A DNA stretch of 64,000 nt. Origin: Streptomyces sp. NBC_00335. GTDB taxonomy: Bacteria; Actinomycetota; Actinomycetes; Streptomycetales; Streptomycetaceae. Positions 1 through 64,000 of this stretch are shown here, piece after piece. The notes below the pieces were generated by a model, which saw nothing but the letters and a program-made list of their open reading frames with translations, was not told the origin of the DNA and did not search any database. The number at the start of each line of letters is the position of its first letter. Position 1 is the first letter of the stretch. The stretch spans positions 8,113,501-8,177,500 of the forward strand of contig NZ_CP108006.1 of NCBI RefSeq assembly GCF_036127095.1. Reading direction: 5' to 3'. Position numbers and translations under genes: made by a program.

Positions 1-1138
1 CCGGATCCGGACCGTCCCCGTACGAGCAGCCGTTCTCGGTGATGTACAGCGGCGGCAGCCGGTCGCCGTAGCGCTCGCGCAGGGTGGCGAGCAGCTCGCG
101 CAGCCCGTCCGGGACCACCGGCCAGTCGAAGTCGGTGCGTTCGTACCCCTCGATCTCCCGGATGGCGAAGGGGAGGCCGGAGGGGATCTCGATCCCGCCG
201 AAGGCGGAGGCGGCGGCCGGGGTGGGGGCGCCGACGAGCATCGGGTTGTAGTAGTTGACCCCGTACCAGTCCAGCGGTGCCGAGATCGCCTTGAGGTCCT
301 CGGCCACCGGGCCGGGCAGCAGGGATTCCAGGCCGTCCGGGTAGGCGCCGGTCAGGATCGGGTCGGCGAAGAGGCGGTTGGTGAGGGTGTCGTACAAGTC
401 GGCGGCGGCCCGGTCCTCTTCGCCCTCGCCGGCGGCCCATACGGGGCTGTGCGAGGCGGCTATCCCGATGTTGCGGGCGCCCGCCGCGCGCAGGGCCTGT
501 ACGCCCAGACCGTGGGCCAGCAGCTGGTGGTGGGCCGCGGGCAGGGCGTCGAACACGAGCTGCTTGCCGGGGGCGTGTTCGCCGAGGCCGTAGCCGAGGA
601 GGGTCACCTCGGCGGGTTCGTTGATGGTGATCCACATGGGCACCCGGTCCGCCAGCCGCTCCGCGACCACCGAGGCGTACGCCGCGAAACGCTCGGCCGT
701 GTCCCGCTCCAGCCAGCCGCCCCGTTCCTCCAGGGCGAGCGGGGTGTCCCAGTGGAAGAGGGTGGGCACCGGATCGATCCCCGCGGCGCACAGCTCGTCC
801 ACCAGCCGGTCGTAGAAGTCCAGCCCGGCCCGGTTGACGGCCCCGTGCCCGTCGGGCAGGACCCGCGACCAGGAGACGGAGAACCGGTAGGCGTCCACGC
901 CCAGTCCACCCATCAGCGCCACGTCCTCGCGGTAGCGGCGGTAGTGGTCGGTGGCCACCTCCGCGTGCGAGCCGTCCTTGACGCGCCCCCGCTCCCGGGT
1001 GAAGGCGTCCCAGGAGGAGGGCCCCCGGCCGTCGGCGGTGGGCGAGCCCTCGATCTGGAAGGCGGAGGCGGAGACCCCCCAGCGGAAGCCGGCCGGGAAA
1101 CGGGGCACGGAAGGCGTGGGCGGTACGGACGCTGTCAT
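1..1138 (-). CDS. GH1 beta-glucosidase, C-terminus cut by window edge
   Basis: Glycoside hydrolase family 1 enzyme that should release glucose from short beta-glucosides; no signal peptide, so cytoplasmic. The reading frame on the minus strand starts at ATG 1138 and runs off the left edge after 379 codons (full-length relatives are about 450-480). It has the family N-terminus (FRWGVSASAFQIEG), the acid/base motif TINEP (Glu174) and, just before the edge, the nucleophile motif ITENG (Glu368), so both catalytic residues are inside the window. It would process oligosaccharides made by the GH16 glucanase encoded upstream. A TTGACA-like -35 (1197-1202, minus) and a 16-bp palindrome (1178-1193) lie upstream. 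Confidence 0.93.
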   Translation of the reverse strand, partial: MTASVPPTPSVPRFPAGFRWGVSASAFQIEGSPTADGRGPSSWDAFTRERGRVKDGSHAEVATDHYRRYREDVALMGGLGVDAYRFSVSWSRVLPDGHGAVNRAGLDFYDRLVDELCAAGIDPVPTLFHWDTPLALEERGGWLERDTAERFAAYASVVAERLADRVPMWITINEPAEVTLLGYGLGEHAPGKQLVFDALPAAHHQLLAHGLGVQALRAAGARNIGIAASHSPVWAAGEGEEDRAAADLYDTLTNRLFADPILTGAYPDGLESLLPGPVAEDLKAISAPLDWYGVNYYNPMLVGAPTPAAASAFGGIEIPSGLPFAIREIEGYERTDFDWPVVPDGLRELLATLRERYGDRLPPLYITENGCSYGDGPDP

Positions 1139-1177
1139 GCGGACTCGCTTCGGTCTCGGGGACGTTCACGGCACTTT

Positions 1178-1193
1178 CGGGTCCCCGGACCCG
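1178..1193. promoter_or_regulatory. 16-bp palindrome in the beta-glucosidase promoter
   Basis: CGGGTCC-CC-GGACCCG is a perfect inverted repeat 40 bp before the GH1 start and just downstream of a TTGACA-like element (1197-1202, minus strand). It may be an operator or a short terminator stem for the preceding lipoprotein gene; no T-run follows, so an operator is slightly favoured. It differs from the GGGAGCGCTCCC elements near the LacI gene. Confidence 0.35.
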
Positions 1194-1219
1194 CCCTGTC
1201 AATGGAAAGTGAACAATTC

Positions 1220-1747
1220 TCAACTTTTACCGGAGCGTGCCGCGTCGAGCAGGGCGAGCTGTTCCGAGCCGGCCTTCTCCAGCTCACCGGCGAGCTCCCG
1301 CGCCTCCCCGGCCCCGCCCGAGGCGCGTTCACCCGCGCAGAGCAGCAGGGACTGCGCGAGGTGGGCGCGCAAGGCGGTGGCGAAGAGCCGGTCGAACTCC
1401 TCCCCCGACAGGGCTCCGGCCCTGCGCAGGGTGTCGGCGGACACCATGCCCGGCATGTCGTGCCCCTCGTGCGGGCGGGTGTCGGGCGCCCCGGACCGGG
1501 CCAGGAGCCCGCGCAGCACGGCCAGTTCGGCCTCCTGCCGGTCCGCCGCCCGCCCTGCGAACCGCGCCAGCGCCGGGTCCGCGGTGCGCGCCGGCGCCAG
1601 ATCCGTCAGCAGCCGGGCCCGCTCGTCCATCGGGATCATCAGCTGGATCCAGGCGACATCGGTGGCGTTGAAGGCCGCGGCCCGCGGCGTCCCGGCCACC
1701 GGCTGCGTGCTGCAGCCGGTGACCAGGAGCGCCGCGAGCAGCAGCAC
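1220..1747 (-). CDS. DUF305-like lipoprotein lacking the HH motif
   Basis: Small lipoprotein of about 175 residues. The start chosen is GTG 1747, giving a very short signal peptide ending in the lipobox LVTGC. An upstream in-frame CTG at 1768, overlapping the previous stop codon, would give a more usual length (LSRRPVRVLLLAALLVTGC), so the start is uncertain. The body matches DUF305: FNATDVAWIQLMIP, then a His/Met-rich HEGHDMPGM segment and a C-terminal helix. Typical DUF305 proteins have MIPHHxQA; here it reads MIPMDERA, so the putative metal-binding His pair is missing. It lies directly behind the DUF1996 gene (17 bp or less), implying co-transcription. Confidence 0.75.
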   Translation of the reverse strand: MLLLAALLVTGCSTQPVAGTPRAAAFNATDVAWIQLMIPMDERARLLTDLAPARTADPALARFAGRAADRQEAELAVLRGLLARSGAPDTRPHEGHDMPGMVSADTLRRAGALSGEEFDRLFATALRAHLAQSLLLCAGERASGGAGEARELAGELEKAGSEQLALLDAARSGKS

Positions 1748-1764
1748 CCGTACGGGCCGCCGGC

Positions 1765-3135
1765 TCAGAACGTACCGGCGGAGTTGCACTTGGCGCTCTG
1801 TACGACGCAGTCCTTCACGCGCTGCCCCAGGGCCGCGTTCTCCCAGGCGTTGAAGAAGTCGCCGTGGATGGAGGAGGCCATGCCCGAGGACAGGGAGAGG
1901 CCGTCCGGGTTGCCGCCGGTCGGGTAGCCGATCACGAAGGAGACGGAGGGGATGGCCACCGGATAGGCGCCCCCGCACTTGCCGTTGACGGTGGTGAAGG
2001 AGACGTGCGACTTGTGGTCGGGGCTGTCGAGGTGCTTGCCGTCCCAGCAGTCGGGGAAGACGAGCTGGTACACGAGCTTGGCGTTCGGCGCGCACACCGG
2101 CCAGTTGCCGTCGGCGCTGCGGCCGATCTCGCCGCCCTCGCCCGCGCACCAGAACTGGTTCACCGAGCCGGCCGGAGTGGGCACCTGAGATCTGGCGTTG
2201 CCCGCGATCATCCGGAAGCCCTGCGGGAACGGCACCGTGGCCGTGGGGTCGGCCAGCCGGGACCCGTAGTAGACGATCATCCCCTCGGGCTCGACGGCCT
2301 TCCCCCGCTCGTAGAGGGTCGGGATCCAGTAGCTGGAGAGGTCCTTGGCGGGGGCGCAGCTCGTCGCGGTGTGCGCGGCCAGGGACTCCGCCGTGCTGAA
2401 GGCGTCCGTACTGCGGTTGCCGAAGAAGCTGTGCATGTGCGACGCACCCGGCAGGCCCGGGGCCACGATCGGGTCGTCGGGCTTGGAATGGCTGTAGACG
2501 CAGGTGGCGTTGAACTCCGGGACCCGGACGGCGTTCGCGGGGACGGGCGCCGGGGTCATCGCCCGGAATCCGGCCAGCTGCGCGTCCCACTTCGCCTGGT
2601 CCACCTTCACCCAGCCCTGCGAGGAACCGGCGGCGAACGAGAACCAGTTGATGTTCACGAAGTCCCCGGCCCCGCTGCCGCGCAGGACCGCGAACACCGA
2701 CTGGGGGCCCGCGGGATGGGCGGCCACGTCGGCGGTCCGCGTGGCCCAGCTCTGCCAGCCGCCGGTGGCGGTGATGTCGAACTGCGCGAGCAGCGGGCCC
2801 GTCACGGACCCGGTGCGCAGCTCGACGGCGCCGGCGCCCCCGACCGCGGAGGCCACCCGGGCCGAGACGGTCAGGGGGCCGGAGGCGCCCAGGTCGACGT
2901 TGTCGAAGCGCATCCAGTCACTGCTCGCCAGGTACGCGGCGTTCTGGCCGCCGCCCGTGTCGCCGGTCGTTTCGAGCTGTACGCCGGACTGCGCCGCGTA
3001 CGACTCCGCCTGGACGAGCACGGTGTCGGCGGCCCGGGCGGGGGTGCTGGTCACCGTGGCTCCGAGGCTCGCGGCCAAGGCGGTGGCCAGGGCGCCCGCG
3101 AGGAGGGCGTGGAGCGTGAACCGGGGTTTTCGCAT
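1765..3135 (-). CDS. Secreted CBM6 plus DUF1996 protein
   Basis: Secreted protein of 456 residues. ATG 3135 was chosen because it starts a clear signal peptide (MRKPRFTLHALLAGALATALAA...ARA); the frame is open further upstream but without sensible signal features. Residues about 35-160 resemble a carbohydrate-binding module of family 6 (QAESYA at the start, GDFVNINWFSF at the end). The remainder is DUF1996, recognised by ASHMHSFFGNRSTDA, PDCWDGKHLDSPDHKSH and several conserved Cys. DUF1996 is common in fungal and actinobacterial secretomes and has no assigned reaction. Location between a glucanase and a beta-glucosidase, plus the sugar-binding module, suggests a role at polysaccharide surfaces; this is inference. 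Confidence 0.82.
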   Translation of the reverse strand: MRKPRFTLHALLAGALATALAASLGATVTSTPARAADTVLVQAESYAAQSGVQLETTGDTGGGQNAAYLASSDWMRFDNVDLGASGPLTVSARVASAVGGAGAVELRTGSVTGPLLAQFDITATGGWQSWATRTADVAAHPAGPQSVFAVLRGSGAGDFVNINWFSFAAGSSQGWVKVDQAKWDAQLAGFRAMTPAPVPANAVRVPEFNATCVYSHSKPDDPIVAPGLPGASHMHSFFGNRSTDAFSTAESLAAHTATSCAPAKDLSSYWIPTLYERGKAVEPEGMIVYYGSRLADPTATVPFPQGFRMIAGNARSQVPTPAGSVNQFWCAGEGGEIGRSADGNWPVCAPNAKLVYQLVFPDCWDGKHLDSPDHKSHVSFTTVNGKCGGAYPVAIPSVSFVIGYPTGGNPDGLSLSSGMASSIHGDFFNAWENAALGQRVKDCVVQSAKCNSAGTF

Positions 3136-3228
3136 GGCGAATCCTGCCTGCCGGTGGGGGAGGGGGAGAGGGAGGGCGGAGCGGAGGAAGGGGGCCACCG
3201 GGCGGTGGACCGGGCGGCCCCCGGTGGG

Positions 3229-4944
3229 TCACTGGTAGACGCGCACGTAATCGACGAGCATCCGTGCCGGGAACGGCGTGGTGGCGTCCGTCGGACCGGG
3301 CCAGTCACCGCCCACCGCGAGGTTGAGGATCATGTAGTGGGGGTGGTCGAAGATCCACGGCCCGCGGGTGCGCTCCACCTGCTCCTTGTCGAGCGTGAAG
3401 ACGGTCCGCCCGTCCAGGCTGTAGACGATGCCCTTGCTGGTCCAGTCGGCGGCCCAGACGTGGTAGTCGTCGGAGAAGTCCGCGTCCTGCGGCAGCTTGT
3501 ACGGGCCGCCGATCCCGCCGCCGCCGTTGTAGGCGGGTGCGTGGACGGTGGAGTACGAGGTCTTCACGTCCTTGCCGAGGACCTCCATGATGTCGATCTC
3601 GCCGTTGTACGGCCACGGCCGCCCGGTCAGGAAGTCACCGCCCATCATCCAGAACGCGGGCCACAGCCCGTTGCCCTTGGGGACCTTGATCCGGGCCTCG
3701 ACGCGCCCGTACGTGAACTGGAACGTGGCCCCGGTGTTCATCCGCGCCGAGGTGTACTGGCAGGTGGTGCTGCCGGTCAGCGGGTCGGGCGGGCAGCCCT
3801 TGCCGGGCGTGGCCTCCTTGCGGGCCTCCATGACGAGGTGGCCGGCGCCGTCCGTCGCGGCGTTCTGGTGGTCGGTGTAGTACTCCAGCTCACCGTTCTG
3901 TCCGGTGCCCGGGTCCGCCCGCCACTTGGCCGGGTCGGGCTTCCCGGCCGAGGGGCCGTCGAACTCGTCGCTCCACACCAGCCTCGGCGGGTTCGCGGGG
4001 TCCGGGGGCAGCGGCGGGGGAGTCACCGGGGCGCCGCCGGTGCCGTACACCTGGAACTCCCACAGCGAGTAGCCGTACGGGGTCGCGCGCTCGGTGCCGT
4101 ACATCCGCACGTACCGCCCGGAGCCCGAGACGGTCAGGGTCTGTTTGAAGCCCGTGCCCGCCGTCGTGGAGTAGACCGAGGTCCAGGCGTTCCCGTCCGG
4201 GGAGACCTGGATCTGGAAGGACTTCGCGTAGGCCGGGTCCCACTGGAGGACCACCTTGCTGATCTGAGCGGGTGCGCCGAGGTCCACGGAGATCCAGCCG
4301 GGATCGGTCCAGCCCGTGGTGGGGCTGGTCGCCCAACGGGAGGCGGGATCGCGGTCGAAGGCCCTGGCCGGGACGCACTCCCAGCAGTTCCCGTCGGCCT
4401 GCGAGGAGGAGGCCGCGCCCGTCCTGCCGTACGAGAGGAGGGCGTCGCCGCCGCCGCCGGTGCCGGGGGCGCCGTAGACCTGGAACTCCCAGAGGGAGTA
4501 GCCGTATCCGGTGGCGCGCTGGGTGCCGTACATCCGCACGTATCGGCCGGTTCCGGAGACGGTCAGGTTCTGGATGCCGCCGGCGCCGGCGGTCGTCCCG
4601 TAGACCGTGGTCCAGTTCGCCGCGTCGTGCGAGACCTGGATCTGGAAGGCCTTGGCGTACGCGGCCTCCCAGTTGAGGGAGACCCTGCTGAGCGTGGCGG
4701 CGGACCCCAGGTCCACCTGGATCCACTGCGGGTCGGAGAAGGCGCTGGACCAGCGGGTGCCGGCGTTCCCGTCGACGGCGCTCGCGGGGCTGTAGCCGGG
4801 TTCGCTGCCGGAGACGGTCACCGATCTGCCCTGCGACAGCAGGGATTCGGCGGCGCGGGCGGGGGAGGCGGGGAGGGTGCTGAGGGTGAGGAGGGTGAAG
4901 GCGACGGCGAAGAGTAAGCCGAGGCGGCGCAGCGACGGAGGCAC
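3229..4944 (-). CDS. GH16 endo-beta-glucanase with two F5/8C modules
   Basis: Secreted 571-residue glycoside hydrolase. GTG 4944 is preferred over the longer frame because AGGAG lies 6 bases ahead and a signal peptide follows at once (RRLGLLFAVAFTLLTL...ARA). Two F5/8 type C (CBM32-like) modules occupy about residues 35-165 and 175-310; each has the DPQWIQVDLG/DPGWISVDLG signature and ends in YSLWEFQVYG. The GH16 domain follows (about 330-571), with the catalytic signature EIDIME (Glu449 and Glu454). GH16 enzymes of this architecture usually cut beta-1,3- or mixed-linkage glucans such as laminarin. A GGGAGCGCTCCC operator sits about 60 bp upstream. Confidence 0.92.
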   Translation of the reverse strand: MPPSLRRLGLLFAVAFTLLTLSTLPASPARAAESLLSQGRSVTVSGSEPGYSPASAVDGNAGTRWSSAFSDPQWIQVDLGSAATLSRVSLNWEAAYAKAFQIQVSHDAANWTTVYGTTAGAGGIQNLTVSGTGRYVRMYGTQRATGYGYSLWEFQVYGAPGTGGGGDALLSYGRTGAASSSQADGNCWECVPARAFDRDPASRWATSPTTGWTDPGWISVDLGAPAQISKVVLQWDPAYAKSFQIQVSPDGNAWTSVYSTTAGTGFKQTLTVSGSGRYVRMYGTERATPYGYSLWEFQVYGTGGAPVTPPPLPPDPANPPRLVWSDEFDGPSAGKPDPAKWRADPGTGQNGELEYYTDHQNAATDGAGHLVMEARKEATPGKGCPPDPLTGSTTCQYTSARMNTGATFQFTYGRVEARIKVPKGNGLWPAFWMMGGDFLTGRPWPYNGEIDIMEVLGKDVKTSYSTVHAPAYNGGGGIGGPYKLPQDADFSDDYHVWAADWTSKGIVYSLDGRTVFTLDKEQVERTRGPWIFDHPHYMILNLAVGGDWPGPTDATTPFPARMLVDYVRVYQ

Positions 4945-5002
4945 GGCGGCTCCTGGAAACGAGGGGGGAGGGGAAGTGTGGAGGGAGGCGGAGAGGGGGC
5001 TG

Positions 5003-5014
5003 GGGAGCGCTCCC
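5003..5014. promoter_or_regulatory. LacI-family operator GGGAGCGCTCCC upstream of GH16
   Basis: Perfect 12-bp palindrome 59 bp upstream of the GH16 GTG start. It matches the known CebR/BglR-type operator core of Streptomyces sugar regulators. The same core recurs at 6311-6322, right after the adjacent LacI gene, so the local LacI protein is the likely ligand. Confidence 0.75.
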
Positions 5015-5213
5015 TGAGGGGTGAGGATGGGGTGGCCCCCCAGGGCTGTCAAGGTGTCCCGTCATCCGGTGGACATATGGGCGACTTCGGTTCGTCCCCT
5101 GATGGAGCGTTCTCTCGATGCCCGCGCAACCCGCGGTGAGCCGTGCTGACCAGGCAGGATCCGGAGCGGGCCGCGACCCGGTCCGGACGCACGGGCAACC
5201 CACTGCGGAACTG

Positions 5214-5266
5214 CGACTGTTGACAGTCGATCAGGCTCCGGTCCACCATCGCGGGAGAACGCTCCC
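5214..5266 (+). promoter_or_regulatory. Candidate promoter and operator of the LacI gene
   Basis: A TTGACA -35 (5220-5225) lies in the loop and right arm of the palindrome CGACTG-TTGA-CAGTCG (5214-5229). A CACCAT -10-like hexamer follows after 18 bp (5244-5249). GGGAGAACGCTCCC (5253-5266), a relaxed form of the GGGAGCGCTCCC operator, would span the start point. This arrangement suggests autorepression. The -10 is a poor match, so the promoter is a proposal. Confidence 0.45.
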
Positions 5267-5317
5267 CCGCGAGCCGTCCGTCCGACCCGGCGGCGCCGCC
5301 GAACGGAACGGGCCGGA

Positions 5318-6310
5318 ATGAAAAGACCCACGCTGGAAGTGGTCGCCGCCCGCGCGGGCGTGTCCCGATCGAGCGTCTCCCGTGTCGTCAACGGGGAGGC
5401 CACGGTCGCACCCGAGATCCGCGAGGTCGTCCTGCGGGCCGTGCGCGAACTGGGCTACGTGCCCAACGCCGCCGCCCGCAACCTGGTCACCCGCCGGACC
5501 CAGGCGGTCGCCGTGGTCGTCTCCGACCCGCCCCAGGGCGTGGTCTCCGACGACCCCCTCTTCTCCACCGTGGTCCGCGCCGTCAGCAGGGAACTGGAGG
5601 CCGCCGGAAAACAGGTCGTGCTCATGCTCGCCGAATCCGACCGGAGCCGGGCCCGGGTCGAGGAGTACGTGGCCGGCGGACACGTGGACGGCGTCATGCT
5701 CGTCGCCCTGCACGGCACGGACCCGCTGCCCGCGGCCCTGGCCAGGACGGGCCTGCCGGTCGCCTCGTTCAACCGCACCTGCGCCCCCGAGGTGCCGTAC
5801 GTGGAGCTGGACAACGCGGCCGGCGCCGCGCTGGCCGTACGCCACCTCCTGGCACGGGGTCGGCGCCGGATCGCCACCATCACCGGACCGCTGGACCTCT
5901 TCGAGTCCCGCGAGCGCCTCGACGGCTACCGCGCCGCCCTGCGCGACACCGGCCGCCGGTCCATCGTGGCGCTGGGCGATTTCACCCGGGCCTCCGGAGC
6001 CGAGGCCATGCGGCAGCTGCTGGAGGACGACCCGGAACTGGACGCGGTGTTCGCGGCCAACGACCTGATGGCGATCGGCGCCCTGCGCACCCTGCGGCAG
6101 GTGGGCCTGCGGGTCCCCGAGGACGTGGCCGTCGTCGGCTTCGACGACATCGAGGCCGCCGCGTACACCGTCCCGGCCCTCACCTCCGTACGCAGCCCCA
6201 TGGCCGACCAGGCCACGGCCACGGTCCGGCTGCTCCTGGGCCTGATCGAGGGAGGCTCCAGGGACCGGGTGGTCATGCCGAACGCCCTCGTGGTCCGCGA
6301 ATCCTCCTGA
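5318..6310 (+). CDS. LacI-family transcriptional regulator
   Basis: 330-residue repressor. N-terminal helix-turn-helix (LEVVAARAGVSRSSVSRVVNGEATVA, residues 5-31) with hinge helix YVPNAAARNLV, then a periplasmic-binding-protein-like effector domain ending in DVAVVGFDDIEAAAYTVPALTSV. ATG 5318 is the natural start for the family. It is divergent from the GH16 gene. GGGAGCGCTCCC-like operators at 5003, 5253 and 6311 bracket it, making it the likely controller of the glucanase and beta-glucosidase group, released by a beta-glucoside such as cellobiose or laminaribiose (inference). Paralogue-like to CebR/BglR but I cannot say which. Confidence 0.92.
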   Translation: MKRPTLEVVAARAGVSRSSVSRVVNGEATVAPEIREVVLRAVRELGYVPNAAARNLVTRRTQAVAVVVSDPPQGVVSDDPLFSTVVRAVSRELEAAGKQVVLMLAESDRSRARVEEYVAGGHVDGVMLVALHGTDPLPAALARTGLPVASFNRTCAPEVPYVELDNAAGAALAVRHLLARGRRRIATITGPLDLFESRERLDGYRAALRDTGRRSIVALGDFTRASGAEAMRQLLEDDPELDAVFAANDLMAIGALRTLRQVGLRVPEDVAVVGFDDIEAAAYTVPALTSVRSPMADQATATVRLLLGLIEGGSRDRVVMPNALVVRESS

Positions 6311-6326
6311 GGGAGCGCTCCCTCAG
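6307..6326. promoter_or_regulatory. 20-bp perfect palindrome with LacI operator core
   Basis: CTGAGGGAGCGCTCCCTCAG reads identically on both strands and contains the GGGAGCGCTCCC core (6311-6322). It begins inside the stop codon of the LacI gene and lies 3' of both the LacI gene and the convergent PaaX gene. It may be a distal operator for looping with 5003/5253, or a terminator stem. Confidence 0.6.
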
Positions 6327-7162
6327 GTCCCGCTCGCCCCGGACGCGCCCGTCACGTCCTGTACGTGCCGCAGGCCGGGCCCCGCCAGGACCTCGTGCAG
6401 CTGCTGGAAGACCTGCCGGGCCCCCACGGCGTTCCAGTCGGGGGGGAGCAGCTCGGCGGGCAGGCCCGGGTCGAGGTAGGGCAGCCGGCGCCACTCGGTG
6501 AGCATCGGGACGTAGTGGCGGAAGGCCTCGGCGGCGTCGATGCCCTCCTGCAGGGCGAGCTTCGCGGCGACCGGTGCGTACGCGCCGGTGAACGTGGCGT
6601 ACTGGGCCTGGATCGCCGGGAAGTCCCACCAGGAGCTGACCGCTTCCGGAAGGTCGCTGAACGCGGCGTAGTCGGCGGCGGCGAACAGGTGGACGTACTC
6701 GCTGAGGCCGAGCCGGACGAGCATGTCGCGCGCGTCCTCCAGGAGCCGGCCCGGCGCCAGCCACACGCCGGGGGCGATGTTGCCGAAGCCGAGCCAGGTC
6801 AGCCTGGTGCGCAGCTGGTAGCGGTGGGCGCGCTCGGACTCCGGTACGGAGAAGACCGCCATGGCCCAGCCGTCGCCCAGGTCCGCCGGTTCGAGGCTGG
6901 CGAAGATGCGCCGGTCGCCGGCGTCGAAGACGGGATGGACGGCCGGGCTCAGCCGGTACCCGGTGGCCCCGCGGCGCTCCGGTTCGAGAACGCCCTTCTT
7001 CTTGAGCCGGGAGATGGCCGAGCGGACGGCCTGGCTCTCGACGCCGAGTTCCGACATGAGCGTGATCAGGTCGGCGACGGAGATCCAGCCGCCGCTCCCG
7101 CGCACGAAGGCCCCGTAGACCGTACTGATCAACGAGCTGGGCCTGAGGGGGCTGTCCGACAT
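6323..7162 (-). CDS. PaaX-family transcriptional regulator
   Basis: 279-residue regulator of aromatic catabolism. ATG 7162 is preferred over GTG 7168 because AAGG lies 5 bases before it. The N-terminal winged helix (GGWISVADLITLMSELGVESQAVRSAISRLKKKGVLEP) and the central and C-terminal PaaX domains (WLGFGNIAPGVWLAP; ARDMLVRLGL) are clear. PaaX of E. coli responds to phenylacetyl-CoA; members of the family sense aryl-CoA esters. As last gene of the salicylyl-CoA operon it probably senses an aryl-CoA intermediate such as salicylyl-CoA or gentisyl-CoA (inference). An inverted repeat (7163-7169/7187-7193) overlaps its own start and may be an operator. Confidence 0.88.
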   Translation of the reverse strand: MSDSPLRPSSLISTVYGAFVRGSGGWISVADLITLMSELGVESQAVRSAISRLKKKGVLEPERRGATGYRLSPAVHPVFDAGDRRIFASLEPADLGDGWAMAVFSVPESERAHRYQLRTRLTWLGFGNIAPGVWLAPGRLLEDARDMLVRLGLSEYVHLFAAADYAAFSDLPEAVSSWWDFPAIQAQYATFTGAYAPVAAKLALQEGIDAAEAFRHYVPMLTEWRRLPYLDPGLPAELLPPDWNAVGARQVFQQLHEVLAGPGLRHVQDVTGASGASGT

Positions 7163-7193
7163 GATCACCTTCCCGTGGTGTGGGGTGGTGATC
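7163..7193. promoter_or_regulatory. Inverted repeat GATCACC-N17-GGTGATC at the PaaX start
   Basis: Arms at 7163-7169 and 7187-7193 are exact inverted copies, spaced about 24 bp centre to centre, and overlap the PaaX ribosome binding site. Consistent with autorepression; no second copy was seen in the operon promoter at 15767-15850. Confidence 0.4.
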
Positions 7194-7225
7194 CTATCGA
7201 GGGGCGGCGGCCGGGCCGTCTCCGG

Positions 7226-8023
7226 TCACCCCGAGGCCGGCGTCCCCGGGAGCAGGGGAGCCTCCGCGTAGGCACCGGAGAGCAGATGACCGGCGCCGGG
7301 GGCGACGGCCGGCAGGTCGAGGGCGCGCAGCATCTGGTGGGCGGTGCAGACGGCCGCGGAGACGACCGGCTTGCCGAGCAGCTGCTCCGCCTCCTCGATG
7401 GCGCCGAGCGAGGGCATCTGCACGCAGGCCGACAGGACGACCGCGTCCGCGTCGGCGTAGTCCAGGGCGCGGGCCAGACCGGGCAGCCTGGCCGGGTCGT
7501 GGGCGGCCACGTCGAGGTTGTTCGGGATCTCCAGGGCCTGGTAGTCGAGGACCTCGATGCCCTCGTGGGTGAGGTAGTCGACGACGGTCTGCGTGAGCGG
7601 GCGCATGTACGGGGCCAGCAGGGCCACCTTCTTGGCGCCCATCGTGTGCAGCCCGTGGACCAGGGCGCCGGCGCTGGTGACCACGGGGGCGGGGGCCCCG
7701 TTCTCCACGGTGCGCCTGTGCAGGCGGTCCTCGGAGGTGCGGTGGTAGCCGAGGCCCATGCTCATGATGGCGACCAGGCAGGCGTAGCCGAGTACGTCGA
7801 CCCGCGCGTCCGAGAGCTCCACGGCGCAGCGGTCGGAATCGGCGTCCATGGCCTTGAGCTGCTCGGGCGTCACATGGGTCATGCGCATCCGGCTGGAGTG
7901 GAAGGTGAAGCGGTCGTCGGGCGCGACCTCCATGCGGGCGCGCAGGATCGCCGGCACCTCGGTTTCCATGGTGACGTTGGAACTCGGGACGATCTGACCG
8001 ATGCGGTAGGTACGGGGCGGCAC
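7226..8023 (-). CDS. Maleate cis-trans isomerase (Asp/Glu racemase superfamily)
   Basis: 265-residue enzyme of the maleate isomerase / arylmalonate decarboxylase group, converting maleate to fumarate in the cytoplasm. Two Cys are in the places expected for NicE-type enzymes: Cys82 (LGYACLVAIMSMG) and Cys200 (VVLSACVQMPS). The N-terminal RIGQIVPSSNVTMETE signature is also present. It lies 52 bp behind the FAH-family hydrolase. Its presence, and the absence of a maleylpyruvate isomerase gene, suggest that ring-cleavage product is hydrolysed directly to maleate plus pyruvate and the maleate then isomerised. Start ATG 8023 follows an AGGAGCC site. Confidence 0.87.
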   Translation of the reverse strand: MPPRTYRIGQIVPSSNVTMETEVPAILRARMEVAPDDRFTFHSSRMRMTHVTPEQLKAMDADSDRCAVELSDARVDVLGYACLVAIMSMGLGYHRTSEDRLHRRTVENGAPAPVVTSAGALVHGLHTMGAKKVALLAPYMRPLTQTVVDYLTHEGIEVLDYQALEIPNNLDVAAHDPARLPGLARALDYADADAVVLSACVQMPSLGAIEEAEQLLGKPVVSAAVCTAHQMLRALDLPAVAPGAGHLLSGAYAEAPLLPGTPASG

Positions 8024-8075
8024 GGGGGCTCCTCGATGGTCGGGACGGGGTGTTGGGGCAGGTGTCCGGCAGGGG

Positions 8076-8990
8076 TCAGCGGGCGTCGACGACGGGGTTG
8101 GCGAGGGTGCCGATGATCTCGACGGTGGCCTCGACGGTGTCGCCGGGCACGAGGAACTCGGGCGGGACCATGCCCGCCCCGACGCCGGACGGGGACCCGG
8201 TCGCGATGACGTCGCCGGGCTCCAGGGTCACGCCCGAGCTGATGTCGGCGATGAGCCGGGCGATGGGGAACAGCATGTGGCGGGTGTTGGACTTCTGCTT
8301 GGTGACCCCGTTCACCCGCAGTTCGAGGTCGAGGTTCATCGGGTCCGGGACCTCGTCGGCGGTGACCACGGCCGGGCCGAAGGGGGCGTAGGAATCCTGG
8401 CCCTTGGAGAAGAACCACTGGCCCGAGCGGCGCTGGTCGCGGGCGCTGATGTCGTTGACGATGCTGAAGCCGAAGATGTGGCCGTACGCCTCCTCCTCGG
8501 TCACCCGGAAGGCGGCCCGGCCGATGACCACGGCGAGCTCGCACTCCCAGTCGAGCTGCGTGGTGAGGTCGGCGTTGTGCAGGATCGGGGCCCCGGGGCC
8601 GGTGACGGCGGTGGCGGGCTTGCTGAACAGCACCGGACGCGGGGGCAGGTCCTTGTCGGTGTCCAGGCTGCGGCTGGACTCCTCCACGTGCTCCACGTAG
8701 TTCAGCCCGACCCCGATGATCTTGCCGGGGCGCAGCGGGGCGCGCAGGGTGACGTCCTCCAGCCGGTGTACGGCCCCGGCGGGCCGGTCCGCGGGGTCAC
8801 CGGCCAGCAGCCGGGCGGCCGCCTCCCGGGCGGGGGCGCCGGCCCGGACGAAGGAGAGCAGGTCGGCGGGCAGGTCGACGCCCGCGTGCCGGGCGAGGGC
8901 CGCGAGGTCGTACACCAGGCCGTCGACCTGGGCGCCCAGGCGGTCGGCGGTGCCGGTCATCGGCGCGGTCGTGTAGGTCAGCAGTCGCAT
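8076..8990 (-). CDS. FAH-family hydrolase (maleyl- or fumarylpyruvate hydrolase)
   Basis: 304-residue fumarylacetoacetate-hydrolase fold protein. The metal-site motif is in LDWECELAVVIG, followed by HIFGFSIVNDISARDQR and the substrate loop near QWFFSKGQDSYAPFGP; TGSPSGVG near the C-terminus is typical. It cleaves a C-C bond of a 2,4-dioxo acid, releasing pyruvate. In gentisate pathways this enzyme acts on fumarylpyruvate, or directly on maleylpyruvate; the neighbouring maleate isomerase favours the second. ATG 8990 has AGGAGCC upstream. The 125-bp gap before it, after the dioxygenase gene, is the longest inside the operon. Confidence 0.88.
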   Translation of the reverse strand: MRLLTYTTAPMTGTADRLGAQVDGLVYDLAALARHAGVDLPADLLSFVRAGAPAREAAARLLAGDPADRPAGAVHRLEDVTLRAPLRPGKIIGVGLNYVEHVEESSRSLDTDKDLPPRPVLFSKPATAVTGPGAPILHNADLTTQLDWECELAVVIGRAAFRVTEEEAYGHIFGFSIVNDISARDQRRSGQWFFSKGQDSYAPFGPAVVTADEVPDPMNLDLELRVNGVTKQKSNTRHMLFPIARLIADISSGVTLEPGDVIATGSPSGVGAGMVPPEFLVPGDTVEATVEIIGTLANPVVDAR

Positions 8991-9115
8991 CGGTGGCTCC
9001 TGGAGGAGAGGCGAAGGGCGGAAGGGAGGGGAAGAGGGCGGAACGGAGGCGGCGCGGGGTGCGCCGCCGCACCGGGACCGGTGTCAGGGCCGGCGGTCCG
9101 GTGCGGCGACGCGGC

Positions 9116-10228
9116 TCAGGAGGCGGGCTGGTGCCCGCCGTTGTCCGGGTACGCCTCTTCACGGTGGAAGCCGAGGGACCGCATGACGGGGAAGTCGTTG
9201 AAGGAGAACAGGCAGGCGTCCTCGGACGGGTCGAGGTTGTGGTGCTCGTGCCAGGCCCAGGACGGGACGCAGAACACGTCGCCCTGCTTCCACTCGAAGC
9301 GCTGCCCGGCGATCACCGATACACCGCGCCCCTTCGCCGCCGTGTAGATCACCGACCCGGTGTGGCGGTGGGCCAGGGTGGCCTGGCCCGGGCGCAGCAG
9401 CTGCATGTGGGCGCTCATGGTGGGCATCACCGAGCCGCCGGTCACCGGGTTGGTGTACTCCGCGATGACCCCGTCGTACGGGGAACCCCCGGTGGCCGAG
9501 GCCAGGCCGCGCAGGGCCTCGTAGGTCTGCTCCCAGGGGTAGGCCAGCAGCGGGGAGTAGGGGCGGGTCCACTTTTCGCAGCCGTACGGGAGCAGGTTCG
9601 CGGCGTAGGTCAGGACCGAGGAGTTCACCACCTTCCCGGGCTGCTGGTACAGCTCGGGGTGGACCTCGTAGAACCCGGCGTCCAAGGCGTTGACCAGCGG
9701 GATGTCCAGGCCGTCCTGCCAGATCACCGGGGCGTCGGAGGAGTCGTTGCCGTGCTCGTGCCAGGTGCCGTTCGGGGTGATGGCGAAGTCGCGCGGGCCG
9801 ACCTTCAGCTTCTGGCCGTCCACGATCGTCCACGCCCCGGTGCCCTCGTGCACGAAGCGCAGCGCCGCCGCCTGGTGCCGGTGGGCGGTCATCGCCTCAC
9901 CGGGACCCATGATCTGCAGCCCGGTGTAGAGGAGGCCGGCGGCCGCACTGACGTCCCTGCGGCCGGGGTTGACCAGCATCACCACGCGGCGGCCCGCGTC
10001 GTCGGCCCGGACCAGGCCCAGCGCCTTGTGGACCAGGGGGCGCAGTTCCTCGTAACGCCACAGCGCCGGAACGGACTTGGGCTGCGGATACCAGGGCTCG
10101 ATGTCGTTGGCCACCGTCCACAGCGCACCCGCCTCCAGGGCTTCGAGCTCGCCGTAGTAGGCGGTGAGTTCGGGGGTGTCGGAGACCCGGGCGCGGCCGA
10201 GCGCGGTGTCGTCCTGGTCGGTGGTCAT
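9116..10228 (-). CDS. Gentisate 1,2-dioxygenase
   Basis: 370-residue bicupin dioxygenase that opens gentisate to maleylpyruvate using Fe(II) and oxygen. Both cupin cores are visible: GEAMTAHRHQAAALRFVHEG with ITPNGTWHEHGN in the first, and GQATLAHRHTGSVIYTAAKG with VPSWAWHEHHN in the second. ATG 10228 is fixed by the ATGA overlap with the nitrilase stop, which implies translational coupling; the longer open frame upstream is discarded. This gene identifies gentisate as the central intermediate of the operon. Confidence 0.95.
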   Translation of the reverse strand: MTTDQDDTALGRARVSDTPELTAYYGELEALEAGALWTVANDIEPWYPQPKSVPALWRYEELRPLVHKALGLVRADDAGRRVVMLVNPGRRDVSAAAGLLYTGLQIMGPGEAMTAHRHQAAALRFVHEGTGAWTIVDGQKLKVGPRDFAITPNGTWHEHGNDSSDAPVIWQDGLDIPLVNALDAGFYEVHPELYQQPGKVVNSSVLTYAANLLPYGCEKWTRPYSPLLAYPWEQTYEALRGLASATGGSPYDGVIAEYTNPVTGGSVMPTMSAHMQLLRPGQATLAHRHTGSVIYTAAKGRGVSVIAGQRFEWKQGDVFCVPSWAWHEHHNLDPSEDACLFSFNDFPVMRSLGFHREEAYPDNGGHQPAS

Positions 10229-11247
10229 GCGTCCTCCTCGGGGGTGGCGGTGGTCGGCAGGGCCGTGTGCGGGACGGTGAAACTGACCGGCCGGCGCGGC
10301 CGGTTGTCCACTTCGAGGCGGAAGACGTCGAAGCGGTTGTAGTGCCCGGTGATGTCGTGCATCTGCTTGGGCTGGATGCACCGGTTCAGGTCGATCTCGG
10401 CGTAGACGATGCCCTCGACGTCGACGAGCGGCTCCGTGACCGGGCGGCCGTCGGGGCCGAAGATGCCCGACAGGGCGCTGCGCGGCCGGGCGAACAGGGC
10501 CCGTACCTCCTCGTCCTCACCGGCGACCGCGTCGACGATCTCGGGCGAGACGGTGGAACAGGCCACGACGGAGAAGACCTTGCCCTCGAAGCTGTGGGCC
10601 GCGGTCCGCACGGCGATGGCCTCGGCCATGTCGTAGTCGGTGGGTGCCACGGGCAGGGCGATGTAGCAGGCAGCGTGCACCAGTTCGCCCTGGGCCAGGA
10701 GGGTGAAACGGGCCAGGGTGTTGGTGTTCTCCCCGCAGGCCAGGGCGCCGACCGGGCCGACGGGGGTCTGGTGGACGCGCAGGGAACTGCCGTCGCCGCC
10801 GGTCCAGGTGAGCTTCTCGGCCCAGGTGGGCACCAGCTTGCGGTGCACGCCGAGCAGTTCGCCGTCGGGGCCGATGGTCAGCAGCGTGTTGTAGAGCACG
10901 CCCAGGCTGTGCGGGGCGCGTTCGTTGACGCCGATGACCAGCACGACCCCGTACTGGCGGGCCGCCGCGCGCAGGGTGTCCACGTGCGGGCCGGGGATGT
11001 CGATGGACGCGCGCTGCAGGCGCTCGAACCAGGGCGAACCCTGGACCGGGTTCATCGTCCAGTTCCAGTACGGGTAGCCGGGGACGAACGCCTCGGGGAA
11101 GACGACGAGTTCGGCGCCCTTCCCGGCGGCCTCCGCGATCAGGGCGACGGCCTTGTCGACGGTGGCGGCGGGATCGAGGTAGACGGGAGCGGCCTGGACG
11201 GCGGCCGCGGTGAAACGGGGCAGGTCGTTCGGGGGACGGGTCTCCAT
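10225..11247 (-). CDS. Nitrilase / carbon-nitrogen hydrolase
   Basis: 340-residue nitrilase-superfamily enzyme. The catalytic triad is intact: Glu52 (VVFPEAFVPGYP), Lys137 (HRKLVPTWAEK) and Cys171 (ACGENTNTLAR); the AFVPGYPYWNW segment resembles true nitrilases rather than amidases. ATG 11247 was chosen at the family N-terminus; only a weak GAGA site precedes it, and the gene starts 20 bp after the hydroxylase stop. Embedded in a salicylate/gentisate operon, it may supply the ring acid from an aromatic nitrile (for example 2-hydroxybenzonitrile to salicylate); that substrate is inference. It is unusual among described salicylate operons. Confidence 0.88.
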   Translation of the reverse strand: METRPPNDLPRFTAAAVQAAPVYLDPAATVDKAVALIAEAAGKGAELVVFPEAFVPGYPYWNWTMNPVQGSPWFERLQRASIDIPGPHVDTLRAAARQYGVVLVIGVNERAPHSLGVLYNTLLTIGPDGELLGVHRKLVPTWAEKLTWTGGDGSSLRVHQTPVGPVGALACGENTNTLARFTLLAQGELVHAACYIALPVAPTDYDMAEAIAVRTAAHSFEGKVFSVVACSTVSPEIVDAVAGEDEEVRALFARPRSALSGIFGPDGRPVTEPLVDVEGIVYAEIDLNRCIQPKQMHDITGHYNRFDVFRLEVDNRPRRPVSFTVPHTALPTTATPEEDA

Positions 11248-11267
11248 GGGAATCTCGGCCGTTCCGT

Positions 11268-13559
11268 TCAGAGGGCCGGCGCGGCGACGCGCGGCAGCCA
11301 TCGCTGGTGCACCGGTGCGGCGGGCCGCCGCAGCAGTTCGAGGCGGGGCGGCACCCGGTCGGTGCGCGCCGCCGGCGGCCGCGCGCTGCCGGCCCGCCAG
11401 GACCGGGCCCACGGCGCGGCCGGCCCGCGGTACCCCTGCGCCACGGCCGCGTGCAGGGTCCACAGCGGGTCGTGGAGCTGGGCGCGGCCCACCGCGCACA
11501 GGTCGGCGCGGCCCGCCAGGATCACCGAGTTCACGTCGTCGTAGGTGGAGATCGCGCCGACGGCGATGGTCGCCACCCCGGTGGTGTTGCGGATCAGGTC
11601 GGCGTACGGGGTCTGGTAGCTGCGGCCGAAGGCCGGCCGCTCGTGGGAGACGACCTCGCCGGTCGAGACGTCGATCCCGTCGGCGCCCGCCGCGGCCAGG
11701 GCGCGCGCGATGTGCACGGCGTCGGCCTCGTCGAGGCCGCCCGCGGCCCAGTCGGCGGCCGAGACGCGGACCAGCAGGGCCTTCCCGGCCGGCCACACCG
11801 TCCGTACGGCGCGCAGCACTTCGAGCGGGAAGCGCAGCCGGTTCGCGACCGGCCCGCCGTACTCGTCGGTGCGCAGGTTGGTCAGCGGGGAGAGGAACCC
11901 GGACATCAAATGGCCGTGCCCGTAATGGAGTTCCAGCACGTCGAAGCCGGCCCGGTCGGCGCGCTCGGCCGCGCGCACGAAGTCCCGTACGACCAGGTCC
12001 ATATCGGTGCGGCTCGCCTCGCGGGGCAGTTGGCCGCCCTCCTCCCAGGGCAGCGGGGACGCGGCCAGGGGCCGGCCCCCGGTGGCCCGGCGGCCGGCGT
12101 GGGTGAGCTGGATGCCGAGGCAGGTGTCGGACTGGCCGTGCGCGAAGGCGGTGATCCGGCCCCAGGCGGCCTCCTGCTCGTCGGTCCACAGCCCCGGGCA
12201 GCCCGCGTCGGTGCGGCCGTCGGCGCTGACCGCCGTCATTCCGGCGATGACCAGGGCCGCGCCGCCGAGGGACTGGGTGCCCAGGTGGACGAGGTCGAAG
12301 TCGCCGGGAACTCCGTCGACGGCCGTCGACAGGGCCATGGGCGGTACGACGATCCGGTTGCGCAGGCGCAGGCCGCCGAGCCGGAAGGGCCGGAACATGG
12401 GCGGGACCGGCGCCGAGGCGTTGACGGCGGTGGTGAACTCCTCGTCGCGCACCCGCAGGTTGTCGTAGGTGACCCGGCGGCTGCGGGTCAGCAGGTTGAA
12501 GGCGAACTGGTGCGGGTCCTGACCGGTGTACCGGTCGATGTTCTCGAACCACTCCAGGCTGGCCTGCGCCGCCCGCTGCGTGGACTCCACGACGGGCCTG
12601 CGCTCGTCCTCGTAGGCGGCCAGCGCGCTCTCCACGTCGGGGTGCTCGTGCAGGCAGGCGGCCAGCGCGAGGGCGTCCTCCATGGCGAGCTTGGTGCCCG
12701 AGCCGATGGAGAAGTGGGCGGTGTGCGCCGCGTCCCCGAGCAGCACGGTGTTGCCGTGGCGCCAGGTGCGGTTGCGCACGGTGGTGAAGCGCAGCCACTT
12801 GGAGTTGTTGGGAATGAGCCGGTGGCCGTCCAGGTGCTCGGCGAGGACCTCCTCGCAGCGGCGGATCCCCTCCTCGTCACTGGCGCCGGGCGCGAGGTCC
12901 GGGCCGGCGGAACCGGCGAAGCCGCCGCGCTGCCACGTCTCCTCGTCCATCTCCACGATGAAGGTGGAACGGGCGTCGTCGTACGGGTACGCGTGCACCT
13001 GGAGCGTGCCGAAGTCGCGCTCCTCGACGATGAAGGTGAAGGCCTCGAAGACCTTGTCCGTGCCGAGCCACATGTAGCGGCCCGCGCGCTCGTCGAGATC
13101 CGTGCCGAAGGTGTCGGCGTAGGCGGCCCGGGTGGCCGAGCGCACGCCGTCGCAGGCGACCACCAGGTCGTATTCCGAGGCCAGTTGCTCCGGCGGAGGG
13201 GACTGCGTGCGGTAGCGGACGTCGATGTCCAGGGCGGCGCAGCGCTCCTGGAGGATCTGCAGGAGCCTCCGGCGGCCCAGGGCGGCGAAACCGTGCCCGC
13301 CGGAGGTGAGGGTCCGGCCGCGGTGGCGGACGTCGATGTCGCTCCAGCGGGCGAACTCCGCCGACATCGCGGCGTGCACGAAGGGATCGGCCTGCGCGAT
13401 GCCGTCGAGGGTCTCGTCGGAGAAGACCACCCCGAAGCCGAAGGTGTCGTCGGGAGCGTTGCGCTCCCAGACGGTCACCTCCCAGTGCGGGGAGATCTGC
13501 TTGGCCAGGGCGGCGAAGTACAGGCCGCCCGGCCCGCCTCCGATGACTGCTATGCGCAC
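11268..13559 (-). CDS. Salicylyl-CoA 5-hydroxylase fused to an old-yellow-enzyme domain
   Basis: 763-residue two-domain flavoprotein. The N-terminal half (about 1-385) is a group A FAD monooxygenase: RIAVIGGGPGGLYFA at the start, DLVVACDGVRSATR, and VLLGDAAHTAHFSIGSGTKLAMEDA. The second half (about 395-740) is an old-yellow-enzyme FMN domain (RPFRLGGLRLRNRIVVPPM; ELHYGHGHLMSGFLSPLTNLRTDEYGG). This architecture is shared by salicylyl-CoA 5-hydroxylase (SdgC type) and 2-aminobenzoyl-CoA monooxygenase/reductase; gentisate dioxygenase next door favours the former. GTG 13559, preceded by GGAGG, overlaps the upstream stop by 10 bases, so translation is coupled. Product expected: gentisyl-CoA. Confidence 0.88.
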   Translation of the reverse strand: MRIAVIGGGPGGLYFAALAKQISPHWEVTVWERNAPDDTFGFGVVFSDETLDGIAQADPFVHAAMSAEFARWSDIDVRHRGRTLTSGGHGFAALGRRRLLQILQERCAALDIDVRYRTQSPPPEQLASEYDLVVACDGVRSATRAAYADTFGTDLDERAGRYMWLGTDKVFEAFTFIVEERDFGTLQVHAYPYDDARSTFIVEMDEETWQRGGFAGSAGPDLAPGASDEEGIRRCEEVLAEHLDGHRLIPNNSKWLRFTTVRNRTWRHGNTVLLGDAAHTAHFSIGSGTKLAMEDALALAACLHEHPDVESALAAYEDERRPVVESTQRAAQASLEWFENIDRYTGQDPHQFAFNLLTRSRRVTYDNLRVRDEEFTTAVNASAPVPPMFRPFRLGGLRLRNRIVVPPMALSTAVDGVPGDFDLVHLGTQSLGGAALVIAGMTAVSADGRTDAGCPGLWTDEQEAAWGRITAFAHGQSDTCLGIQLTHAGRRATGGRPLAASPLPWEEGGQLPREASRTDMDLVVRDFVRAAERADRAGFDVLELHYGHGHLMSGFLSPLTNLRTDEYGGPVANRLRFPLEVLRAVRTVWPAGKALLVRVSAADWAAGGLDEADAVHIARALAAAGADGIDVSTGEVVSHERPAFGRSYQTPYADLIRNTTGVATIAVGAISTYDDVNSVILAGRADLCAVGRAQLHDPLWTLHAAVAQGYRGPAAPWARSWRAGSARPPAARTDRVPPRLELLRRPAAPVHQRWLPRVAAPAL

Positions 13560-15766
13560 GGGGCGCCTCCTCGGTTGTTCTCGATCAGTTCGGGGGCCTG
13601 CCGGCCCGCCTTCGTGAGGACCTCGCGGACCTCGGCGGGCCACGGGGTGGTCCCGGTCGCGCGGGCGGCGGAATGGGCGATGACCATCCGGCCGCTGGCG
13701 GCCACCGCACCGTCCGGGCCCTCGGGGCCCTCCGGGCCCGGCTCGCCGCGGACGGTGAAGGCGTAGTGGAGGGAGCTCGTGCCGACCTTGGTGACCCGCA
13801 GTTCGGTCCGTACGGCCTCGCCGAACCAGAGCCGGGCCCGGTAGTCGGCCTCGAAGTGGACCCGGGGCGTGCTGCCGAAGAGGTGCGACAGGCCCAGGCG
13901 GCGCAGCAGCACGGCCTCGGCCGCCTCGACCCAGCGGATCACGGTGGAGTGGTGGTAGTGGCCCGCCGCGTCGGTGTCGGTCCACTCGACCCGCCGCTCG
14001 ACGACCACGCTCGGCAGGTCCGGCACCTGCGCCTCGGGACACCCGGCGGCGCAGCCGCCGTCGTCCGCCGCCGGGGCGCTGGGGGCGGCTTCGGCCGGTT
14101 CCCCTCCCCGGGTGCGGAGTTCGGCGCGCCGGAGCTTGCCGGTCTCCGTACGGGGGAGCTCGGCGACGAACTCCACCGCGCGCGGGTACTTGAAGGGGGC
14201 GATGGCCGCCTTGACGTGCTCCTGGAGCGTGCGCACGGTCTCCGGGGCGGCCGGGACGCCCGCGCGCAGCACCACGTACGCCTTGACGAGCATCCCGCGC
14301 CGCTCGTCGGGGACCCCGACGACGCCGCAGTCCGCCACGTACGGATGGTCGGCCAGCGCCTTCTCGACCTCGGGCCCCGCGATGTTGTAGCCCGAGGAGA
14401 CGATCATGTCGTCGCTGCGGGCCACGTACCAGAAGTAGCCCTCGGCGTCGCGGACGTAGGTGTCGCCCGTGATGTTCCAGCCGCCCCGGACGTACGTGGT
14501 CTGGCGCGGGTCGTCCAGGTAGCGGCAGCCGGTGGGCCCGGTGACGGCGAGCAGGCCGGGCTGCCCGTCGGGGACGGGCACCCCGTCCGCGTCCACCACT
14601 GCGGCCCGGTAGCCAGGGACGGGCCGGCCCGTGGAGCCGGGACGGATGTCCCCGTCGGCCGCGGAGATGAACACGTGCAGCATCTCGGTGGCGCCGATGC
14701 CGTCGATGATGCGCAGCCCGGTGGCGGCGTGGAACTCCTCCCACACGGCGGCGGGCAGGGGCTCGCCCGCCGAGACGCAGCGGCGCAGCCCGGCCAGCCG
14801 GTCGGCGGCGCCCGCGGCCAGGATCGCGCGGTAGGCGGTGGGCGCCGTGAACAGGACGGTCACCCCGTGCGCGGCCACGAGCTCGGCCAGCTGCCCGGGC
14901 GTCGCCGTCTCCACGAGCAGGGTGGCGGCCCCGACGCGCAGCGGGAAGACCACCAGCCCGCCGAGCCCGAAGGTGAACGCGAGCGGCGGGGTGCCGGTGA
15001 ACACGTCGTCGGGCTGCGGCCGCAGGACGTGCCGGGAGAAGGTGTCGGCGTTGGCGAGCACGTCCCGGTGGAAGTGCAGGGTCGCCTTCGGGCGCCCGGT
15101 GGTGCCGGAGGTGAAGGCGATCAGGGCCACGTCGTCCGCGGCGGTGTCCACGGAGGCGAAGACCCCGGCCTTGGCCGCGCAGCGGACGGTGAGGTCGTCC
15201 TCGCCGGGGCCGCCGTACGCGACCACGCGCGGGGCGGTGGCCCGGCCGGGGCCGGCTTCGGCGTGGGCTTCGGGGGCGGCGTCAGCGGCTGCTTCGGCCG
15301 CGGCCTGGAGTTCCTCGATGTAGCGGTGGTCGCACAGGGCGACGGAGGGGCGGCTGATCTCGCACAGTGCGGCGAGCTCGGCGGCGCGCAGCAGCGGCAC
15401 CGTGGTGACGGCCACTCCGCCCGCCTTGAGCACGCCGAACCAGGCGGCGACGAGCCAGGGGTTGTTCGGGCCGCGCAGCAGCACGCGGTTCCCGGGGAGC
15501 AGGCCCAGGTCCTCGGTGAGCACCTGGGCGACCTGGTTGGCGCGCAGCAGCAGCTCGCCGTACGTCCAGCGCTCTTCGGTGGTCAGCAGACAGGGGCGGT
15601 CGGGTCCCCAGCGCTCGACGGCGTCGTCGAGGAGGCTGTGGGCGCAGTTGAGCCGGTCCGGGTAGTCCAACTCCTGGAGGTCGAAGTGGAGTTCGGGCCA
15701 GAGGTCGAACGGCGGGAGCCGGTCGCGGCAGAAGGTATCGGCGTGCGCCGAAGGGGAGAGCTCCAT
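13550..15766 (-). CDS. Aryl-CoA ligase fused to a 4HBT-type thioesterase
   Basis: 738-residue fusion. Residues about 1-545 are a benzoate-CoA-ligase-like adenylating enzyme: phosphate loop AFTSGTTGRPKATLHFHRD, GATE-like GIGATEML, ARSDDMIVSSGYNIAGPEVE, and PRTETGKLRR with the C-terminal catalytic Lys. After a short Pro/Ala/Cys-rich linker, residues about 585-720 form a hotdog thioesterase (VERRVEWTDTDAAGHYHHS, with the usual acidic catalytic position). Likely role: make salicylyl-CoA at the start of the path and hydrolyse gentisyl-CoA after hydroxylation. ATG 15766 is preferred over TTG 15781 because GAGG lies upstream. First gene of the operon. Confidence 0.88.
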   Translation of the reverse strand: MELSPSAHADTFCRDRLPPFDLWPELHFDLQELDYPDRLNCAHSLLDDAVERWGPDRPCLLTTEERWTYGELLLRANQVAQVLTEDLGLLPGNRVLLRGPNNPWLVAAWFGVLKAGGVAVTTVPLLRAAELAALCEISRPSVALCDHRYIEELQAAAEAAADAAPEAHAEAGPGRATAPRVVAYGGPGEDDLTVRCAAKAGVFASVDTAADDVALIAFTSGTTGRPKATLHFHRDVLANADTFSRHVLRPQPDDVFTGTPPLAFTFGLGGLVVFPLRVGAATLLVETATPGQLAELVAAHGVTVLFTAPTAYRAILAAGAADRLAGLRRCVSAGEPLPAAVWEEFHAATGLRIIDGIGATEMLHVFISAADGDIRPGSTGRPVPGYRAAVVDADGVPVPDGQPGLLAVTGPTGCRYLDDPRQTTYVRGGWNITGDTYVRDAEGYFWYVARSDDMIVSSGYNIAGPEVEKALADHPYVADCGVVGVPDERRGMLVKAYVVLRAGVPAAPETVRTLQEHVKAAIAPFKYPRAVEFVAELPRTETGKLRRAELRTRGGEPAEAAPSAPAADDGGCAAGCPEAQVPDLPSVVVERRVEWTDTDAAGHYHHSTVIRWVEAAEAVLLRRLGLSHLFGSTPRVHFEADYRARLWFGEAVRTELRVTKVGTSSLHYAFTVRGEPGPEGPEGPDGAVAASGRMVIAHSAARATGTTPWPAEVREVLTKAGRQAPELIENNRGGAPCA

Positions 15767-15808
15767 GGGGCGGCACCTCAATCAGGGAGCAGCGGGGGAG
15801 ATGGGGCA

Positions 15809-15838
15809 AGTATCTCGATAAATTGGCGGCCGTCAATT
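15809..15838 (-). promoter_or_regulatory. Promoter of the salicylyl-CoA operon with overlapping palindrome
   Basis: On the minus strand TTGACG (15831-15836) and GATACT (15809-15814) are spaced 16 bp, a fair vegetative promoter 43 bp before the ATG. The -35 is part of AATTGGCGGCCGTCAATT (15821-15838), an 18-bp imperfect inverted repeat with AATTG arms, well placed for a repressor such as PaaX or a MarR-type protein. The surrounding 50 bp is notably AT-rich. Confidence 0.5.
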
Positions 15839-15959
15839 CCTCGCCATATTTTTGTGAGGCGATCGTCCCCCGAGTGGCTGCGGGTCACCCCCTCGGTGGA
15901 CCTGTCTCGGCCCTTTCCCCGAGCCCCCCGGTGCGCGCGGATCCGCACCGGCACTCGTG

Positions 15960-16451
15960 TCAGGCGGCCGGCACGCGCACCCGTACGGATTTGCCGAACT
16001 CATCGGCCTGGACGCTGAGTTGACCGCCCGCCTCGGTGGCCATCAGGTGCACGATCAGCAGGCCGCGACCGTCCTCGGCGTCCGGGTCGACCTCGCCCCG
16101 CGGGTGCGGCAGTCGCGGCAGGGACGAGGCTCCGTCGGCGACCTCCAGCTGGAGCCATCCCCCTCGCAGGGAGATCCCGACGCGCAGGCGGCCCGCGTCG
16201 GCGGCGTGCAGGACGACGTTCCCGACCAGCTCGCTCACGGCCAGCAGCAGGACGTCCGCGATCTCCGCGGAGATCTCCCAGCCGTCGAGCACCGAGCGCA
16301 CGCGGGAGCGGATCAGGGGGACGGTCGCCGCGGTGGGCTCCGCGGCCCAGTGGTCGAATCCGCGAGGCCGGGAGGCGGTCGCGCAGGCCAGGGCGGTCGC
16401 GGCGGCCTGGTCGGCGACCGGCTGGATGGTGGGGGGTGCGGAGGTGGGCAT
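15960..16451 (-). CDS. HATPase-domain anti-sigma / serine kinase-like protein
   Basis: 163-residue ATP-binding protein of the RsbW/SpoIIAB-like GHKL group, abundant in Streptomyces. The N box (LLLAVSELVGNVVLHA, about residues 68-83) and the G box (DAEDGRGLLIVHLMA, about 126-140) are intact. Such proteins bind or phosphorylate anti-sigma-factor antagonists, but the partner cannot be told from the sequence; no sigma or STAS gene is adjacent. It is transcribed divergently from the esterase at 16762 across a 310-bp gap. Confidence 0.85.
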   Translation of the reverse strand: MPTSAPPTIQPVADQAAATALACATASRPRGFDHWAAEPTAATVPLIRSRVRSVLDGWEISAEIADVLLLAVSELVGNVVLHAADAGRLRVGISLRGGWLQLEVADGASSLPRLPHPRGEVDPDAEDGRGLLIVHLMATEAGGQLSVQADEFGKSVRVRVPAA

Positions 16452-16761
16452 GGCGTGCTCCCGGAGGGGAAGGCGACGACATTCGCGCGGTGGCTCGTGT
16501 AACTGCCGAGGAACTTGGACTGCCCGTGCTCTTGTGGTCTGCGGAAACGCGTCGCTAGAGTCGTGATTACACGTGTAACACGCTAGGCCTCCTCCCCGGC
16601 TCGCGCAAGCATTTCGGACATACGTTACGAAGCCTTGTCCGTAGTCCTCGGCGCTCGGTACTCAGTGCTCCGCGCCGAGTACTCGGTGCTCGCGCGGCCG
16701 GGGCGGGACCCCGCACCTGAACCCCTCGGGCCCCCGGGCCCAACAGATTGGAAGGGCCGCA
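16452..16761. other. 310-bp divergent intergenic region
   Basis: Separates the HATPase gene from the alpha/beta-hydrolase gene. It holds the promoter and TTACACGTGTAA operator described separately (16532-16578), and downstream of it an imperfect repeat built on CTCGGYGCTCGGTACTCAGTGCTCCGCGC-like units (about 16650-16690, TACTCAGTGCT/TACTCGGTGCT). I see no open frame with coding character. Confidence 0.6.
16532..16578 (+). promoter_or_regulatory. Promoter with TTACACGTGTAA operator upstream of esterase
   Basis: TTGTGG (16532-16537), 18 bp, TAGAGT (16556-16561), then CGTGATTACACGTGTAA. The exact 12-bp palindrome TTACACGTGTAA (16567-16578) would cover the transcription start. The same order of elements occurs on the minus strand before the PAP2 gene at 60407-60453. 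A central CpG palindrome is typical of LacI-family operators; the LacI gene at 18112 is the nearest candidate. Confidence 0.6.
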
Positions 16762-17721
16762 ATGACGCAATCGCTCCCCGCCGCGATCGATCCGGCGGAC
16801 ATGACCTGGCCGCCTCCGCCGTACCGGACCCCCGAGTCCGCCGTCGTGGACGCGGACGGGGTCCGCCGCTTCGAGGGGATCACCTACGCGACCTCGCCCG
16901 GCTACCGTCCGCGGCTGCTCGACGTCCGGGTACCCGCGGGCGAGGGCCCCTTCCCGGCGGTGGTGTGGATCCACGGCGGCGGCTGGCTGGACGGCGACCG
17001 GCGCTACCCGCCGCCGACCGTGCCCGTGGAGCTGCTGCACGGGTCGGTACTGGGGGCCGGGCTGGCCCTCGTCTCGATCGACTACCGGCACAGCCTGGAA
17101 GCCCCGTTCCCGGCCCAGCTGCACGACGTGAAGGCCGCGATCCGCTACGTCCGCCAGTTCGCCTCCGTCCTGGGCATCGACCCGGACCGCATCGGGGTCT
17201 GGGGCGAGTCCGCCGGCGGCCACCTCGCGGCCCTGGCCGGGGTCGTCGGCGCGAACACCCCGGACGCCGCCGAGCTGGAGGGCGCGCACGGAGTGGGCGC
17301 CGGCGACACCGCCGTACGGGCCGTCGTCGACTGGTACGGGGTCTCCGACCTGGTCACCCTCGCCGAGCACCCCATGCCGCCGTTCCCGCCGCTGCCCGGC
17401 GGAGCCGAGTTCCCCGACCCGTACGAAGCCCTCCTCGGCGCGTCCGTCGCCGAACGCCCCGAGCTGGCGCGTGCCGCGAGCCCCGTCACGTACGCCGTCG
17501 AGGGCTCGGACCCGCCGCCGTTCCTGCTGATCCACGGAACCCTGGACGGACTGGTGCCCTACAGCCAGAGCGAGGAGCTCGCCACGGCTCTCGCGAAGGC
17601 CGGGGGCGAGGTCACCTTGACTCCCGTCGAAGGCGCCGACCACATCTTCCTGGGCTCGCCCGACATAGACCGCATCGTCGCCGACAGCGTCGCCTTCCTC
17701 GTCCGCCACTTGACCGCCTGA
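16762..17721 (+). CDS. Alpha/beta hydrolase, HSL/BD-FAE-type esterase
   Basis: 319-residue cytoplasmic esterase. The oxyanion motif VWIHGGGW (about residues 69-76) and the nucleophile GESAGG (Ser150) are present, with Asp in GTLDGLVPY and His in GADHIFLG completing the triad. This is the hormone-sensitive-lipase-like fold used by many acetyl esterases. ATG 16762 follows GGAAGG by 6 bases. The gene has its own promoter carrying the TTACACGTGTAA operator. Natural substrate unknown; acetylated sugars or short-chain esters are plausible. Confidence 0.88.
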
Positions 17722-18111
17722 ACCCCGGAAAGGTCAACGGCCCGGCCCCGCACCGGCCGCCCCGACACGGGGCGCCGGGCACGGTGCCGGGCCGCTTCCG
17801 GGTGGCCGCCCGTAGGCGCGACGGACGCCGCAAGCGGGTGGAGCGGGACACGGACGCCTGGCGCCATGGCTCGTGTGATCATGTGCCGAAAGGCTCATGG
17901 CGCGTGGACGGCCACGCGCACTGCGCGCGGAACAACCGCTCTCCCGCACCTGGGGGCCGACCCCACCGTCCCGGATTCATGGACTCTCCACGGACCCGTT
18001 CGCGCACCGGCGCCAGGGGCGGACACGGTTCTGGTGGTACCGCCGCCTGGCCGACAGGTCGGAGTGGGGGGTGACGGAACGCGGCACGCCGCAGGTCGTG
18101 CCCCGCCAGGC
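17722..18111. other. 390-bp gap between convergent genes
   Basis: Between the esterase and the convergent LacI gene. It contains a GC-rich stem, CGCCCCG-ACA-CGGGGCG (about 17757-17774), which may terminate the esterase transcript. Nothing else recognised; apparent reading frames here are antisense or GC-driven. Confidence 0.5.
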
Positions 18112-19119
18112 CTACGAGGTCTCGCGCTGGATCAGGACCGCCTCTATCTCGGGCACGGGCGCCGTGGTGCCCGTCTCGATGAGCTCGTGCACGGCGTCGG
18201 CGACCATGGCCGGCGAGGCCAGGTCCAGGCGGATCGAGGTCAGCGGGGGGTCCTGGAGCGCGGAGAGGACCAGGTCGTCGGAGCCCACGACCGCCACGTC
18301 CTGCGGTACGGAGATCCCCTCGGCCCGCAGCGCGTGGAGGAGCAGGGCGGCGTACTCGTCGTTGTACGCGAACACGGAGTCCAGCCCGAGGCTCCGCCAG
18401 CGCCTCGCCAGCGCGGTCGCGGACTCCCGGGTGTACGAGAGCTCCACCGGGGTCACCGTGGCCATGTGGTGGGCGGCGACCGATTCGGCGCCCGCGAGCC
18501 GCGGCGCGGCGAACAGGCCGAGGCCGCGCTCCTGGGGCATGACCACGCCGATACGGGTCCGGCCGCGGGCGATCAGGTGCTCGGCGGCGGTGGCGCCGAT
18601 CAGGGCGTGGTCGAAGCCGATGGTGTGCACGCCCGGGACGGGACGGGAGGCGAAGGCGAGGAGTCCCCGCACCCCGGCGCGCCGCAGCAGCTCCGCGGCC
18701 TGCGCGGTGAGGCGGTCGCCGTCGAGGGCGATGACGGCCGCGGGGCGCAGTTCGGCCCAGGCGCGGGCGGCGTCCAGGGAGTCGGTGAAGCGACCCGCGT
18801 GCAGGACCGCGGTGTAGCCGTGCCGGTCCAGCTCGCTGTGCAGGTCGTCGACCCAGTCGCTGACGAGGCGGCCGACCGCGGAGATCGACGAGGGCATCAG
18901 GACGAGATTGCTGCGGCCGGCCCGCAGGGACCGGGCCGCGGCGTGCGGTACGTAGCCGAGCTGCCGGGCGGCGTCGAGGACGCGCGCGCGGGCGGCTTCG
19001 CCGACGCGGTGGCCCTGGGTGTCGTTGAGGACGAAGGAGACCGTGGCGCGGGACACCCCGGCGAGGCGGGCCACGTCGGCGCTGGTCGGGGACGCCGGAA
19101 CGGGAGTGTCTTTGGCCAT
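18112..19119 (-). CDS. LacI-family transcriptional regulator
   Basis: 335-residue repressor with N-terminal helix-turn-helix (TSADVARLAGVSRATVSFVLNDTQGHRV, residues 12-39), hinge YVPHAAARSLRAG, and a type 1 periplasmic-binding-like domain ending DVAVVGSDDLVLSALQDPPLTSIRLD. ATG 19119 is the family start. It lies behind the carboxylesterase gene in the same direction, separated by a terminator-like hairpin and an AT-rich 50-bp stretch that contains TTACACGAGTTA (19170-19181), a 10/12 match to the TTACACGTGTAA element found elsewhere. I propose it controls itself and those promoters; ligand unknown. Confidence 0.9.
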   Translation of the reverse strand: MAKDTPVPASPTSADVARLAGVSRATVSFVLNDTQGHRVGEAARARVLDAARQLGYVPHAAARSLRAGRSNLVLMPSSISAVGRLVSDWVDDLHSELDRHGYTAVLHAGRFTDSLDAARAWAELRPAAVIALDGDRLTAQAAELLRRAGVRGLLAFASRPVPGVHTIGFDHALIGATAAEHLIARGRTRIGVVMPQERGLGLFAAPRLAGAESVAAHHMATVTPVELSYTRESATALARRWRSLGLDSVFAYNDEYAALLLHALRAEGISVPQDVAVVGSDDLVLSALQDPPLTSIRLDLASPAMVADAVHELIETGTTAPVPEIEAVLIQRETS

Positions 19120-19169
19120 GACGTCGATCGACGCTCCTTTTGATCGGCTCGATACCTTCCTTTCGAAGG

Positions 19170-19181
19170 TTACACGAGTTA
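19170..19181. promoter_or_regulatory. TTACACGAGTTA, degenerate copy of the TTACACGTGTAA element
   Basis: Located 51 bp before the LacI start. Read on the minus strand it is TAACTCGTGTAA, matching TTACACGTGTAA at 10 of 12 positions. Position fits an autoregulatory operator. The adjacent CCTTTCGAAGG (about 19158-19168) is a separate small palindrome. Confidence 0.4.
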
Positions 19182-19194
19182 GATCAAGGGAGCG

Positions 19195-19220
19195 CGGGTC
19201 CGCCCGGATGGGCGGACCCG
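19195..19220 (-). terminator. Terminator-like hairpin after the carboxylesterase
   Basis: CGGGTCCGCCC-GGAT-GGGCGGACCCG, an 11-bp perfect stem with a 4-base loop, 14 bp after the esterase stop codon. No T-run, as usual in high-GC actinobacteria. It should partly insulate the LacI gene from esterase transcription. Confidence 0.6.
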
Positions 19221-19233
19221 GGAGGCGGAGGCG

Positions 19234-20811
19234 TCACCGGGGTGGGTCGAGCGCCCCCTCGTGCAGGCGCAGGGAGTCCCCGGCGAGGTCGTCGAGGGCG
19301 GTCACCACGGAGTCGAAGCGCATCGTGGTGCGGGTGTCCTTCTCGTACGGGCTCCACGTCGGCATGCCCGGATGGTTCGGGTCACCGGTGCGGACGAAGG
19401 CGATCCAGGCCTCGTGCATGGTGTGCGCGAGGCCGTCCCGGACGGCGGGGTCGAGGCCGGCCACCAGGGGTGCGTGCGCCCACTGGTCGAAGTTGGCGAA
19501 GGCGAAGGGCAGTTCGAGGCAGTGCGCCGCTCCGAGCCGGCCGTCGTATGCGGCCGCGGGGAGGTCGAACTGGTAGGCCCACACCGGGTGGCCCGCCGCT
19601 GCCCGCGCTTCGGCCAGCCGGAGGGCCGGCACCCGGAAGAGCTCGTCGGTGATGAGGTCCATCAGGACGCCGGCCGGACCGGCGCCCGGGCGCGCGTGCT
19701 CGTACGCCGCGTAGACGCCGGGGGCCGCCTCGGGGCCGAAGGTCTCCGCGATCCGGTCGGTCACCTGCTCCCGGGAGGCCGCGGCGTAGGCCTCGTTGAG
19801 GGCGAAGCCGAAGTTGGCCTCCTCCCGGGTCCAGCCGATCATCACCTCGATGCCCGCGGCGGCGCCGTGCAGCAGGGCCTGCGCCGGGTGGCGCGGCAGG
19901 GTGACTCCGTCGATCACGGGCAGGAACGGAGTGGGCCAGTACCCCCAGCGCGTGGTCAGCGCGAAGAGCCCGCCCATGGCGCCGATCAGCTCGGGCCAGG
20001 GCACGGCGCGCAGCTCGGCCAGGTTCTTGACCCCGGCGAGCTCCAGGTACGCGGCGGTGCGCTCCCGGTAGGCGTCGGGTGCGGGAAGGTCCAGGCCGAA
20101 GGGCGGGCTCATCAGGATCACCCGCCGGATCAGGTCCTGGGCTTCCGGCAGCCCGGCGAGGGCGGCCGTGGACACCGCGCCGCCCGACTGGCCCGCGACG
20201 GTGATCGAGCCGGGGTCGCCGCCGAAGGCGGAGATGTTCTCCCGTACCCAGCGCAGGGCGGCGAGCTGGTCGGTCAGCCAGTGGTTGGCGCCGGAGCCGT
20301 CCGGCCCGTCCTCGGTGTCGGTGTCCGTGTCCATGTCCGTGAGGAGGTAACCGAGCGGGCCGATGCGGTAGTTGATGCTGACGACGACCAAGTCTCCGTC
20401 GCGGGAGAAGGTCGCGCCGGAGTAGTTCGGCAGCGACCCGGAACCGGAGACGAAGCCGCCGCCGTGGATCCAGACGAGCACGGGCCGCCGGGCGTCGTCG
20501 ACGGCGGGCGTCCAGATGTCGAGGGTCAGGCAGTCCTCGTCGAAGGGCGGCGCACCGTGCCCGCCGAGGACGGGGTCGCCACCCTCCATGTGCATCTGCG
20601 GGGCGCTGGGCCCGTCGGCGGTCGCGTCCCGGGTGCCGCTCCAGCCCGGATGCGGCCGCGCGGGCCGCCAGCGCGACGTGCCGACCGGGGGCGCCGCGTA
20701 GGGCACGGCCCGGAAAACGGCGAGCCCGTCCTCGATCGCGCCGCGGAGCGGGCCCGCGGGCGGATGTGCCACGGGCTGATCGGGCTGATCGGGTCCTGGG
20801 GTGGGTGCCAT
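19234..20811 (-). CDS. Type-B carboxylesterase
   Basis: 525-residue carboxylesterase family protein without signal peptide. N-terminal signature FRAVPYAAPPVG and DCLTLDIWTP, oxyanion VWIHGGGFVSGSG, nucleophile TVAGQSGGA (Ser209), acid in GWTREEANFGF and His in GAAHCLELPF. The insert LTDMDTDTDTEDGPDGSG (about residues 155-172) is an acidic low-complexity loop. ATG 20811 is preceded by AAGGATCG. A good promoter lies 48 bp upstream. Substrate unknown; drug or ester detoxification is as likely as catabolism. Confidence 0.92.
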   Translation of the reverse strand: MAPTPGPDQPDQPVAHPPAGPLRGAIEDGLAVFRAVPYAAPPVGTSRWRPARPHPGWSGTRDATADGPSAPQMHMEGGDPVLGGHGAPPFDEDCLTLDIWTPAVDDARRPVLVWIHGGGFVSGSGSLPNYSGATFSRDGDLVVVSINYRIGPLGYLLTDMDTDTDTEDGPDGSGANHWLTDQLAALRWVRENISAFGGDPGSITVAGQSGGAVSTAALAGLPEAQDLIRRVILMSPPFGLDLPAPDAYRERTAAYLELAGVKNLAELRAVPWPELIGAMGGLFALTTRWGYWPTPFLPVIDGVTLPRHPAQALLHGAAAGIEVMIGWTREEANFGFALNEAYAAASREQVTDRIAETFGPEAAPGVYAAYEHARPGAGPAGVLMDLITDELFRVPALRLAEARAAAGHPVWAYQFDLPAAAYDGRLGAAHCLELPFAFANFDQWAHAPLVAGLDPAVRDGLAHTMHEAWIAFVRTGDPNHPGMPTWSPYEKDTRTTMRFDSVVTALDDLAGDSLRLHEGALDPPR

Positions 20812-20858
20812 GAGTCGATCCTTCCTGGGCCGCGCGCCGAACGCGCGCCGACCCGCCG

Positions 20859-20888
20859 AGAATATGGCGTGAAATCTGCGACCGTCAA
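20859..20888 (-). promoter_or_regulatory. Promoter of the carboxylesterase
   Basis: Minus-strand TTGACG (20883-20888) and TATTCT (20859-20864) with 18-bp spacing, 48 bp before the start codon. The -35 region shares GCGRCCGTCAAT with the salicylyl-CoA promoter at 15826-15837, most simply because both contain the same -35 core. Confidence 0.6.
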
Positions 20889-21058
20889 TGTTTCGCGATA
20901 ACCGGGCTGGGTGGGTGGGATGGGTGTGGCCCGTGCGGGGTGGATGGTCGGGCGGGGCGGATTCGGGCCGTGCGTGCCGCCGCCCGGGTGGGTGCGGCTG
21001 TCCTCCACGTCCGTCCGCCGTAGGGCGATCGCCTGGTCACCGAGCGGATGAGGCATGC

Positions 21059-22341
21059 GTGAAGTCGAGCCGCCCCGTCGGCCGTTGGGTTCTCACCGCG
21101 CTGCTCCTGTGGGCTGCCGTCACGGGTTGCGGCCCACAGCAGAACGGACCGACGAACACCTCGCCGAAGGCCGCCCGCGCGGTCTTCGAACCGCCGGCGA
21201 AGTTCGACGCCGAGGCCGGTGTTCCGATGCCCGAGGAGGCCACCGCCGGGCTCTTCACCCGCAAAGGGCAAGAGGCGGAGCCGGTGAAGAGTCCCGTGGC
21301 GCTTTACGGGGAGAAGGCCTACGTGGGTACGCGGGACCGGCCGCTCGTCTTCGACACCGCCAGCGGCGCCTCGACCGCCCTTGCGCCGGACGTCGCCCCG
21401 GTGACGGATCCGCAGGGCGGGTCCTTCGCGTACCCGGTGGCGATCACGGAGGGCGCGGAGCCGCTGGTCCTCGCTTCGTTCGTGGTGGAGCGGCCCGGGA
21501 CCGGAACGCAGGTCGCACGAACCTCCGTGGAGCTCATGGCGGTTGACGCGGCCGCCGGACGGGTGGCATGGCGGCTGTCGTTGACCGTTCCGGAGTGGGC
21601 GAAGAACGTGCGGAGCCCGCTGAGTGCGCGCATCGTCGGTAGCTCGGGCCATGTCGCAGTCGTGGGGATCGGTGCCTTCGCGCCCTCCGCCCACACCACC
21701 TACGCCATCGACCTCGTGAGCCGTCGAGTGCTGTGGACGCGTGACCTGCTCAGGGCGGAGGTGGTCACGAAGGGCATGGTGGCGGGCATTACCGAGGACG
21801 GGATCGAGAGCGAGTACGGAGCCGTTGCCGGATTCGACCTGGACACCGGAGACCGGCGCTGGCGCGGGGAGGACGGCGAACATCCGGCCGTGGGCACCGG
21901 TGACCGCACCTCGTCGCCGTCTCGTGGAGGAGCACGTCCGACTTCGATCTGATCCGTCGCCGGCTCGTCGACCCGCTGACCGGCGTGGTCCGGCACGTCC
22001 TCCCGGAGGACTTCGGACCCGCCGAGTGTGCCTACGACGGCATCGGCGCACTCGTCTGCTTCGGGAGCCGGGACGGTCGCTCCGTGTGGGCCTTCGATGC
22101 CGCCGGCGGTGAGCTGCTGTGGAAGTTGCCGAACCGGACCGCCTACCGCATCGCGCCGCGCGTGACCGCCGTGTGGCACGGTCGGATCTACGGCAGTACG
22201 GAGAACGGCCCGGTGGCTCTCGATGCCCGCACGGGCGAGGGCCTGCCCACGTCCCCCGGCATCGCACCCTACGCGGTCAACGAGTACGTCGGCCTGGCGC
22301 TCAAGGGGACGGAGGCAGTGGCCTTCCCGGCGGTCGGGTGA
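21059..22341 (+). pseudogene. Beta-propeller lipoprotein broken by a one-base frameshift
   Basis: Two consecutive reading frames make one protein of about 427 residues. The first starts at GTG 21059 (GAGG 6 bases upstream) with signal peptide and lipobox (AAVTGCGPQQ) and runs through PQQ-like repeats (VELMAVDAAAGRVAWRLSL; YAIDLVSRRVLWTRDLL; FDLDTGDRRWRGEDG). At about 21908-21911 coding continues in the next frame (LVAVSWRSTSDFDLIRR ... VWAFDAAGGELLWKLP ... PVALDARTGEGLP) to TGA 22341. Restoring one C in the run at 21909 rejoins the frames. As read, the first frame stops at 21952. It is either a recent inactivation or a sequencing error. Function of the intact protein unknown. Confidence 0.8.
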
Positions 22342-22376
22342 CCACGGCGACCCGCACGGCCGCACCCGGCCGGAAC

Positions 22377-22396
22377 CGGCCCGCTGCGGCGGGCCG
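22377..22396. terminator. Hairpin between convergent genes
   Basis: CGGCCCGC-TGCG-GCGGGCCG, 8-bp stem and 4-base loop, in the 97-bp gap between the propeller gene and the PAP2 gene. Likely bidirectional terminator. Confidence 0.5.
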
Positions 22397-22438
22397 ACCG
22401 GCCCGCCGGGTCGTCGGCCCGGCCGTTGCGGAGGGCGG

Positions 22439-23161
22439 CTAAGTCCAGAGGGTGTCGGCCGCCATGCGTTCGGCCTCCGTTTCCAGCAGGGCGGCGAACG
22501 CCCGCCACAGCAGCAGGCAGGCCCCCACTGCGGCGAGGGCGCCGGCGAAGGTGTCGCTCAGCCACTGGGCGTGCTGCCAGGTGCGGCTCCACATCATGGC
22601 GCCGGTGTAGCCCGCGCCGAACAGCCACCACCAGCGTCGGCCACCCGGCGGGAACAGCACCACCGCGGCTGCCATCACCAGGGCCACCGCGCTGAAGACC
22701 TGGCCGGAGGGGTACGAGCCGTCGTTGACCAGAACCCAGGTGTGCGGGGGTCGCGGCCGGTCGGCCAGCGCCTTGAGCGGCAGCACCAGGAGCACGTTGG
22801 CCACGATTGCGGTCGTGAAGACGAAGAGCGCCGACCGCCAGCGCCCGTACATGCACAGGCAGCCCATCAGCAGCAGCGGCACGACCGTGCCCAGTGGCCC
22901 GCCCAGGCGGTCGAGAACGGTGGCGAACCCGCTGGCGGTGTCCGAGGGCGAGCCCTCCAGCGAAGCGGCCCACGCATCGTCGAGGCCCTGGAAGAAGGGC
23001 TGTTCGTCCACGCGCAGGAGTACTCCCATCAGCACGGACAGCAGGAGGAGTGCCACGCCCCAGGCGAGGGCGTGGCGGGGCGGAGCCGCGGGGACGGGTC
23101 TCCTGGGCGGTTGGAGGGGGATCGGGGGCGGGGTGGGGGCGTGACCGAAGAAGCCGGACAT
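22439..23161 (-). CDS. PAP2-family membrane phosphatase (copy 1)
   Basis: 240-residue integral membrane phosphatase of the PAP2 superfamily, acting on lipid phosphates or undecaprenyl pyrophosphate. Signature motifs: KALADRPRP, SYPSGQVFSAVAL (in place of PSGH, so the second-motif His is Gln) and SRTWQHAQWLSD with the catalytic His. Five or six hydrophobic segments follow a Pro-rich cytoplasmic N-terminus. ATG 23161 is chosen over the long upstream open frame, which crosses 14-bp tandem repeats whose length is not a codon multiple. Paralogue of the gene at 59536-60285. AAGG precedes the start. Confidence 0.85.
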   Translation of the reverse strand: MSGFFGHAPTPPPIPLQPPRRPVPAAPPRHALAWGVALLLLSVLMGVLLRVDEQPFFQGLDDAWAASLEGSPSDTASGFATVLDRLGGPLGTVVPLLLMGCLCMYGRWRSALFVFTTAIVANVLLVLPLKALADRPRPPHTWVLVNDGSYPSGQVFSAVALVMAAAVVLFPPGGRRWWWLFGAGYTGAMMWSRTWQHAQWLSDTFAGALAAVGACLLLWRAFAALLETEAERMAADTLWT

Positions 23162-23240
23162 GGAGGAACCTTTCGCAGCCGCCTTCCCGGCGTGGGGGCG
23201 CACGGGAAGGCGGCGGACGGGCGCGAAGCGCGGGGACGAG

Positions 23241-23367
23241 CGGAAGCGGGCGCATCGAAGCAGCGGCACCGAAGTGGGCGTGCCGAAGTGGGCGTGCGGA
23301 ATTGGGTGTGCCGAAGCGGGCGTGCGGAAGTGGGCGTCTGGAAGTGGGCGTGCCCACGCGGGCGTAC
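23241..23367. repeat. 14-bp tandem repeat array, about nine units
   Basis: Consensus CGAAGTGGGCGTGC. Seven consecutive units run from 23270 to 23367 (23270, 23284, 23298, 23312, 23326, 23340, 23354), with two more degenerate units at 23241 (15 bp) and 23256. Variation is mostly at positions 1, 2 and 6. It lies 80-206 bp upstream of the PAP2 start, in its probable leader. A 14-bp period cannot be a coding repeat. Confidence 0.85.
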
Positions 23368-23616
23368 CCGGGCCGGTTTGCCGAGTCCGGCCGGATCGGC
23401 CGACCCGCACCGAGTCGGCCGAGCGTCCCAGGGTGCGCCGGCCCGAAGGCGCGCCGAAGCCGTGGTCGAGCCCCGCAGGGGTGGGCGGGCTCTGCCGGGG
23501 CGTGGTGGTGGGGTCGGCGCGGTGCGGCACGGAGTATTGCGGAAGCGTGACCGTCGCCACAAGTGCAAGAGGGTTCTCGGCCGGGCCGGACGCGTCCGTA
23601 GGCCGCATTTGGTTGG

Positions 23617-23628
23617 TTACACGTGATC
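23617..23628. promoter_or_regulatory. TTACACGTGATC, half-conserved copy of the palindrome
   Basis: Left half-site TTACACGTG matches TTACACGTGTAA; the right end departs. One of two copies in the PAP2/MFS spacer, 112 bp from the second. Confidence 0.4.
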
Positions 23629-23728
23629 GACCTGGACTTCGTCTAGGGGTCACGATCTGTACGGAGCTCTGCGTCAACCCTTGGCGAGACCGGTGAGTGA
23701 GTGCTACACAGTGTCCAAGCACCTGAAG

Positions 23729-23740
23729 TGACACGTGTAA
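23729..23740. promoter_or_regulatory. TGACACGTGTAA, 11/12 copy of the palindrome
   Basis: One mismatch to TTACACGTGTAA. It lies 273 bp before the MFS start and 568 bp before the PAP2 start; which gene it serves is not clear. No convincing -10/-35 pair was seen next to it. Confidence 0.5.
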
Positions 23741-23754
23741 CAACATCGGGTTAA

Positions 23755-23880
23755 CCGCACAGCAGCCCCACCGCACGGCAGCCCCACCGCACCACAGCAA
23801 CCCCGCACCACAGCAACCCCGCACCGCACCGCCCGCAGGCACCGCACGCACCGCGCCGAGCAACCGCACCGCGTCAGCCG
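23755..23880. repeat. Imperfect CCGCAC/CAGCAACCCC repeats in the MFS leader
   Basis: Units of roughly 16 bp such as CCGCACGGCAGCCCCA and CACCACAGCAACCCCG recur four to five times, then degrade into CCGCAC copies. C-rich and almost free of G-runs on this strand, so little secondary structure is expected. Significance unknown. Confidence 0.5.
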
Positions 23881-24012
23881 CCTCGCGCTCGGCGCGGCAT
23901 TTCCAGGCGACGCCTCGTGCGCAACCGCACCCCCGGCGTCTCCGCCCTCCCCGCGCACCGCACCGGCGGTCCCCCCACGCCACCTCCCCGCTCCGTCCCC
24001 CGAGGAGTCGTC

Positions 24013-25266
24013 ATGGCTACGAACGAGATCATCGACCCGCCCGCCCCGGCGGATCCCGAACCCTCCCGCGGACGCGGGCTCCTGCTGCTCCTGCTCGTCG
24101 CGAACTCCGCGATGATGGCCGTCTACATGGGCGTCGGCTCCGTCCTCCTGCCCACCCAGATCGCCGCGATCGCCGGCGACGACAAGGTGGCGGTACTGGG
24201 CCTCATCGGCGGTATCAGCGCGATCTTCGCCACCGCGTTCAATCCGATCGCCGGCGCCCTCTCCGACCGCAGCGGCCGCCGCAACCCCTGGGTCCTGGGC
24301 GGTGCGATCGGCTCGCTCGTGGGCCTCGCCGTCCTCGGCAGCGTCAGTACCGCGCTGCTCGTCGGGATCGGCTGGTGCCTGGTGCAGGCGACCATGAACA
24401 TCTACCAGGCCGCCGTCACCGCGATCGTGCCCGACCGGGTGCCCGCAGCCCGGCGCGGTACCGCGTCCGCCCTGGTGGGACTGGGCCTGCCCATCGGCGG
24501 CACGGTCGGCGTGCTGATCGCCTCCCAGACTTCGGAGCACCTGCGCACCGGCTACCTCGTCTTCGGCGGGGTCATCGCCGGAGCCGCGCTGCTCCTCACC
24601 TCCTTCTGCCGGGACCTGCCGCGCTCGGAGCCTGCCCCGGACGCGCCCGCCGCTCCCAACGGGGCCCAGATCAAGGCCTTCCTCTCGGCGCTCGCCAACC
24701 ACGACTTCCGATGGGCGTTCATCGGGCGCGCCCTGATGGTCCTCGGGTACTTCTCGGTGGTCGGCTACCAGCTCTACATCCTGGGCGACCACATCGCGCT
24801 CCCCGCGGGGCTGACCCCGCCCGCCGCGATGGCGGTGCTCACCCCCGTGTCGATGGTCGCGATGGCCGTCTCCACGGTGGTCGGCGGGCTGCTGTCCGAC
24901 CGCTGGAACCGCCGCAAGGTGTTCGTCGGAGTCTCGGCCGCCCTCGCCGGGCTGGTCATGGTGGTCCCCGTCGTCAGTCCCACGTGGACGGGCATGCTCG
25001 TGTTCAGCGCGCTCAACGGCCTGGCCTTCGGATGCTTCATGGCCGTCGACACCGCGCTCGTCACCCTGGTGCTGCCCCGGGCCGAGGACGCCGCCCGCGA
25101 CATGGGCGTACTGAACATCGCGAACGCCGGGCCCCAGATCATCGCCCCGTTCGTCGCCTCGGCCGTGGTCACCACCCTGGGCGGCTACACCCCGCTGTTC
25201 CTGGTCGGCGGCGCGCTCTCGCTGATCGGCGCACTGGCGATCCTCCCCATCCGCAGCGTGCGCTGA
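24013..25266 (+). CDS. MFS transporter
   Basis: 417-residue major facilitator with about 12 hydrophobic segments. The loop 2-3 motif is GALSDRSGRRNPW (about residues 76-88), matching the MFS G-x-x-x-D-R-x-G-R-R signature, and a second copy GGLLSDRWNRRKV (about 297-309) opens the C-terminal half. ATG 24013 has GAGGAG 5 bases upstream; the longer open frame from 23917 is rejected. Substrate cannot be inferred; proteins with this look are annotated as sugar or drug transporters. It is divergent from the PAP2 gene across an 851-bp region. Confidence 0.88.
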   Translation: MATNEIIDPPAPADPEPSRGRGLLLLLLVANSAMMAVYMGVGSVLLPTQIAAIAGDDKVAVLGLIGGISAIFATAFNPIAGALSDRSGRRNPWVLGGAIGSLVGLAVLGSVSTALLVGIGWCLVQATMNIYQAAVTAIVPDRVPAARRGTASALVGLGLPIGGTVGVLIASQTSEHLRTGYLVFGGVIAGAALLLTSFCRDLPRSEPAPDAPAAPNGAQIKAFLSALANHDFRWAFIGRALMVLGYFSVVGYQLYILGDHIALPAGLTPPAAMAVLTPVSMVAMAVSTVVGGLLSDRWNRRKVFVGVSAALAGLVMVVPVVSPTWTGMLVFSALNGLAFGCFMAVDTALVTLVLPRAEDAARDMGVLNIANAGPQIIAPFVASAVVTTLGGYTPLFLVGGALSLIGALAILPIRSVR

Positions 25267-25360
25267 TCCGGCCGGACCGGACCCCGTAAAGGTCTCCGAC
25301 CTCGGGTTCCGCCCCCAACCTCCGGGCCGCCCCTCCCGGGCGGCGGCCCGGCCCGCACTC

Positions 25361-25394
25361 CGGCGGGCTCGCGCCGAGGGTCGCGAGCCCGCCG
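25361..25394 (+). terminator. Strong hairpin after the MFS gene
   Basis: A 13-bp perfect stem (25361-25373 with 25382-25394) and 8-base loop, 95 bp after the MFS stop. A second GC stem (GGGCCGCC...GGCGGCCC type) lies just before it at about 25323-25350. Together they form a convincing terminator before the surE gene. Confidence 0.7.
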
Positions 25395-25496
25395 GGCCCC
25401 ACCCCTTCCAGGCCGCCCTCACCCGATTCCGGTTCTTCCTACCCAGTTTCCGGTTTCCAGTTCCCCGTTTCCACTTCCTCTCCGAAGGAGCGTTCC

Positions 25497-26423
25497 TTGC
25501 AAAGCAAGCGAGTTCTGCCGTTGGCCGCCCTGCTGCTCTGCGCGCCGGCCCTCGCCGGTACGGTGCCCGCCGCCGCGGCCGAGCCGCAGGCAGGGCCGGC
25601 GCCCGCACCGGTGCCCGCGGGCCCGCTGCGGATCCTGCTCACCAACGACGACGGTTACAGCGCGCCCGGCATCCGGCTGGCCTTCGCGCGGCTGACCGCC
25701 GCCGGGCACGACGTCACCATCGTGGCGCCGCTGACCAACCAGAGCGGCGCCGGTACGAAGACGTCCAACTCCCCGTCCCTCACGGTCCGCCACCCCGAGC
25801 CGAAGGTCTGGGCGGTCGACGGAACCCCGGGCGACTCGGTGAACTTCGGGCTCTCCGAGGTGTTCGAAGGGCGAGCGCCCGATCTCGTCGTGTCGGGCAC
25901 CAACTTCGGCCCGAACGTGGCCGCGCTCGCCAGCCACTCCGGCACGGTCGGCGGCGCCGTCGCCGCGCTGGACGCCGGCGTGCCCGCCATCGCCCTGAGC
26001 ACCGGTGGTCTCTCGGCCCCCGACCCCGTCACCACGGTCAACGCGATGGGTCCGACGCTCGACTTCGCCGTCAAGCTGATCGACCGGCTGCGCTCGCGCG
26101 CCCGTTCCGGCCCCCTGCTGCCCCAGGGTGTCGGCCTCAACGTCAACCACCCCGTCATCGGCGCCGACGGGAAGGGCACCCCGGCCGGGGTGGCCACCAC
26201 CTTCCAGGACGCGCAGGCGCTCCTGAAGGCCGACTTCACCGATGCCGGCGACGGCACTTGGAAGGTCGGCGTGACGGTGGACCTGAAGACGCCGGCCCGC
26301 GGCAGCGACGTGGAAGCAGTGGCGGCCGGGAAGATCGCCGTCAGCCCGATGAACGCCGACTGGAACACCGGACCGGTCGACTTCGCCGTCACCGCCGCCC
26401 TGCTCAACGGGCTCCGTCCGTAG
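25497..26423 (+). CDS. surE: SurE-type 5'-nucleotidase with signal peptide
   Basis: 308-residue SurE protein. SurE hydrolyses 5'- and 3'-nucleotides and short polyphosphate. Core motifs: LRILLTNDDGYSAPGI (metal site DD), ISLSTGG-like segment, VVSGTNFGPN and HSGTVGGAVAAL. TTG 25497 is taken as the start because GAAGGAG lies 6 bases ahead and a signal peptide follows (QSKRVLPLAALLLCAPALAG...AAA). Most SurE proteins are cytoplasmic; export here points to nucleotide scavenging outside the cell. The leader carries a pyrimidine-rich stretch (25420-25480) with repeated TTTCC units. Confidence 0.9.
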   Translation: MQSKRVLPLAALLLCAPALAGTVPAAAAEPQAGPAPAPVPAGPLRILLTNDDGYSAPGIRLAFARLTAAGHDVTIVAPLTNQSGAGTKTSNSPSLTVRHPEPKVWAVDGTPGDSVNFGLSEVFEGRAPDLVVSGTNFGPNVAALASHSGTVGGAVAALDAGVPAIALSTGGLSAPDPVTTVNAMGPTLDFAVKLIDRLRSRARSGPLLPQGVGLNVNHPVIGADGKGTPAGVATTFQDAQALLKADFTDAGDGTWKVGVTVDLKTPARGSDVEAVAAGKIAVSPMNADWNTGPVDFAVTAALLNGLRP

Positions 26424-26527
26424 GCAACCCGGCAGTCCCGCCGACCACACCAGCCGGCCTTCCGGAGGCGGGGCGGGCGTTCCGCGCCCCGTCCCGCCCC
26501 CGGACGGTCCCCGACCCAGGAGTACGG

Positions 26528-28177
26528 ATGCAACGGCTCTCGCACCGGATCGCCCGGCTTTCCACGGCAACGGCAAGACCCTTATTCGCCACGGCACTTG
26601 CCCTCACCGCGCTGATCGCCACCGCGCTCCCGGCCGCCGCCTCTCCCGGCGGGCTTCCCGGCGGAGTTCCGGGCGGCCCGCCGGACGGCTCGCCGCGCCC
26701 GGTGGTCTCCGTCGCGCAGGGCGCGCTGCGCGGCCGCGCCCACGACGGGGCGCAGGAGTTCCTCGGCGTGCCCTACGCCGCCGCACCGGTCGGGGAGAAC
26801 CGGTTGCGCGCCCCGCAGCCGCCCCCGCGCTGGAACGGAGTGCGCGAGGCCGTCGAACAGGCCCCCGCCTGCCTCCAGTTCTCGCCGTTCGGGCTGCGCG
26901 ACCCCTCGGCCGTCAGCGAGGACTGCCTGTACCTGGACGTGTACCGGCCCGGCCGGGCCCGCGCGGGGGCCCGGCTGCCGGTGATCCTCTGGATGCACGG
27001 GGGCGCGTACAGCCAGGGCACCGGCACACAGTTCGGCGGTCGCACCATGGCCGAGCTGACGGGCTCCGTCGTGATCAGCATCAACTACCGCCTCGGCCAG
27101 CTCGGTTACCTGGGCCTCCCCGAACTGGGCCGCCAGAACGCACTGCGCTCCGGCTCCTTCGGCCTGATGGACCAGATCCAGGCCCTGCGCTGGACGAGGG
27201 AGAACATCGCGGCCTTCGGCGGTGACCCGGGCAACGTCACGGTCTCCGGCCAGTCCGCGGGCAGCGGTTCGGTGTGCGGACTGCTCGCCGCCCCGCCGGC
27301 GGCCGGGCTGTTCCACCGGGCCGTCCTGCAGAGCGGGCCCTGCACGCTGCTGCGCACCCCCGACGGCGCGCGGGCCGAGTCCGAGGCGCGGGCCTTCGCC
27401 GCGAGCGCGGGCTGTCCCGATCCGGTCGGGGTCGTGGCGTGCCTGCGCTCCGTTTCCGGGCAGTCGCTGGTGGACGCGGCCCGTACGCTGCCCACGTCGG
27501 GTCCCGCGTCGGGCGACGGCCTGCTGCCGCGGGATCCGGCCGCCGCGATCGCGGCCGGGGTCTGGAACAAGGTCCCGGTCCTGATCGGGAGCACCCGCTC
27601 CGAGGCGCGCCTGTTCGTCGCGCTGACCCAGCCCGCCCTGACGGCGGAGCAGTACGCGCAGCAGGTCCTCGCGGGCTACGGCGCGGCCGGGCCGGAGGTC
27701 CTCGCCCGCTACCCGGTGGCCGCTCACGGATCCCCGTACCTGGCGCTGTCGGCGGTCATGACCGATTCGACGTTCGCCTGCGAAACCGCCCGGACGGCGC
27801 AGTCGTTCGCCCGCCAGGTACCCACCTTCGCCTACGAGTTCGACGACCCCGACTCGCCGACCCTGGCGGGCGCGCAGGTCCCCGGCCTGGACGAGTCGAA
27901 CGCGCACAGTGCCGAACTCGCCTACCTGCACGACTTCACGATGGGCGAGCGGCCCCTCAGCTCCGTCCAAGTCGCCCTGGCGACAAGGATGAAGCGCTAC
28001 TGGGGCGCCTTCGCCCGCCACGGTGTTCCCGCGGTCGCGGGCCAGGCCACCTGGCCGGCCACCGGACCGGGCGGCACGGTACTGACGCTGGCGCCCGAGG
28101 GGGACCGGCCCGACCGGGCCTTCGCGGCCGAGCACCAGTGCGGCTTCTGGCGCGACCAGCCCGCCCGGCCCCTCTGA
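26528..28177 (+). CDS. Secreted type-B carboxylesterase
   Basis: 549-residue secreted carboxylesterase. ATG 26528 (AGGAG 5-6 bases upstream) starts a signal peptide (ATARPLFATALALTALIATALPAAA), followed by a Gly/Pro-rich mature N-terminus. Family motifs: EFLGVPYAAAPVG, EDCLYLDVYRP, oxyanion WMHGGAYSQGTG, nucleophile VSGQSAGS (Ser243), acid in GSTRSEARLF, His in NAHSAELAYLHDF. Cys pairs typical of the family are present (ACLQ...EDC; ETAC). It follows surE by 104 bp and may be co-transcribed with it. About 35-40% similar in motif regions to the cytoplasmic esterase at 19234; different job likely. Confidence 0.92.
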   Translation: MQRLSHRIARLSTATARPLFATALALTALIATALPAAASPGGLPGGVPGGPPDGSPRPVVSVAQGALRGRAHDGAQEFLGVPYAAAPVGENRLRAPQPPPRWNGVREAVEQAPACLQFSPFGLRDPSAVSEDCLYLDVYRPGRARAGARLPVILWMHGGAYSQGTGTQFGGRTMAELTGSVVISINYRLGQLGYLGLPELGRQNALRSGSFGLMDQIQALRWTRENIAAFGGDPGNVTVSGQSAGSGSVCGLLAAPPAAGLFHRAVLQSGPCTLLRTPDGARAESEARAFAASAGCPDPVGVVACLRSVSGQSLVDAARTLPTSGPASGDGLLPRDPAAAIAAGVWNKVPVLIGSTRSEARLFVALTQPALTAEQYAQQVLAGYGAAGPEVLARYPVAAHGSPYLALSAVMTDSTFACETARTAQSFARQVPTFAYEFDDPDSPTLAGAQVPGLDESNAHSAELAYLHDFTMGERPLSSVQVALATRMKRYWGAFARHGVPAVAGQATWPATGPGGTVLTLAPEGDRPDRAFAAEHQCGFWRDQPARPL

Positions 28178-28483
28178 GCGGGAGACGAGACCCGGTGGTC
28201 CCCGTACGGGGGTGATCCGCGCGCGCGTCAACGCGCGAGCGCGGAGCTCACCCTTGGGTGATCACCGAAAGGGCGGCGGCCCGGGGGGTGCCGCCACGCC
28301 GCCGGATGCCCCGAGGGCCACGGTCCCCACGGGCATCCGGCGGTTTCCCGCGTCCACGGCGCGGGTGCGGGCCGCGCGCCGACGGGGGATCGCCGCGCGG
28401 AACGGACCGCGCGCGATGCCAGCATGCCCGTTCGGGCAACGGAACCCAGGCGAAGCCGTTGCGCAGGCACGGGAGGTGGGAAC
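28178..28483. other. 306-bp gap before the lipase-like gene
   Basis: Contains a GC hairpin CGCGCG-TCAA-CGCGCG (about 28221-28236) that may end the esterase transcript and a perfect 14-bp palindrome TCACCC-TT-GGGTGA (28248-28261) that may be an operator for the following operon. No coding sequence seen. Confidence 0.55.
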
Positions 28484-30037
28484 GTGACCGCTCAAGCGGT
28501 GGGCACGGCGGCTCGCTCGACGCTCGCAGGGCGCAGGCCCGCGGAGGCGCCCGCGGACCCCGCCGGGGTCGCGGACGCGTCCGGATCCGCGACCCCGGCG
28601 GGGTCCGGAGCGGGCCCAACGGGCACAGCGGCCCCAAGGGTCGCAGTGACCCGGGCGGCAGGAACCGCGGCGGTCTCCGGGCCGGCTCCGCGCCGCACGG
28701 ATCCGGAGCTGCTGCTCGCGGCCTCGGTGCTGCTGGCGGACGCCGCCCTCACGGCGAAGCAGGCGGGCGCCGAGCTGACGGGCGCCCTCAGCAGCTGGCG
28801 GGTGGGACTGGAGGCGCTGCGCCGCCCCGCCTGGGCGCTCGGTACGGCCGTGTCGTGCGCACGTGCGCTGACCAGCCCGGCGGGGCTCGGATTCGGGGCC
28901 AACGGCGGAGTGGCCGGGGAACTGGCCCGGATCGCGGGAAACTTGACGTACCGCAGGCCGGCCGCCGTGGCGATGGCCGTGGACGCCTTCGCCCTGCGGA
29001 TCAGGGCGATCGCCTCCGATCACCCCAATCTGGACTCGCCGCTCGCCAGGCGGCTGACCGACGCCATGGTGGCGGGGAACAGGCTGGAGGCGCTGCGCGC
29101 CACGCACGCGCTCGTCGAGCGCCTGGGAGTCACCCGGGCCCTGACCACGATGAGCCCTGTGATCATGGAACTGTCCGCGCTGCTGGGCCTGCTCGACGAG
29201 AACCCGGTCAACGACGAGTTCTCCTGGGTGACGCTGGCCGGCGGAGTGCCGGTCACCGACCCCTTCCTCGGACTGCCGAGCACCCTGCTGAAGTACCTCA
29301 ACCCGGGCCCCGGCCGGGCCGAGCGGGCCGACGCGGACTCCATCCTGGACAAGGTGCTGGCCGCGTCCGGAAACGACATCGTCAGCTACGTCAACGACAT
29401 CGGCGCCCTCGGCAATCACGGGCTGGTGCTGCTGCGCCGCATCGAGTGCGCGGACGGCGTCGTACGGCACGTCCTGCTGCTGCCCGGAACGAGCTTCGGC
29501 CTGCTGAGCAACAGCACCCCGCAGGACCTGGTCGGAGCGTTCGACGGGCTGCTGCGCACGGATACGACGTACACGCGCGCCGCGCGCAAGCTGCTGGTGC
29601 GGGCCGGGGTGCCGGCCGGGTCGGAGCTCATGATCGTCGGGCACAGCCTGGGCGGCATGACCGCGATGAACCTCGCCGCGGACGTGGAGGTTTCCTCCCG
29701 CTACCAGCTCACGCACGTGATCGCCGTGGGCTCGCCCATCGACGGCAAACGGCCCGCCGACCACACCACCCGGGTGATCAGCCTCGTCAACAACCACGAC
29801 GTGATCCCGATGATCGACGGCCGCGGCCCCGCCTCGCCCAATGACATCCCCGCGAGCTGGGTCGAACTGGCCTGGCTGGACGAGTCGTACGACTACCCGC
29901 TGTCGCACGCTCCGCAGGCCTACTCGGACACCCTGCGCGGCCCCATGGCGCACCACCGGGAGACGGTCAACGCGCTGATCGGCGCCTACGACGGCCGCAT
30001 CGTCGGCAACCAGCCCTACATGCTGCGCGACAAGTGA
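28484..30037 (+). CDS. Lipase-like alpha/beta hydrolase with long helical N-terminus
   Basis: 517-residue protein starting at GTG 28484 (GGGAGG 7 bases upstream). No signal peptide. The first 60 residues are Ala/Pro/Gly-rich; about 70-230 look helical; the hydrolase part is C-terminal, with HVLLLPGTSFG, nucleophile elbow MIVGHSLGGMTA (Ser388), an Asp candidate in NNHDVIPM and a His candidate in YPLSHAPQAY. This resembles class-3 lipases or esterases of unknown substrate. Its stop overlaps a GTG of the next frame and the P450-like gene begins 17 bp later, so the two form an operon. A conserved-cluster role in acyl transfer or lipid trimming is possible but unproved. Confidence 0.7.
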   Translation: MTAQAVGTAARSTLAGRRPAEAPADPAGVADASGSATPAGSGAGPTGTAAPRVAVTRAAGTAAVSGPAPRRTDPELLLAASVLLADAALTAKQAGAELTGALSSWRVGLEALRRPAWALGTAVSCARALTSPAGLGFGANGGVAGELARIAGNLTYRRPAAVAMAVDAFALRIRAIASDHPNLDSPLARRLTDAMVAGNRLEALRATHALVERLGVTRALTTMSPVIMELSALLGLLDENPVNDEFSWVTLAGGVPVTDPFLGLPSTLLKYLNPGPGRAERADADSILDKVLAASGNDIVSYVNDIGALGNHGLVLLRRIECADGVVRHVLLLPGTSFGLLSNSTPQDLVGAFDGLLRTDTTYTRAARKLLVRAGVPAGSELMIVGHSLGGMTAMNLAADVEVSSRYQLTHVIAVGSPIDGKRPADHTTRVISLVNNHDVIPMIDGRGPASPNDIPASWVELAWLDESYDYPLSHAPQAYSDTLRGPMAHHRETVNALIGAYDGRIVGNQPYMLRDK

Positions 30038-30054
30038 CCCAGGGAGACAGCGAG

Positions 30055-31512
30055 ATGACCTCCGACCACGACGGCGACTCCACGGCCAAGACCGCCCCGC
30101 GACCCCCCGAGACGGCTTGGGCCCTGGAGAACGCCGTGTTCACCGCGGCCATGGTCGCCCAGCGCCTGCCCTGGACGGACGCCGTGGCCCGCGCGCTCGG
30201 CCTGGAGCACCTGACTCGCGAAGGGGTGCGGCGCGCCCTGCTGGAACACCTGCGGCGCACCCGCTCCGGGCGCCCGGTCCGGCTGCGGACGCCCTTCGGG
30301 AACTTCCTCGTACCGCTGACCCCCGAAGCGTCCGAATCCCTCCTCGTCCGGGCGGACGAGGAGCGGGCGTTGGAGCCCGCGGTCGGGCTCACGGACGCCG
30401 GACAGCGGTACGGGCTGTCCCCGCACACGGCGCTGACCTGGGAGGGCGTCGCACCGGGAGGTGAACTGCCGACGCTCGTGACCCAGTACGCCGACGAGGC
30501 GGTCGAGGGCCGGCGCGGGGACGGCACCCTGGAGTGGCAGGCCTGGGGCCGGACCACGGCGGCGCTGGCCCGCCACCTGGTGGCGGGCGGGGCGGCCGCC
30601 GAGGACACCCTGCTGAGCGAGATCGTCACCCGGGCCGCCACGGCGGACGGCCGGGGTGCCCGCGCGGACTTCGAGGCCGCTCTGCGGCGCAGGACGGCCC
30701 GCTACCTGGAGGGCCCGGATCCGGACTCCCTGGTCGGCCGGCTGGTCGCGGCGGGAGCCTCGGCGGACACCGTGTCCGCCGCGGTTGCCCACGCGCTCGC
30801 CCTGGTCACCGGGGCCGCCACCGCCACGACCCTGCAGGCCCTGGCCCTGCACACGGTGGAACCGGCGGCCGCCCCGGAGGAGGCCGTGGCCCGGGCGCTG
30901 CGCCACTACCCGCCGGTGGCCGCCGCCGTGCACCGGGTACGCGCGCCGTTCGTCTGGGAGGGCCTCGGGATCGGCGCCGGGACCGAGATCCTGTGCGCGC
31001 CGGGCTGGCTCCCCGCGCCGAAGGGCGGCGCCGGGCCGGGCGCCTGGCCGTCCGCGCTGTGCGGGGCGCCCGGCGCGTGCGCGGCGACCCGGCTCGCGGT
31101 GCTGGTCGCCGAGGAGCTCGTCCGCGCGATCACCGCGGCCGCCCGGCCCTTCCTGGTCTCGCCGCGGCTGACGGCCGGCCGGCTGCCGGGCACCCTCGAA
31201 GCGGGCTCGCTGCTCGTCTCGCTCCGGGAACTCGCGGGCGGCCGGGGTGACGGCCGGGTGACGGTCGGCAGGCCGTCGGTCCTGCCGGTCCCGGTGCGCG
31301 GCTGTACGTCCGGGTCCTACGGGGCCCTGGCGCAGACCAGCGCGGAACGCCTGGCGGCGCACGCGGAGAGCCTCGCGGCCTGCGCCGGGGCCGAGGGCTG
31401 GGACCGGGACGAGGCGGGGGAGGGTTTCCGCATGGTCCTGCTCGACCACGCGGGACGGTGCGCGCGGGCGGCCGACGGCGTGCGCAGGGCGGCCGACCGC
31501 CTGGCGGACTGA
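30055..31512 (+). CDS. Divergent cytochrome P450-like protein
   Basis: 485-residue protein not recognisable at first sight. Several features follow the P450 order: RLRTPFGNFLVPLTPEASESLL (N-terminal strand), an I-helix-like segment AVAHALALVTGAATATTLQ (about residues 243-262), RALRHYPPV (280-288) where ExxR is expected, RAPFVWEGLGIGAGTEIL (as in the G-x-x-I-P-x-G-T strand), and GAPGACAATRLAVLVAEELV with Cys342 at the haem-ligand position followed by AxxRLA. The Glu of ExxR is Arg280 here, so haem folding may be altered. ATG 30055 has GGGAG upstream. Could instead be a non-haem relic; assignment by motif only. Confidence 0.5.
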   Translation: MTSDHDGDSTAKTAPRPPETAWALENAVFTAAMVAQRLPWTDAVARALGLEHLTREGVRRALLEHLRRTRSGRPVRLRTPFGNFLVPLTPEASESLLVRADEERALEPAVGLTDAGQRYGLSPHTALTWEGVAPGGELPTLVTQYADEAVEGRRGDGTLEWQAWGRTTAALARHLVAGGAAAEDTLLSEIVTRAATADGRGARADFEAALRRRTARYLEGPDPDSLVGRLVAAGASADTVSAAVAHALALVTGAATATTLQALALHTVEPAAAPEEAVARALRHYPPVAAAVHRVRAPFVWEGLGIGAGTEILCAPGWLPAPKGGAGPGAWPSALCGAPGACAATRLAVLVAEELVRAITAAARPFLVSPRLTAGRLPGTLEAGSLLVSLRELAGGRGDGRVTVGRPSVLPVPVRGCTSGSYGALAQTSAERLAAHAESLAACAGAEGWDRDEAGEGFRMVLLDHAGRCARAADGVRRAADRLAD

Positions 31513-31548
31513 GAGGTGGGACCCGGGCGGCGCACGGTCGCCGCCCGG

Positions 31549-32331
31549 CTACCAGAAGGGCGTCTCGCGCCTGCCGCGCTCCCGGTCCACCAGGGACTGC
31601 ACGGCCTCCTGGGCCTGGTCGCACATCCGCCGGGCCGCAACCTTGCGCACGGAGTAGGACTCTGGCCGGGGCGGTGCGGGGATGGGCTCGCCCACGGTGA
31701 TGAGCCACTTCGCCGGCAGCGGGAGGAGCGTGGTGAGCGGGAAGTAGGGGAGGTCGAACAGGCGGGCCAGGGCGGGGACGTCACCGAACTTGGGGTACGC
31801 CTCCTCGGCGCCGATCACGGACACCGGTACGACGGGAGCCCCCGCCTGGACGGCGGTGGCCGCGAACCCGGGGCTGAACGGGCGCAGCCGGTAGCGGCTG
31901 CGGAAGGGCTTCTCCAGACCGGAAATTCCCTCGGGAAACACCCCCACGAGTTCCCCGGCCTTCAGATGTTCCAGCCCGAGTGTCGGATCGAGCGGAAAGG
32001 CGCCCATTTTCCTGGCGTACGAACCGATCACCGGAAATCGAAAAGTCAGAGATGCGGCCGGAACGTTCAGGGGGCGGTTCAGAATGCGGGTGAGGGATTT
32101 GACGAGGACGAACGCATCGAGTCCCCAGGCGCCCGAATGGTTGGCCACGATCATGGCCGGCCCTTCCTCCGGGATGTTCTCCCAACCGGTGACCTCCAGG
32201 CGGAAGTAGTCCTCCATCAGCCAGTCGAGCAAGCGGTCCCAGGCGCTCTCCCCGGCTTCGCCCAGCCGCTCCTTCGCGTAGCGGAACTCGGCGGCCCCCG
32301 CCTCCATCACGTCGGTCACGCTTTCTGACAC
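31549..32331 (-). CDS. PlsC/DGAT-type lysophospholipid acyltransferase
   Basis: 260-residue acyltransferase of the LPLAT family. The His-containing block is MIVANHSGAWGLDAF (a longer H-to-Asp spacing than HX4D, as in the MGAT/DGAT-like subgroup), followed by GVFPEGISGLEKPFRSRY and VVPVSVIGAEEAYP. GTG 32331 is preferred to ATG 32358 because AAGGAG stands 7 bases before it. It transfers an acyl chain to a lysolipid or glycerol-type acceptor at the membrane. It is divergent from a free-standing acyl carrier protein gene, 75 bp away, which could deliver its acyl donor. Confidence 0.85.
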   Translation of the reverse strand: MSESVTDVMEAGAAEFRYAKERLGEAGESAWDRLLDWLMEDYFRLEVTGWENIPEEGPAMIVANHSGAWGLDAFVLVKSLTRILNRPLNVPAASLTFRFPVIGSYARKMGAFPLDPTLGLEHLKAGELVGVFPEGISGLEKPFRSRYRLRPFSPGFAATAVQAGAPVVPVSVIGAEEAYPKFGDVPALARLFDLPYFPLTTLLPLPAKWLITVGEPIPAPPRPESYSVRKVAARRMCDQAQEAVQSLVDRERGRRETPFW

Positions 32332-32406
32332 GAGTATTCTCCTTTTCCTGCCGGTCATCGGCGCCACCTTGGCGCAAGGGCCGCAATATCGCAAACAGGA
32401 GCTGTC

Positions 32407-32694
32407 ATGACCAGTTCGGCCCCCGAATCGACCGGATCGATGATTGATCTGATCGGCGAAATCATCCTTTCGATGGGGGAGTCCTCTGCCGAGGACGTCC
32501 ACGCCGGTGCCCGGATGGGGGACCTGCTGACCGACTCGCTCATGGTGGTGGAGATGGCCATGGCCCTGCAGGAGAAGCTGGACGTCAAGGTGGACGAGGA
32601 GGAACTCCGCGACGTCACCGTCGCCGAGTTCGCCGCGCTCATCGACGCCCGCCGCGGCTCCGTGGTGCCCCCGCGGGACGGCGCCGCCCGGTAG
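32407..32694 (+). CDS. Free-standing acyl carrier protein
   Basis: 95-residue acyl carrier protein. The phosphopantetheine site is LLTDSLMVVEMAMAL (Ser about residue 45), with the usual acidic helix II and the C-terminal VDEEELRDVTVAEFAALID. Start ATG 32407 follows AGGAG by 5 bases. It is not beside fatty-acid synthase genes but divergent from a PlsC-type acyltransferase and near a lipase-like and a P450-like gene, so a dedicated acyl-modification pathway is likely. Confidence 0.9.
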   Translation: MTSSAPESTGSMIDLIGEIILSMGESSAEDVHAGARMGDLLTDSLMVVEMAMALQEKLDVKVDEEELRDVTVAEFAALIDARRGSVVPPRDGAAR

Positions 32695-32732
32695 CCGGGC
32701 CCGGCCGGAGCCGGGCCCGGCTCCGGCCGGGC

Positions 32733-33668
32733 CTAGCGGGCGCCCGCCGAGGCGTGGGCCGGCGGAGCGGCGGTCGCCGCCGGCGCCGACGTGGCGTGTA
32801 CGGCGTCGAGCTGGGTCTCCATGTCGTCGAGCGCGCTGCGCACCGCGGCGATCCGCAGCAGGAGTTCGTCGGCGGCGTCCGGCGGCGACTGCTTCGCCAG
32901 GAGCAGGGAGCGCTTCTCCTCCTTCTCGGCCTCGTCCTCCATCTCCCGCGCCTCCTCAAGGGCGTTGAGGACCACCCCGATCAGGACGTTGACCAGCACG
33001 AAAGAGCCGAAGAGCACGTAGGAGGCGTAGTAGAGGAGGCTCAGCGGGGAGATGGCCAGCCCCGCGTGGACGGCATCTCCGAGCCCTTCGAGCGTCATCA
33101 GCAGGAACAGGGTCAGTGCGGCCCGGCCGATGGACCCGTAGTGCTGCGGGTCGTGGTCGGCGAAGCAGATCCAGCCGATCATCGCGTACACGTAGACGAT
33201 CAGCGCGCCCACGAACAGGAAGCTGACGGTACCGGGCAGGCTGCGGCCCACCGCGACCAGCAGGACCCGCAGCTGGGGCATGAACCGGGCGGTGCGCAGG
33301 ACCCGGGCCAGCCGCAGCAGCCGCAGGAGCGTGGTGTTCTCCCGGAGGAACGGGATGAAGGCCGAGGAGACGACCAGCAAGTCGAAGATGTTCCAAGGGT
33401 CTTGGAAGAAAGCTTTCGGCCGGTCGGCGTGAGCGCCGAGGCGGAGCAGCATCTCCAGAGTGAAGGCGATCACGCAGAAGCGCTCGGCCGCCGAAAGGAG
33501 GCCGTCGTACTCGGCGGAGAAGCCGCTGTACGTCTCGGCCCCCAGCAGTGCGGCGTTGAAGAGGATCACCGCGAAAACGGTGAGCGAGAACGCGGGCGCC
33601 TCGCACACGTCGCGGCAAGGTGCGGCAAGCCTTCCACGCCAGGTGTCCACCGCGGTCGGGTCGGTCAT
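32733..33668 (-). CDS. NaChBac-like voltage-gated cation channel
   Basis: 311-residue six-helix channel subunit of the bacterial voltage-gated sodium channel family. S4 has five Arg at every third position (R116, R119, R122, R125, R128: LLRLLRLARVLRTAR). S2-S3 contains LEMLLRLGAH and DPWNIFDLLVV. The pore loop reads LFLLMTLEGLGDAVHAG; the filter TLEGLGD (Glu194) differs from the usual TLESW. S6 (FGSFVLVNVLIGVVLNALEE) leads to a charged C-terminal coiled coil (EDEAEKEEKRSLLL...ALDDMETQLDAV), which typically holds the tetramer. ATG 33668 has GGGAG upstream. Confidence 0.88.
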   Translation of the reverse strand: MTDPTAVDTWRGRLAAPCRDVCEAPAFSLTVFAVILFNAALLGAETYSGFSAEYDGLLSAAERFCVIAFTLEMLLRLGAHADRPKAFFQDPWNIFDLLVVSSAFIPFLRENTTLLRLLRLARVLRTARFMPQLRVLLVAVGRSLPGTVSFLFVGALIVYVYAMIGWICFADHDPQHYGSIGRAALTLFLLMTLEGLGDAVHAGLAISPLSLLYYASYVLFGSFVLVNVLIGVVLNALEEAREMEDEAEKEEKRSLLLAKQSPPDAADELLLRIAAVRSALDDMETQLDAVHATSAPAATAAPPAHASAGAR

Positions 33669-33877
33669 CGTGCTCCCTCGTACGGGCCACCGGCCGCCCC
33701 CGGACCCGCACGCGCCGGCTGCGCCGCGACGGAAGACGAGGCAGCCGAGGCGATGTTCATGTTCCGGGTCGTGTAACGCCGTACGGGCGAAATCGAGACG
33801 CCCTGGCGCGCTACATCGCCCGATCGGGGACCCGACCCGCCCCGTGAGGGCCGGGGCGCGGTGTGCAGGATGGGCGT

Positions 33878-35206
33878 ATGACGAGTCGTGATGGTGGGAC
33901 CGGACAGGCATGGGCCGCCCTGGGCGGCCCGGAGGAGCTGGCGGGGCGGGTCGGCTACGAGGGGCCGAGCGGCCTGGGGGACGGGCCGCTGCCCGTACGG
34001 GAACTCGCGCGGGCCACCGTGGGCGTGTGCGCGCTGGCCGCCGCGGAACTGGCCGCCGTACGGGCCGGGGGCGGCGCCGACGACGTGGCTCCGCTGCTGG
34101 TCGACGAAGGGGCCGTGGCCACGGCGTTCGTCAGCGAGCGCCACCTGCTGGTGGACGGCCGGACGCCCGTCACCTTCGCGCCGCTGTCGGGCTTCTGGCG
34201 CGCGGCCGACGGGTGGGTGCGTACGCACGCCAACTATCCGCACCACGAGACCGCGTTGGTGCGCGTCCTGGGTGCCGGGACCCGGGAGGGCGTGGCCGCG
34301 GCGATCGCCCGGCGGCGGGCGGTGGACGTCCAGGAGGAGGTCTACGCGGCCGGCGGTCTGGCGGTGGCCGTGATGACGGAGGGCTACGGCGCGCCGCAAC
34401 CCCTCGTGGAACGGACCGGTTCGGGCGGGTGCGGACGGCCCCTCGGGGCGGTCGCCGCGGACACCGGGCTGCCGATGGCCGGGGTGCGGGTCCTCGACCT
34501 GACCCGCGTCATCGCGGGGCCGGTGGCCACCCGGACCCTCGGACTGCTCGGCGCGGACGTCCTGCGGATCGACTCACCGGGCCTCCCCGAATCGGACGAC
34601 GCTTACGCGGACACCGGCTTCGGGAAGCGCTCCGCCCTCCTCGACCTGGAGGAGACGGGGGACCGGGCGGTGTTCGACGAGCTGCTGGCCGGCGCGGACG
34701 TGGTGGTGACGGGCTACCGGCCGGGGGCACTGGAGCGGTACGGGCTGGGCGCGGAGGAACTGCTCGCGCGGCGGCCGGGGCTCGTGGTGGCCGAGCTGTG
34801 CGCGTGGGGCAGGCGGGGCCCCTGGGCCGGCCGCAGGGGCTTCGACTCGCTCGTGCAGGCGGGGTACGGGATCTCCACGGCCTGCGGTGACGGGCACGGC
34901 CCCGGGGTGCTGCCGGCGCAGGCACTGGACCACGGCACGGGGTACCTGGCGGCCGCCGGGGTGCTACGGGCCCTCGCGGAGGGCGGTGGCCAGGCCCTGC
35001 GGTTCTCCCTGGCGGGAACGGCGTCGTGGCTGGTCCGGGAGGTCCCGGGGGCGGGCGCCGCCGTACCGGGGTACGCCCCGCAACCGTGGCTGCGCGAGAC
35101 CGCGTCGGGCTACGGACCCCTGCGGTACGCGGCCTCGCCGCTCGGGGGCCGCGGCTGGGAGCGGGGCCCCTCCCGCTGGGGGACGGACCGGCCCGCCTGG
35201 CTCTGA
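33878..35206 (+). CDS. Class III CoA-transferase (CaiB/BaiF family)
   Basis: 442-residue family III CoA transferase. The C-terminal half carries the signature: GVRVLDLTRVIAGPVATRTLGLLGADVLRIDSP, the catalytic-type FGKRSALLDL segment, and ADVVVTGYRPGALERYGLG. The N-terminal 190 residues (LLVDERH-like, FWRAADGWVRTHANYPHH) resemble a shortened second copy, as in CaiB-like double proteins. In most members an Asp at about 30 residues after the AGP motif forms the acyl anhydride; DAYADTGFGKRS lies there. ATG 33878 (AGGA upstream). Substrate unknown. Confidence 0.85.
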   Translation: MTSRDGGTGQAWAALGGPEELAGRVGYEGPSGLGDGPLPVRELARATVGVCALAAAELAAVRAGGGADDVAPLLVDEGAVATAFVSERHLLVDGRTPVTFAPLSGFWRAADGWVRTHANYPHHETALVRVLGAGTREGVAAAIARRRAVDVQEEVYAAGGLAVAVMTEGYGAPQPLVERTGSGGCGRPLGAVAADTGLPMAGVRVLDLTRVIAGPVATRTLGLLGADVLRIDSPGLPESDDAYADTGFGKRSALLDLEETGDRAVFDELLAGADVVVTGYRPGALERYGLGAEELLARRPGLVVAELCAWGRRGPWAGRRGFDSLVQAGYGISTACGDGHGPGVLPAQALDHGTGYLAAAGVLRALAEGGGQALRFSLAGTASWLVREVPGAGAAVPGYAPQPWLRETASGYGPLRYAASPLGGRGWERGPSRWGTDRPAWL

Positions 35207-35239
35207 GCCGGGGCGCACCGGGGGCGGGTCCCGCGACGA

Positions 35240-35277
35240 GGCGGGGCCCCGGCCAAGGTGTCGGCCGGGGCCCCGCC
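35240..35277. terminator. Bidirectional terminator, 15-bp stem
   Basis: GGCGGGGCCCCGGCC paired exactly with GGCCGGGGCCCCGCC across an 8-base loop, between the convergent CoA-transferase and protease genes. Confidence 0.75.
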
Positions 35278-35341
35278 GGGTGGTGCCGACCGCCTCCGGG
35301 GGTGTGGAGGCGGCGGGGGTCTATGGGTTCGGACCGGCGGC

Positions 35342-37366
35342 TCAGAAGTAGACGTTCCAGGTCACGCTGACCGAGGAGGACTTGCCCGCCGCGTCGGTGA
35401 CGGTCAGGGTGCTGCCGCCGAACCCCCAGGTGGTGGGCGAGCCGGTGATGACACCCGTGGTGGTGTTGATGGTCAGGCCGGCCGGCAGACCCGTGGCCTT
35501 GAAGGCGTACGGCTTGGTGCCGCCGGTGGCCTGGAGGGCGAGGGTGACGGGCTTGCCGATGTAGACGGTCTGGTTGCCGGGGCTCGTCAGGACAGGGCTG
35601 GTGCCCGTGACGGTGCTGACGGTCCAGGAGAAGGTGGCCGACGCGGTCTTGCCCGCGTTGTCCGTGGCCGTCACGGTCACGTTGGAGGTGCCGGCCGTGG
35701 TGGCGGTGCCCGTGATGGCGCCCGTCGAGGAACCGATGCTCAGGCCGGCGGGCAGGCCCGTGGCCGACCAGGAGTAGGGCGCGGTGCCGCCCGCGGCCTT
35801 GACCGTGAGGTTGGCCGCGGCGCCGACGGCGGAGCTCTGGCTGCCGGGGTTGGTCACGGACAGGGCCGTACCCGCGGTCGTGATCGTCCAGGAGAAGGAG
35901 GTGGAGCCGGTCTTGCCGGCGTTGTCGGTGGCGGTGACGGTCACGTTGGAGGTTCCGGCCGTGGTGGGGGTGCCCGTGATGGTGCCGGTCGAGGAGGCGA
36001 TGGCCAGCCCGGCGGGCAGGCCGGTCGCGGACCAGGTGTAGGGGGCCGTGCCGCCCTCGGCGCTGTTGCGCAGCTCGGGTATCCGGGCGCCGATGACGCC
36101 GCTCTGGGCCGAGACCGCGGCGACGGTGACGTTGCCGGGCTGCGGGGTGGTGACGACCAGGGCCAGGTTGAACCTGGTCAGGGCCTCGACCACGGGCTGG
36201 AAGATGGTGAACTTCTCACCGCTGCCCGAGGTGCAGGTGGCACTGCCGCCGCCGGAGTGCAGGCCGACGCCCTTGCCGCCGGTCGCGGTGACGTACGCGC
36301 CGCCCGAATCGCCGCCCGCGGAACAGGCGTTGGAGTACGACAGGCCGTCGATGACCACGCTTCCGTAGTCCACGCTCTGGTTGACCTTGGTGACCTCGCC
36401 GCACCGCATGCCCGTGGTCTGCCCGGAGCGGCAGATCGCGGTGCCGACCACGGCGTCGGCCGAGCCGGTGACGGCGATGGCGGTGTGGGTGGAGTCGCCC
36501 GCGACGTAAGGGGAGAGGTTCCACCCCGACTGGTCCACGTCGACGACGCCCATGTCGCCTTCCCGGGCGTTGATGCTGCTCTGCCCGTCCTTGTTGGACG
36601 TGCCCACGCGGGTCCCGTCCTTGCCGTAGGCGGCCTGGTTGGCGTCGTTGGTGCAGTGACCTGCCGTCAGGAAGGTCTTGGCGCCCCCGGTGACCCGGGT
36701 GGCGGCGAAGCCGATGGAGCACGGGCTCTCGCTGCCCGGCACCCACTTGTCGCCGCCGGTCACGTCGGCCTGCTGCCGCGGGCTGTCGGAGGTCTCCGTG
36801 ACGTGGACGATGCCGCCGAGGGCGGCGAGGCGGGCCACGAAGGCGTCCGTGGAGGCGTTGCGTGCCGTCCGGTCCACCGTGACGTCGATCCGGTTGTTCC
36901 GTACGTCGGGACCCCACGACACCACACCCGCGATTCCGGACCCGATGTCGCGCGTCACGGTCCGGGCGGTGGCGGCCAGTTCGGCCCGGCTGTAGCGGGC
37001 CGGTCGGGCGACGGCGCCCGCCTCCCGCACCAGCGCCGCGTCCGCCGCAGTGGAGACGGCCGCGTTCAGGCGGCCCGTGGAGGAGTCGAACCACATGCCC
37101 GCCACCCGGTCGCCGACCCGGCCCCGGACGAGGGTGGCTGCCCGGCCGGCCGCCGCTTCGTCGGCGATCCGGTCGCGGGCCTGGTCGGCGGAGAGGTGCA
37201 GATCGCGCTGCAGGGCCTCGAGGACCCGCGGGGACACGGACGGTCCGGGCTGCGCGGCCACGGTGGCGTGTGCGGGCAGGACGCCCAGGCCGCCGAGCGC
37301 GACGACGGCCGTGACGGAGGCGGCCGTAACGGAGGCCCACTTGGACCTGATTGGCAGATTTCGCAC
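35342..37366 (-). CDS. Streptogrisin-like serine protease with three Ig-like repeats
   Basis: 674-residue secreted S1-type protease. GTG 37366 (GAAGG upstream) starts a signal peptide (VTAASVTAVVALGGLGVLPAHA). Then a pro-region of the alpha-lytic/streptogrisin type (about 40-165: SPRVLEALQRDLHLSADQARDRI), the catalytic domain with His237 (FLTAGHCT), Asp271 (GDMGVVD) and Ser354 (GGDSGGAY), and from about residue 410 three He_PIG/Ig-like repeats sharing GTAPYTWSATGLPAGL and AGTSNVTVTATDNAGKT. The first two repeats are nearly identical, so recent duplication is likely. The repeats probably bind cell wall or substrate. Confidence 0.92.
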   Translation of the reverse strand: MRNLPIRSKWASVTAASVTAVVALGGLGVLPAHATVAAQPGPSVSPRVLEALQRDLHLSADQARDRIADEAAAGRAATLVRGRVGDRVAGMWFDSSTGRLNAAVSTAADAALVREAGAVARPARYSRAELAATARTVTRDIGSGIAGVVSWGPDVRNNRIDVTVDRTARNASTDAFVARLAALGGIVHVTETSDSPRQQADVTGGDKWVPGSESPCSIGFAATRVTGGAKTFLTAGHCTNDANQAAYGKDGTRVGTSNKDGQSSINAREGDMGVVDVDQSGWNLSPYVAGDSTHTAIAVTGSADAVVGTAICRSGQTTGMRCGEVTKVNQSVDYGSVVIDGLSYSNACSAGGDSGGAYVTATGGKGVGLHSGGGSATCTSGSGEKFTIFQPVVEALTRFNLALVVTTPQPGNVTVAAVSAQSGVIGARIPELRNSAEGGTAPYTWSATGLPAGLAIASSTGTITGTPTTAGTSNVTVTATDNAGKTGSTSFSWTITTAGTALSVTNPGSQSSAVGAAANLTVKAAGGTAPYSWSATGLPAGLSIGSSTGAITGTATTAGTSNVTVTATDNAGKTASATFSWTVSTVTGTSPVLTSPGNQTVYIGKPVTLALQATGGTKPYAFKATGLPAGLTINTTTGVITGSPTTWGFGGSTLTVTDAAGKSSSVSVTWNVYF

Positions 37367-37953
37367 GGAATTCCCTTCATGGGGGCGGACCGGAGGGGTA
37401 GGCCGGTACGGATGCGGGTCCCGTGGGGGAGCACGGGACCGTTTCACACCCCGGGGCCCGCATTCCGGGGAGCCGCGTCCGCGCACTCCGGGGTGGCCAA
37501 CAGAGTGATCCCGGGCCGGTGTCGGGAGCATCGGAGGAATCCCTTGCTGCCGACCGCGCGGAGTACGGGGACCGCGGGCACCACGAGGGCCACTCGGCGG
37601 GGCTGACTCAACACGGCACGTCCCGCCCCGCGTTGGTTGCCGACGTCGACCGGTCGGCGCATGCCCGCCCGGCGCGGGCGGCGGCCCGCGCCGCGCGCGG
37701 AGCCGGCGTGCCGGGCCCGTCGTGCCGGGCCCGGCACGGAATGCGGCGAGCCGTCCGGACCACGCCCCCGCTCCTCCCGTGGAGGGCAGTGGTGCTCCGG
37801 GTCTGCCACCCCGCACCCGGAGCGCGGACGGCCCGCCGTCGCACCACCATCACCGGGAGCGGCACCCCTTGGCATCAGGGGAATCCCTTGATCCTCCGGC
37901 CCGGCCGCGTCCGGCGTTGTCACGGGAACCGACGCCGCCTACGGTGCCTCCTC
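37367..37953. other. 587-bp divergent intergenic region
   Basis: Between the protease and the LAL regulator. It is GC-rich with several arginine-rich open frames in all phases but no start plus ribosome site combination that I trust. No clear promoter or palindrome stood out. Confidence 0.45.
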
Positions 37954-40794
37954 GTGACGCCAGACAGCGATGTGGACCACCCCGCGGGCCTCGCCGACTC
38001 CGACGGCCCCGCCCACCCCGTGCCGTGCGCGGGGGCCCGGCGCGCGGTGTCGGGCGCGGCCGCCCACGCGGCCGGAGTGCTGGAGCGCGACGGGCGGGTG
38101 GCGCTCGCCGGCCCCTGGGGCGCGGGCAAGACCACCGTCCTGGAGGACGTACTGGGCACCCTGCCCTCTGGCCCCGGCCCCGGCTCCGGGCGGACGGTGC
38201 TGCGCGTCACGACGGTCGAAGAGGACCGCGACCACGTCTTCGGCGCGCTCGCCCAGATGCTGTCCCACTGCGGCGCCGCCCAGCTCGCGGCGCTCTCCGG
38301 CAGGCAGAACGAGGTGATCGACCGGATCCTGCACCGGGGCGCCGACGAACCGCTCGCCGCCTCCGAGCAGTTGCCCGCCCGCCTCGCGGTGACCGCGCTG
38401 CTCGCGTCGGACCGCTGGATCCTGGCCGTGGACGGGGCCCAGTGGCTCGACCCGGCCAGCGCCGACGTCCTCGGCTACGCCCTGCGCACCCTCGCCGCAC
38501 CGGGTCTCACCGCGATCGTCACCGAACGTGTCCACGGCCGGGCGCAGTGCGCAGCCCGGCTGCTCGGCGGCCACCCCGTCCAGGTCGACGTGGACCCGCT
38601 CGACGCCGAGGAGACGGCCACCCTGCTCGACGCGCACGGCCTGCCCACCCGCTGGGCGGGCCCCCTGCAGAGCCACTGCGGCGGCCACCCCCTGCTGACC
38701 TCCGTGTCCTGTACGGCACTTGCGCGACTGCCCGCCTCGCAGCGGCACCGGCCCGCCATGGCCGAGCAGACGGTCGACGCGGCCGGAGCCTGGCTGCGCG
38801 CCACGCTGGGCGAACCCGCCCGGCACACCCTGTTGCTCGCCGCCCTGACGAGCCGGCCCTCGCTGCCGCTGCTCCTGCGGGCGGGCCGCTCCGATGCCGA
38901 GGAACACCTGGCCCAGGCCCAGGCCGCCGGGGTGCTGAGCGTGGACGCCGCGAGCGCCGTCCACTTCACGGCGACGGCCCTGGCCCGGGCGGCCGCCCGC
39001 TCCGGGGCCAGGCACTTGCGTGCGGCCGCCCACCTGACGCTCGCGCGGGCCGTCGGAGACCCGGTGCACGAGGTACGCCACCGGGCGCTGGCCGCGGACC
39101 TGCCCGACCAGGGGCTGGCCGAGGACACCGAGACCGCGGCGGCCACCGCCCGCGAGGCCGGCGAACGGGCCCTGGCCGCCGAGCTGTTCCTCCTCGCCGC
39201 CGAGCTCACCCCGCCGGCCCGGTCCGCCCTGCGCATCCGCAGGCTCTCGTACGCCGCCCAGGAGGCGGCCTGCGCCGGCTCCGTCGACATCGCCCGGCAG
39301 GCGGCCGACGCCCTGACCGCCAGCAGGGCCGAGCCCACCGACCAGGTCACCGCGCTCCTGGCCGTCGTCGACGCCCACGGCCAGGCCGTCTCCGATCTGG
39401 AGCCGCTGCTCGCGCGCTGCCGGGAACTGGCGGCCGGTCACCCCGACCTCCTCGCCGCCGTCGAGCTCCGCGCGGCCATCGCCGCCAACGTCGCGCACTC
39501 GGCCCCCGAGCGGGCCCTGCGCGCGGCGGGCCGGGCAGCCGAACTCGCCGCCGCCGGCGGCCACCGCCCCCTGCAGGCGGCCGCCCTGACCATGCGCGCC
39601 CGGATGGAGCGCGTCCTCGGCACCGCCGACGCGCCGGGCACCCTCGCCGAGGCCCTCGCCCTGGGGATACCGGCCCAGCACTCAGGCATCCGCAACAGCG
39701 CCCAGTACCTCGCCGCCCGGCACGCCGTCTTCGACGACCGGCTGGCCGAAGCGCGCGAGCGGCTCGTGGAACTGCTCGCGCTCGCCGAGCACGGGGGCGA
39801 CGCCGAGGACCTGGTCGACATCTGGCGCAGCCTCGCCGAAGTCGACACCCGGCTCGGTGCGTGTTCCCCGGCGCTCGCGTGGGCCGATCAGGCCGTACGG
39901 CTGTCCACGGAGGCGGGGCTGTCCATGGGCCCCGCCTGGTACACGGCGGCGCTGACGCAGAGCGCCGCGGGATCGTTCGCGGCCGCCCTGCGCACCGCGT
40001 CCTGCGGGGCCCGCGCCTCGCAGGAGGAGGGGGACGGGCTGTACGTGTCGCGCAACCTCTGGGTCATGGGCGCGGTCCAGCTGCACACCGGGGACGTGGC
40101 CGACGCGGTGGCCTCGCTCACGGCCGTCGCCGAGGCCGAGCGGCACGTCCCCTCGGCCGACCCCGGCATGTTCCGCTGGCAGCCGGACGCCGTGGAGGCC
40201 TTCACCTGCGCGGGCCGGCTCGACCTGGCCCGGGAGCTGCTGGAGCGCACACGGTCCGTTCCGGGCCCGGCCGGGGCCGACTCGGGGCCGGGGGCGGCGC
40301 TGGACCGCGCCCACGGGATCCTGCTGGCCCGCGGCGGCGCGGTGGAGGAGGCGAGCGCCCTGCTCCACGGCACGGCGGCCGCCTTCGAACGGCTGGGGCT
40401 GCCCCTGGAGCAGGCCCGTACGCTCCTCGCCCTGGGCCGGGTCGAACGGGCCCGCCGACGCCAGGCGGCCGCCCGCGCGGCCTGGGAGGCGGCCCGGGCC
40501 GTCTTCGAGGACACCGGTGCCCGTCCCTGGCAGGAGCTCACCCGGGAGCTGCTCGACCGGGCGGGCGGATCGGCTCCGGCCACCGGCCCGGCCCCCGGCG
40601 CGGGCAGGCTGACCGATTCCGAGTCGCGTCTGGCGGACCTCATCTGCCAGGGGGCCACCAACCAGCAGGCCGCCCAGCACATGTTCATCTCGGTGAAGAC
40701 CGTCGAGGGCATGCTGAGCCGCGTCTACCGCAAGCTCGGCGTCCGCTCGCGCACTCAGCTCGCGGCGGCCCGCGCCGCCGCGGCGCCGTCCTAG
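37954..40794 (+). CDS. LAL-type LuxR-family regulator
   Basis: 946-residue large ATP-binding regulator of the LuxR family. Walker A is LAGPWGAGKTTVL (about residues 50-62), Walker B WILAVDGAQWLD (about 154-165). A long Ala/Leu-rich TPR-like middle follows, and a C-terminal LuxR helix-turn-helix: LTDSESRLADLICQGATNQQAAQHMFISVKTVEGMLSRVYRKLGV. Such proteins activate antibiotic, sugar or lipid genes; the target is not evident here. GTG 37954 is tentative since no good ribosome site precedes it; GTG 37972 is an alternative. The stop codon runs into a 23-bp stem-loop. Confidence 0.88.
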   Translation: MTPDSDVDHPAGLADSDGPAHPVPCAGARRAVSGAAAHAAGVLERDGRVALAGPWGAGKTTVLEDVLGTLPSGPGPGSGRTVLRVTTVEEDRDHVFGALAQMLSHCGAAQLAALSGRQNEVIDRILHRGADEPLAASEQLPARLAVTALLASDRWILAVDGAQWLDPASADVLGYALRTLAAPGLTAIVTERVHGRAQCAARLLGGHPVQVDVDPLDAEETATLLDAHGLPTRWAGPLQSHCGGHPLLTSVSCTALARLPASQRHRPAMAEQTVDAAGAWLRATLGEPARHTLLLAALTSRPSLPLLLRAGRSDAEEHLAQAQAAGVLSVDAASAVHFTATALARAAARSGARHLRAAAHLTLARAVGDPVHEVRHRALAADLPDQGLAEDTETAAATAREAGERALAAELFLLAAELTPPARSALRIRRLSYAAQEAACAGSVDIARQAADALTASRAEPTDQVTALLAVVDAHGQAVSDLEPLLARCRELAAGHPDLLAAVELRAAIAANVAHSAPERALRAAGRAAELAAAGGHRPLQAAALTMRARMERVLGTADAPGTLAEALALGIPAQHSGIRNSAQYLAARHAVFDDRLAEARERLVELLALAEHGGDAEDLVDIWRSLAEVDTRLGACSPALAWADQAVRLSTEAGLSMGPAWYTAALTQSAAGSFAAALRTASCGARASQEEGDGLYVSRNLWVMGAVQLHTGDVADAVASLTAVAEAERHVPSADPGMFRWQPDAVEAFTCAGRLDLARELLERTRSVPGPAGADSGPGAALDRAHGILLARGGAVEEASALLHGTAAAFERLGLPLEQARTLLALGRVERARRRQAAARAAWEAARAVFEDTGARPWQELTRELLDRAGGSAPATGPAPGAGRLTDSESRLADLICQGATNQQAAQHMFISVKTVEGMLSRVYRKLGVRSRTQLAAARAAAAPS

Positions 40795-40849
40795 GGCCTG
40801 TCGTCACACTCCCGTCCGCGGGCGACGACGGGAGTGTGACGACAGGCCC
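40794..40849. terminator. 23-bp perfect stem-loop at the LAL gene stop codon
   Basis: Left arm 40794-40816 and right arm 40827-40849 are exact complements with a 10-base loop. The left arm begins at the last base of the stop codon. A stem this long and perfect could be a terminator, or a mobile palindromic repeat (REP/MITE-like); the core GGGCCTGTCGTCACACTCCC should be searched genome-wide. Confidence 0.7.
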
Positions 40850-40862
40850 TGGGACGCACGGA

Positions 40863-40897
40863 CGCCCCCCGAGTGACCTGGGGTCGCTCGGGGGGCG
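40863..40897 (-). terminator. Terminator of the GAPDH gene
   Basis: CGCCCCCCGAG and CTCGGGGGGCG form an 11-bp stem with a 13-base loop, 34 bp after the GAPDH stop on the minus strand. It also faces the LAL gene, so may work in both directions. Confidence 0.7.
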
Positions 40898-40930
40898 TTC
40901 GGTGGATCCGGTCCTACGGGGCCTGGGGGA

Positions 40931-42376
40931 TCAGACCGCCGGCGCCGGGTAGGTCGGGTACTCGACCCCGGAGACGTACTGGACGACCCGGACGACCTGG
41001 CAGGAGTAGCCGAACTCGTTGTCGTACCAGAGGTAGAGGATCGCGTTGTCGCCGTCGACCTTGGTGGCGCCCGCGTCGACGATCGAGGCGTGACGCGAGC
41101 CGATGAAGTCGCTGGAGACCGCGTCGGGCGCCGTGGTGAAGTCGATCTGGCGCTTCAGCGGAGAGGTCAGCGACACGTCGCGGAGGTAGTCGAGCACCTC
41201 TTCGCGGGTGGTCTCGCGGCCGAGGCGCAGGCTGAGGATGGCGATCGAGACGTCCGGGACGGGGACGCGGATCGAGCTGCCGCTGATCGGGGCCTTGAGG
41301 TCGGGCAGCGCCTTGGCCACGGCCGAGGCGGCGCCGGTCTCCGTCATGACCATGTTGAGCGGCGCGGAGCGGCCGCGGCGGTCGGCGCTGTGGTAGTTGT
41401 CCAGCAGGTTCTGGTCGTTGGTGAACGAGTGGACGGTCTCCACGTGGCCGCGCAGAACGCCGTACTCGTCCGCCATCGCCTTCAGTGGCGGGACGATCGC
41501 GTTGGTGGTGCAGGAGGCGCAGGACAGGATCTGCTCGTCCGGCTTGATCGTGTCGTGGTTGACCCCGTGCACGATGTTGGGGACGTCGCCCTTGCCCGGA
41601 GCCGTCAGGACGACCTTGTCGATACCGGGGCGCAGGTGCTTGGAGAGCCCCTCGCGGTCGCGCCACTTTCCGGTGTTGTCGATGAGGATGGCGTCCTTGA
41701 TGCCGTACGCCGTGTAGTCGACCTCGGACGGGTCGTTGGCGTAGATCACCTTGATCTCGTTGCCGTTGGCGATGATCGTGCTGGTCGCCTCGTCCACGGT
41801 GATCGTGCCCTGGAACTGGCCGTGGATCGAGTCGCGGCGCAGCAGCGAGGCGCGCTTGACGAGGTCCGCCTCACCGCCGCCGCGGACGACGATGGCACGC
41901 AGGCGCAGGCCGTTGCCGGAACCGGTCTTCTCGATGAGCAGGCGGGCGACGAGGCGACCGATGCGGCCGAAGCCGTAGAGGACCACGTCGCGGCCCTCGC
42001 CGCGCTCGATCTTGTTGTCACCCGTGGCGCCGGAGACGGCGCCGGCGGTGAACTCCTCCACCGACAGACCGCGGTCGTCCGTCGCGTACGCCGCGGCGAG
42101 CATGCCGAGGTCGATCTGCGAGGGACCGAGGTCGAGGGTGGTGAGCGCCTGCAGGAACGGCAGGGTCTCGGTGACCGAGAGCTCCTCGCCGTCGATCTGG
42201 CGGGCGAAACGGTGGGTCTTGAGAATGCTCACCACGGACTTGTTCACCAGGGAGCGGCTGTGCAGGAGGATCGTGACGTCCCGCTCCCGGTGCAGCTTGC
42301 CGATGATCGGAATCATCGACTCCGCGATCTTCTCGCGGTTCTTCCAGTTGGTGAACGAGTCGTCATTGACAGTCAC
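40931..42376 (-). CDS. gap: Glyceraldehyde-3-phosphate dehydrogenase, long actinobacterial form
   Basis: 481-residue GAPDH. The NAD site is VVLYGFGRIGRLVARLL (about residues 130-146), the catalytic Cys is in SCASCTTNAI (about 291-300) with His in HSFTNDQNLLDN. The 120-residue N-terminal extension (MTVNDDSFTNWKNREKIAESMIP...) is characteristic of a second GAPDH type found in actinobacteria, distinct from the usual 335-residue glycolytic form. RRGRSAPLNM and WYDNEFGYS complete the family signature. GTG 42376 gives the family N-terminus although its ribosome site is weak. It may run in gluconeogenesis; direction is inference. Confidence 0.93.
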   Translation of the reverse strand: MTVNDDSFTNWKNREKIAESMIPIIGKLHRERDVTILLHSRSLVNKSVVSILKTHRFARQIDGEELSVTETLPFLQALTTLDLGPSQIDLGMLAAAYATDDRGLSVEEFTAGAVSGATGDNKIERGEGRDVVLYGFGRIGRLVARLLIEKTGSGNGLRLRAIVVRGGGEADLVKRASLLRRDSIHGQFQGTITVDEATSTIIANGNEIKVIYANDPSEVDYTAYGIKDAILIDNTGKWRDREGLSKHLRPGIDKVVLTAPGKGDVPNIVHGVNHDTIKPDEQILSCASCTTNAIVPPLKAMADEYGVLRGHVETVHSFTNDQNLLDNYHSADRRGRSAPLNMVMTETGAASAVAKALPDLKAPISGSSIRVPVPDVSIAILSLRLGRETTREEVLDYLRDVSLTSPLKRQIDFTTAPDAVSSDFIGSRHASIVDAGATKVDGDNAILYLWYDNEFGYSCQVVRVVQYVSGVEYPTYPAPAV

Positions 42377-42457
42377 AGAATTATCTTTCGAGCTAGGCGG
42401 CGCTCATATGCTAACCCGCGCGCGGATCGCCCTGTCAGCCACCCCCTGAGCAGCCCG

Positions 42458-43180
42458 TCAGCCCTCCGCGCGCTGGGTCACGGGAGCGGTGCTCTCGTCG
42501 CCCAGGAACTCGTACCAGCGGCGCTGGAGGCACAGGTAGCGGGTGTCCGCCTCGGCGAGCGCGAGGAAGGAATCGACCGTGTCGGCCAGCCGCTCGCGCA
42601 GGCCCGCATCGGTCAGCTCGCCGTCCTCGCCGAAGGCCGAGTGCGCCATGGCGAGGCTGAACATGTCGGGGTAGACCCGGGCCCCGAGGTGTTCCAGCGG
42701 GATGCGCAGCGCCCAGAGCCCGCGGTTCCCGCCGATCGTCGACGGGGAGGCGGACACCAGCAGCGTCTGCTTGTCCTTGAAGGGCTGCGGCCGGAACCGG
42801 GACACCCAGTCGACGGCGTTCTTCAGGACGCCGGGCACGGAGGCGTTGTACTCGGGCGAGGCGATCACCAGGGCCTGCGCCGCCAGCAGCCGCTCGCGCA
42901 GGGCGGCCGCCCCCGGGGGCTGGCCGTCGGCCTGCTCGGCGTCGCCGTCATAGGTGGGCATCACGAAGTCCCCGATCCGGGCGAGGTCCGCGACGGCGCC
43001 CGACCGCTCGACCTGACCGGCGACGAGCGCGGCCAGCCGGGCGTTCACCGAGCCCTCGCGGGAGGACCCCGCGAGGACGAGGACCCGTAGCGGGTCGGCT
43101 CCGGTGGTGACGTTCAGGGGATCCGGGGCGGCCGGATCCTTCGGGAACTTCGGGCTCTGGGGCTGGTTCGCTTCGCTCAC
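42458..43180 (-). CDS. NADPH-dependent FMN reductase
   Basis: 240-residue flavodoxin-fold reductase. FMN-binding LAGSSREGSVNARLAALV (about residues 37-54) and SPEYNASVPGVLKNAVDWVSR (about 107-127) are the family marks. The first 30 residues are a Pro/Gln-rich tail. GTG 43180 is chosen; an upstream in-frame start at 43228 would add 16 residues without motif support. It supplies reduced flavin or acts on quinones; no dedicated partner monooxygenase adjoins it. The C-terminal half is longer than in minimal members. Confidence 0.85.
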   Translation of the reverse strand: MSEANQPQSPKFPKDPAAPDPLNVTTGADPLRVLVLAGSSREGSVNARLAALVAGQVERSGAVADLARIGDFVMPTYDGDAEQADGQPPGAAALRERLLAAQALVIASPEYNASVPGVLKNAVDWVSRFRPQPFKDKQTLLVSASPSTIGGNRGLWALRIPLEHLGARVYPDMFSLAMAHSAFGEDGELTDAGLRERLADTVDSFLALAEADTRYLCLQRRWYEFLGDESTAPVTQRAEG

Positions 43181-43248
43181 GTGCGGGACCGTACGGGACC
43201 CACCGGCGCTCCCCGCGGCGCGGCGCACGGGCTGTCACCCGGACGGGG

Positions 43249-44016
43249 TCAGTTGGCGCTCCAGCCGCCGTCCAGGGGGAGCGAGGTGCCCGTCACGTAG
43301 CCGGTGTGCGGACCGCACAGCCACAGGGCGGCCGCCGCGACCTCCTCGGGCTCGATGAGCCGCTTGATCGGCGACCGCGTCAGCAGCACCTCGCGGAGCA
43401 CGTCCCCGGCGTCGATGCCGTGTGCGGCGGCCTGGTCCAGGATCTGCCCCTCGACCAGGGGGGTGCGGACGTAGCCGGGGCTGATGCAGTTGCTGGTCAC
43501 CCCGTACGGGGCCCCCTCGATCGCGGCGACCTTGCTCAGCCCCTCCAGGGCGTGCTTGGCCGCCACGTAGGCCGATTTGTACGCGCTGGCGCGCAGCCCG
43601 TGCACGCTGGAGATGTTGACCACCCGGCCCCAGCCGGCCGCGTACATGTGCGGCAGCACGTGACGCAGCAGCAGGAAGGGAGCGGTGACCATCACCTGCT
43701 GGATCAGCGCGAAGCGCTCGGGCGGGAACTCCGTGATCGGAGCGACGTGCTGGAGCCCGGCGCTGTTGACCAGGATGTCGACGCCGGCGGGCAGGCCCCC
43801 GATGGCGTCGGGATCGGCCAGGTCGACCACGTGGGCGTGCCCGCCGACGAGGCCGGCGACGGCCTCGGCCGCCGCCGCGTCCACGTCGGCCACGTGCACG
43901 GTGACCCCGGCCTCGGCCAGGGCCACCGCGCAGGCCCGGCCGATGCCGCTGCCGCCGCCCGTCACCAGGGCGACGCGCCCCGGCAGACCGGTGGGGGAGG
44001 GAAGTTCGCTCGTCAT
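43249..44016 (-). CDS. SDR oxidoreductase, 3-hydroxybutyrate dehydrogenase-like
   Basis: 255-residue short-chain dehydrogenase. Cofactor motif TGGGSGIG (about residues 19-26), NSAG, and catalytic Ser/Tyr/Lys in NISSVHGLRASAYKSAYVAAKHALEG. The C-terminal SPIKRLIEPEEVAAAALWL and SLPLDGGWSAN, and HVAPITEFP, match D-3-hydroxybutyrate dehydrogenases. That reaction links hydroxybutyrate and acetoacetate in polyhydroxybutyrate turnover; substrate by similarity only. ATG 44016. It is followed by the FMN reductase gene 68 bp later. Confidence 0.85.
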   Translation of the reverse strand: MTSELPSPTGLPGRVALVTGGGSGIGRACAVALAEAGVTVHVADVDAAAAEAVAGLVGGHAHVVDLADPDAIGGLPAGVDILVNSAGLQHVAPITEFPPERFALIQQVMVTAPFLLLRHVLPHMYAAGWGRVVNISSVHGLRASAYKSAYVAAKHALEGLSKVAAIEGAPYGVTSNCISPGYVRTPLVEGQILDQAAAHGIDAGDVLREVLLTRSPIKRLIEPEEVAAAALWLCGPHTGYVTGTSLPLDGGWSAN

Positions 44017-44178
44017 GGCCCGAAGCGTAGGGAGAGCCGCCGGTGGCGCCCACGGCGTCGCCCCCCATACCCGGAGCCGCCCGTATGGGGGTGATCACCA
44101 TGGGGGCGGACGCGGAACCGGCGGAGCCGGGCGTGCGTCACAGCGGTGCCGATCCGGCACCGGAGTACGAGGGGGACG

Positions 44179-44892
44179 ATGATGCGTCGAGTCAGCGACA
44201 GCTACCTGCGGGTGATGAAGGCGAAGGCCGCGGTGGCCGCGGCCGTGAGCGTGGGCGCCGCCGCCGTGCTGCTCACCGGCTGCGGAAAGGCCGTCGTGGC
44301 CGACCCGGTCGATCCCGGCGGGGCACCGGCCCGGCCCACGGCGTCCCAGCCGGCCGCGCCGGCCAAGACGGACGGGACCTGCCCCGTGGTCGAGCCCACC
44401 GAACCGCAGCCGACGCCGACGCTGATCGACGGCACCCCGGCCAACACTCCCGAGGGCGAGCGGCTCGCGCAGGCCATCGGGGGGCAGGGCTACGGCGCCT
44501 TCGCCGACGTCTACTCCACCCAGATCGTGGACCACCCGGTGGGCCGGGTCGCCCTCTGCGTCACCGACCTCGCCCGCGGCCGGCTCCTCCTGGCGGCGGC
44601 GCACGCGGCGGACCCGGAAGCGGACCCGGCCCGGGCCGACCTGTACCTGAGCACGTACTCGCACCGGACTCTGCTGGCCGCCGGAGACAAGCTGATCGGT
44701 CAGAAGCTCGGCTTCCCGATCTACAGCGTTTCCGGAAGCCACGGCGCGGCGGTCGAGGTCACCTCCACGAAGGAGGGCGCCGCGTCGGCGGAGTTCAAGG
44801 CGAAGCTGGAGAAGGCCACCGGGGGCATCCCCGTCGCCGTCACGGAGGGCGAGCAGCCCGTCCTGCTGGAGGGACCGCTGACCGCTCCCTGA
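44179..44892 (+). CDS. Lipoprotein of unknown function
   Basis: 237-residue predicted lipoprotein. Signal peptide and lipobox AAAVLLTGCGKA (Cys about residue 35); a second upstream Met (44182) is also possible. After a Pro/Ala/Thr-rich linker the mature domain reads LIDGTPANTPEGERLAQAIGGQGYGAFADVYSTQIVDHPVGRVALCVTD, repeated in other Streptomyces proteins but with no named function known to me. GAGGGG precedes the start. Probably anchored to the membrane outer face. Confidence 0.75.
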   Translation: MMRRVSDSYLRVMKAKAAVAAAVSVGAAAVLLTGCGKAVVADPVDPGGAPARPTASQPAAPAKTDGTCPVVEPTEPQPTPTLIDGTPANTPEGERLAQAIGGQGYGAFADVYSTQIVDHPVGRVALCVTDLARGRLLLAAAHAADPEADPARADLYLSTYSHRTLLAAGDKLIGQKLGFPIYSVSGSHGAAVEVTSTKEGAASAEFKAKLEKATGGIPVAVTEGEQPVLLEGPLTAP

Positions 44893-44963
44893 CCGGTGCC
44901 CCTGACCGGTGCTCCTTGACGGGCGGGCCCGGATCGGCGGCGAGGCCGCCTATGGGGGCCGGC

Positions 44964-45938
44964 TCAGCGGCGCACCGTCCCGGTCAGGGCCTCTGCCAGG
45001 GCCGCCGCGTAGGGATGGGGACGGCGGCGGCGCGGGGACAGCACCCCGATGTGCCGTGCGGGGGAGGGGGGTTCGACCGGTACGACGGTCACGCCGTCGG
45101 CACGCCGGTCGCGCTCGCCGCTCCCGCCCGGGCCCCCGCCCGCACCCCCGCCCGGCCCCCCGTCTCCGTCCGCGGACCCGTCCCCCGGCGGCAGGGCGAC
45201 CCGGGGGATCAGCGCGACGCCGACGCCCGCCTCGACGAGGGAACGTGCGAAGAAGTAGTCCGTGGTGGAAGCCGCCACCCGGAGGGCGAAACCGGCCCGC
45301 TCCGCGTACCGGCGCAAGTACGCCTCGGTCTTGAGGCAGCCCAGCACCCAGCGGTCGGAAGCGAGTTCGGCCGGAGCGACCGACGCGCGCCCCGCGAACC
45401 GGTGCCCCGGGGGCAGGACCAGCGCCAGCGGGTCCTCCATCAGCGGCAGCCAGTCGAGCGCCGCGCCGGGGCGCAGCGGCAGCGGCCCGTCGAAGTGGTA
45501 GGTCAGCGCCAGATCGGCGGCGCCCGAGCGGACCAGGGGCACCGCCTCCTCCGGCTCGGCCTCCAGGACCGTCAGTTCCACCTCCGGATGCGCGGCCACG
45601 AACCCGGCGAGCGCGCCCGGCAGGAGCCGCCGGCCGCCGCTCACGAAGGTGGCGACCGTCAGCCGCGGCCGCTCGGCGGTGACCCGGTCGATCTCGTGGC
45701 GCACCCGGTCGAGCTCCGCTGACACCGCCTCCGCCGCCTCGACCAGCAGCCGGCCCGGCTCGGTGAGCGTGATCCCGCGGGTACTGCGGACGGCGACGGG
45801 GTGGCCGAGGCCGCGCTCCAGTGCCGCGATGTGCTGGGAGACGGCCGAAGGCGTCAGGAGCAGCGCCCCGGCGGCCTTGTTGAAGCTGCCGTGCTCGGCC
45901 ACGGCACGCAGGATGCGCAGCCGCTGCACATCGATCAT
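44964..45938 (-). CDS. LysR-family transcriptional regulator
   Basis: 324-residue LysR protein. N-terminal winged helix (VQRLRILRAVAEHGSFNKAAGALLLTPSAVSQHIAALERGLGHPVAVRSTRGITLT) and effector domain with YFFARSLVEAGVGVALIPRVALP. A Gly-rich insert (DGSADGDGGPGGGAGGGPGG, about residues 253-272) interrupts the end of the effector domain and is unusual. It is divergent from the epimerase-like gene at 46010 with 71 bp between, so that gene is the probable target. Confidence 0.9.
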   Translation of the reverse strand: MIDVQRLRILRAVAEHGSFNKAAGALLLTPSAVSQHIAALERGLGHPVAVRSTRGITLTEPGRLLVEAAEAVSAELDRVRHEIDRVTAERPRLTVATFVSGGRRLLPGALAGFVAAHPEVELTVLEAEPEEAVPLVRSGAADLALTYHFDGPLPLRPGAALDWLPLMEDPLALVLPPGHRFAGRASVAPAELASDRWVLGCLKTEAYLRRYAERAGFALRVAASTTDYFFARSLVEAGVGVALIPRVALPPGDGSADGDGGPGGGAGGGPGGSGERDRRADGVTVVPVEPPSPARHIGVLSPRRRRPHPYAAALAEALTGTVRR

Positions 45939-46009
45939 CAGTTTTCCTTACGACGAGAACAGTATTCCGGTAGTTCTGCTGGGGACGGTACAGCGGCAGA
46001 GTCCCGGAC

Positions 46010-46846
46010 ATGAAGAAGATCCTCGTCATCGGCGGAAGCCGCTACTTCGGAAAGCACCTGGTCACCCTGGAGCGGGACGCCGGGAACGAGGTGACCGTCC
46101 TCAACCGGGGCTCCACCGCCCCGCCCCGGGGCGTCGCCCACCTGATGGCCGACCGGGAGGACGAAGCGGGGCTCCGCGCGGCGCTGGGGGAGCGCAGCTT
46201 CGACGTGGTCTTCGACCAGGTCTGCTACACGCCCCGGCAGGCGGAGACCGCCCGCCGCGTCTTCGCCGGCCGCACCGGGCGGTACGTGATGACCTCGACG
46301 ATGGAGGTCCACGACCCCGCGCCGCCCACCCCCGAGGCGCGCGCCTACGCCGAGGGCAAGCGGCGGGCCGAGGAGGTCCTGGGGGCGGAGCCCGCCTTCG
46401 GTCTCGCGGTCGTGCGCACCGCGCACGTACTCGGGGGCGGCCGGGCGGAGTTCACCGGCCGCCTCGCGCACTACGTCGAGCGGATCGGCGCCGGGATCCC
46501 GGTGGCCGTGCACGAAGCCCCGTACCCCACCTCCTTCATCCACCACCACGAGATCGCCCGCTTCCTGCACTGGGCGGGGGAGCAGGACTTCACCGGGCCG
46601 GTGAGCGCCGCCTCGCACGGGGAGCTCGACGTGCTCGGGCTGACCGCGGCCGTCGCCGAACGGGTCGGACGGGCGCCGCGCCTGCGGACCGTCGCGGCCG
46701 GGGGCGAGGCCTCGCCCTTCTCCTTCGACCGGGCCTACGCGATGGACAACGGCCGGGCCGCCGCGCTCGGCTTCCGCTTCGGGCGGCTCGCGGACTGGCT
46801 CCCCGAAGCCATCGCGGAGAGCGTTGCGGCGCTCCGCGCGGGCTAG
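46010..46846 (+). CDS. NAD-dependent epimerase/reductase
   Basis: 278-residue extended SDR-like protein. N-terminal nucleotide motif KKILVIGGSRYFGKHL (GGxxYxG), then VTVLNRGSTAPPRGVAHLMADRED. The usual SDR YxxxK is AYAEGKRRAEEVL (about residues 118-130). This is the family often annotated as reductase or epimerase next to LysR genes and related to plant CSP41-type proteins. ATG 46010. Its last 4 bases overlap the convergent methyltransferase gene. Substrate unknown. Confidence 0.83.
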   Translation: MKKILVIGGSRYFGKHLVTLERDAGNEVTVLNRGSTAPPRGVAHLMADREDEAGLRAALGERSFDVVFDQVCYTPRQAETARRVFAGRTGRYVMTSTMEVHDPAPPTPEARAYAEGKRRAEEVLGAEPAFGLAVVRTAHVLGGGRAEFTGRLAHYVERIGAGIPVAVHEAPYPTSFIHHHEIARFLHWAGEQDFTGPVSAASHGELDVLGLTAAVAERVGRAPRLRTVAAGGEASPFSFDRAYAMDNGRAAALGFRFGRLADWLPEAIAESVAALRAG

Positions 46847-47676
46847 AGCGCCCGGGGATCCGCGGGGAGTTGCGCGACGGCGCCCGTGCGGCCTTCCCCA
46901 CCCTCGGGCGTGCACTGATCTGCCTGCGGTGGCTTGCGCCACACGGAGATGTGCTTCGCGGAGTCCTGGGTGAACGGCGCCCCGTCCCAGCCGGCGGCGC
47001 GGCGTTCGAGTTCGAGCCCGGCGATCCGTGCCATCAGGTCGAGCTCGGCCGGCCAGGCGTACCGGTGCCGGGAGTTTTCGCGGCGGTAGCGGGCGTCGTC
47101 GCCCTCGCCGTCGCCGTCTCGGGTGAAGTGGTGCGAGACGAGGATCTGTTCGACCAGGTCGAAGGTGTCGAAGCCGAGGTGCTCCTCGGACACGTCGAAC
47201 GGCACCGCGGCCTGGCCGGGCGGCAGGCGCCGCAGCGACGGCACGCCCAGCTCGATGACGAACCGGCCGCCGGGCTTCAGGTGGCGTGCGGCGTTGCGGA
47301 AGCACTCGACCTGCTCGTCCTGCGTGAGCAGGTTCGTGATGGTGTTGTAGACGAGATAGACCAGGGTGAACTCGCCTGGTACGACGGTGGTCGCCATGTC
47401 ACCGATGACGACCGGCAGCGTGTTCTCGTCGGTCTTGCGCCGCAGCACCGCCGCCATGTGCTCGGACAGTTCGATGCCCACCACCGGCACGCCGCGTTCC
47501 CGGAGCGGGACGCCCACGCGTCCGGTCCCGATGGCGAACTCCAGTGCCCGGCCGTCGCCGGCGAGCTCGGCGAGGAAGTCCAGGGTCGGTCCGAGGGCGG
47601 CGGCAGAGGACTTCTCGGCCTCCTCGGCGTCGTAGCGGTCGGCGGTCTCACGGGTCCACAGCTCACTGCTCGTCAC
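46843..47676 (-). CDS. Class I SAM-dependent methyltransferase
   Basis: 277-residue methyltransferase. SAM motif I LEFAIGTGRVGVPLRERG (about residues 44-61), acidic loop VVGIELSEHMAAVLR, and PGGRFVIELGVPSL for motif III. The Tyr-rich SELWTRETADRYD start and the HRYAWPAELDLMARIAGL segment are typical of a large streptomycete group without assigned substrate. ATG 47676. The 3' end overlaps the convergent epimerase gene by 4 bp. Confidence 0.85.
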   Translation of the reverse strand: MTSSELWTRETADRYDAEEAEKSSAAALGPTLDFLAELAGDGRALEFAIGTGRVGVPLRERGVPVVGIELSEHMAAVLRRKTDENTLPVVIGDMATTVVPGEFTLVYLVYNTITNLLTQDEQVECFRNAARHLKPGGRFVIELGVPSLRRLPPGQAAVPFDVSEEHLGFDTFDLVEQILVSHHFTRDGDGEGDDARYRRENSRHRYAWPAELDLMARIAGLELERRAAGWDGAPFTQDSAKHISVWRKPPQADQCTPEGGEGRTGAVAQLPADPRAL

Positions 47677-47775
47677 GGGCGGCCACTTTGCCGGGGGACG
47701 GAGGACGCTGTCGACGCATTTACGGTCCGGAGGCCGGCCGCGGGGTGAGGCGACTGGCCCTGGGCGGCCACGGCA

Positions 47776-48522
47776 CTAGCGGTCCCCGGACCGCCGCTCC
47801 AGTGGAGTTGCTACTGCCGAGTTGTTCACACTGAAAGTGACGCTTCCGGCACGGTAGCGGTCGTCGGACCACTCGATGGGGCGGCCCGTGCGGGTCGCGG
47901 AGACGTGCCGCTGGCGCAAAAGCGGGCTGCCGCGGCGGATTTCCAGCAGCCGGGCGTCCTCGCTGCCGGCGGGCAGGGCGTCGATGAGGTGCTCGCCGTA
48001 GTGGGCGACGATGCCCGAGTCGTTCGCCAGCCCGTCCATCACCGAGCGGCAGTCCTCGGGCATCGCTTCGACCGCCGCCGCGACCCAGTCGGCGTAGGCC
48101 GTCCGTTCGACCATCGTGGGCTCCCCGTCGAGCAGTCGGAGCCGCAGGACGGCGAGGATCTCCGTGCCGTCGGGCAGGGCCAGCCGCCCCGCTTCCTCGG
48201 CGGTGGCCGGGCGGCGGGTGCGCGACAGGAAGCGGCTCGCGGCCTGGTGGCCGACCCCCTCGGCCCACTGGGCGAAGCTGTTGAGCTCGCCGAAACTGTG
48301 CTTGCGCTCGTGGCGCAGGACGATCCGGCGGGCCCCCTGCCGGGAACCGATCAGCCCCTCGGCGGCGAGCGTCGCCACGGCCTGGCGGACGGTCCCGCGG
48401 GAGGCCGACCAGAGCGCCGCCAGATCGCTCTCCGAGGGCAGTTGGGCGCCCACCGGGTACTGGCCGGAGAGGATCGCCCGGCGCAGCGCCTCGGCGATCT
48501 CCAGATACCGCACCGTCCCCAT
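47776..48522 (-). CDS. GntR-family regulator with UTRA domain
   Basis: 248-residue HutC-type regulator. Helix-turn-helix LEIAEALRRAILSGQYPVGAQLPSESDLAALWSASRGTVRQAVATLAAEGLI, then UTRA effector domain (AVLRLRLLDGEPTMVERTAYAD; PIEWSDDRYRAGSVTFSV). It resembles the second GntR gene at 55616. It is divergent from the ABC importer and the intervening 258 bp contains the palindrome ACTTGTTCAGACAAGT (48728-48743), so this protein is the best candidate to repress the importer. Effector may be the phosphonate ligand. Confidence 0.9.
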   Translation of the reverse strand: MGTVRYLEIAEALRRAILSGQYPVGAQLPSESDLAALWSASRGTVRQAVATLAAEGLIGSRQGARRIVLRHERKHSFGELNSFAQWAEGVGHQAASRFLSRTRRPATAEEAGRLALPDGTEILAVLRLRLLDGEPTMVERTAYADWVAAAVEAMPEDCRSVMDGLANDSGIVAHYGEHLIDALPAGSEDARLLEIRRGSPLLRQRHVSATRTGRPIEWSDDRYRAGSVTFSVNNSAVATPLERRSGDR

Positions 48523-48727
48523 GTCGTCCCCGTCCCCGTCCCGTCAGTGCCGTCGGCGTAGTCGGTCTTCGTCCTGCCCGCCAGCCTAGGCATGTGGGTG
48601 TTCGAAGATCATCATGCGGGTCCGCGGTCACGATCGGATCCGGCCAATCCCGGTCTTCGTCGAGACGTGCACCGCGCGACAGGCTCCGTTCACCGTCCGT
48701 ACAGTGCCCCAGGGCGAACTGGAGCCA

Positions 48728-48743
48728 ACTTGTTCAGACAAGT
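48728..48743. promoter_or_regulatory. 16-bp GntR operator ACTTGTTCAGACAAGT
   Basis: Perfect ACTTGT-TCAG-ACAAGT inverted repeat, 38 bp before the importer GTG start. It shares the pattern A-S-TTGT-N4-ACAA-S-T with the palindrome at 58133-58148 before the TmpA-like gene. The form fits HutC-subfamily operators. Confidence 0.7.
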
Positions 48744-48780
48744 GAACCACCTGCCATGGATCCAGTCTCCGGGAGAGACC

Positions 48781-49950
48781 GTGCTCAGTTCCTCCGCCCG
48801 TCGCGGTGCGGCCGTCCTGCTCAGTGCCGCCGTGCTCACCACGCTCAGCGCGTGCGGCGCCGCACCCGACAACGCCGCCGGCTCCGCCGGTGGCGACGGC
48901 AAGAACAAGACCCAGCCCGGCGCCGCCACCTCGGTCGCCGACTTCGGCGGCCTGGAGGGCCTCGTCGCGGCCGCCGAGAAGGAGGGCGAGCTCAACGTCA
49001 TCGCGCTGCCCGCCGACTGGGCGAACTACGGCGAGATCCAGAAGGCGTTCGCGGCCAAGTACCCCAAGGTCAAGATCAACGCCGAGAACCCGGACGCCTC
49101 CAGCGCCGACGAGATCGCCGCGGTCAAGTCCCGCAAGGGCCAGACCCGCGCCCCCGACGTCCTGGACCTCGGCATCGCCTTCGCGCGCAGCGGCGCCGCC
49201 GAGAACCTCTTCGCCCCGTACAAGGTCACCGCCTGGGACCAGATCCCCGCCGCCCAGAAGGACGCGGACGCCCGCTGGTACAACGACTACGGCGGCTACG
49301 TCTCCATCGGCTGCGACGCCGCCCGCATCCCGAACTGCCCGCAGTCCTTCGCCGACCTGGCCAAGCCCGAGTACAAGGGCAAGGTCGCCCTCAACGGCAA
49401 CCCGACCAAGTCCGGCTCCGCCTTCGGCGGCGTCTACGCGGCGGCCCTCGCCAACAAGGGCTCCTTCGCGGACGTCCAGCCCGGCATCGACTTCTTCGGC
49501 CGGCTGAAGAAGAGCGGCAACTTCATCCCCGTCGAGTCCACCCCGGCCACCGTCGAGAAGGGCGAGACGCCCATCTCGATCGACTGGGACTACCTGAACG
49601 CCGGCTACGCCGAGCAGTTCAAGGGCAAGGGCGTCGACTGGAAGGTGGCCATCCCCACCGACGGCGTCTACGCCCAGTACTACTCGCAGGCCATCAACAA
49701 GGACGCCCCCCACCCGGCGGCCTCCCGCCTGTGGATGGAGTTCCTGTACAGCACCGAGGGCCAGAACCTGTGGCTCAAGGGCTTCGCCCGCCCCGTGCTG
49801 CTGCCCGCCATGACCCAGGCCGGCACCGTCGACAAGGAAGCCGTCACCAAGCTCCCGCAGGTCCAGGGCACCCCGTCCTTCCCGGCCTCCACCGAGCTGG
49901 ACAAGGCCAAGGCCACCCTCGCCGAGAAGTGGGACAAGGCCCTCAGCTGA
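48781..49950 (+). CDS. ABC importer substrate-binding lipoprotein, phosphonate type proposed
   Basis: 389-residue lipoprotein. GTG 48781 follows GGGAGAGACC; signal peptide ends in the lipobox LTTLSACGAAP (Cys about residue 24). The body is an iron/2-aminoethylphosphonate-like type 2 binding protein (ELNVIALPADWANYGEIQKAFAAKYPKVKINAENPDAS; PDVLDLGIAF; TPATVEKGETPISIDWDYLNAGYAEQ). First gene of a tightly packed operon: two permeases, ATPase and HAD phosphatase, joined by TGATG and ATGA overlaps. Phosphonate as cargo is inferred from the shared operator with the TmpA/TmpB-like genes; a polyamine or sugar phosphate cannot be excluded. Confidence 0.82.
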   Translation: MLSSSARRGAAVLLSAAVLTTLSACGAAPDNAAGSAGGDGKNKTQPGAATSVADFGGLEGLVAAAEKEGELNVIALPADWANYGEIQKAFAAKYPKVKINAENPDASSADEIAAVKSRKGQTRAPDVLDLGIAFARSGAAENLFAPYKVTAWDQIPAAQKDADARWYNDYGGYVSIGCDAARIPNCPQSFADLAKPEYKGKVALNGNPTKSGSAFGGVYAAALANKGSFADVQPGIDFFGRLKKSGNFIPVESTPATVEKGETPISIDWDYLNAGYAEQFKGKGVDWKVAIPTDGVYAQYYSQAINKDAPHPAASRLWMEFLYSTEGQNLWLKGFARPVLLPAMTQAGTVDKEAVTKLPQVQGTPSFPASTELDKAKATLAEKWDKALS

Positions 49951-50858
49951 TGTCCGCCTCCTCCACCCTCCCCCACTCGACGGGGACCGCCGGCGGCGGC
50001 ACCACCCGCCGCCGGCGGCGCGGCCCGCGCACCTGGCTCGCCGCCCTCCCGCTCCTCGTCTTCACCGGACTGTGCTTCGGCGTCCCGCTGGGCGCCATCG
50101 CCTTCGGCGCGGTCACCCGTACGGACCCGGCGAGCGGCGCCACCGAAGCGACCGGCGAGCACCTGGCCCGCTCTCTCCAGGGGCCCTACCTCGGCTCGCT
50201 CATCGGCAGCGTCCAGCTCTCCGCCCTCACCGCACTCGTGGCCGGAGTGCTCGGCGTCCTCATCGCGCAGGCCGTCGTCACCTCCCCCTCCCGCGCCCTG
50301 CGCGGGGCGACGCTGACCGCCTCCGGCGTCCTCGCCAACTTCGGCGGGGTCCCGCTCGCCTTCGCGTTCATCGCCACCGTCGGAATCTCCGGGGTCGTCA
50401 CCCAGCTCGCCGACCTGACCGGCCTCGGCTGGAACCTCTACTCCTTCACCGGCCTCACCGTGGTCTACCTCTACTTCCTGACCCCCCTCATGGTGCTGGT
50501 GACCGTCCCCGCGCTGGACGGACTGCGCCCGCAGTGGCGCGAGGCCGCCCAGAACAACGGGGCGAGCGGATGGCAGTTCTGGCGCCACGTCGGCCTGCCC
50601 GTCCTCGCGCCCTCCCTGCTCGGCGGGTTCGTGCTGCTCTTCGGCACGGCCTTCGCCGCGCACGCCACGGCCGCCGCCCTCGTCGGCGGCTCCGTCCCCC
50701 TGGTCACGCTCAAGATCGCGGACGCCCTGTCCGGGAACGTGCTGACCGGCCAGGAGAACGTGGCCCTGGCCCTCGGCCTCGACATGATCGTGATCGCCGG
50801 CCTGGTCATGGCGGTCTACCTGCCCCTCCAGCGACGGAGCGCCCGATGGCTGCGATGA
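49950..50858 (+). CDS. ABC importer permease, first subunit
   Basis: 302-residue inner-membrane permease with about six hydrophobic segments. The EAA-type cytoplasmic loop is WREAAQNNGASGWQFWRHVGLPVLAPSL (about residues 190-217). The start ATG overlaps the binding-protein stop as TGATG, so translation is coupled. An Arg-rich cytoplasmic N-terminus (TRRRRRGPR) precedes the first helix. Belongs to the BPD_transp_1 family of spermidine/phosphonate/iron-type importers. Confidence 0.9.
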   Translation: MSASSTLPHSTGTAGGGTTRRRRRGPRTWLAALPLLVFTGLCFGVPLGAIAFGAVTRTDPASGATEATGEHLARSLQGPYLGSLIGSVQLSALTALVAGVLGVLIAQAVVTSPSRALRGATLTASGVLANFGGVPLAFAFIATVGISGVVTQLADLTGLGWNLYSFTGLTVVYLYFLTPLMVLVTVPALDGLRPQWREAAQNNGASGWQFWRHVGLPVLAPSLLGGFVLLFGTAFAAHATAAALVGGSVPLVTLKIADALSGNVLTGQENVALALGLDMIVIAGLVMAVYLPLQRRSARWLR

Positions 50859-51889
50859 CCCCGACGCCCACCCCGAACGACGAGGCCTCCTCGAACGACG
50901 AGACCCCCTCGGCTGCCGGTCCGGCCGTCGCCGCCCGGCACGGGGACCGGGACCGGCAGGAACCCGCGGCCCGCACGCCGCGCCGGCTGCGCCCCCGCTC
51001 CCGGCCCCGGGTGTGGCGCGGAGCCGTCCTCGCGCTCGCGGGCGCGTACTTCGTCCTCCCGCTCCTCGCCTCCTTCGTGTTCACCGTGCACGTCCCCGGC
51101 CAGGGCATCAGCTTCGAGGCGTACACCCAGCTGCTCTCCGCCGAAGGGTTCACCGAGAGCCTGCTGCTCTCGCTGGGCCTCGCCGCCGCGACCATCGCCG
51201 CGTCGCTGCTCCTCGCCGTGCCCGCGCTGGTCGCCGTACGCATCGGCTCGCCGCGGCTGCGCCCGGTCGTGGAGGTGATGTGCATGATGCCGCTGGTCGT
51301 GCCGCCCATCGCCCTGGTCACCGGTATCACCACGGTGCTGCGCTGGGGTCCCGAACACCTCTCCAGGACCCCGCTCTACCAGACCTTCCTCGCGGTCCAG
51401 AACCCGGATTTCCCCGTCGTCCTGGTCCTCGCGTACACCGTGCTCGCTCTGCCCTTCGTCTACCGCTCCCTCGACGCGGGCCTGCGCGCCGTCGACGTCC
51501 CGACCCTGGTCGAGGCCGCCCGCAGCTGTGGCGCGAGCTGGCCGTACGTGGTCCTGCGCGTGATCCTGCCGAACCTGCGGGCAGCCCTCGCCGGAGCCGG
51601 ATTCCTCACGCTGGCCCTGGTCCTCGGCGAGTTCACGATCGCCTCGCTGCTCGGCTTCCAGCCCTTCGCCGTGTGGATCGTGTCGATCTCCGGAGCGCAC
51701 GCCCGCATGTCGGTGGCCGTCTCCGTCCTCAGCCTCCTCATCACCTGGCTGTTGCTGCTCCTCCTCTCCCGGGCCGGCACCACCCCCACCACCGTGTCCG
51801 CCGGGCCCTCGCGCGGCTCCGGAACCTCTCGCACCTCCCGCACCTCCCGCAGTTCTCGTACCTCCCGTACCTCCGGCAAGGAGTCCTGA
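50846..51889 (+). CDS. ABC importer permease, second subunit
   Basis: 347-residue permease. Chosen start ATG 50846 has GGAG 7 bases ahead; ATG 50855 would overlap the previous stop as ATGA. EAA loop: VEAARSCGASWPYVVLRVILPNLRAAL (about residues 223-249). After the last helix there is a tail of Ser/Arg/Thr repeats (GTSRTSRTSRSSRTSRTSG) encoded by 9-base ACCTCCCGC-like units at about 51823-51875; it is absent from typical permeases. It overlaps the first permease gene by 13 bp. Confidence 0.9.
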   Translation: MAAMTPTPTPNDEASSNDETPSAAGPAVAARHGDRDRQEPAARTPRRLRPRSRPRVWRGAVLALAGAYFVLPLLASFVFTVHVPGQGISFEAYTQLLSAEGFTESLLLSLGLAAATIAASLLLAVPALVAVRIGSPRLRPVVEVMCMMPLVVPPIALVTGITTVLRWGPEHLSRTPLYQTFLAVQNPDFPVVLVLAYTVLALPFVYRSLDAGLRAVDVPTLVEAARSCGASWPYVVLRVILPNLRAALAGAGFLTLALVLGEFTIASLLGFQPFAVWIVSISGAHARMSVAVSVLSLLITWLLLLLLSRAGTTPTTVSAGPSRGSGTSRTSRTSRSSRTSRTSGKES

Positions 51890-51894
51890 CCCGC

Positions 51895-53028
51895 ATGTCC
51901 CTCACCCTTCCCGAGGCAAGGAAGTCCGCGGAAAGCGAAGCGGCCCGAGGCGGAGCGCGCGTCGAATTCCGCGGCCTGCGCCGGGCGTTCGGCTCCACCG
52001 TCGCCCTCGACGGACTCGACCTCACCATCGAGCCCGGCGAACTCGTCGCCCTGCTCGGCCCGTCGGGCTGCGGAAAGACCACCGCGCTGCGCGTCGTCGC
52101 CGGCTTCGAGCAGCCCGACTCCGGCGAAGTGCTCCTCGACGGAAAGGACATCACCCGGATTCCGGCCAACCGCCGCGACGCCGGCATGGTGTTCCAGTCG
52201 TACAGCCTCTTCCCGAACCTCAACGCGCGCGACAACGTGGCCTTCGGCCTGCGCGTGCGCAAGGTCGGAGCGGCCGCGCGCCGCGAGCGCGCCGCCGAAC
52301 TCCTCGACCTCGTCGGCCTGCCCGACCACGGCGACCGCTACCCGCACCAGATGTCCGGCGGCCAGCAGCAGCGCGTCGCGCTCGCCCGCGCCCTCGCCCT
52401 GCGCCCCCGCGTCCTGCTGCTCGACGAGCCGCTCTCCGCGCTGGACGCGAAGGTACGGTCCAGCCTGCGCGAGGAGATCCGTCGGCTCCAGCTCTCCCTG
52501 GGCATCACCACCGTGTTCGTCACGCACGACCAGGAGGAGGCCCTGTCCATGGCCGACCGGGTCGCCGTGCTCAACGCGGGCCGCCTGGAGCAGTGCGCCG
52601 CCCCCGCCGAGCTGTACGAGCGGCCCGCGACCCCGTTCGTCGCCGAGTTCGTCGGCACCATGAACCGGCTCCCCGGACGGCTGTCCGGATCCGGGACGGT
52701 CGAAGTGGCCGGCTCCCGGCTGCCGGTGGACGGCCCGGTGCCTTCGACCCCGGACGTCGAGGTGCTCGTACGACCTGAGAACATCACGGTGACGGCGGCA
52801 GCCGAGGGCGCGGCCACCGTCGTATCGGCCTCGTTCTTCGGGTCGGTGACCCGGCTCCACCTGGATCTGCCCGACGGCATCCGGATCAAGGCCGACCTGC
52901 CCTCGCGGGAGGCAGGAGCCCTCGTACCGGGCGCGCGGGCAGCCGTGGGCCTGGCCGAACGCCCCGTCCTCGTCGTCGCCACCGCGGCCGCCACGGCCAC
53001 CGCCTCAGCCCCAGGGGAAGCTTCATGA
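51895..53028 (+). CDS. ABC importer ATP-binding subunit
   Basis: 377-residue ATPase. Walker A GPSGCGKTT (about residues 55-63), Q-loop FQSYSLFPN, signature MSGGQQQRVALARAL, Walker B RVLLLDEPLSALD and switch VTHDQEEA. A TOBE-type C-terminus (VLVRPENITV; SFFGSVTRLHLDL) matches the spermidine/iron/phosphonate importer class. ATG 51895 lies 5 bp after the permease stop. Its stop overlaps the next start as ATGA. Confidence 0.93.
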   Translation: MSLTLPEARKSAESEAARGGARVEFRGLRRAFGSTVALDGLDLTIEPGELVALLGPSGCGKTTALRVVAGFEQPDSGEVLLDGKDITRIPANRRDAGMVFQSYSLFPNLNARDNVAFGLRVRKVGAAARRERAAELLDLVGLPDHGDRYPHQMSGGQQQRVALARALALRPRVLLLDEPLSALDAKVRSSLREEIRRLQLSLGITTVFVTHDQEEALSMADRVAVLNAGRLEQCAAPAELYERPATPFVAEFVGTMNRLPGRLSGSGTVEVAGSRLPVDGPVPSTPDVEVLVRPENITVTAAAEGAATVVSASFFGSVTRLHLDLPDGIRIKADLPSREAGALVPGARAAVGLAERPVLVVATAAATATASAPGEAS

Positions 53029-53690
53029 CCGGACTCGCCGCCGTCCTCTTCGACATGGACGGCACCCTCGTCGACACCGAGGTCCTGTGGTGGCAGACCA
53101 CCGCGGAGATCGCCGCCGGCCTGGGTTACGCCCTGACCGACGCCGACGCGCCCGAGGTGGTCGGCCGGGCGGTGGAGGACACCGCCGCTCACCTCGTACG
53201 GGTCGCCCGCGCGGGGGACGCCGAGGAGGTGGCGCGGGCCCTGACCGACAGCTTCTTCGGCCGGGTCGAGGAGGGTGCGCCGCTGCGGCCGGGCGCGCAG
53301 CGGCTGCTGACCGCCCTGGAGGCGGAAGGCCTGCCGTTCGCTCTGGTCAGCGCCTCGCCGCGGGTGGTCGTGGACTCGGTGGTGGGCGGCTCGCTGGCCC
53401 ACGTCCCCTTCGCCTTCACCGTGTCCGCCGACGACACGTCCCTGACGAAGCCCCACCCGGACCCCTACCTGGCCGCCGCCGCCCGCCTGGGCGCGGAGCC
53501 GTGGAACTGCGTGGCGGTCGAGGACTCCCCGGACGGCGCCGCCTCCGCGGAGGCGGCCGGCTGCGGGGTCCTGGTGGTCCCGTCCCTGCTGGAGGTCCCC
53601 CCGTCGGCGGTACGCACCTTCGCGCCCTCCCTCACCGAGGTCACCCCGGACACCCTGCGGGCCTGCCTGGCGGTGGCGTCGAGGGTCTGA
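53025..53690 (+). CDS. HAD-family phosphatase
   Basis: 221-residue haloacid-dehalogenase hydrolase of the beta-phosphoglucomutase-like subgroup. Motif I VLFDMDGTLVDTE (Asp nucleophile at residue 10), motif II ALVSASPR, motif III TKPHPDPY and motif IV VAVEDSPDGAAS. Start ATG overlaps the ATPase stop (ATGA), so it belongs to the importer operon. It lacks the cap-lysine pattern I would expect of phosphonoacetaldehyde hydrolase, so it is better read as a phosphatase for an imported or derived phosphate ester. Confidence 0.88.
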   Translation: MTGLAAVLFDMDGTLVDTEVLWWQTTAEIAAGLGYALTDADAPEVVGRAVEDTAAHLVRVARAGDAEEVARALTDSFFGRVEEGAPLRPGAQRLLTALEAEGLPFALVSASPRVVVDSVVGGSLAHVPFAFTVSADDTSLTKPHPDPYLAAAARLGAEPWNCVAVEDSPDGAASAEAAGCGVLVVPSLLEVPPSAVRTFAPSLTEVTPDTLRACLAVASRV

Positions 53691-53724
53691 CGGGGCGGGG
53701 TCACCCGGAGTCGCGGGACCGGCG

Positions 53725-53757
53725 GATCAAGCCGGACATCGCCGGTCCGGCTTGATC
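53725..53757. terminator. Terminator hairpin between HAD and HD genes
   Basis: GATCAAGCCGGAC pairs perfectly with GTCCGGCTTGATC across a 7-base loop. It closes the importer operon and faces the convergent HD-domain gene, so it may act both ways. Confidence 0.8.
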
Positions 53758-53793
53758 GGGCCCGGCCCGACCCCTGGAGGGCGTCAGGTCCCT

Positions 53794-54417
53794 TCAGGCC
53801 TCCAGGGGGTGCGGGTCCGCCAGGATGCGTTCGGCGAGACCGCCCCGTACGGACGCGGCCGGGGAACTCTCCGGCTTGCGGGCGGCCTGGTCACGGAAGC
53901 AGGCCAGGAACTCGTCCGCGAGGCCCTCACGGGGGTACCGGGCCAGTACCTCCGCCCGGAACGCGGCGGTGAAGTCGTCCGCGTTCCGCCCGGAGATGTC
54001 CGTGCCGGTGGCCCGCTCCAGCAGATGGCCCTCCGGGTCCTCCCGCACGTCCACCGCGTCCCACATGTGCCGCACGATGACCTCGTGCAGCCGCTGCCGG
54101 CGCTCCACCGGCCAGCCGGCCCCGGCGCCGAACACCCAGGCCACGTGCCCGCCGGCCTCGTCGAAGGCGACGGTGTGGCTGTCGAACTCCGGGGCCAGCC
54201 CGATGTCGTGGAGCAGCGCGGCCACGTACAGCAGCTCGGCATCGTGCTCGATGCCCCGGTCCGCGGCGTACTTGGAGGCCCACAGGTAGGACCGCACCGA
54301 GTGGTTCAGCAGGGCCGGGGTGCAGTAGGCGGTGGCCACTTCGAGCGCGGCGGCGCAGGCGGCGGTGCCGGGGGCGGCGGGTACGGTCAGTGCTTCGCGG
54401 GACGTTTCGATGGTCAT
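53794..54417 (-). CDS. HD-domain protein, cyanamide hydratase-like
   Basis: 207-residue metal-dependent HD protein. LLNHSVRSYLWA (His about residue 41), LLYVAALLHDIGLAPEF (His-Asp about 72-73) and HEVIVRHMWDAV follow the cyanamide hydratase/DDI2-like pattern of an HD fold with Zn. ATG 54417 is used rather than an upstream start. It lies between the importer and the TmpB-like genes but is convergent with the former, so a link with phosphonates is uncertain. It is a different HD subgroup from the TmpB/PhnZ-like gene at 56409. Confidence 0.8.
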   Translation of the reverse strand: MTIETSREALTVPAAPGTAACAAALEVATAYCTPALLNHSVRSYLWASKYAADRGIEHDAELLYVAALLHDIGLAPEFDSHTVAFDEAGGHVAWVFGAGAGWPVERRQRLHEVIVRHMWDAVDVREDPEGHLLERATGTDISGRNADDFTAAFRAEVLARYPREGLADEFLACFRDQAARKPESSPAASVRGGLAERILADPHPLEA

Positions 54418-54496
54418 GATCCGGAGTATGCCGACCAACCTCGGTCGATCGACATCCATTTCGATCACTGAGACCCGAACCGCTCCGGCCACAGCA

Positions 54497-54988
54497 CTAG
54501 ACGGTGAGGTCGAGCAGGCTCAGGATTCCGTCCGCGTAGGCGGCCGATTCCGAGCCCGGGCGACGGGTCGCCGTGTCGCGCAGTCCGGGCAGGCCGGAGC
54601 GGATGTGCGCGGCGCACTGGCCGTACAGGCCGGCCTCGTGCGAGGAACCGTCGTCCTCGGAGCCCAGGAGGCGCAGCAGCGCCCACAGCAGGGCCTCGCG
54701 CGTCGACTGCCGGGGCGGCCCGGCGAACCAGACGGCCATCAGGACCCCGCACACCGCAGGTGCGGGCGGCCGCAGCACTCCGGTGTGGAAGGCGTGGCCC
54801 TCCAAGGCGCGGAACGCGGCCGGGTGTCCCTCGGCCGCGTCCCACAGGGTGTCCGCGAGGTGGCCGAGATGCCCCGCCGGGCGACCGCAGCCGCATTCGA
54901 TGGAGTTCCAGTCGTGCCGGGCGATCTCCCGGGCCACCGCGTCGGGCACCAGCGGGCTGGTGCGGGGCTGCTTTTCCGTCGTTCTCAC
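54497..54988 (-). CDS. Hypothetical protein with CGCG-H motif
   Basis: 163-residue cytoplasmic protein, start GTG 54988. Not recognised. It shows a Cys-containing motif WNSIECGCGRPAGHLGHLADTLWDAAEGHPAAFRALEGHAFHTGVL near the N-terminus, with several His, and a helical C-terminal half (REALLWALLRLLG). Similar proteins appear to be streptomycete-specific. It is preceded on the same strand by the cupin gene (64 bp) and could be co-transcribed with it. Confidence 0.65.
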   Translation of the reverse strand: MRTTEKQPRTSPLVPDAVAREIARHDWNSIECGCGRPAGHLGHLADTLWDAAEGHPAAFRALEGHAFHTGVLRPPAPAVCGVLMAVWFAGPPRQSTREALLWALLRLLGSEDDGSSHEAGLYGQCAAHIRSGLPGLRDTATRRPGSESAAYADGILSLLDLTV

Positions 54989-55052
54989 GGGAGAAGTATG
55001 GGATCAGGCCGGTGGCCCGTCCAGAGCGGCCCGCCCGAAGGGGACCCCGAGG

Positions 55053-55439
55053 TCAGCCCGCGTGCCCCTGGCAGCCGCAGCCCTTCGCCGCGGCGCGCGG
55101 CAGGCCCTCGGTGAACTCGCTCTGGGAGAACACCGCCAGGACCGTGGCCGGCTCGGCGCCGTGGTTGACCAGGGTGATCTCCTTCCCGGCCGGCAGCATC
55201 GCGAAGGTGCCCGGGGTCACCGTCTTGGCGCCACATCCGCAGGAGGCCTCCACCGCCCCGGCCACGCCCGTCAGCAGCAGCTCGGACGCCCCGTGCGCGT
55301 GCGCCGGGACCGTCCCGCCGGCCGGCACCTGGATCCGGACCGCCGCGAGCTCGCGGAAGGGACCGCCCTCGGGGTCGAGGCGCAGCGCCGGGCCGCCGGT
55401 GGTGGTGTCGGGAGTGGTGTCGATGGTCATGCCGAACAT
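55053..55439 (-). CDS. Small cupin-domain protein
   Basis: 128-residue single cupin. VPAGGTVPAHAHGASELLLTGVAGAV contains the first motif (HAH...E) and GTFAMLPAGKEITLVNHG the second. A CGCG pair (ASCGCGAKTV) interrupts the core and the C-terminus ends KGCGCQGHAG, so four Cys may form a metal or disulfide site. ATG 55439 follows AGAGGAACC by 5 bases. Function unknown; sugar or small-acid binding is common in the family. Confidence 0.8.
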   Translation of the reverse strand: MFGMTIDTTPDTTTGGPALRLDPEGGPFRELAAVRIQVPAGGTVPAHAHGASELLLTGVAGAVEASCGCGAKTVTPGTFAMLPAGKEITLVNHGAEPATVLAVFSQSEFTEGLPRAAAKGCGCQGHAG

Positions 55440-55615
55440 GGATGGTTCCTCTACGCGTTGGTGCGCGGCCCCGCCGTGCGGGCCGGGCCACGGCCACCGG
55501 TCCTTCCGGTCACGTTTCGAATTTAGACGACGCTCATCATCTCAATACCGGGCGGAACGTCCCGACCTCCCGGGCCTTTCGGCTCGCCCGGGCCGGGTCA
55601 TGACAGGCTGGCCCC

Positions 55616-56386
55616 GTGAACGAGGCACCGCGCGACCCAGCACCCAGGACACCGCTCTACCTGAGGGTCGCCGGAGACCTGCGGACCGCCATCACCGCGG
55701 GCGAGTACGGGTCCGGCGCGCGACTGCCCGCCGAGGACGAGCTCGCCCGCCGCTACGGCGTCTCCAGGGGTACGGTGCGCCAGGCCCTCGCCGCCCTGCG
55801 CACCGACGGGCTCATCACCTCGCGGCGCGGCACCCGCCGGGTCGTCCTCGGAGGCGGCGCGGGGGAGGCCGGGGGAGTCGCGGAGCTCCGTAGCTTCACC
55901 CGGTGGGCCCGCTCGCTCGGCGAGGAGCCCGGAGGGCGGACCGTAACCGTGGACCGGGGCGAGGCCGACGCCGAGGAGTCGGAGCGGCTGCGGATCGACG
56001 CGGGAGCCCCCGTGTACCGCGTGCTGAGGCTGCGCACCCTGTCCGGGGCCCCCGTGATGATGGAGCGCACGACGTACCCGGAGCCGGTCGGCGCCCTGGT
56101 CGCCGGCATGCCGCCGGACACGGTCTCCTACTCCGAGCAACTCGCCCGGCACGGAGTCCTCTTCGCCGATGCCCACCACACCATCGACATCGCGGCGGCC
56201 GACGCGGACGACGCACGGCTGCTGGGCTGCCCGGAGGGCGAGGCCCTGCTGCGCGAACGGCGCCGCTCCACCGACCCGGCGGGGGTTCCGGTGGAGTGGT
56301 CGCAGGACCGGTACCTGCCGGGAACGGTGGCCTTCACCGTGCACACCTCGGCCGCCAGCGCGCTGGGCCGGCTGCTCGGCACCTGA
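55616..56386 (+). CDS. GntR-family regulator with UTRA domain
   Basis: 256-residue HutC-type regulator. Helix-turn-helix LYLRVAGDLRTAITAGEYGSGARLPAEDELARRYGVSRGTVRQALAALRTDGLI and UTRA core YRVLRLRTLSGAPVMMERTTYP; VEWSQDRYLPGTVAFTVHT. It is the paralogue of the GntR at 47776 (same recognition helix SRGTVRQA). It converges on the TmpB/TmpA-like pair and probably controls it through AGTTGTATATACAACT (58133-58148). The two regulators may compete for the same operator class. Confidence 0.9.
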   Translation: MNEAPRDPAPRTPLYLRVAGDLRTAITAGEYGSGARLPAEDELARRYGVSRGTVRQALAALRTDGLITSRRGTRRVVLGGGAGEAGGVAELRSFTRWARSLGEEPGGRTVTVDRGEADAEESERLRIDAGAPVYRVLRLRTLSGAPVMMERTTYPEPVGALVAGMPPDTVSYSEQLARHGVLFADAHHTIDIAAADADDARLLGCPEGEALLRERRRSTDPAGVPVEWSQDRYLPGTVAFTVHTSAASALGRLLGT

Positions 56387-56408
56387 CCGGACCGTGCTCC
56401 GCCCTTGA

Positions 56409-57002
56409 TCAGCTCGCGATCAGGAGCCCCTCCAGCAGCGGCCGGAAGTGGTCGAAGTCCGGGGTGGCCAGTTCGGGGTCCTTGGCCTGCTCGTCCCAGC
56501 GCCGCACGGCCACCGCGTCGGCCGCCCCCGGCAGCGCCTCGAACGCCCGCGCCTGCTCGGCGGTCATCGGGCCGCCCTGGACCCGCAGCGTGTGCACGGA
56601 AGCCTCCGACAGCAGGTCGAAGTAGCCGGGCTCGGCCGTGCACAGGTAGCGCTTGGCGGCCACGTGCAGCCGGACCGGCTCGGTCACCTCCGGCCCGAAC
56701 CACCGGGCCAGCCAGTCGGCCCCGGTGTGGCTGTGCCGGTTGTCCTGCCCGCCCTCCATCAGGTCGCGGCCGGTCACGGTTCCGTGGAAGTGCCCGATGT
56801 CGTGCAGCAGCGCGGCCGCCACCAGGTGGGCGGGGGCCCCGGCCGCCTCGGCGAGGGCCCCGGCCTGGAGCATGTGCCCGGCCTGGGTGACGGCCTCGCC
56901 GAAGTACTCGGCGCTGCCCTCGCCCTCGAAGAGGCGGGCCAGCGCGTCGATGGCGCCGGCCCCGGGGAGGTCGCGAGGGACGGCGGTGTCGTGGGCTTTC
57001 AC
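56409..57002 (-). CDS. TmpB/PhnZ-like HD-type diiron oxygenase
   Basis: 197-residue HD-domain oxygenase that should cleave the C-P bond of a 1-hydroxyphosphonate, releasing phosphate and an acid. The ligand set of PhnZ/TmpB is complete and in order: Tyr33-x-x-Glu36, His43, His67-Asp68 (ALLHDIGH), His90 (NRHSHTGADWL), His113 and Lys117 (LHVAAKRYL), Asp170 (RRWDEQAKDP). TmpB makes glycine betaine plus phosphate from hydroxylated 2-trimethylaminoethylphosphonate; PhnZ makes glycine. GTG 57002 overlaps the upstream stop as GTGA, coupling it to the dioxygenase gene. Confidence 0.85.
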   Translation of the reverse strand: MKAHDTAVPRDLPGAGAIDALARLFEGEGSAEYFGEAVTQAGHMLQAGALAEAAGAPAHLVAAALLHDIGHFHGTVTGRDLMEGGQDNRHSHTGADWLARWFGPEVTEPVRLHVAAKRYLCTAEPGYFDLLSEASVHTLRVQGGPMTAEQARAFEALPGAADAVAVRRWDEQAKDPELATPDFDHFRPLLEGLLIAS

Positions 57003-58108
57003 GCGCAGGCTCCTTCGCGGCGCAGGACGGCGAGGGTGGAGAGCAGCCCGTCGAGATCGGCGTACGTCCCCTGGAGGTGGCGTCCGCCCGATTCGGCGAA
57101 GGCGGTACGGGCGTGCAGCAGGCGGGTGTTGTCGAAGACCACGCAGTCACCGGGCGCGAGCCGGAAGTCGAGCCGCAGCTCGGGCCGCTCCAGCAGCTCG
57201 CCGAAGAGGCGGTAGGCGGCGTAGAACTCCTCCAGCACGGACGCGGGCTGGTGCAGCGTGGAGATGGAGCGGTTGTTGAAGCGGACCTCGCGGATCCGCC
57301 CGAGCGGGTCCACGCCGATCAGCGGCCGGTGGGCGCGCAGTTCGCAGTGGGCGTCGGCGAAGGCGAACTCCACCGGCACCCGGGTCAGCACCTCGAAGGC
57401 CTCCGGTTCCCGCTCGCGCAGCAGCGCCGCGGCGTGGAAGCCGTCCACCAGACCGGAGTCGCCGCCCCGGGCCTCGTTGCGCAGGCAGTGCAGTAGCTGG
57501 AGGGTCGGTACGGGATCCCGGTAGGGGTTGTCGGTGTGCGGGGTGATCAGCGCACCGGTGAAGGCCAGGTTGTTGGGGTCGGCCTCCACGCGGACCTCGA
57601 AGAGCTCCCCGTAGTTCGTCTCGCGGACGAAACCGAAGGTGCGGGCCACGTCCAGCACCATCCGGTCCCGGCACGGGACCTCCCGCAGGAGGGCGAAGCC
57701 CAGCCGGACCACGCTGTCGAGGACCTGCCCGCGGACCTCGCGCGAGCCGATGTACGCGTCCCAGCCGGCCTGTGGGATCCGCCCGTCCAGGTCCGCCGCG
57801 GCCCACAGCTTCTTGTCCGCCTCGGTCCGCCCGTCCCCGGCCGTGCGGTACGCCGGTCCGTCCGGGGCGTGGGCGTCGAGCCACCGGGCCGGGTACACGG
57901 AGCGGTGGCCGTCCGGCCGCCACACCACCTCCCAGCCGGGCCCGCCGTCGGGGGCGGGCGCCTCGCGCACGGCGCCGACGGCCAGGCCGGCGGGCAGCTC
58001 GGTGATCTGGAACAGCTTCTGGCCGGTGCGCGGGTCACGGCACTCGGCACAGGGGCAGTTGTCGCGCAGCCAGGGCGCGGGCGGGCGGGTGATCGCCGGT
58101 ACGGACAT
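56999..58108 (-). CDS. TmpA-like 2OG dioxygenase (gamma-butyrobetaine hydroxylase fold)
   Basis: 369-residue Fe(II)/2-oxoglutarate dioxygenase. N-terminal zinc module with Cys18, Cys20, Cys23 (NCPCAEC) and His68, then the TauD domain with Fe ligands His191-x-Asp193 (LITPHTDNPYRD) and His332 (NTRLLHARTAF). This two-module form is that of gamma-butyrobetaine hydroxylase and of TmpA, which hydroxylates 2-trimethylaminoethylphosphonate. Coupling to a PhnZ/TmpB-like gene makes the phosphonate role much more likely than carnitine synthesis. ATG 58108 has AGGAGCC upstream and a GntR-type palindrome 25-40 bp before it. Confidence 0.85.
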   Translation of the reverse strand: MSVPAITRPPAPWLRDNCPCAECRDPRTGQKLFQITELPAGLAVGAVREAPAPDGGPGWEVVWRPDGHRSVYPARWLDAHAPDGPAYRTAGDGRTEADKKLWAAADLDGRIPQAGWDAYIGSREVRGQVLDSVVRLGFALLREVPCRDRMVLDVARTFGFVRETNYGELFEVRVEADPNNLAFTGALITPHTDNPYRDPVPTLQLLHCLRNEARGGDSGLVDGFHAAALLREREPEAFEVLTRVPVEFAFADAHCELRAHRPLIGVDPLGRIREVRFNNRSISTLHQPASVLEEFYAAYRLFGELLERPELRLDFRLAPGDCVVFDNTRLLHARTAFAESGGRHLQGTYADLDGLLSTLAVLRREGACA

Positions 58109-58132
58109 CGTGGCTCCTGCCAAGCTCGGGAA

Positions 58133-58148
58133 AGTTGTATATACAACT
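58133..58148. promoter_or_regulatory. 16-bp GntR operator AGTTGTATATACAACT
   Basis: Perfect palindrome, 25 bp before the TmpA-like start, with TATATA/TATACA at its centre that may also be the -10. Same class as 48728-48743: A-S-TTGT-N4-ACAA-S-T. It matches known HutC-subfamily sites in form. Confidence 0.75.
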
Positions 58149-58302
58149 CTGAGGTGCCCGCAGCGTGGCAGGGAGAGGTGACCTGGAGATGGCGCACAGG
58201 TGACCGGAACCGGATCGGGGCGGCGGCCGTCTGAGACCGGGGCTGACAGGCCCTGGGGGGCTGCCCGCGGACCAATGCGCCGCGGGCTGATGAGCGGGGA
58301 GC

Positions 58303-59517
58303 GTGGGGGAGACGGTGCGGGCGGCAAGGGTGAGGGCGGCGAACGTGGGGACAGCAAGCGTGCCGGCGGTGAGCGTGCGGACGGGAAGCGTGCGGACGGC
58401 GAGCGTGCGGGCGGCCGCGTGGATCAGGCGAAGGGCGGGACTCCTGCTGTTCGCGCTGCTCGCGACCCAGTTGGGGTCCCTCGTCAGCCCGGCCTACGCC
58501 TGCGGCTGCGGGGCCATGGTCCCCGACGGCAGCTCCCGGTTCGGAGTCTCCCGGGAAGCCTCCGTGGTCCGCTGGGACGGCCGGACCGAGCAGGTGGCGA
58601 TGCGGTTCACGGTCGGGGGCGATGCCAAACGGGCCGCCTGGATCATGCCGGTCCCGGGGCGGGCCACGGTGCGCCTCGGCGACGGCGGGCTGTTCTCGCA
58701 GCTGGTGGACCTGACCGGACCCGAGTACCGCACCCGCACCTACTTCTGGCCCCGCCGCGGTGACTGGCCCCTCGACTCCGGCCGGGGAGACACGGCCGGG
58801 GCCGCGCCGCCCGGCAGCGGTGAGCCGCGGGTCGGCGTCGTCGGCCGGGAGCAGCTCGGCGACTTCGACGTGGCCCGCCTGACCGCCACCGACCCCGGGG
58901 CGCTGGGGGACTGGCTGGAGGCCAACGGCTTCGTGCTCCCCGACCGCCTCTCCGCCGAGCTGGAGCCGTACGTGGACCAGCGCTGGGAGTACGTCGCCGT
59001 ACGGCTCGCCCCCCGCGAGCCGGGTGCCACCCTGCGCGGCACCCTGGACCCGCTCCTGATCCGCTTCGAGAGCGACCGGCTCGTCTACCCGATGCGGCTG
59101 TCGCGGCTGGCCGCCACCGCCCAGTCCCTGGGCCTGTACGTCCTGGCGGAGCACCGCATGGAACCCGTCTCCGCGATCGGCGGCAACGCGCCCGAGGTGA
59201 CCTTCGCCGGGCGGATCACCCCGACGGGACCGGTCGCCGCGTTCGCGGGCGCGGAGCCGGTGTTCCTGACGGCCATCGACCAGAGCTTCCCGGTCCCGTC
59301 CCGGATCGACGGCGACCACGAACTGCGCGCCGCCGCCGCGGACGCCCCGTACCGCAGGGTCGAGTACACCGACGAGCTGCTCACGGCCGGCGGCGTACCG
59401 GTCTGGATCCTCGCGTTCGGGGGCGCGCTCGCGGTGGCCGCCCTGGCGGCCGTCCTGACCGCGCTGCGGCTGCGACGCGGCCGGACGGCCACCGTGCCGG
59501 GGAGTCCGCACGTGTAA
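58303..59517 (+). CDS. DUF2330 membrane-anchored protein
   Basis: 404-residue protein of the DUF2330 family. After a signal (AGLLLFALLATQLGSLVSPAYA) comes CGCGAMVPDG, the typical Cys pair, then SREASVVRWDGRTEQVAMRF and WIMPVPG. A C-terminal helix (VWILAFGGALAVAALAAVLTAL) anchors it. GTG 58303 is the open-frame start, but the first 38 residues consist of 5-residue repeats (ASVRT-type) encoded by 15-bp DNA repeats, so a later GTG inside the array may be real. Function unknown. Confidence 0.75.
   Translation: MGETVRAARVRAANVGTASVPAVSVRTGSVRTASVRAAAWIRRRAGLLLFALLATQLGSLVSPAYACGCGAMVPDGSSRFGVSREASVVRWDGRTEQVAMRFTVGGDAKRAAWIMPVPGRATVRLGDGGLFSQLVDLTGPEYRTRTYFWPRRGDWPLDSGRGDTAGAAPPGSGEPRVGVVGREQLGDFDVARLTATDPGALGDWLEANGFVLPDRLSAELEPYVDQRWEYVAVRLAPREPGATLRGTLDPLLIRFESDRLVYPMRLSRLAATAQSLGLYVLAEHRMEPVSAIGGNAPEVTFAGRITPTGPVAAFAGAEPVFLTAIDQSFPVPSRIDGDHELRAAAADAPYRRVEYTDELLTAGGVPVWILAFGGALAVAALAAVLTALRLRRGRTATVPGSPHV
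58309..58413. repeat. Seven 15-bp tandem repeats at the DUF2330 5' end
   Basis: Units such as GCAAGCGTGCCGGCG, GTGAGCGTGCGGACG, GGAAGCGTGCGGACG and GCGAGCGTGCGGGCG start at 58309, 58324, 58339, 58354, 58369, 58384 and 58399. In frame they give S-V-R-T-A/G peptides; each unit offers a possible GTG start. Copy number may vary between strains. Confidence 0.75.
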
Positions 59518-59535
59518 CCGGCGCGGCTCCTGCCG

Positions 59536-60285
59536 TCAGCGGGCGGCGGATTCCGCTTCCGCCGGCCGCCGCCGGGTGCGCGCACGCTCCGCGCCCCGCC
59601 CGGCCTCCCGGGCCAGCGCCGGGGCGCAGAGCCACCAGGCGACCAGCCCGGCCCCCGCTCCCGCCACCGCCCCGGCGGCGGTGTCGCTGAGCCAGTGCGC
59701 GTGCAGCCAGGTGCGGCTCCACATCATCGCCAGCGTGAACACCGCGCCGCCGATCCACCACGCCCGGCGCCGGGCCGCCGGGACGAGGAGCGCGCCGACG
59801 ATGACGACCAGGAGCGCCGCACTGGCAGCGTGCCCGGAGGGGAAGGATCCGTGGTCGACCCGGACCAGCGGATTCTCCGGGCGCGGCCGGTCCACCAGGT
59901 GCTTGAGGCTCTGCACGACGAGCATGTTTCCGGCCATGTAGACGAGGAAGAGGAACCCTGCCGACACCCACCGTCGGCGGACGAGCAGGAAGAGCAGCAG
60001 GGCGAGCGGGACGACGGCGCCCACCGGGCCCCCGAACCAGTTCAGCAGCGTGGCGACCACGGAGGGGAACCCCTCGTGCGGTCCGCCCATCCAGGTCAGC
60101 CAGCGGTCGTCGAGGCCCTGGAAGGGCGGCCGTGCGACGTCCCTGCGGACGACGAGCGCGAGCGCGGCGGCGGATCCGAGCAGCGCGATTCCGAGGGTGA
60201 GGAGGCCGGTGCTCCTGCTGCCCGGGTCCGTCGCGGACGCGGCTGCGCCGGCTTCGAGGGGTGGGTCGACGGGGATCGTGGACAT
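59536..60285 (-). CDS. PAP2-family membrane phosphatase (copy 2)
   Basis: 249-residue integral membrane phosphatase. Motifs: KHLVDRPRP, FPSGHAASAAL (intact PSGH) and MMWSRTWLHAHWLSDTAAGAVAG. Five or six hydrophobic segments follow an acidic N-terminus (TDPGSRSTG). It shares MMWSRTWxHAxWLSDT with the copy at 22439 but keeps the PSGH His that copy 1 lacks. ATG 60285. Upstream is a promoter with TTACACGTGTAA (60407-60453). The leader 60300-60360 is a GAGGGGAA-type purine repeat on the plus strand. The convergent DUF2330 stop is only 18 bp from its stop. Confidence 0.9.
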   Translation of the reverse strand: MSTIPVDPPLEAGAAASATDPGSRSTGLLTLGIALLGSAAALALVVRRDVARPPFQGLDDRWLTWMGGPHEGFPSVVATLLNWFGGPVGAVVPLALLLFLLVRRRWVSAGFLFLVYMAGNMLVVQSLKHLVDRPRPENPLVRVDHGSFPSGHAASAALLVVIVGALLVPAARRRAWWIGGAVFTLAMMWSRTWLHAHWLSDTAAGAVAGAGAGLVAWWLCAPALAREAGRGAERARTRRRPAEAESAAR

Positions 60286-60406
60286 GGCTGTGCTGCCTCT
60301 CGCGGCGGGTGGAAAAAGAGGGGGAACGAGGGGAATGAGGGGAACGCGGGGAAGGGGTGGCGCGTGCAGGAGGTGTGGCTGGTCGAGGTGTGGCCACATC
60401 TCGTGC

Positions 60407-60453
60407 TTACACGTGTAATCAGGGAATGTAGCCATGCCTTTCCCGCACCACAA
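60407..60453 (-). promoter_or_regulatory. Promoter with TTACACGTGTAA operator for PAP2 copy 2
   Basis: Minus strand: TTGTGG (60448-60453), 17 bp, TACATT (60425-60430), then CCCTGATTACACGTGTAA with the exact palindrome at 60407-60418. The order, the TTGTGG -35 and the TGATTACACGTGTAA block are the same as at 16532-16578, which strongly supports a shared regulator. Confidence 0.65.
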
Positions 60454-60485
60454 CCCCCGCGCGACCGGCAGCCCTGCCGTCCGGC

Positions 60486-61538
60486 TCAGTTCCGCCCGCC
60501 GGCCCCCGGCCGGATGATCGTGATTCCGGGCCCCGGCGCCGTGCCCATCGCCGCCAGCGCGGCCGGCGCCCCGTCCAGCGGGATCGTGGAGGTGACCAGC
60601 AGGTCCGGCCGCAGTGCCCCGGAGCGGACCAGTTCCATCATCGGCGGGTAGGCGTGCGCGGCCATCCCGTGGCTGCCGAGGATCTCCAGCTCCCACCCGA
60701 TGACCCGCTCCATCGGCAGCGCCGCGGCCCCCCGCGCCGCGGGCAGCAGCCCGACCTGTACGTGCCGACCGCGCCGGCGCAGCCCGGACACCGACGCCGC
60801 CGCCGTGGCCGCGGAGCCGAGTGCGTCGAGCGACAGGTGCGCACCGCCGCGCGTGTGCTCCCGTACGGCCTCGGCGGCGTCGCCCCGCCCCGGATCCACG
60901 CAGTGCGCGGCCCCGAAGGCCCGCGCCAGCTCCAGCGCCGCCGGCGCGGTGTCCACGGCCACCACCCGGGCCCCCGCCGCCACCGCGATCATCACGGCCG
61001 ACAGCCCCACCCCGCCGCAGCCGTGTACGGCGACCCACTCGCCCGGCGCCACCCGCCCCTGCGCGACGACGGCCCGGAAGGCCGTCGCGAACCGGCAGCC
61101 GAGCCCGGCCGCGGTGTCGTACGAGAGCTCCTCGGGCACGGCCACCAGATTGACGTCGGCGTGCTCCAGCGCCACGTACTCGGCGAAGGACCCCCAGTGC
61201 GTGAACCCCGGCTGCGTCTGCCGGGCGCACACCTGGTGCTGCCCGGCGGCGCATTCGGCGCAGCTTCCGCACGCGCACACGAAGGGCACCGTGACCCGGT
61301 CCCCGGCGCGCCAGTTGGCGACTCCCGAGCCCACCGCCTCGACCACACCGGCCAGTTCGTGGCCGGGCACGTGCGGGAGCGTGATGTCCGGGTCGTGGCC
61401 CATCCACCCGTGCCAGTCGCTGCGGCACAGCCCGGTCGCCTCAACCCGTACGACCACCCCATCGGCGGCAGGCACCGGATCGGACACGTCCCGCACCTCG
61501 CCGGGCTCCCCGTACCGCTCGAACACCACCGCGCGCAC
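60486..61538 (-). CDS. Zinc-dependent alcohol dehydrogenase
   Basis: 350-residue medium-chain dehydrogenase. Catalytic zinc region [16 protein letters not shown] and [16 protein letters not shown], structural zinc Cys group [17 protein letters not shown], and NAD motif [15 protein letters not shown]. The last third reads [14 protein letters not shown], typical of the alcohol/threonine dehydrogenase group. GTG 61538 with GGAGG upstream is chosen over a start at 61646 that lacks conserved residues. The substrate is unknown; Cys-rich form resembles formaldehyde or long-chain alcohol enzymes. Its 3' end lies 33 bp before the PAP2 promoter. Confidence 0.9.
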
Positions 61539-61665
61539 GCCGACCGCCTCCAGTCGCCTGATCTGCCGGAACCGGCCCGAGCCGTCCGACCCGGGCTCTC
61601 TTGTCGGCCCCGGGCCCGGATGCGAAGCTGCCGGGACGACCACCACACACCATCAGGGGGACCCC

Positions 61666-61803
61666 ATGAACCGCAAGACGACCCGCAAGCGCGCGACGGC
61701 CGCCGCCGTGTCCGTCCTGCTCGCCCTCACCGTCACCGCCCTCGGCGCGAGCGCGTCGGCGCACGCGGCCGCGGGCGACAAGAAGGTCGAGGTCATCAAG
61801 TAG
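61666..61803 (+). CDS. 45-residue secreted peptide
   Basis: A small open frame with AGGGGG 5-6 bases upstream. The 45-residue product is almost all signal peptide (RKRATAAAVSVLLALTVTALGASASAHA) followed by a short charged tail, AAGDKKVEVIK, of about 11 residues after the predicted AHA cut. Divergent from the alcohol dehydrogenase gene (127 bp). It may be a secreted peptide or a degenerate small exported protein; I know no family. Confidence 0.6.
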   Translation: MNRKTTRKRATAAAVSVLLALTVTALGASASAHAAAGDKKVEVIK

Positions 61804-61853
61804 CGCCGAAAGCGGCCGGACCGGCTCCCGGGAGGTCTCCTACACTGGCGGGC

Positions 61854-62237
61854 ATGGTAAGCCGCATCAGTGAGCTGGTCATCGACTGTGCCGACCCCGA
61901 GCGCCTCGCCGCGTTCTGGAGCGAGGCCCTCGGCTACGTGGAGCTGGGCCGGGAGGACGACGGAAGCATCGAGATCGGGCCGCCCGGCGCCGGTTTCGGA
62001 GGTCCGCAGCCCACCCTCGTCCTCAGCCCGAACAGCGACCCGCGGCGGGGGAAGCTCCGCCTGCACATCGACGTCAACCCCGTCGACCGCGACCAGGACG
62101 CCGAGCTGGAGCGCCTGCTCGCCCTCGGCGCCCGGCCGGTCGACATCGGTCAGACCGGCGCCGAGAGCTGGCACACCCTGGCCGACCCGGAAGGCAATGA
62201 GTTCTGCCTCCTGCGCACCCGCCTGCAGCCCCTCTGA
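61854..62237 (+). CDS. VOC-superfamily (glyoxalase-like) protein
   Basis: 127-residue VOC-fold protein. SELVIDCADPERLAAFWSEALGYVE is the usual first module and LRLHIDVNPVDRD plus WHTLADPEGNEFCLL the second, with Glu of the metal site in GNEF. ATG 61854. Related streptomycete proteins are annotated as glyoxalase/bleomycin-resistance-like; no resistance function is proved. It follows the small secreted peptide gene by 50 bp. Confidence 0.85.
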   Translation: MVSRISELVIDCADPERLAAFWSEALGYVELGREDDGSIEIGPPGAGFGGPQPTLVLSPNSDPRRGKLRLHIDVNPVDRDQDAELERLLALGARPVDIGQTGAESWHTLADPEGNEFCLLRTRLQPL

Positions 62238-62303
62238 GCCGTACACGCACGGCCCACGGCCCTGCGCCCCCGGCTCGGTGGGGCCCGTCGGCTTCGGACA
62301 GGC

Positions 62304-63011
62304 CTAGGAAGGCTTGACGGAGGACCAGGCGGTGACGGTCACCTTGCCGTCGCAGAAGGCGAACACGCCGTCGTCCATGGCGATCTGGTGCTTCCCGGCG
62401 CCGAGTACGCCGATGACCACGGTCGGGTAGCTGTCCGGGGTCGCGCCGGACGTGCAGTAGCCGTCCGCCTCGCCCTGGACCTGCACGAACGTGAGCTTCG
62501 TCCACGCGCGGGCGCCCGGGGCCAGCACCACGTCGGCGGCGTCGGGGCCGGTGTGGGTGGTGGCCAGCGGCTTGTTCTTCTCCGGCGAGCCGTTGCCCGC
62601 CGCCGCGACCGTCGGGTACCCGTACACCTTGCAGGGGGACGCGGAGGCGTTGGTGACGGAGACGATGGCGGCCCCGGTCCCCGTGCCGGGCGGGCGGACG
62701 TCGGCCTGGTGCCCCTCGGAGACCTTGATGTCGTCGACCGTGCAGGGCTTCTTCGTCGCGCCGCCGGAGGGGGAGGCCGAGGGGGACGCGCCGCCCGTGG
62801 AGCCGCCGCTCGCGCCGCTGCTGGTCGTTCCGCCCTTGTCGCCGCCGGTGGCCGTGGGCTCGGCCGGCCGCGAGCTCGCGGTCGGCGTCGACGGGCCGCC
62901 GGCCCCGACGTCGCCGTCGCCGGTCGGCGTGCAGCCCGTCATCAGGGCTGCGGCCGCCAGGGCCGTCGCCAGAGCCGCCGCGGTCCGGCCGATGCCTGCT
63001 GTGTACTGCAT
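62304..63011 (-). CDS. DUF4232 lipoprotein
   Basis: 235-residue lipoprotein. Signal peptide and lipobox ALMTGCTPTG (Cys about residue 27), then a long Gly/Ser/Thr linker (TASSRPAEPTATGGDKGG...) and a DUF4232 domain (about 90-235: DIKVSEGHQADVRPPGTGTGAAIVSVTNASASPCKVYGYPTV; TVTAWSSVKPS). DUF4232 is secreted and common in Streptomyces, function unknown. ATG 63011 with GGGGAG upstream. Cys residues (PC KVYGYP; YCTSG; FCDG) likely form disulfides. Confidence 0.85.
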   Translation of the reverse strand: MQYTAGIGRTAAALATALAAAALMTGCTPTGDGDVGAGGPSTPTASSRPAEPTATGGDKGGTTSSGASGGSTGGASPSASPSGGATKKPCTVDDIKVSEGHQADVRPPGTGTGAAIVSVTNASASPCKVYGYPTVAAAGNGSPEKNKPLATTHTGPDAADVVLAPGARAWTKLTFVQVQGEADGYCTSGATPDSYPTVVIGVLGAGKHQIAMDDGVFAFCDGKVTVTAWSSVKPS

Positions 63012-63285
63012 TGGGTGCTCCCCGAGGTTCACGACCGGTCCCGCACCGGCACTCGCGTGCAGGAACACGTTCCCTGACCCGAGCAGGTTCCCGCTGCACG
63101 CCGCTGTGGCGGTTCCGTGACGCGCCCATGACGAACGGCCCGACACCCCGCCCCGCGACAGGCGGAACGATCCGGAGCCGCGCCCGTCACAGGATCGGCC
63201 GGAGCCCGGTTCCCAACCCGCGACGAAGGGTGCGGAGCCGACCTCGGCCGGCGAGCCCCTCGACACCGATATGCGGCTGCCGTCC

Positions 63286-64000
63286 TCATCTGCCCCGGCG
63301 CAGGGCCAGCTCCGCCAGGGCTTCCGGGGCGCCCGGCTGGTCGCGGATGCCGGGGAAGGCGTTGACGTCCACGATCAGGGGGGAGCCGTCGGCCGTGGCG
63401 ATGATGTCCACGCCGTAGACGTCCAGGGAGTAGACCTCGCCGACCCGGCGGGTCAGATCGGCCCAGCCCTCCGGGAGCCGGGGCAGCGGCAGCGTCGGGC
63501 CGCGGCCCCGCGCGGAGAGTTCCGAACGGCGCAGGGCCGCGAAGACGCGGTCGCCGATCGCCCAGAGCTTGTGGTCCCAGCCGCTGTTCGGGGCGAAGTC
63601 CTGGACCACCACCGGCTCGTCGGGCCAGTCGAGCGCCAGCTTCCCGAGGTGCGCGGCGTCGTCGACCCGGGCCACGAGGTCCGCGCGGCGGCTGTGGCGG
63701 CTCTTGACGACCACGGGGGAGATCAGCGGCGCCCCGGCCGCCCAGGACGCGAGCGCGCCGACGGTACGGGTTCCCGCGAACGGCAGCCCGGCCCGGACCG
63801 CCAGTTCCGCCATCAGGGTGCGGTCCTGGCAGAGCGTGGTCGCCGCGGCCGAGTTGACCACCGGAGCCCCGAGCCGCTCCAGCCGCCGGGCCAGTTCCAG
63901 TCCGGGCGGGGTGTGCGCCTTGAGGAGGTACGCATCGGCCGGCGCCCCGGCCGCCGCGTCCGGCGCGCCGGGATCCAGCAGCTCCACCCCGTGGCCGGCG
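63286..64000 (-). CDS. ATP-grasp protein (RimK-like), N-terminus cut by window edge
   Basis: C-terminal 230-240 residues of an ATP-grasp ligase. Visible motifs: VVNSAAATTLCQDRTLMAELAVRAGLPFAGT, VVVKSRHSRRADLV (ATP-binding Lys), VVVQDFAPNSGWDHKLWAIGDRVFAALRRS and VDIIATADGSPLIVDVNAFPGIRD with the metal-binding Asp/Asn. A GTG at 63987 could start it, but the reading frame is open to the edge and such proteins are about 300 residues, so it is treated as partial. Substrate unknown; RimK-like enzymes add Glu or other amino acids. Confidence 0.82.
   Translation of the reverse strand, partial: AGHGVELLDPGAPDAAAGAPADAYLLKAHTPPGLELARRLERLGAPVVNSAAATTLCQDRTLMAELAVRAGLPFAGTRTVGALASWAAGAPLISPVVVKSRHSRRADLVARVDDAAHLGKLALDWPDEPVVVQDFAPNSGWDHKLWAIGDRVFAALRRSELSARGRGPTLPLPRLPEGWADLTRRVGEVYSLDVYGVDIIATADGSPLIVDVNAFPGIRDQPGAPEALAELALRRGR

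Follow-up and report, generated by a model that had tools for sequence, protein, structure and literature searches.

Do soil actinomycetes convert trimethylaminoethylphosphonate (TMAEP) to phosphate and an osmolyte? This can be tested directly at a locus of Streptomyces sp. NBC_00335. The window analysed here is the whole stretch of 64,000 nt of contig NZ_CP108006.1, and the feature under study lies at 48523..58148 (Table 1). In the literature searched, which included parts of PMC10574752 and PMC9296572, the biochemistry of TmpAB comes from one bacterium, Leisingera caerulea. Here, tmpAB appears repeatedly across actinobacteria as a module that has regulators and an importer of its own, and in many cases the two enzymes share one chain; the locus also offers a handle on the ligand of an importer strongly matched in about a third of 295 Streptomyces genomes.

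Our best reading, drawn from sequence comparison, is that tmpAB would add methylated-aminoethylphosphonate C-P cleavage to a more widespread organophosphate-uptake operon. Very probably, the locus enables uptake of choline-like phosphorus compounds, one of which a pair of iron oxygenases cleaves to release phosphate. We give a probability of about 0.6 to a GntR-controlled organic-phosphorus module in which the importer, a HAD phosphatase, and TmpAB handle an N-methylated 2-aminoethylphosphonate (AEP), most likely the trimethyl form. In the proposed mechanism, a PhnS-class ABC importer would take up a small compound carrying a phosphate or phosphonate group, and the HAD phosphatase of its operon would free phosphate from an ester. 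TmpA would hydroxylate carbon 1 of the N-methylated AEP, most likely trimethylated. TmpB would then split the carbon-phosphorus bond; the products would be phosphate and, if the substrate is trimethylated, glycine betaine. Control of both the importer and tmpAB may lie with the two GntR/UTRA regulators, which resemble each other, as do the palindromes that are their putative operators.

Gene organization and putative operators

Table 1 Features of the locus (positions in the 64,000-nt window)
Feature	Position	Strand	Basis or remark
GntR1, GntR/UTRA regulator	47776..48522	-	PF00392, PF07702; divergent from importer
Putative operator ACTTGTTCAGACAAGT	48728..48743	.	Upstream of SBP gene
Solute-binding protein (SBP), lipoprotein-type	48781..49950	+	PF13343, 89.7 bits; GTG start at 48781 inferred
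ABC permease 1	49950..50858	+	Open frame, conserved in relatives; start inferred
ABC permease 2	50846..51889	+	PF00528, gene call
ABC ATPase with TOBE domain	51895..53028	+	PF00005, PF08402; start inferred
HAD phosphatase-type hydrolase	53025..53690	+	PF00702, PF13419; DMDGT motif
HD protein	53794-54492	-	Between HAD and GntR2
Uncharacterised protein	54497-54988	-	Between HAD and GntR2
Cupin	55053-55439	-	Between HAD and GntR2
GntR2, GntR/UTRA regulator	55616..56386	+	GntR/UTRA domains; 44% identical to GntR1
TmpB-like Phn-HD diiron oxygenase	56409..57002	-	TIGR03276, residues
TmpA, Fe/2-oxoglutarate dioxygenase	56999..58108	-	NF049936, residues
Putative operator AGTTGTATATACAACT, perfect palindrome	58133..58148	.	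Upstream of tmpA

The sequence-only reading had described an importer operon with a HAD phosphatase, and this was recovered as SBP, two permeases, ATPase, and HAD at about 48781-53690 on the plus strand. Both palindromes and the three minus-strand genes between HAD and GntR2 are additions to that description. The two regulators are related, as had been claimed (44% identity over 235 aligned positions), and both score below the cut-off of the PhnF profile TIGR02325 (107.6 bits for GntR1 and 84.4 bits for GntR2, cut-off 156.8).

The palindrome core, TTGTnnnnACAA, lies upstream of tmpA and of the importer and at no other place in the 64 kb. Two of its six sites in the genome sit at this locus (P 1.7e-5), a value that is post hoc because the core was first spotted here. 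A matrix derived only from tmpA promoters matches 33 of 42 linked importer promoters in relatives, where a match means a score exceeding the 95th percentile for 210 control windows drawn at random from whole loci, which may themselves contain true sites. Because of these matches, a single GntR regulon, with the palindromes as putative operators, probably comprises both the importer and tmpAB. The same matrix found no site in 9 of the 42 linked importer promoters, including those of loci L006, L007, and L008 close to the window. The shared palindromes upstream of tmpA and the importer are a new finding of this work. Neither a GntR regulon of importer and tmpAB nor a TmpA-TmpB fusion was found in the accessible parts of the literature searched (PMC10574752, PMC8177086, PMC9296572, PMC8316502, PMC11203657, PMC12366243, PMC10590968), a set thin on subscription papers, most of which lay outside it.

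Importer operon and its distribution

The SBP (AF2 model, pLDDT 90) belongs to the same Pfam family, PF13343, as those of the 2-aminoethylphosphonate importers PhnSTUV, AepXVW, and AepSTU (PMC8316502, in part). Unlike the 2-aminoethylphosphonate binder PhnS, it falls under all PhnS cut-offs (NF011620, TIGR03261, and TIGR03227: 53.3, 42.3, and 39.9 bits against 310, 392.75, and 395.3), and the ATPase reaches 406.0 bits against the PhnT2 cut-off of 457.7. The closest solved protein to the SBP is the C. jejuni SBP 5t1p, for which a ligand is unstated, and the glucose-6-phosphate binders AfuA and VcA0625 are among its structural neighbours. For the HAD protein, the closest solved structure is 1te2, a 2-deoxyglucose-6-P phosphatase; its identification as a PhnX phosphonatase was rejected (TIGR01422, 35.9 bits, cut-off 220). 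A PhnJ (C-P lyase) or PhnX-type phosphonatase route was likewise discarded, both being absent above cut-off in the genome by a search confined to these two.

Among 295 Streptomyces genomes, tallied by hand, 104 carry strong SBP matches versus 12 with TmpA. The SBP occurs in 11 of the 12 TmpA genomes versus 93 of the 283 others (Fisher P 6e-5 on this hand tally, kinship ignored), and TmpA is distant from the importer in 4 of the 12. In 40 further SBP loci, GntR1, HAD, and a phosphodiesterase-like domain were found together in 38 and TmpA in none. Importer operons without tmpAB usually end with a HAD phosphatase plus phosphodiesterase domain, and their SBPs keep the same conserved residues; W56, Y59, and Y146 are among the aromatic residues invariant across all three SBP groups, in a comparison of 38 positions hand-chosen from conserved columns. 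These counts (104 versus 12 of 295; 0 of 40) led us to reject an importer dedicated to the TmpAB substrate. Since the importer is widespread without the oxygenases, it probably also handles some other molecule.

The same counts would suit an independent operon for scavenging phosphate esters, the ligand of which, such as a sugar phosphate, is unrelated to the TmpAB substrate, with tmpAB merely adjacent in some lineages and the phosphonate entering otherwise. The resemblance of the HAD protein to sugar phosphatases and the glucose-6-phosphate binders near the SBP also fit this explanation, as does the arrangement in 7 relatives, where U163 and DUF2330 are separated by 56-229 bp with no tmpBA block between them. 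Nevertheless, the importer (at least three of its four parts) adjoins tmpAB in 42 of 80 loci, with HAD too in 31, and this neighbourhood spans several actinobacterial families and several SBP branches. Together with the putative operator shared by the importer and tmpA, this makes an independent operon unlikely in our view.

The preferred reading of a common module could be extended, although we offer this only tentatively and think it less probable than its opposite: one uptake route might serve choline-like phosphorus compounds whether the bond is an ester or a phosphonate, taking up both esters that resemble phosphocholine and TMAEP, the phosphonate isostere of these. HAD, joined by a phosphodiesterase domain in many Streptomyces, would free the ester phosphate and TmpAB the phosphonate phosphate, leaving choline or glycine betaine, and the related GntR proteins would sense both. 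Hints come from the invariant SBP aromatics, from the presence in 21 of 80 loci of a transporter of SMR/Qac type, and from a phosphocholine-specific phospholipase C gene (732.7 bits, cut-off 580.25) that in locus L012 lies between tmpAB and the importer's regulator and has homologues in 5 of 80 loci.

TmpA and TmpB

The coupling of tmpA and tmpB noted in the sequence-only reading takes the form of a 4-base overlap of their frames on the minus strand. TmpB adjoins TmpA in 78 of 80 loci and forms a single open frame with it in 44; the fusions in relatives are TmpA-TmpB, whereas PhoF is a fungal fused two-domain form (PMC10574752, in part). The TmpB protein exceeds the cut-off of TIGR03276 for Phn-HD oxygenases (228.1 bits, cut-off 214.6). 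Unlike Leisingera-type TmpB, it falls under that of the TmpB equivalog NF049941 (197.7 bits, cut-off 300) and is therefore named TmpB-like. The expected diiron (HD) ligands, Tyr/Glu switch, and Lys are all kept. Its match to the solved L. caerulea TmpB 6npa, with which it shares family, Fe ligands, and Tyr/Glu switch, is far above chance (E 4.5e-47). PhnY*/PhnZ perform two-step oxidative C-P cleavage, the reaction proposed here (PMC10574752, in part). PhnZ is a TmpB homologue, but the match to it is weaker (114.9 versus 163.8 bits to TmpB), and the TmpB-type residues M44 and C121 are present.

TmpA scores 418.4 bits against NCBI's curated equivalog NF049936 (cut-off 400), as obtained on the longer frame 56999-58357, and matches the solved TmpA 6npb far above chance (E 4.7e-89, 302 bits). 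The H-x-D...H iron triad, predicted earlier, was found, as were the 2OG Arg and the phosphonate-binding Asn, Asn, and Arg; family, Fe ligands, and phosphonate-binding residues are common to the L. caerulea enzyme (6npb, 6npc, 6npd). The trimethylammonium cage, whose columns we take to be those given by GBBH numbering, reads Y, F, F, Y, all aromatic, with Phe for one reference Tyr. The two Asn occur in 68 and 63 of 73 locus proteins. Position 288, the phosphonate-binding Arg of TmpA (R288; PMC9296572, in part), is Arg in the window protein and in all 73 locus proteins, and Ala in GBBH. DfmD (9j0j) of dehydrofosmidomycin synthesis is a TmpA relative that acts on TMAEP, which is thus made as an antibiotic intermediate too, but it catalyses a biosynthetic rearrangement (PMC9296572, in part), and the window TmpA matches it with 122 bits versus 302 to TmpA.

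The trimethyl form is the likely substrate on these comparisons. Another phosphonate, namely 2-aminoethylphosphonate, its mono- or dimethyl form, or a longer quaternary phosphonate, would agree with the missed TmpB equivalog cut-off, the Phe in the cage, and the HpnW-like and PhnX-like genes in 6 and 7 of 80 loci, and the TIGR03364 member PbfD1 oxidises AEP bearing one or two methyl groups but not the trimethyl form (PMC10590968, in part). The retained all-aromatic cage and the closeness of TmpB to TmpB rather than PhnZ, with M44 and C121, speak against such a substrate, which we consider quite improbable. The earlier proposal of (trimethyl)aminoethylphosphonate import and oxidation is well supported for the enzyme half (profile scores, active-site residues, the adjoining TmpB, PhnX-like and HpnW-like neighbours in a few relatives) and supported for the importer belonging with tmpAB (42 of 80 loci, shared putative operator), but not for a phosphonate as importer ligand, the same importer being common in Streptomyces without tmpAB.

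That TmpA is instead a gamma-butyrobetaine dioxygenase for carnitine synthesis beside an unrelated HD protein is very improbable and was rejected: TIGR02409 gives 355.9 bits, a GBBH-like zinc site is present, and some database entries use this name for homologues, but the TIGR02409 cut-off of 414.75 is missed while that of TmpA is reached, the match to solved GBBH is 167 bits versus 302 to solved TmpA, position 288 is Arg and not Ala, and the HD oxygenase is adjacent almost throughout the loci. The zinc module that had been counted as a TmpA trait is real in the window protein as a Cys3His site, but it is no hallmark of TmpA, as the four columns read C, C, C, H in human GBBH versus A, D, T, K in the L. 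caerulea TmpA chain.

Conservation of TmpA and TmpB

In the most likely reading, TmpA and TmpB would act on an N-methylated aminoethylphosphonate, oxidising it so that phosphate and a product of the glycine betaine type are formed, with a co-regulated importer supplying the substrate at least in part. The TmpA-TmpB pair as such is not new, because many database entries for relatives already carry the labels TMAEP dioxygenase or phosphonate-degradation HD oxygenase; we regard the locus as a known phosphonate-cleavage pathway in a new variant form, of moderate interest. TmpAB is the sole C-P cleaving system found among those searched in the genome (9.0 Mb, two contigs), where PhnJ was absent, PhnX fell below its cut-off and Phn-HD was found once. 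The window spans positions 8113501-8177500 of contig C1, and close relatives point to the genus Streptomyces.

Genes of the window around tmpAB, located by codon-position G+C and family scans
Feature	Position	Strand	Basis
GntR1	47776-48522	-	codon-position G+C, family scans
Importer operon (SBP, two permeases, ATPase, HAD)	about 48781-53690	+	codon-position G+C, family scans
HD protein, cyanamide-hydratase type	53794-54492	-	54.7 bits (cut-off 109.85)
U163 (163 residues, no Pfam family)	54497-54988	-	gene finding, family scan
Small cupin	55053-55439	-	gene finding, family scans
GntR2	55616-56386	+	codon-position G+C, family scans
TmpB	56409-57002	-	four-base overlap with TmpA
TmpA	56999-58108	-	four-base overlap with TmpB

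TmpA scored 418.4 bits against the NCBIfam TmpA equivalog profile (cut-off 400) and 355.9 bits against the GBBH profile, below its cut-off of 414.75, and its closest solved structure is TmpA 6npb (302 bits; human GBBH 167). An alignment of 76 sequences showed that N187, N287 and R288, described in PMC9296572 as phosphonate-binding in TmpA, are all retained; the Arg is present in 73/73 locus proteins, where GBBH has Ala, and the two Asn in 68/73 and 63/73. At the cage positions the window protein has Y, F, F, Y and the reference TmpA Y, F, Y, Y. The zinc module, cited in the sequence-only reading as a TmpA trait, does exist in the window protein, and its ligands are near-universal among relatives (73, 71, 70 and 73 of 73). 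The module is missing from the reference TmpA and therefore cannot serve to recognise a TmpA. TmpB retains every diiron ligand plus the switch Tyr and Glu (roles according to PMC8177086), and its M44 and C121 are TmpB-type, PhnZ carrying Ser and Val there. Because it passed the Phn-HD cut-off (TIGR03276) and missed that of the TmpB equivalog, we call it TmpB-like.

A shared candidate operator

Upstream of tmpA, 24 bases from the start of the gene, is a perfect 16-base palindrome; a related palindrome precedes the inferred SBP start by 37 bases. Their core, TTGTnnnnACAA, occurs in the window only at these sites. Genome-wide the core is not enriched, because it has six copies and the reversed control pattern nine. 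Among relatives, at least 7/8 core bases were found in 69/91 tmpA upstream regions (2.85 predicted from random windows) and all 8 in 38/113 SBP upstream regions (random expectation 1.95), both sets including repeats of the same genomes. With a matrix built from 46 distinct tmpA sites alone, 33 of 42 linked-importer promoters exceeded the 95th percentile of 210 control windows (L051 barely), and nine fell below this threshold (L006, L007, L008, L012, L015, L044, L046, L062 and L066). Its top two places in the window are the tmpA and SBP palindromes (39.1 and 17.2; the next 1.3). At SBP loci without tmpAB, the site was TTGTTCAGACAA in 28/66. GntR1 and GntR2 are 44% identical and probably read related putative operator sites.

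Loci in relatives and possible ligands

Scanning genomes with TmpA gave at least 560 confirmed relatives, the best 80 of which were taken as loci (L004-L083); neighbours were counted by tblastn at 1e-8 with single queries, and absences are soft, 18/80 loci being shorter than 17 kb. Among these best 80 of at least 560, TmpB adjoins TmpA in 78, and the two share one open frame in 44 (L010-L078), where they are probably made as a single fusion some 545 residues long. Of the 80, 61 carry a GntR2-like gene and 42 have three or more of the four importer parts; 31 combine importer and HAD, and 21 have an SMR transporter. This SMR/Qac-type small transporter follows HAD in many Kitasatospora-type loci (L020:17658-17978, plus 20 other loci). 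PhnX-like genes (7/80; an example slightly below cut-off, 202.3 vs 218.9) and HpnW-like genes (6/80; an example above, 290.0 vs 285.1) are compatible with methylated aminoethylphosphonates; according to PMC10590968, PbfD1, which belongs to TIGR03364, accepts the mono- and dimethyl forms of AEP for oxidation and not the trimethyl form.

HAD looks like a phosphoester enzyme, and relatives' loci contain phosphocholine-specific phospholipase C (5/80), a secreted-type phosphodiesterase domain (4/80) or a TIGR03767 metallophosphoesterase (2/80); HAD and the phospholipase C and phosphodiesterase neighbours suggest phosphate esters as additional importer ligands. Phosphocholine, the ester analogue of TMAEP, could hypothetically be one.

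In the near-identical locus L004, the space between HAD and U163 holds no counterpart of the HD protein of cyanamide-hydratase type, and this gene is, judging from that comparison, a recent insertion or loss. Within the close Streptomyces clade, U163 keeps its place next to the importer whether tmpAB is present or absent; the small cupin was found only in loci that contain the tmpBA block or abut it at a contig end. In tmpAB-free Streptomyces operons (L162:4367-6052; L184-L222), an endonuclease/exonuclease/phosphatase-type domain, with no PDB match at E 0.001, follows HAD or is in frame with it. At L200 (G289), with no TmpA match within the locus, HAD adjoins a GntR2-like gene (75%). In genome G012 (L144, L169), the junction between permeases 1 and 2 is broken, and the importer operon lies at two distant places of one chromosome.
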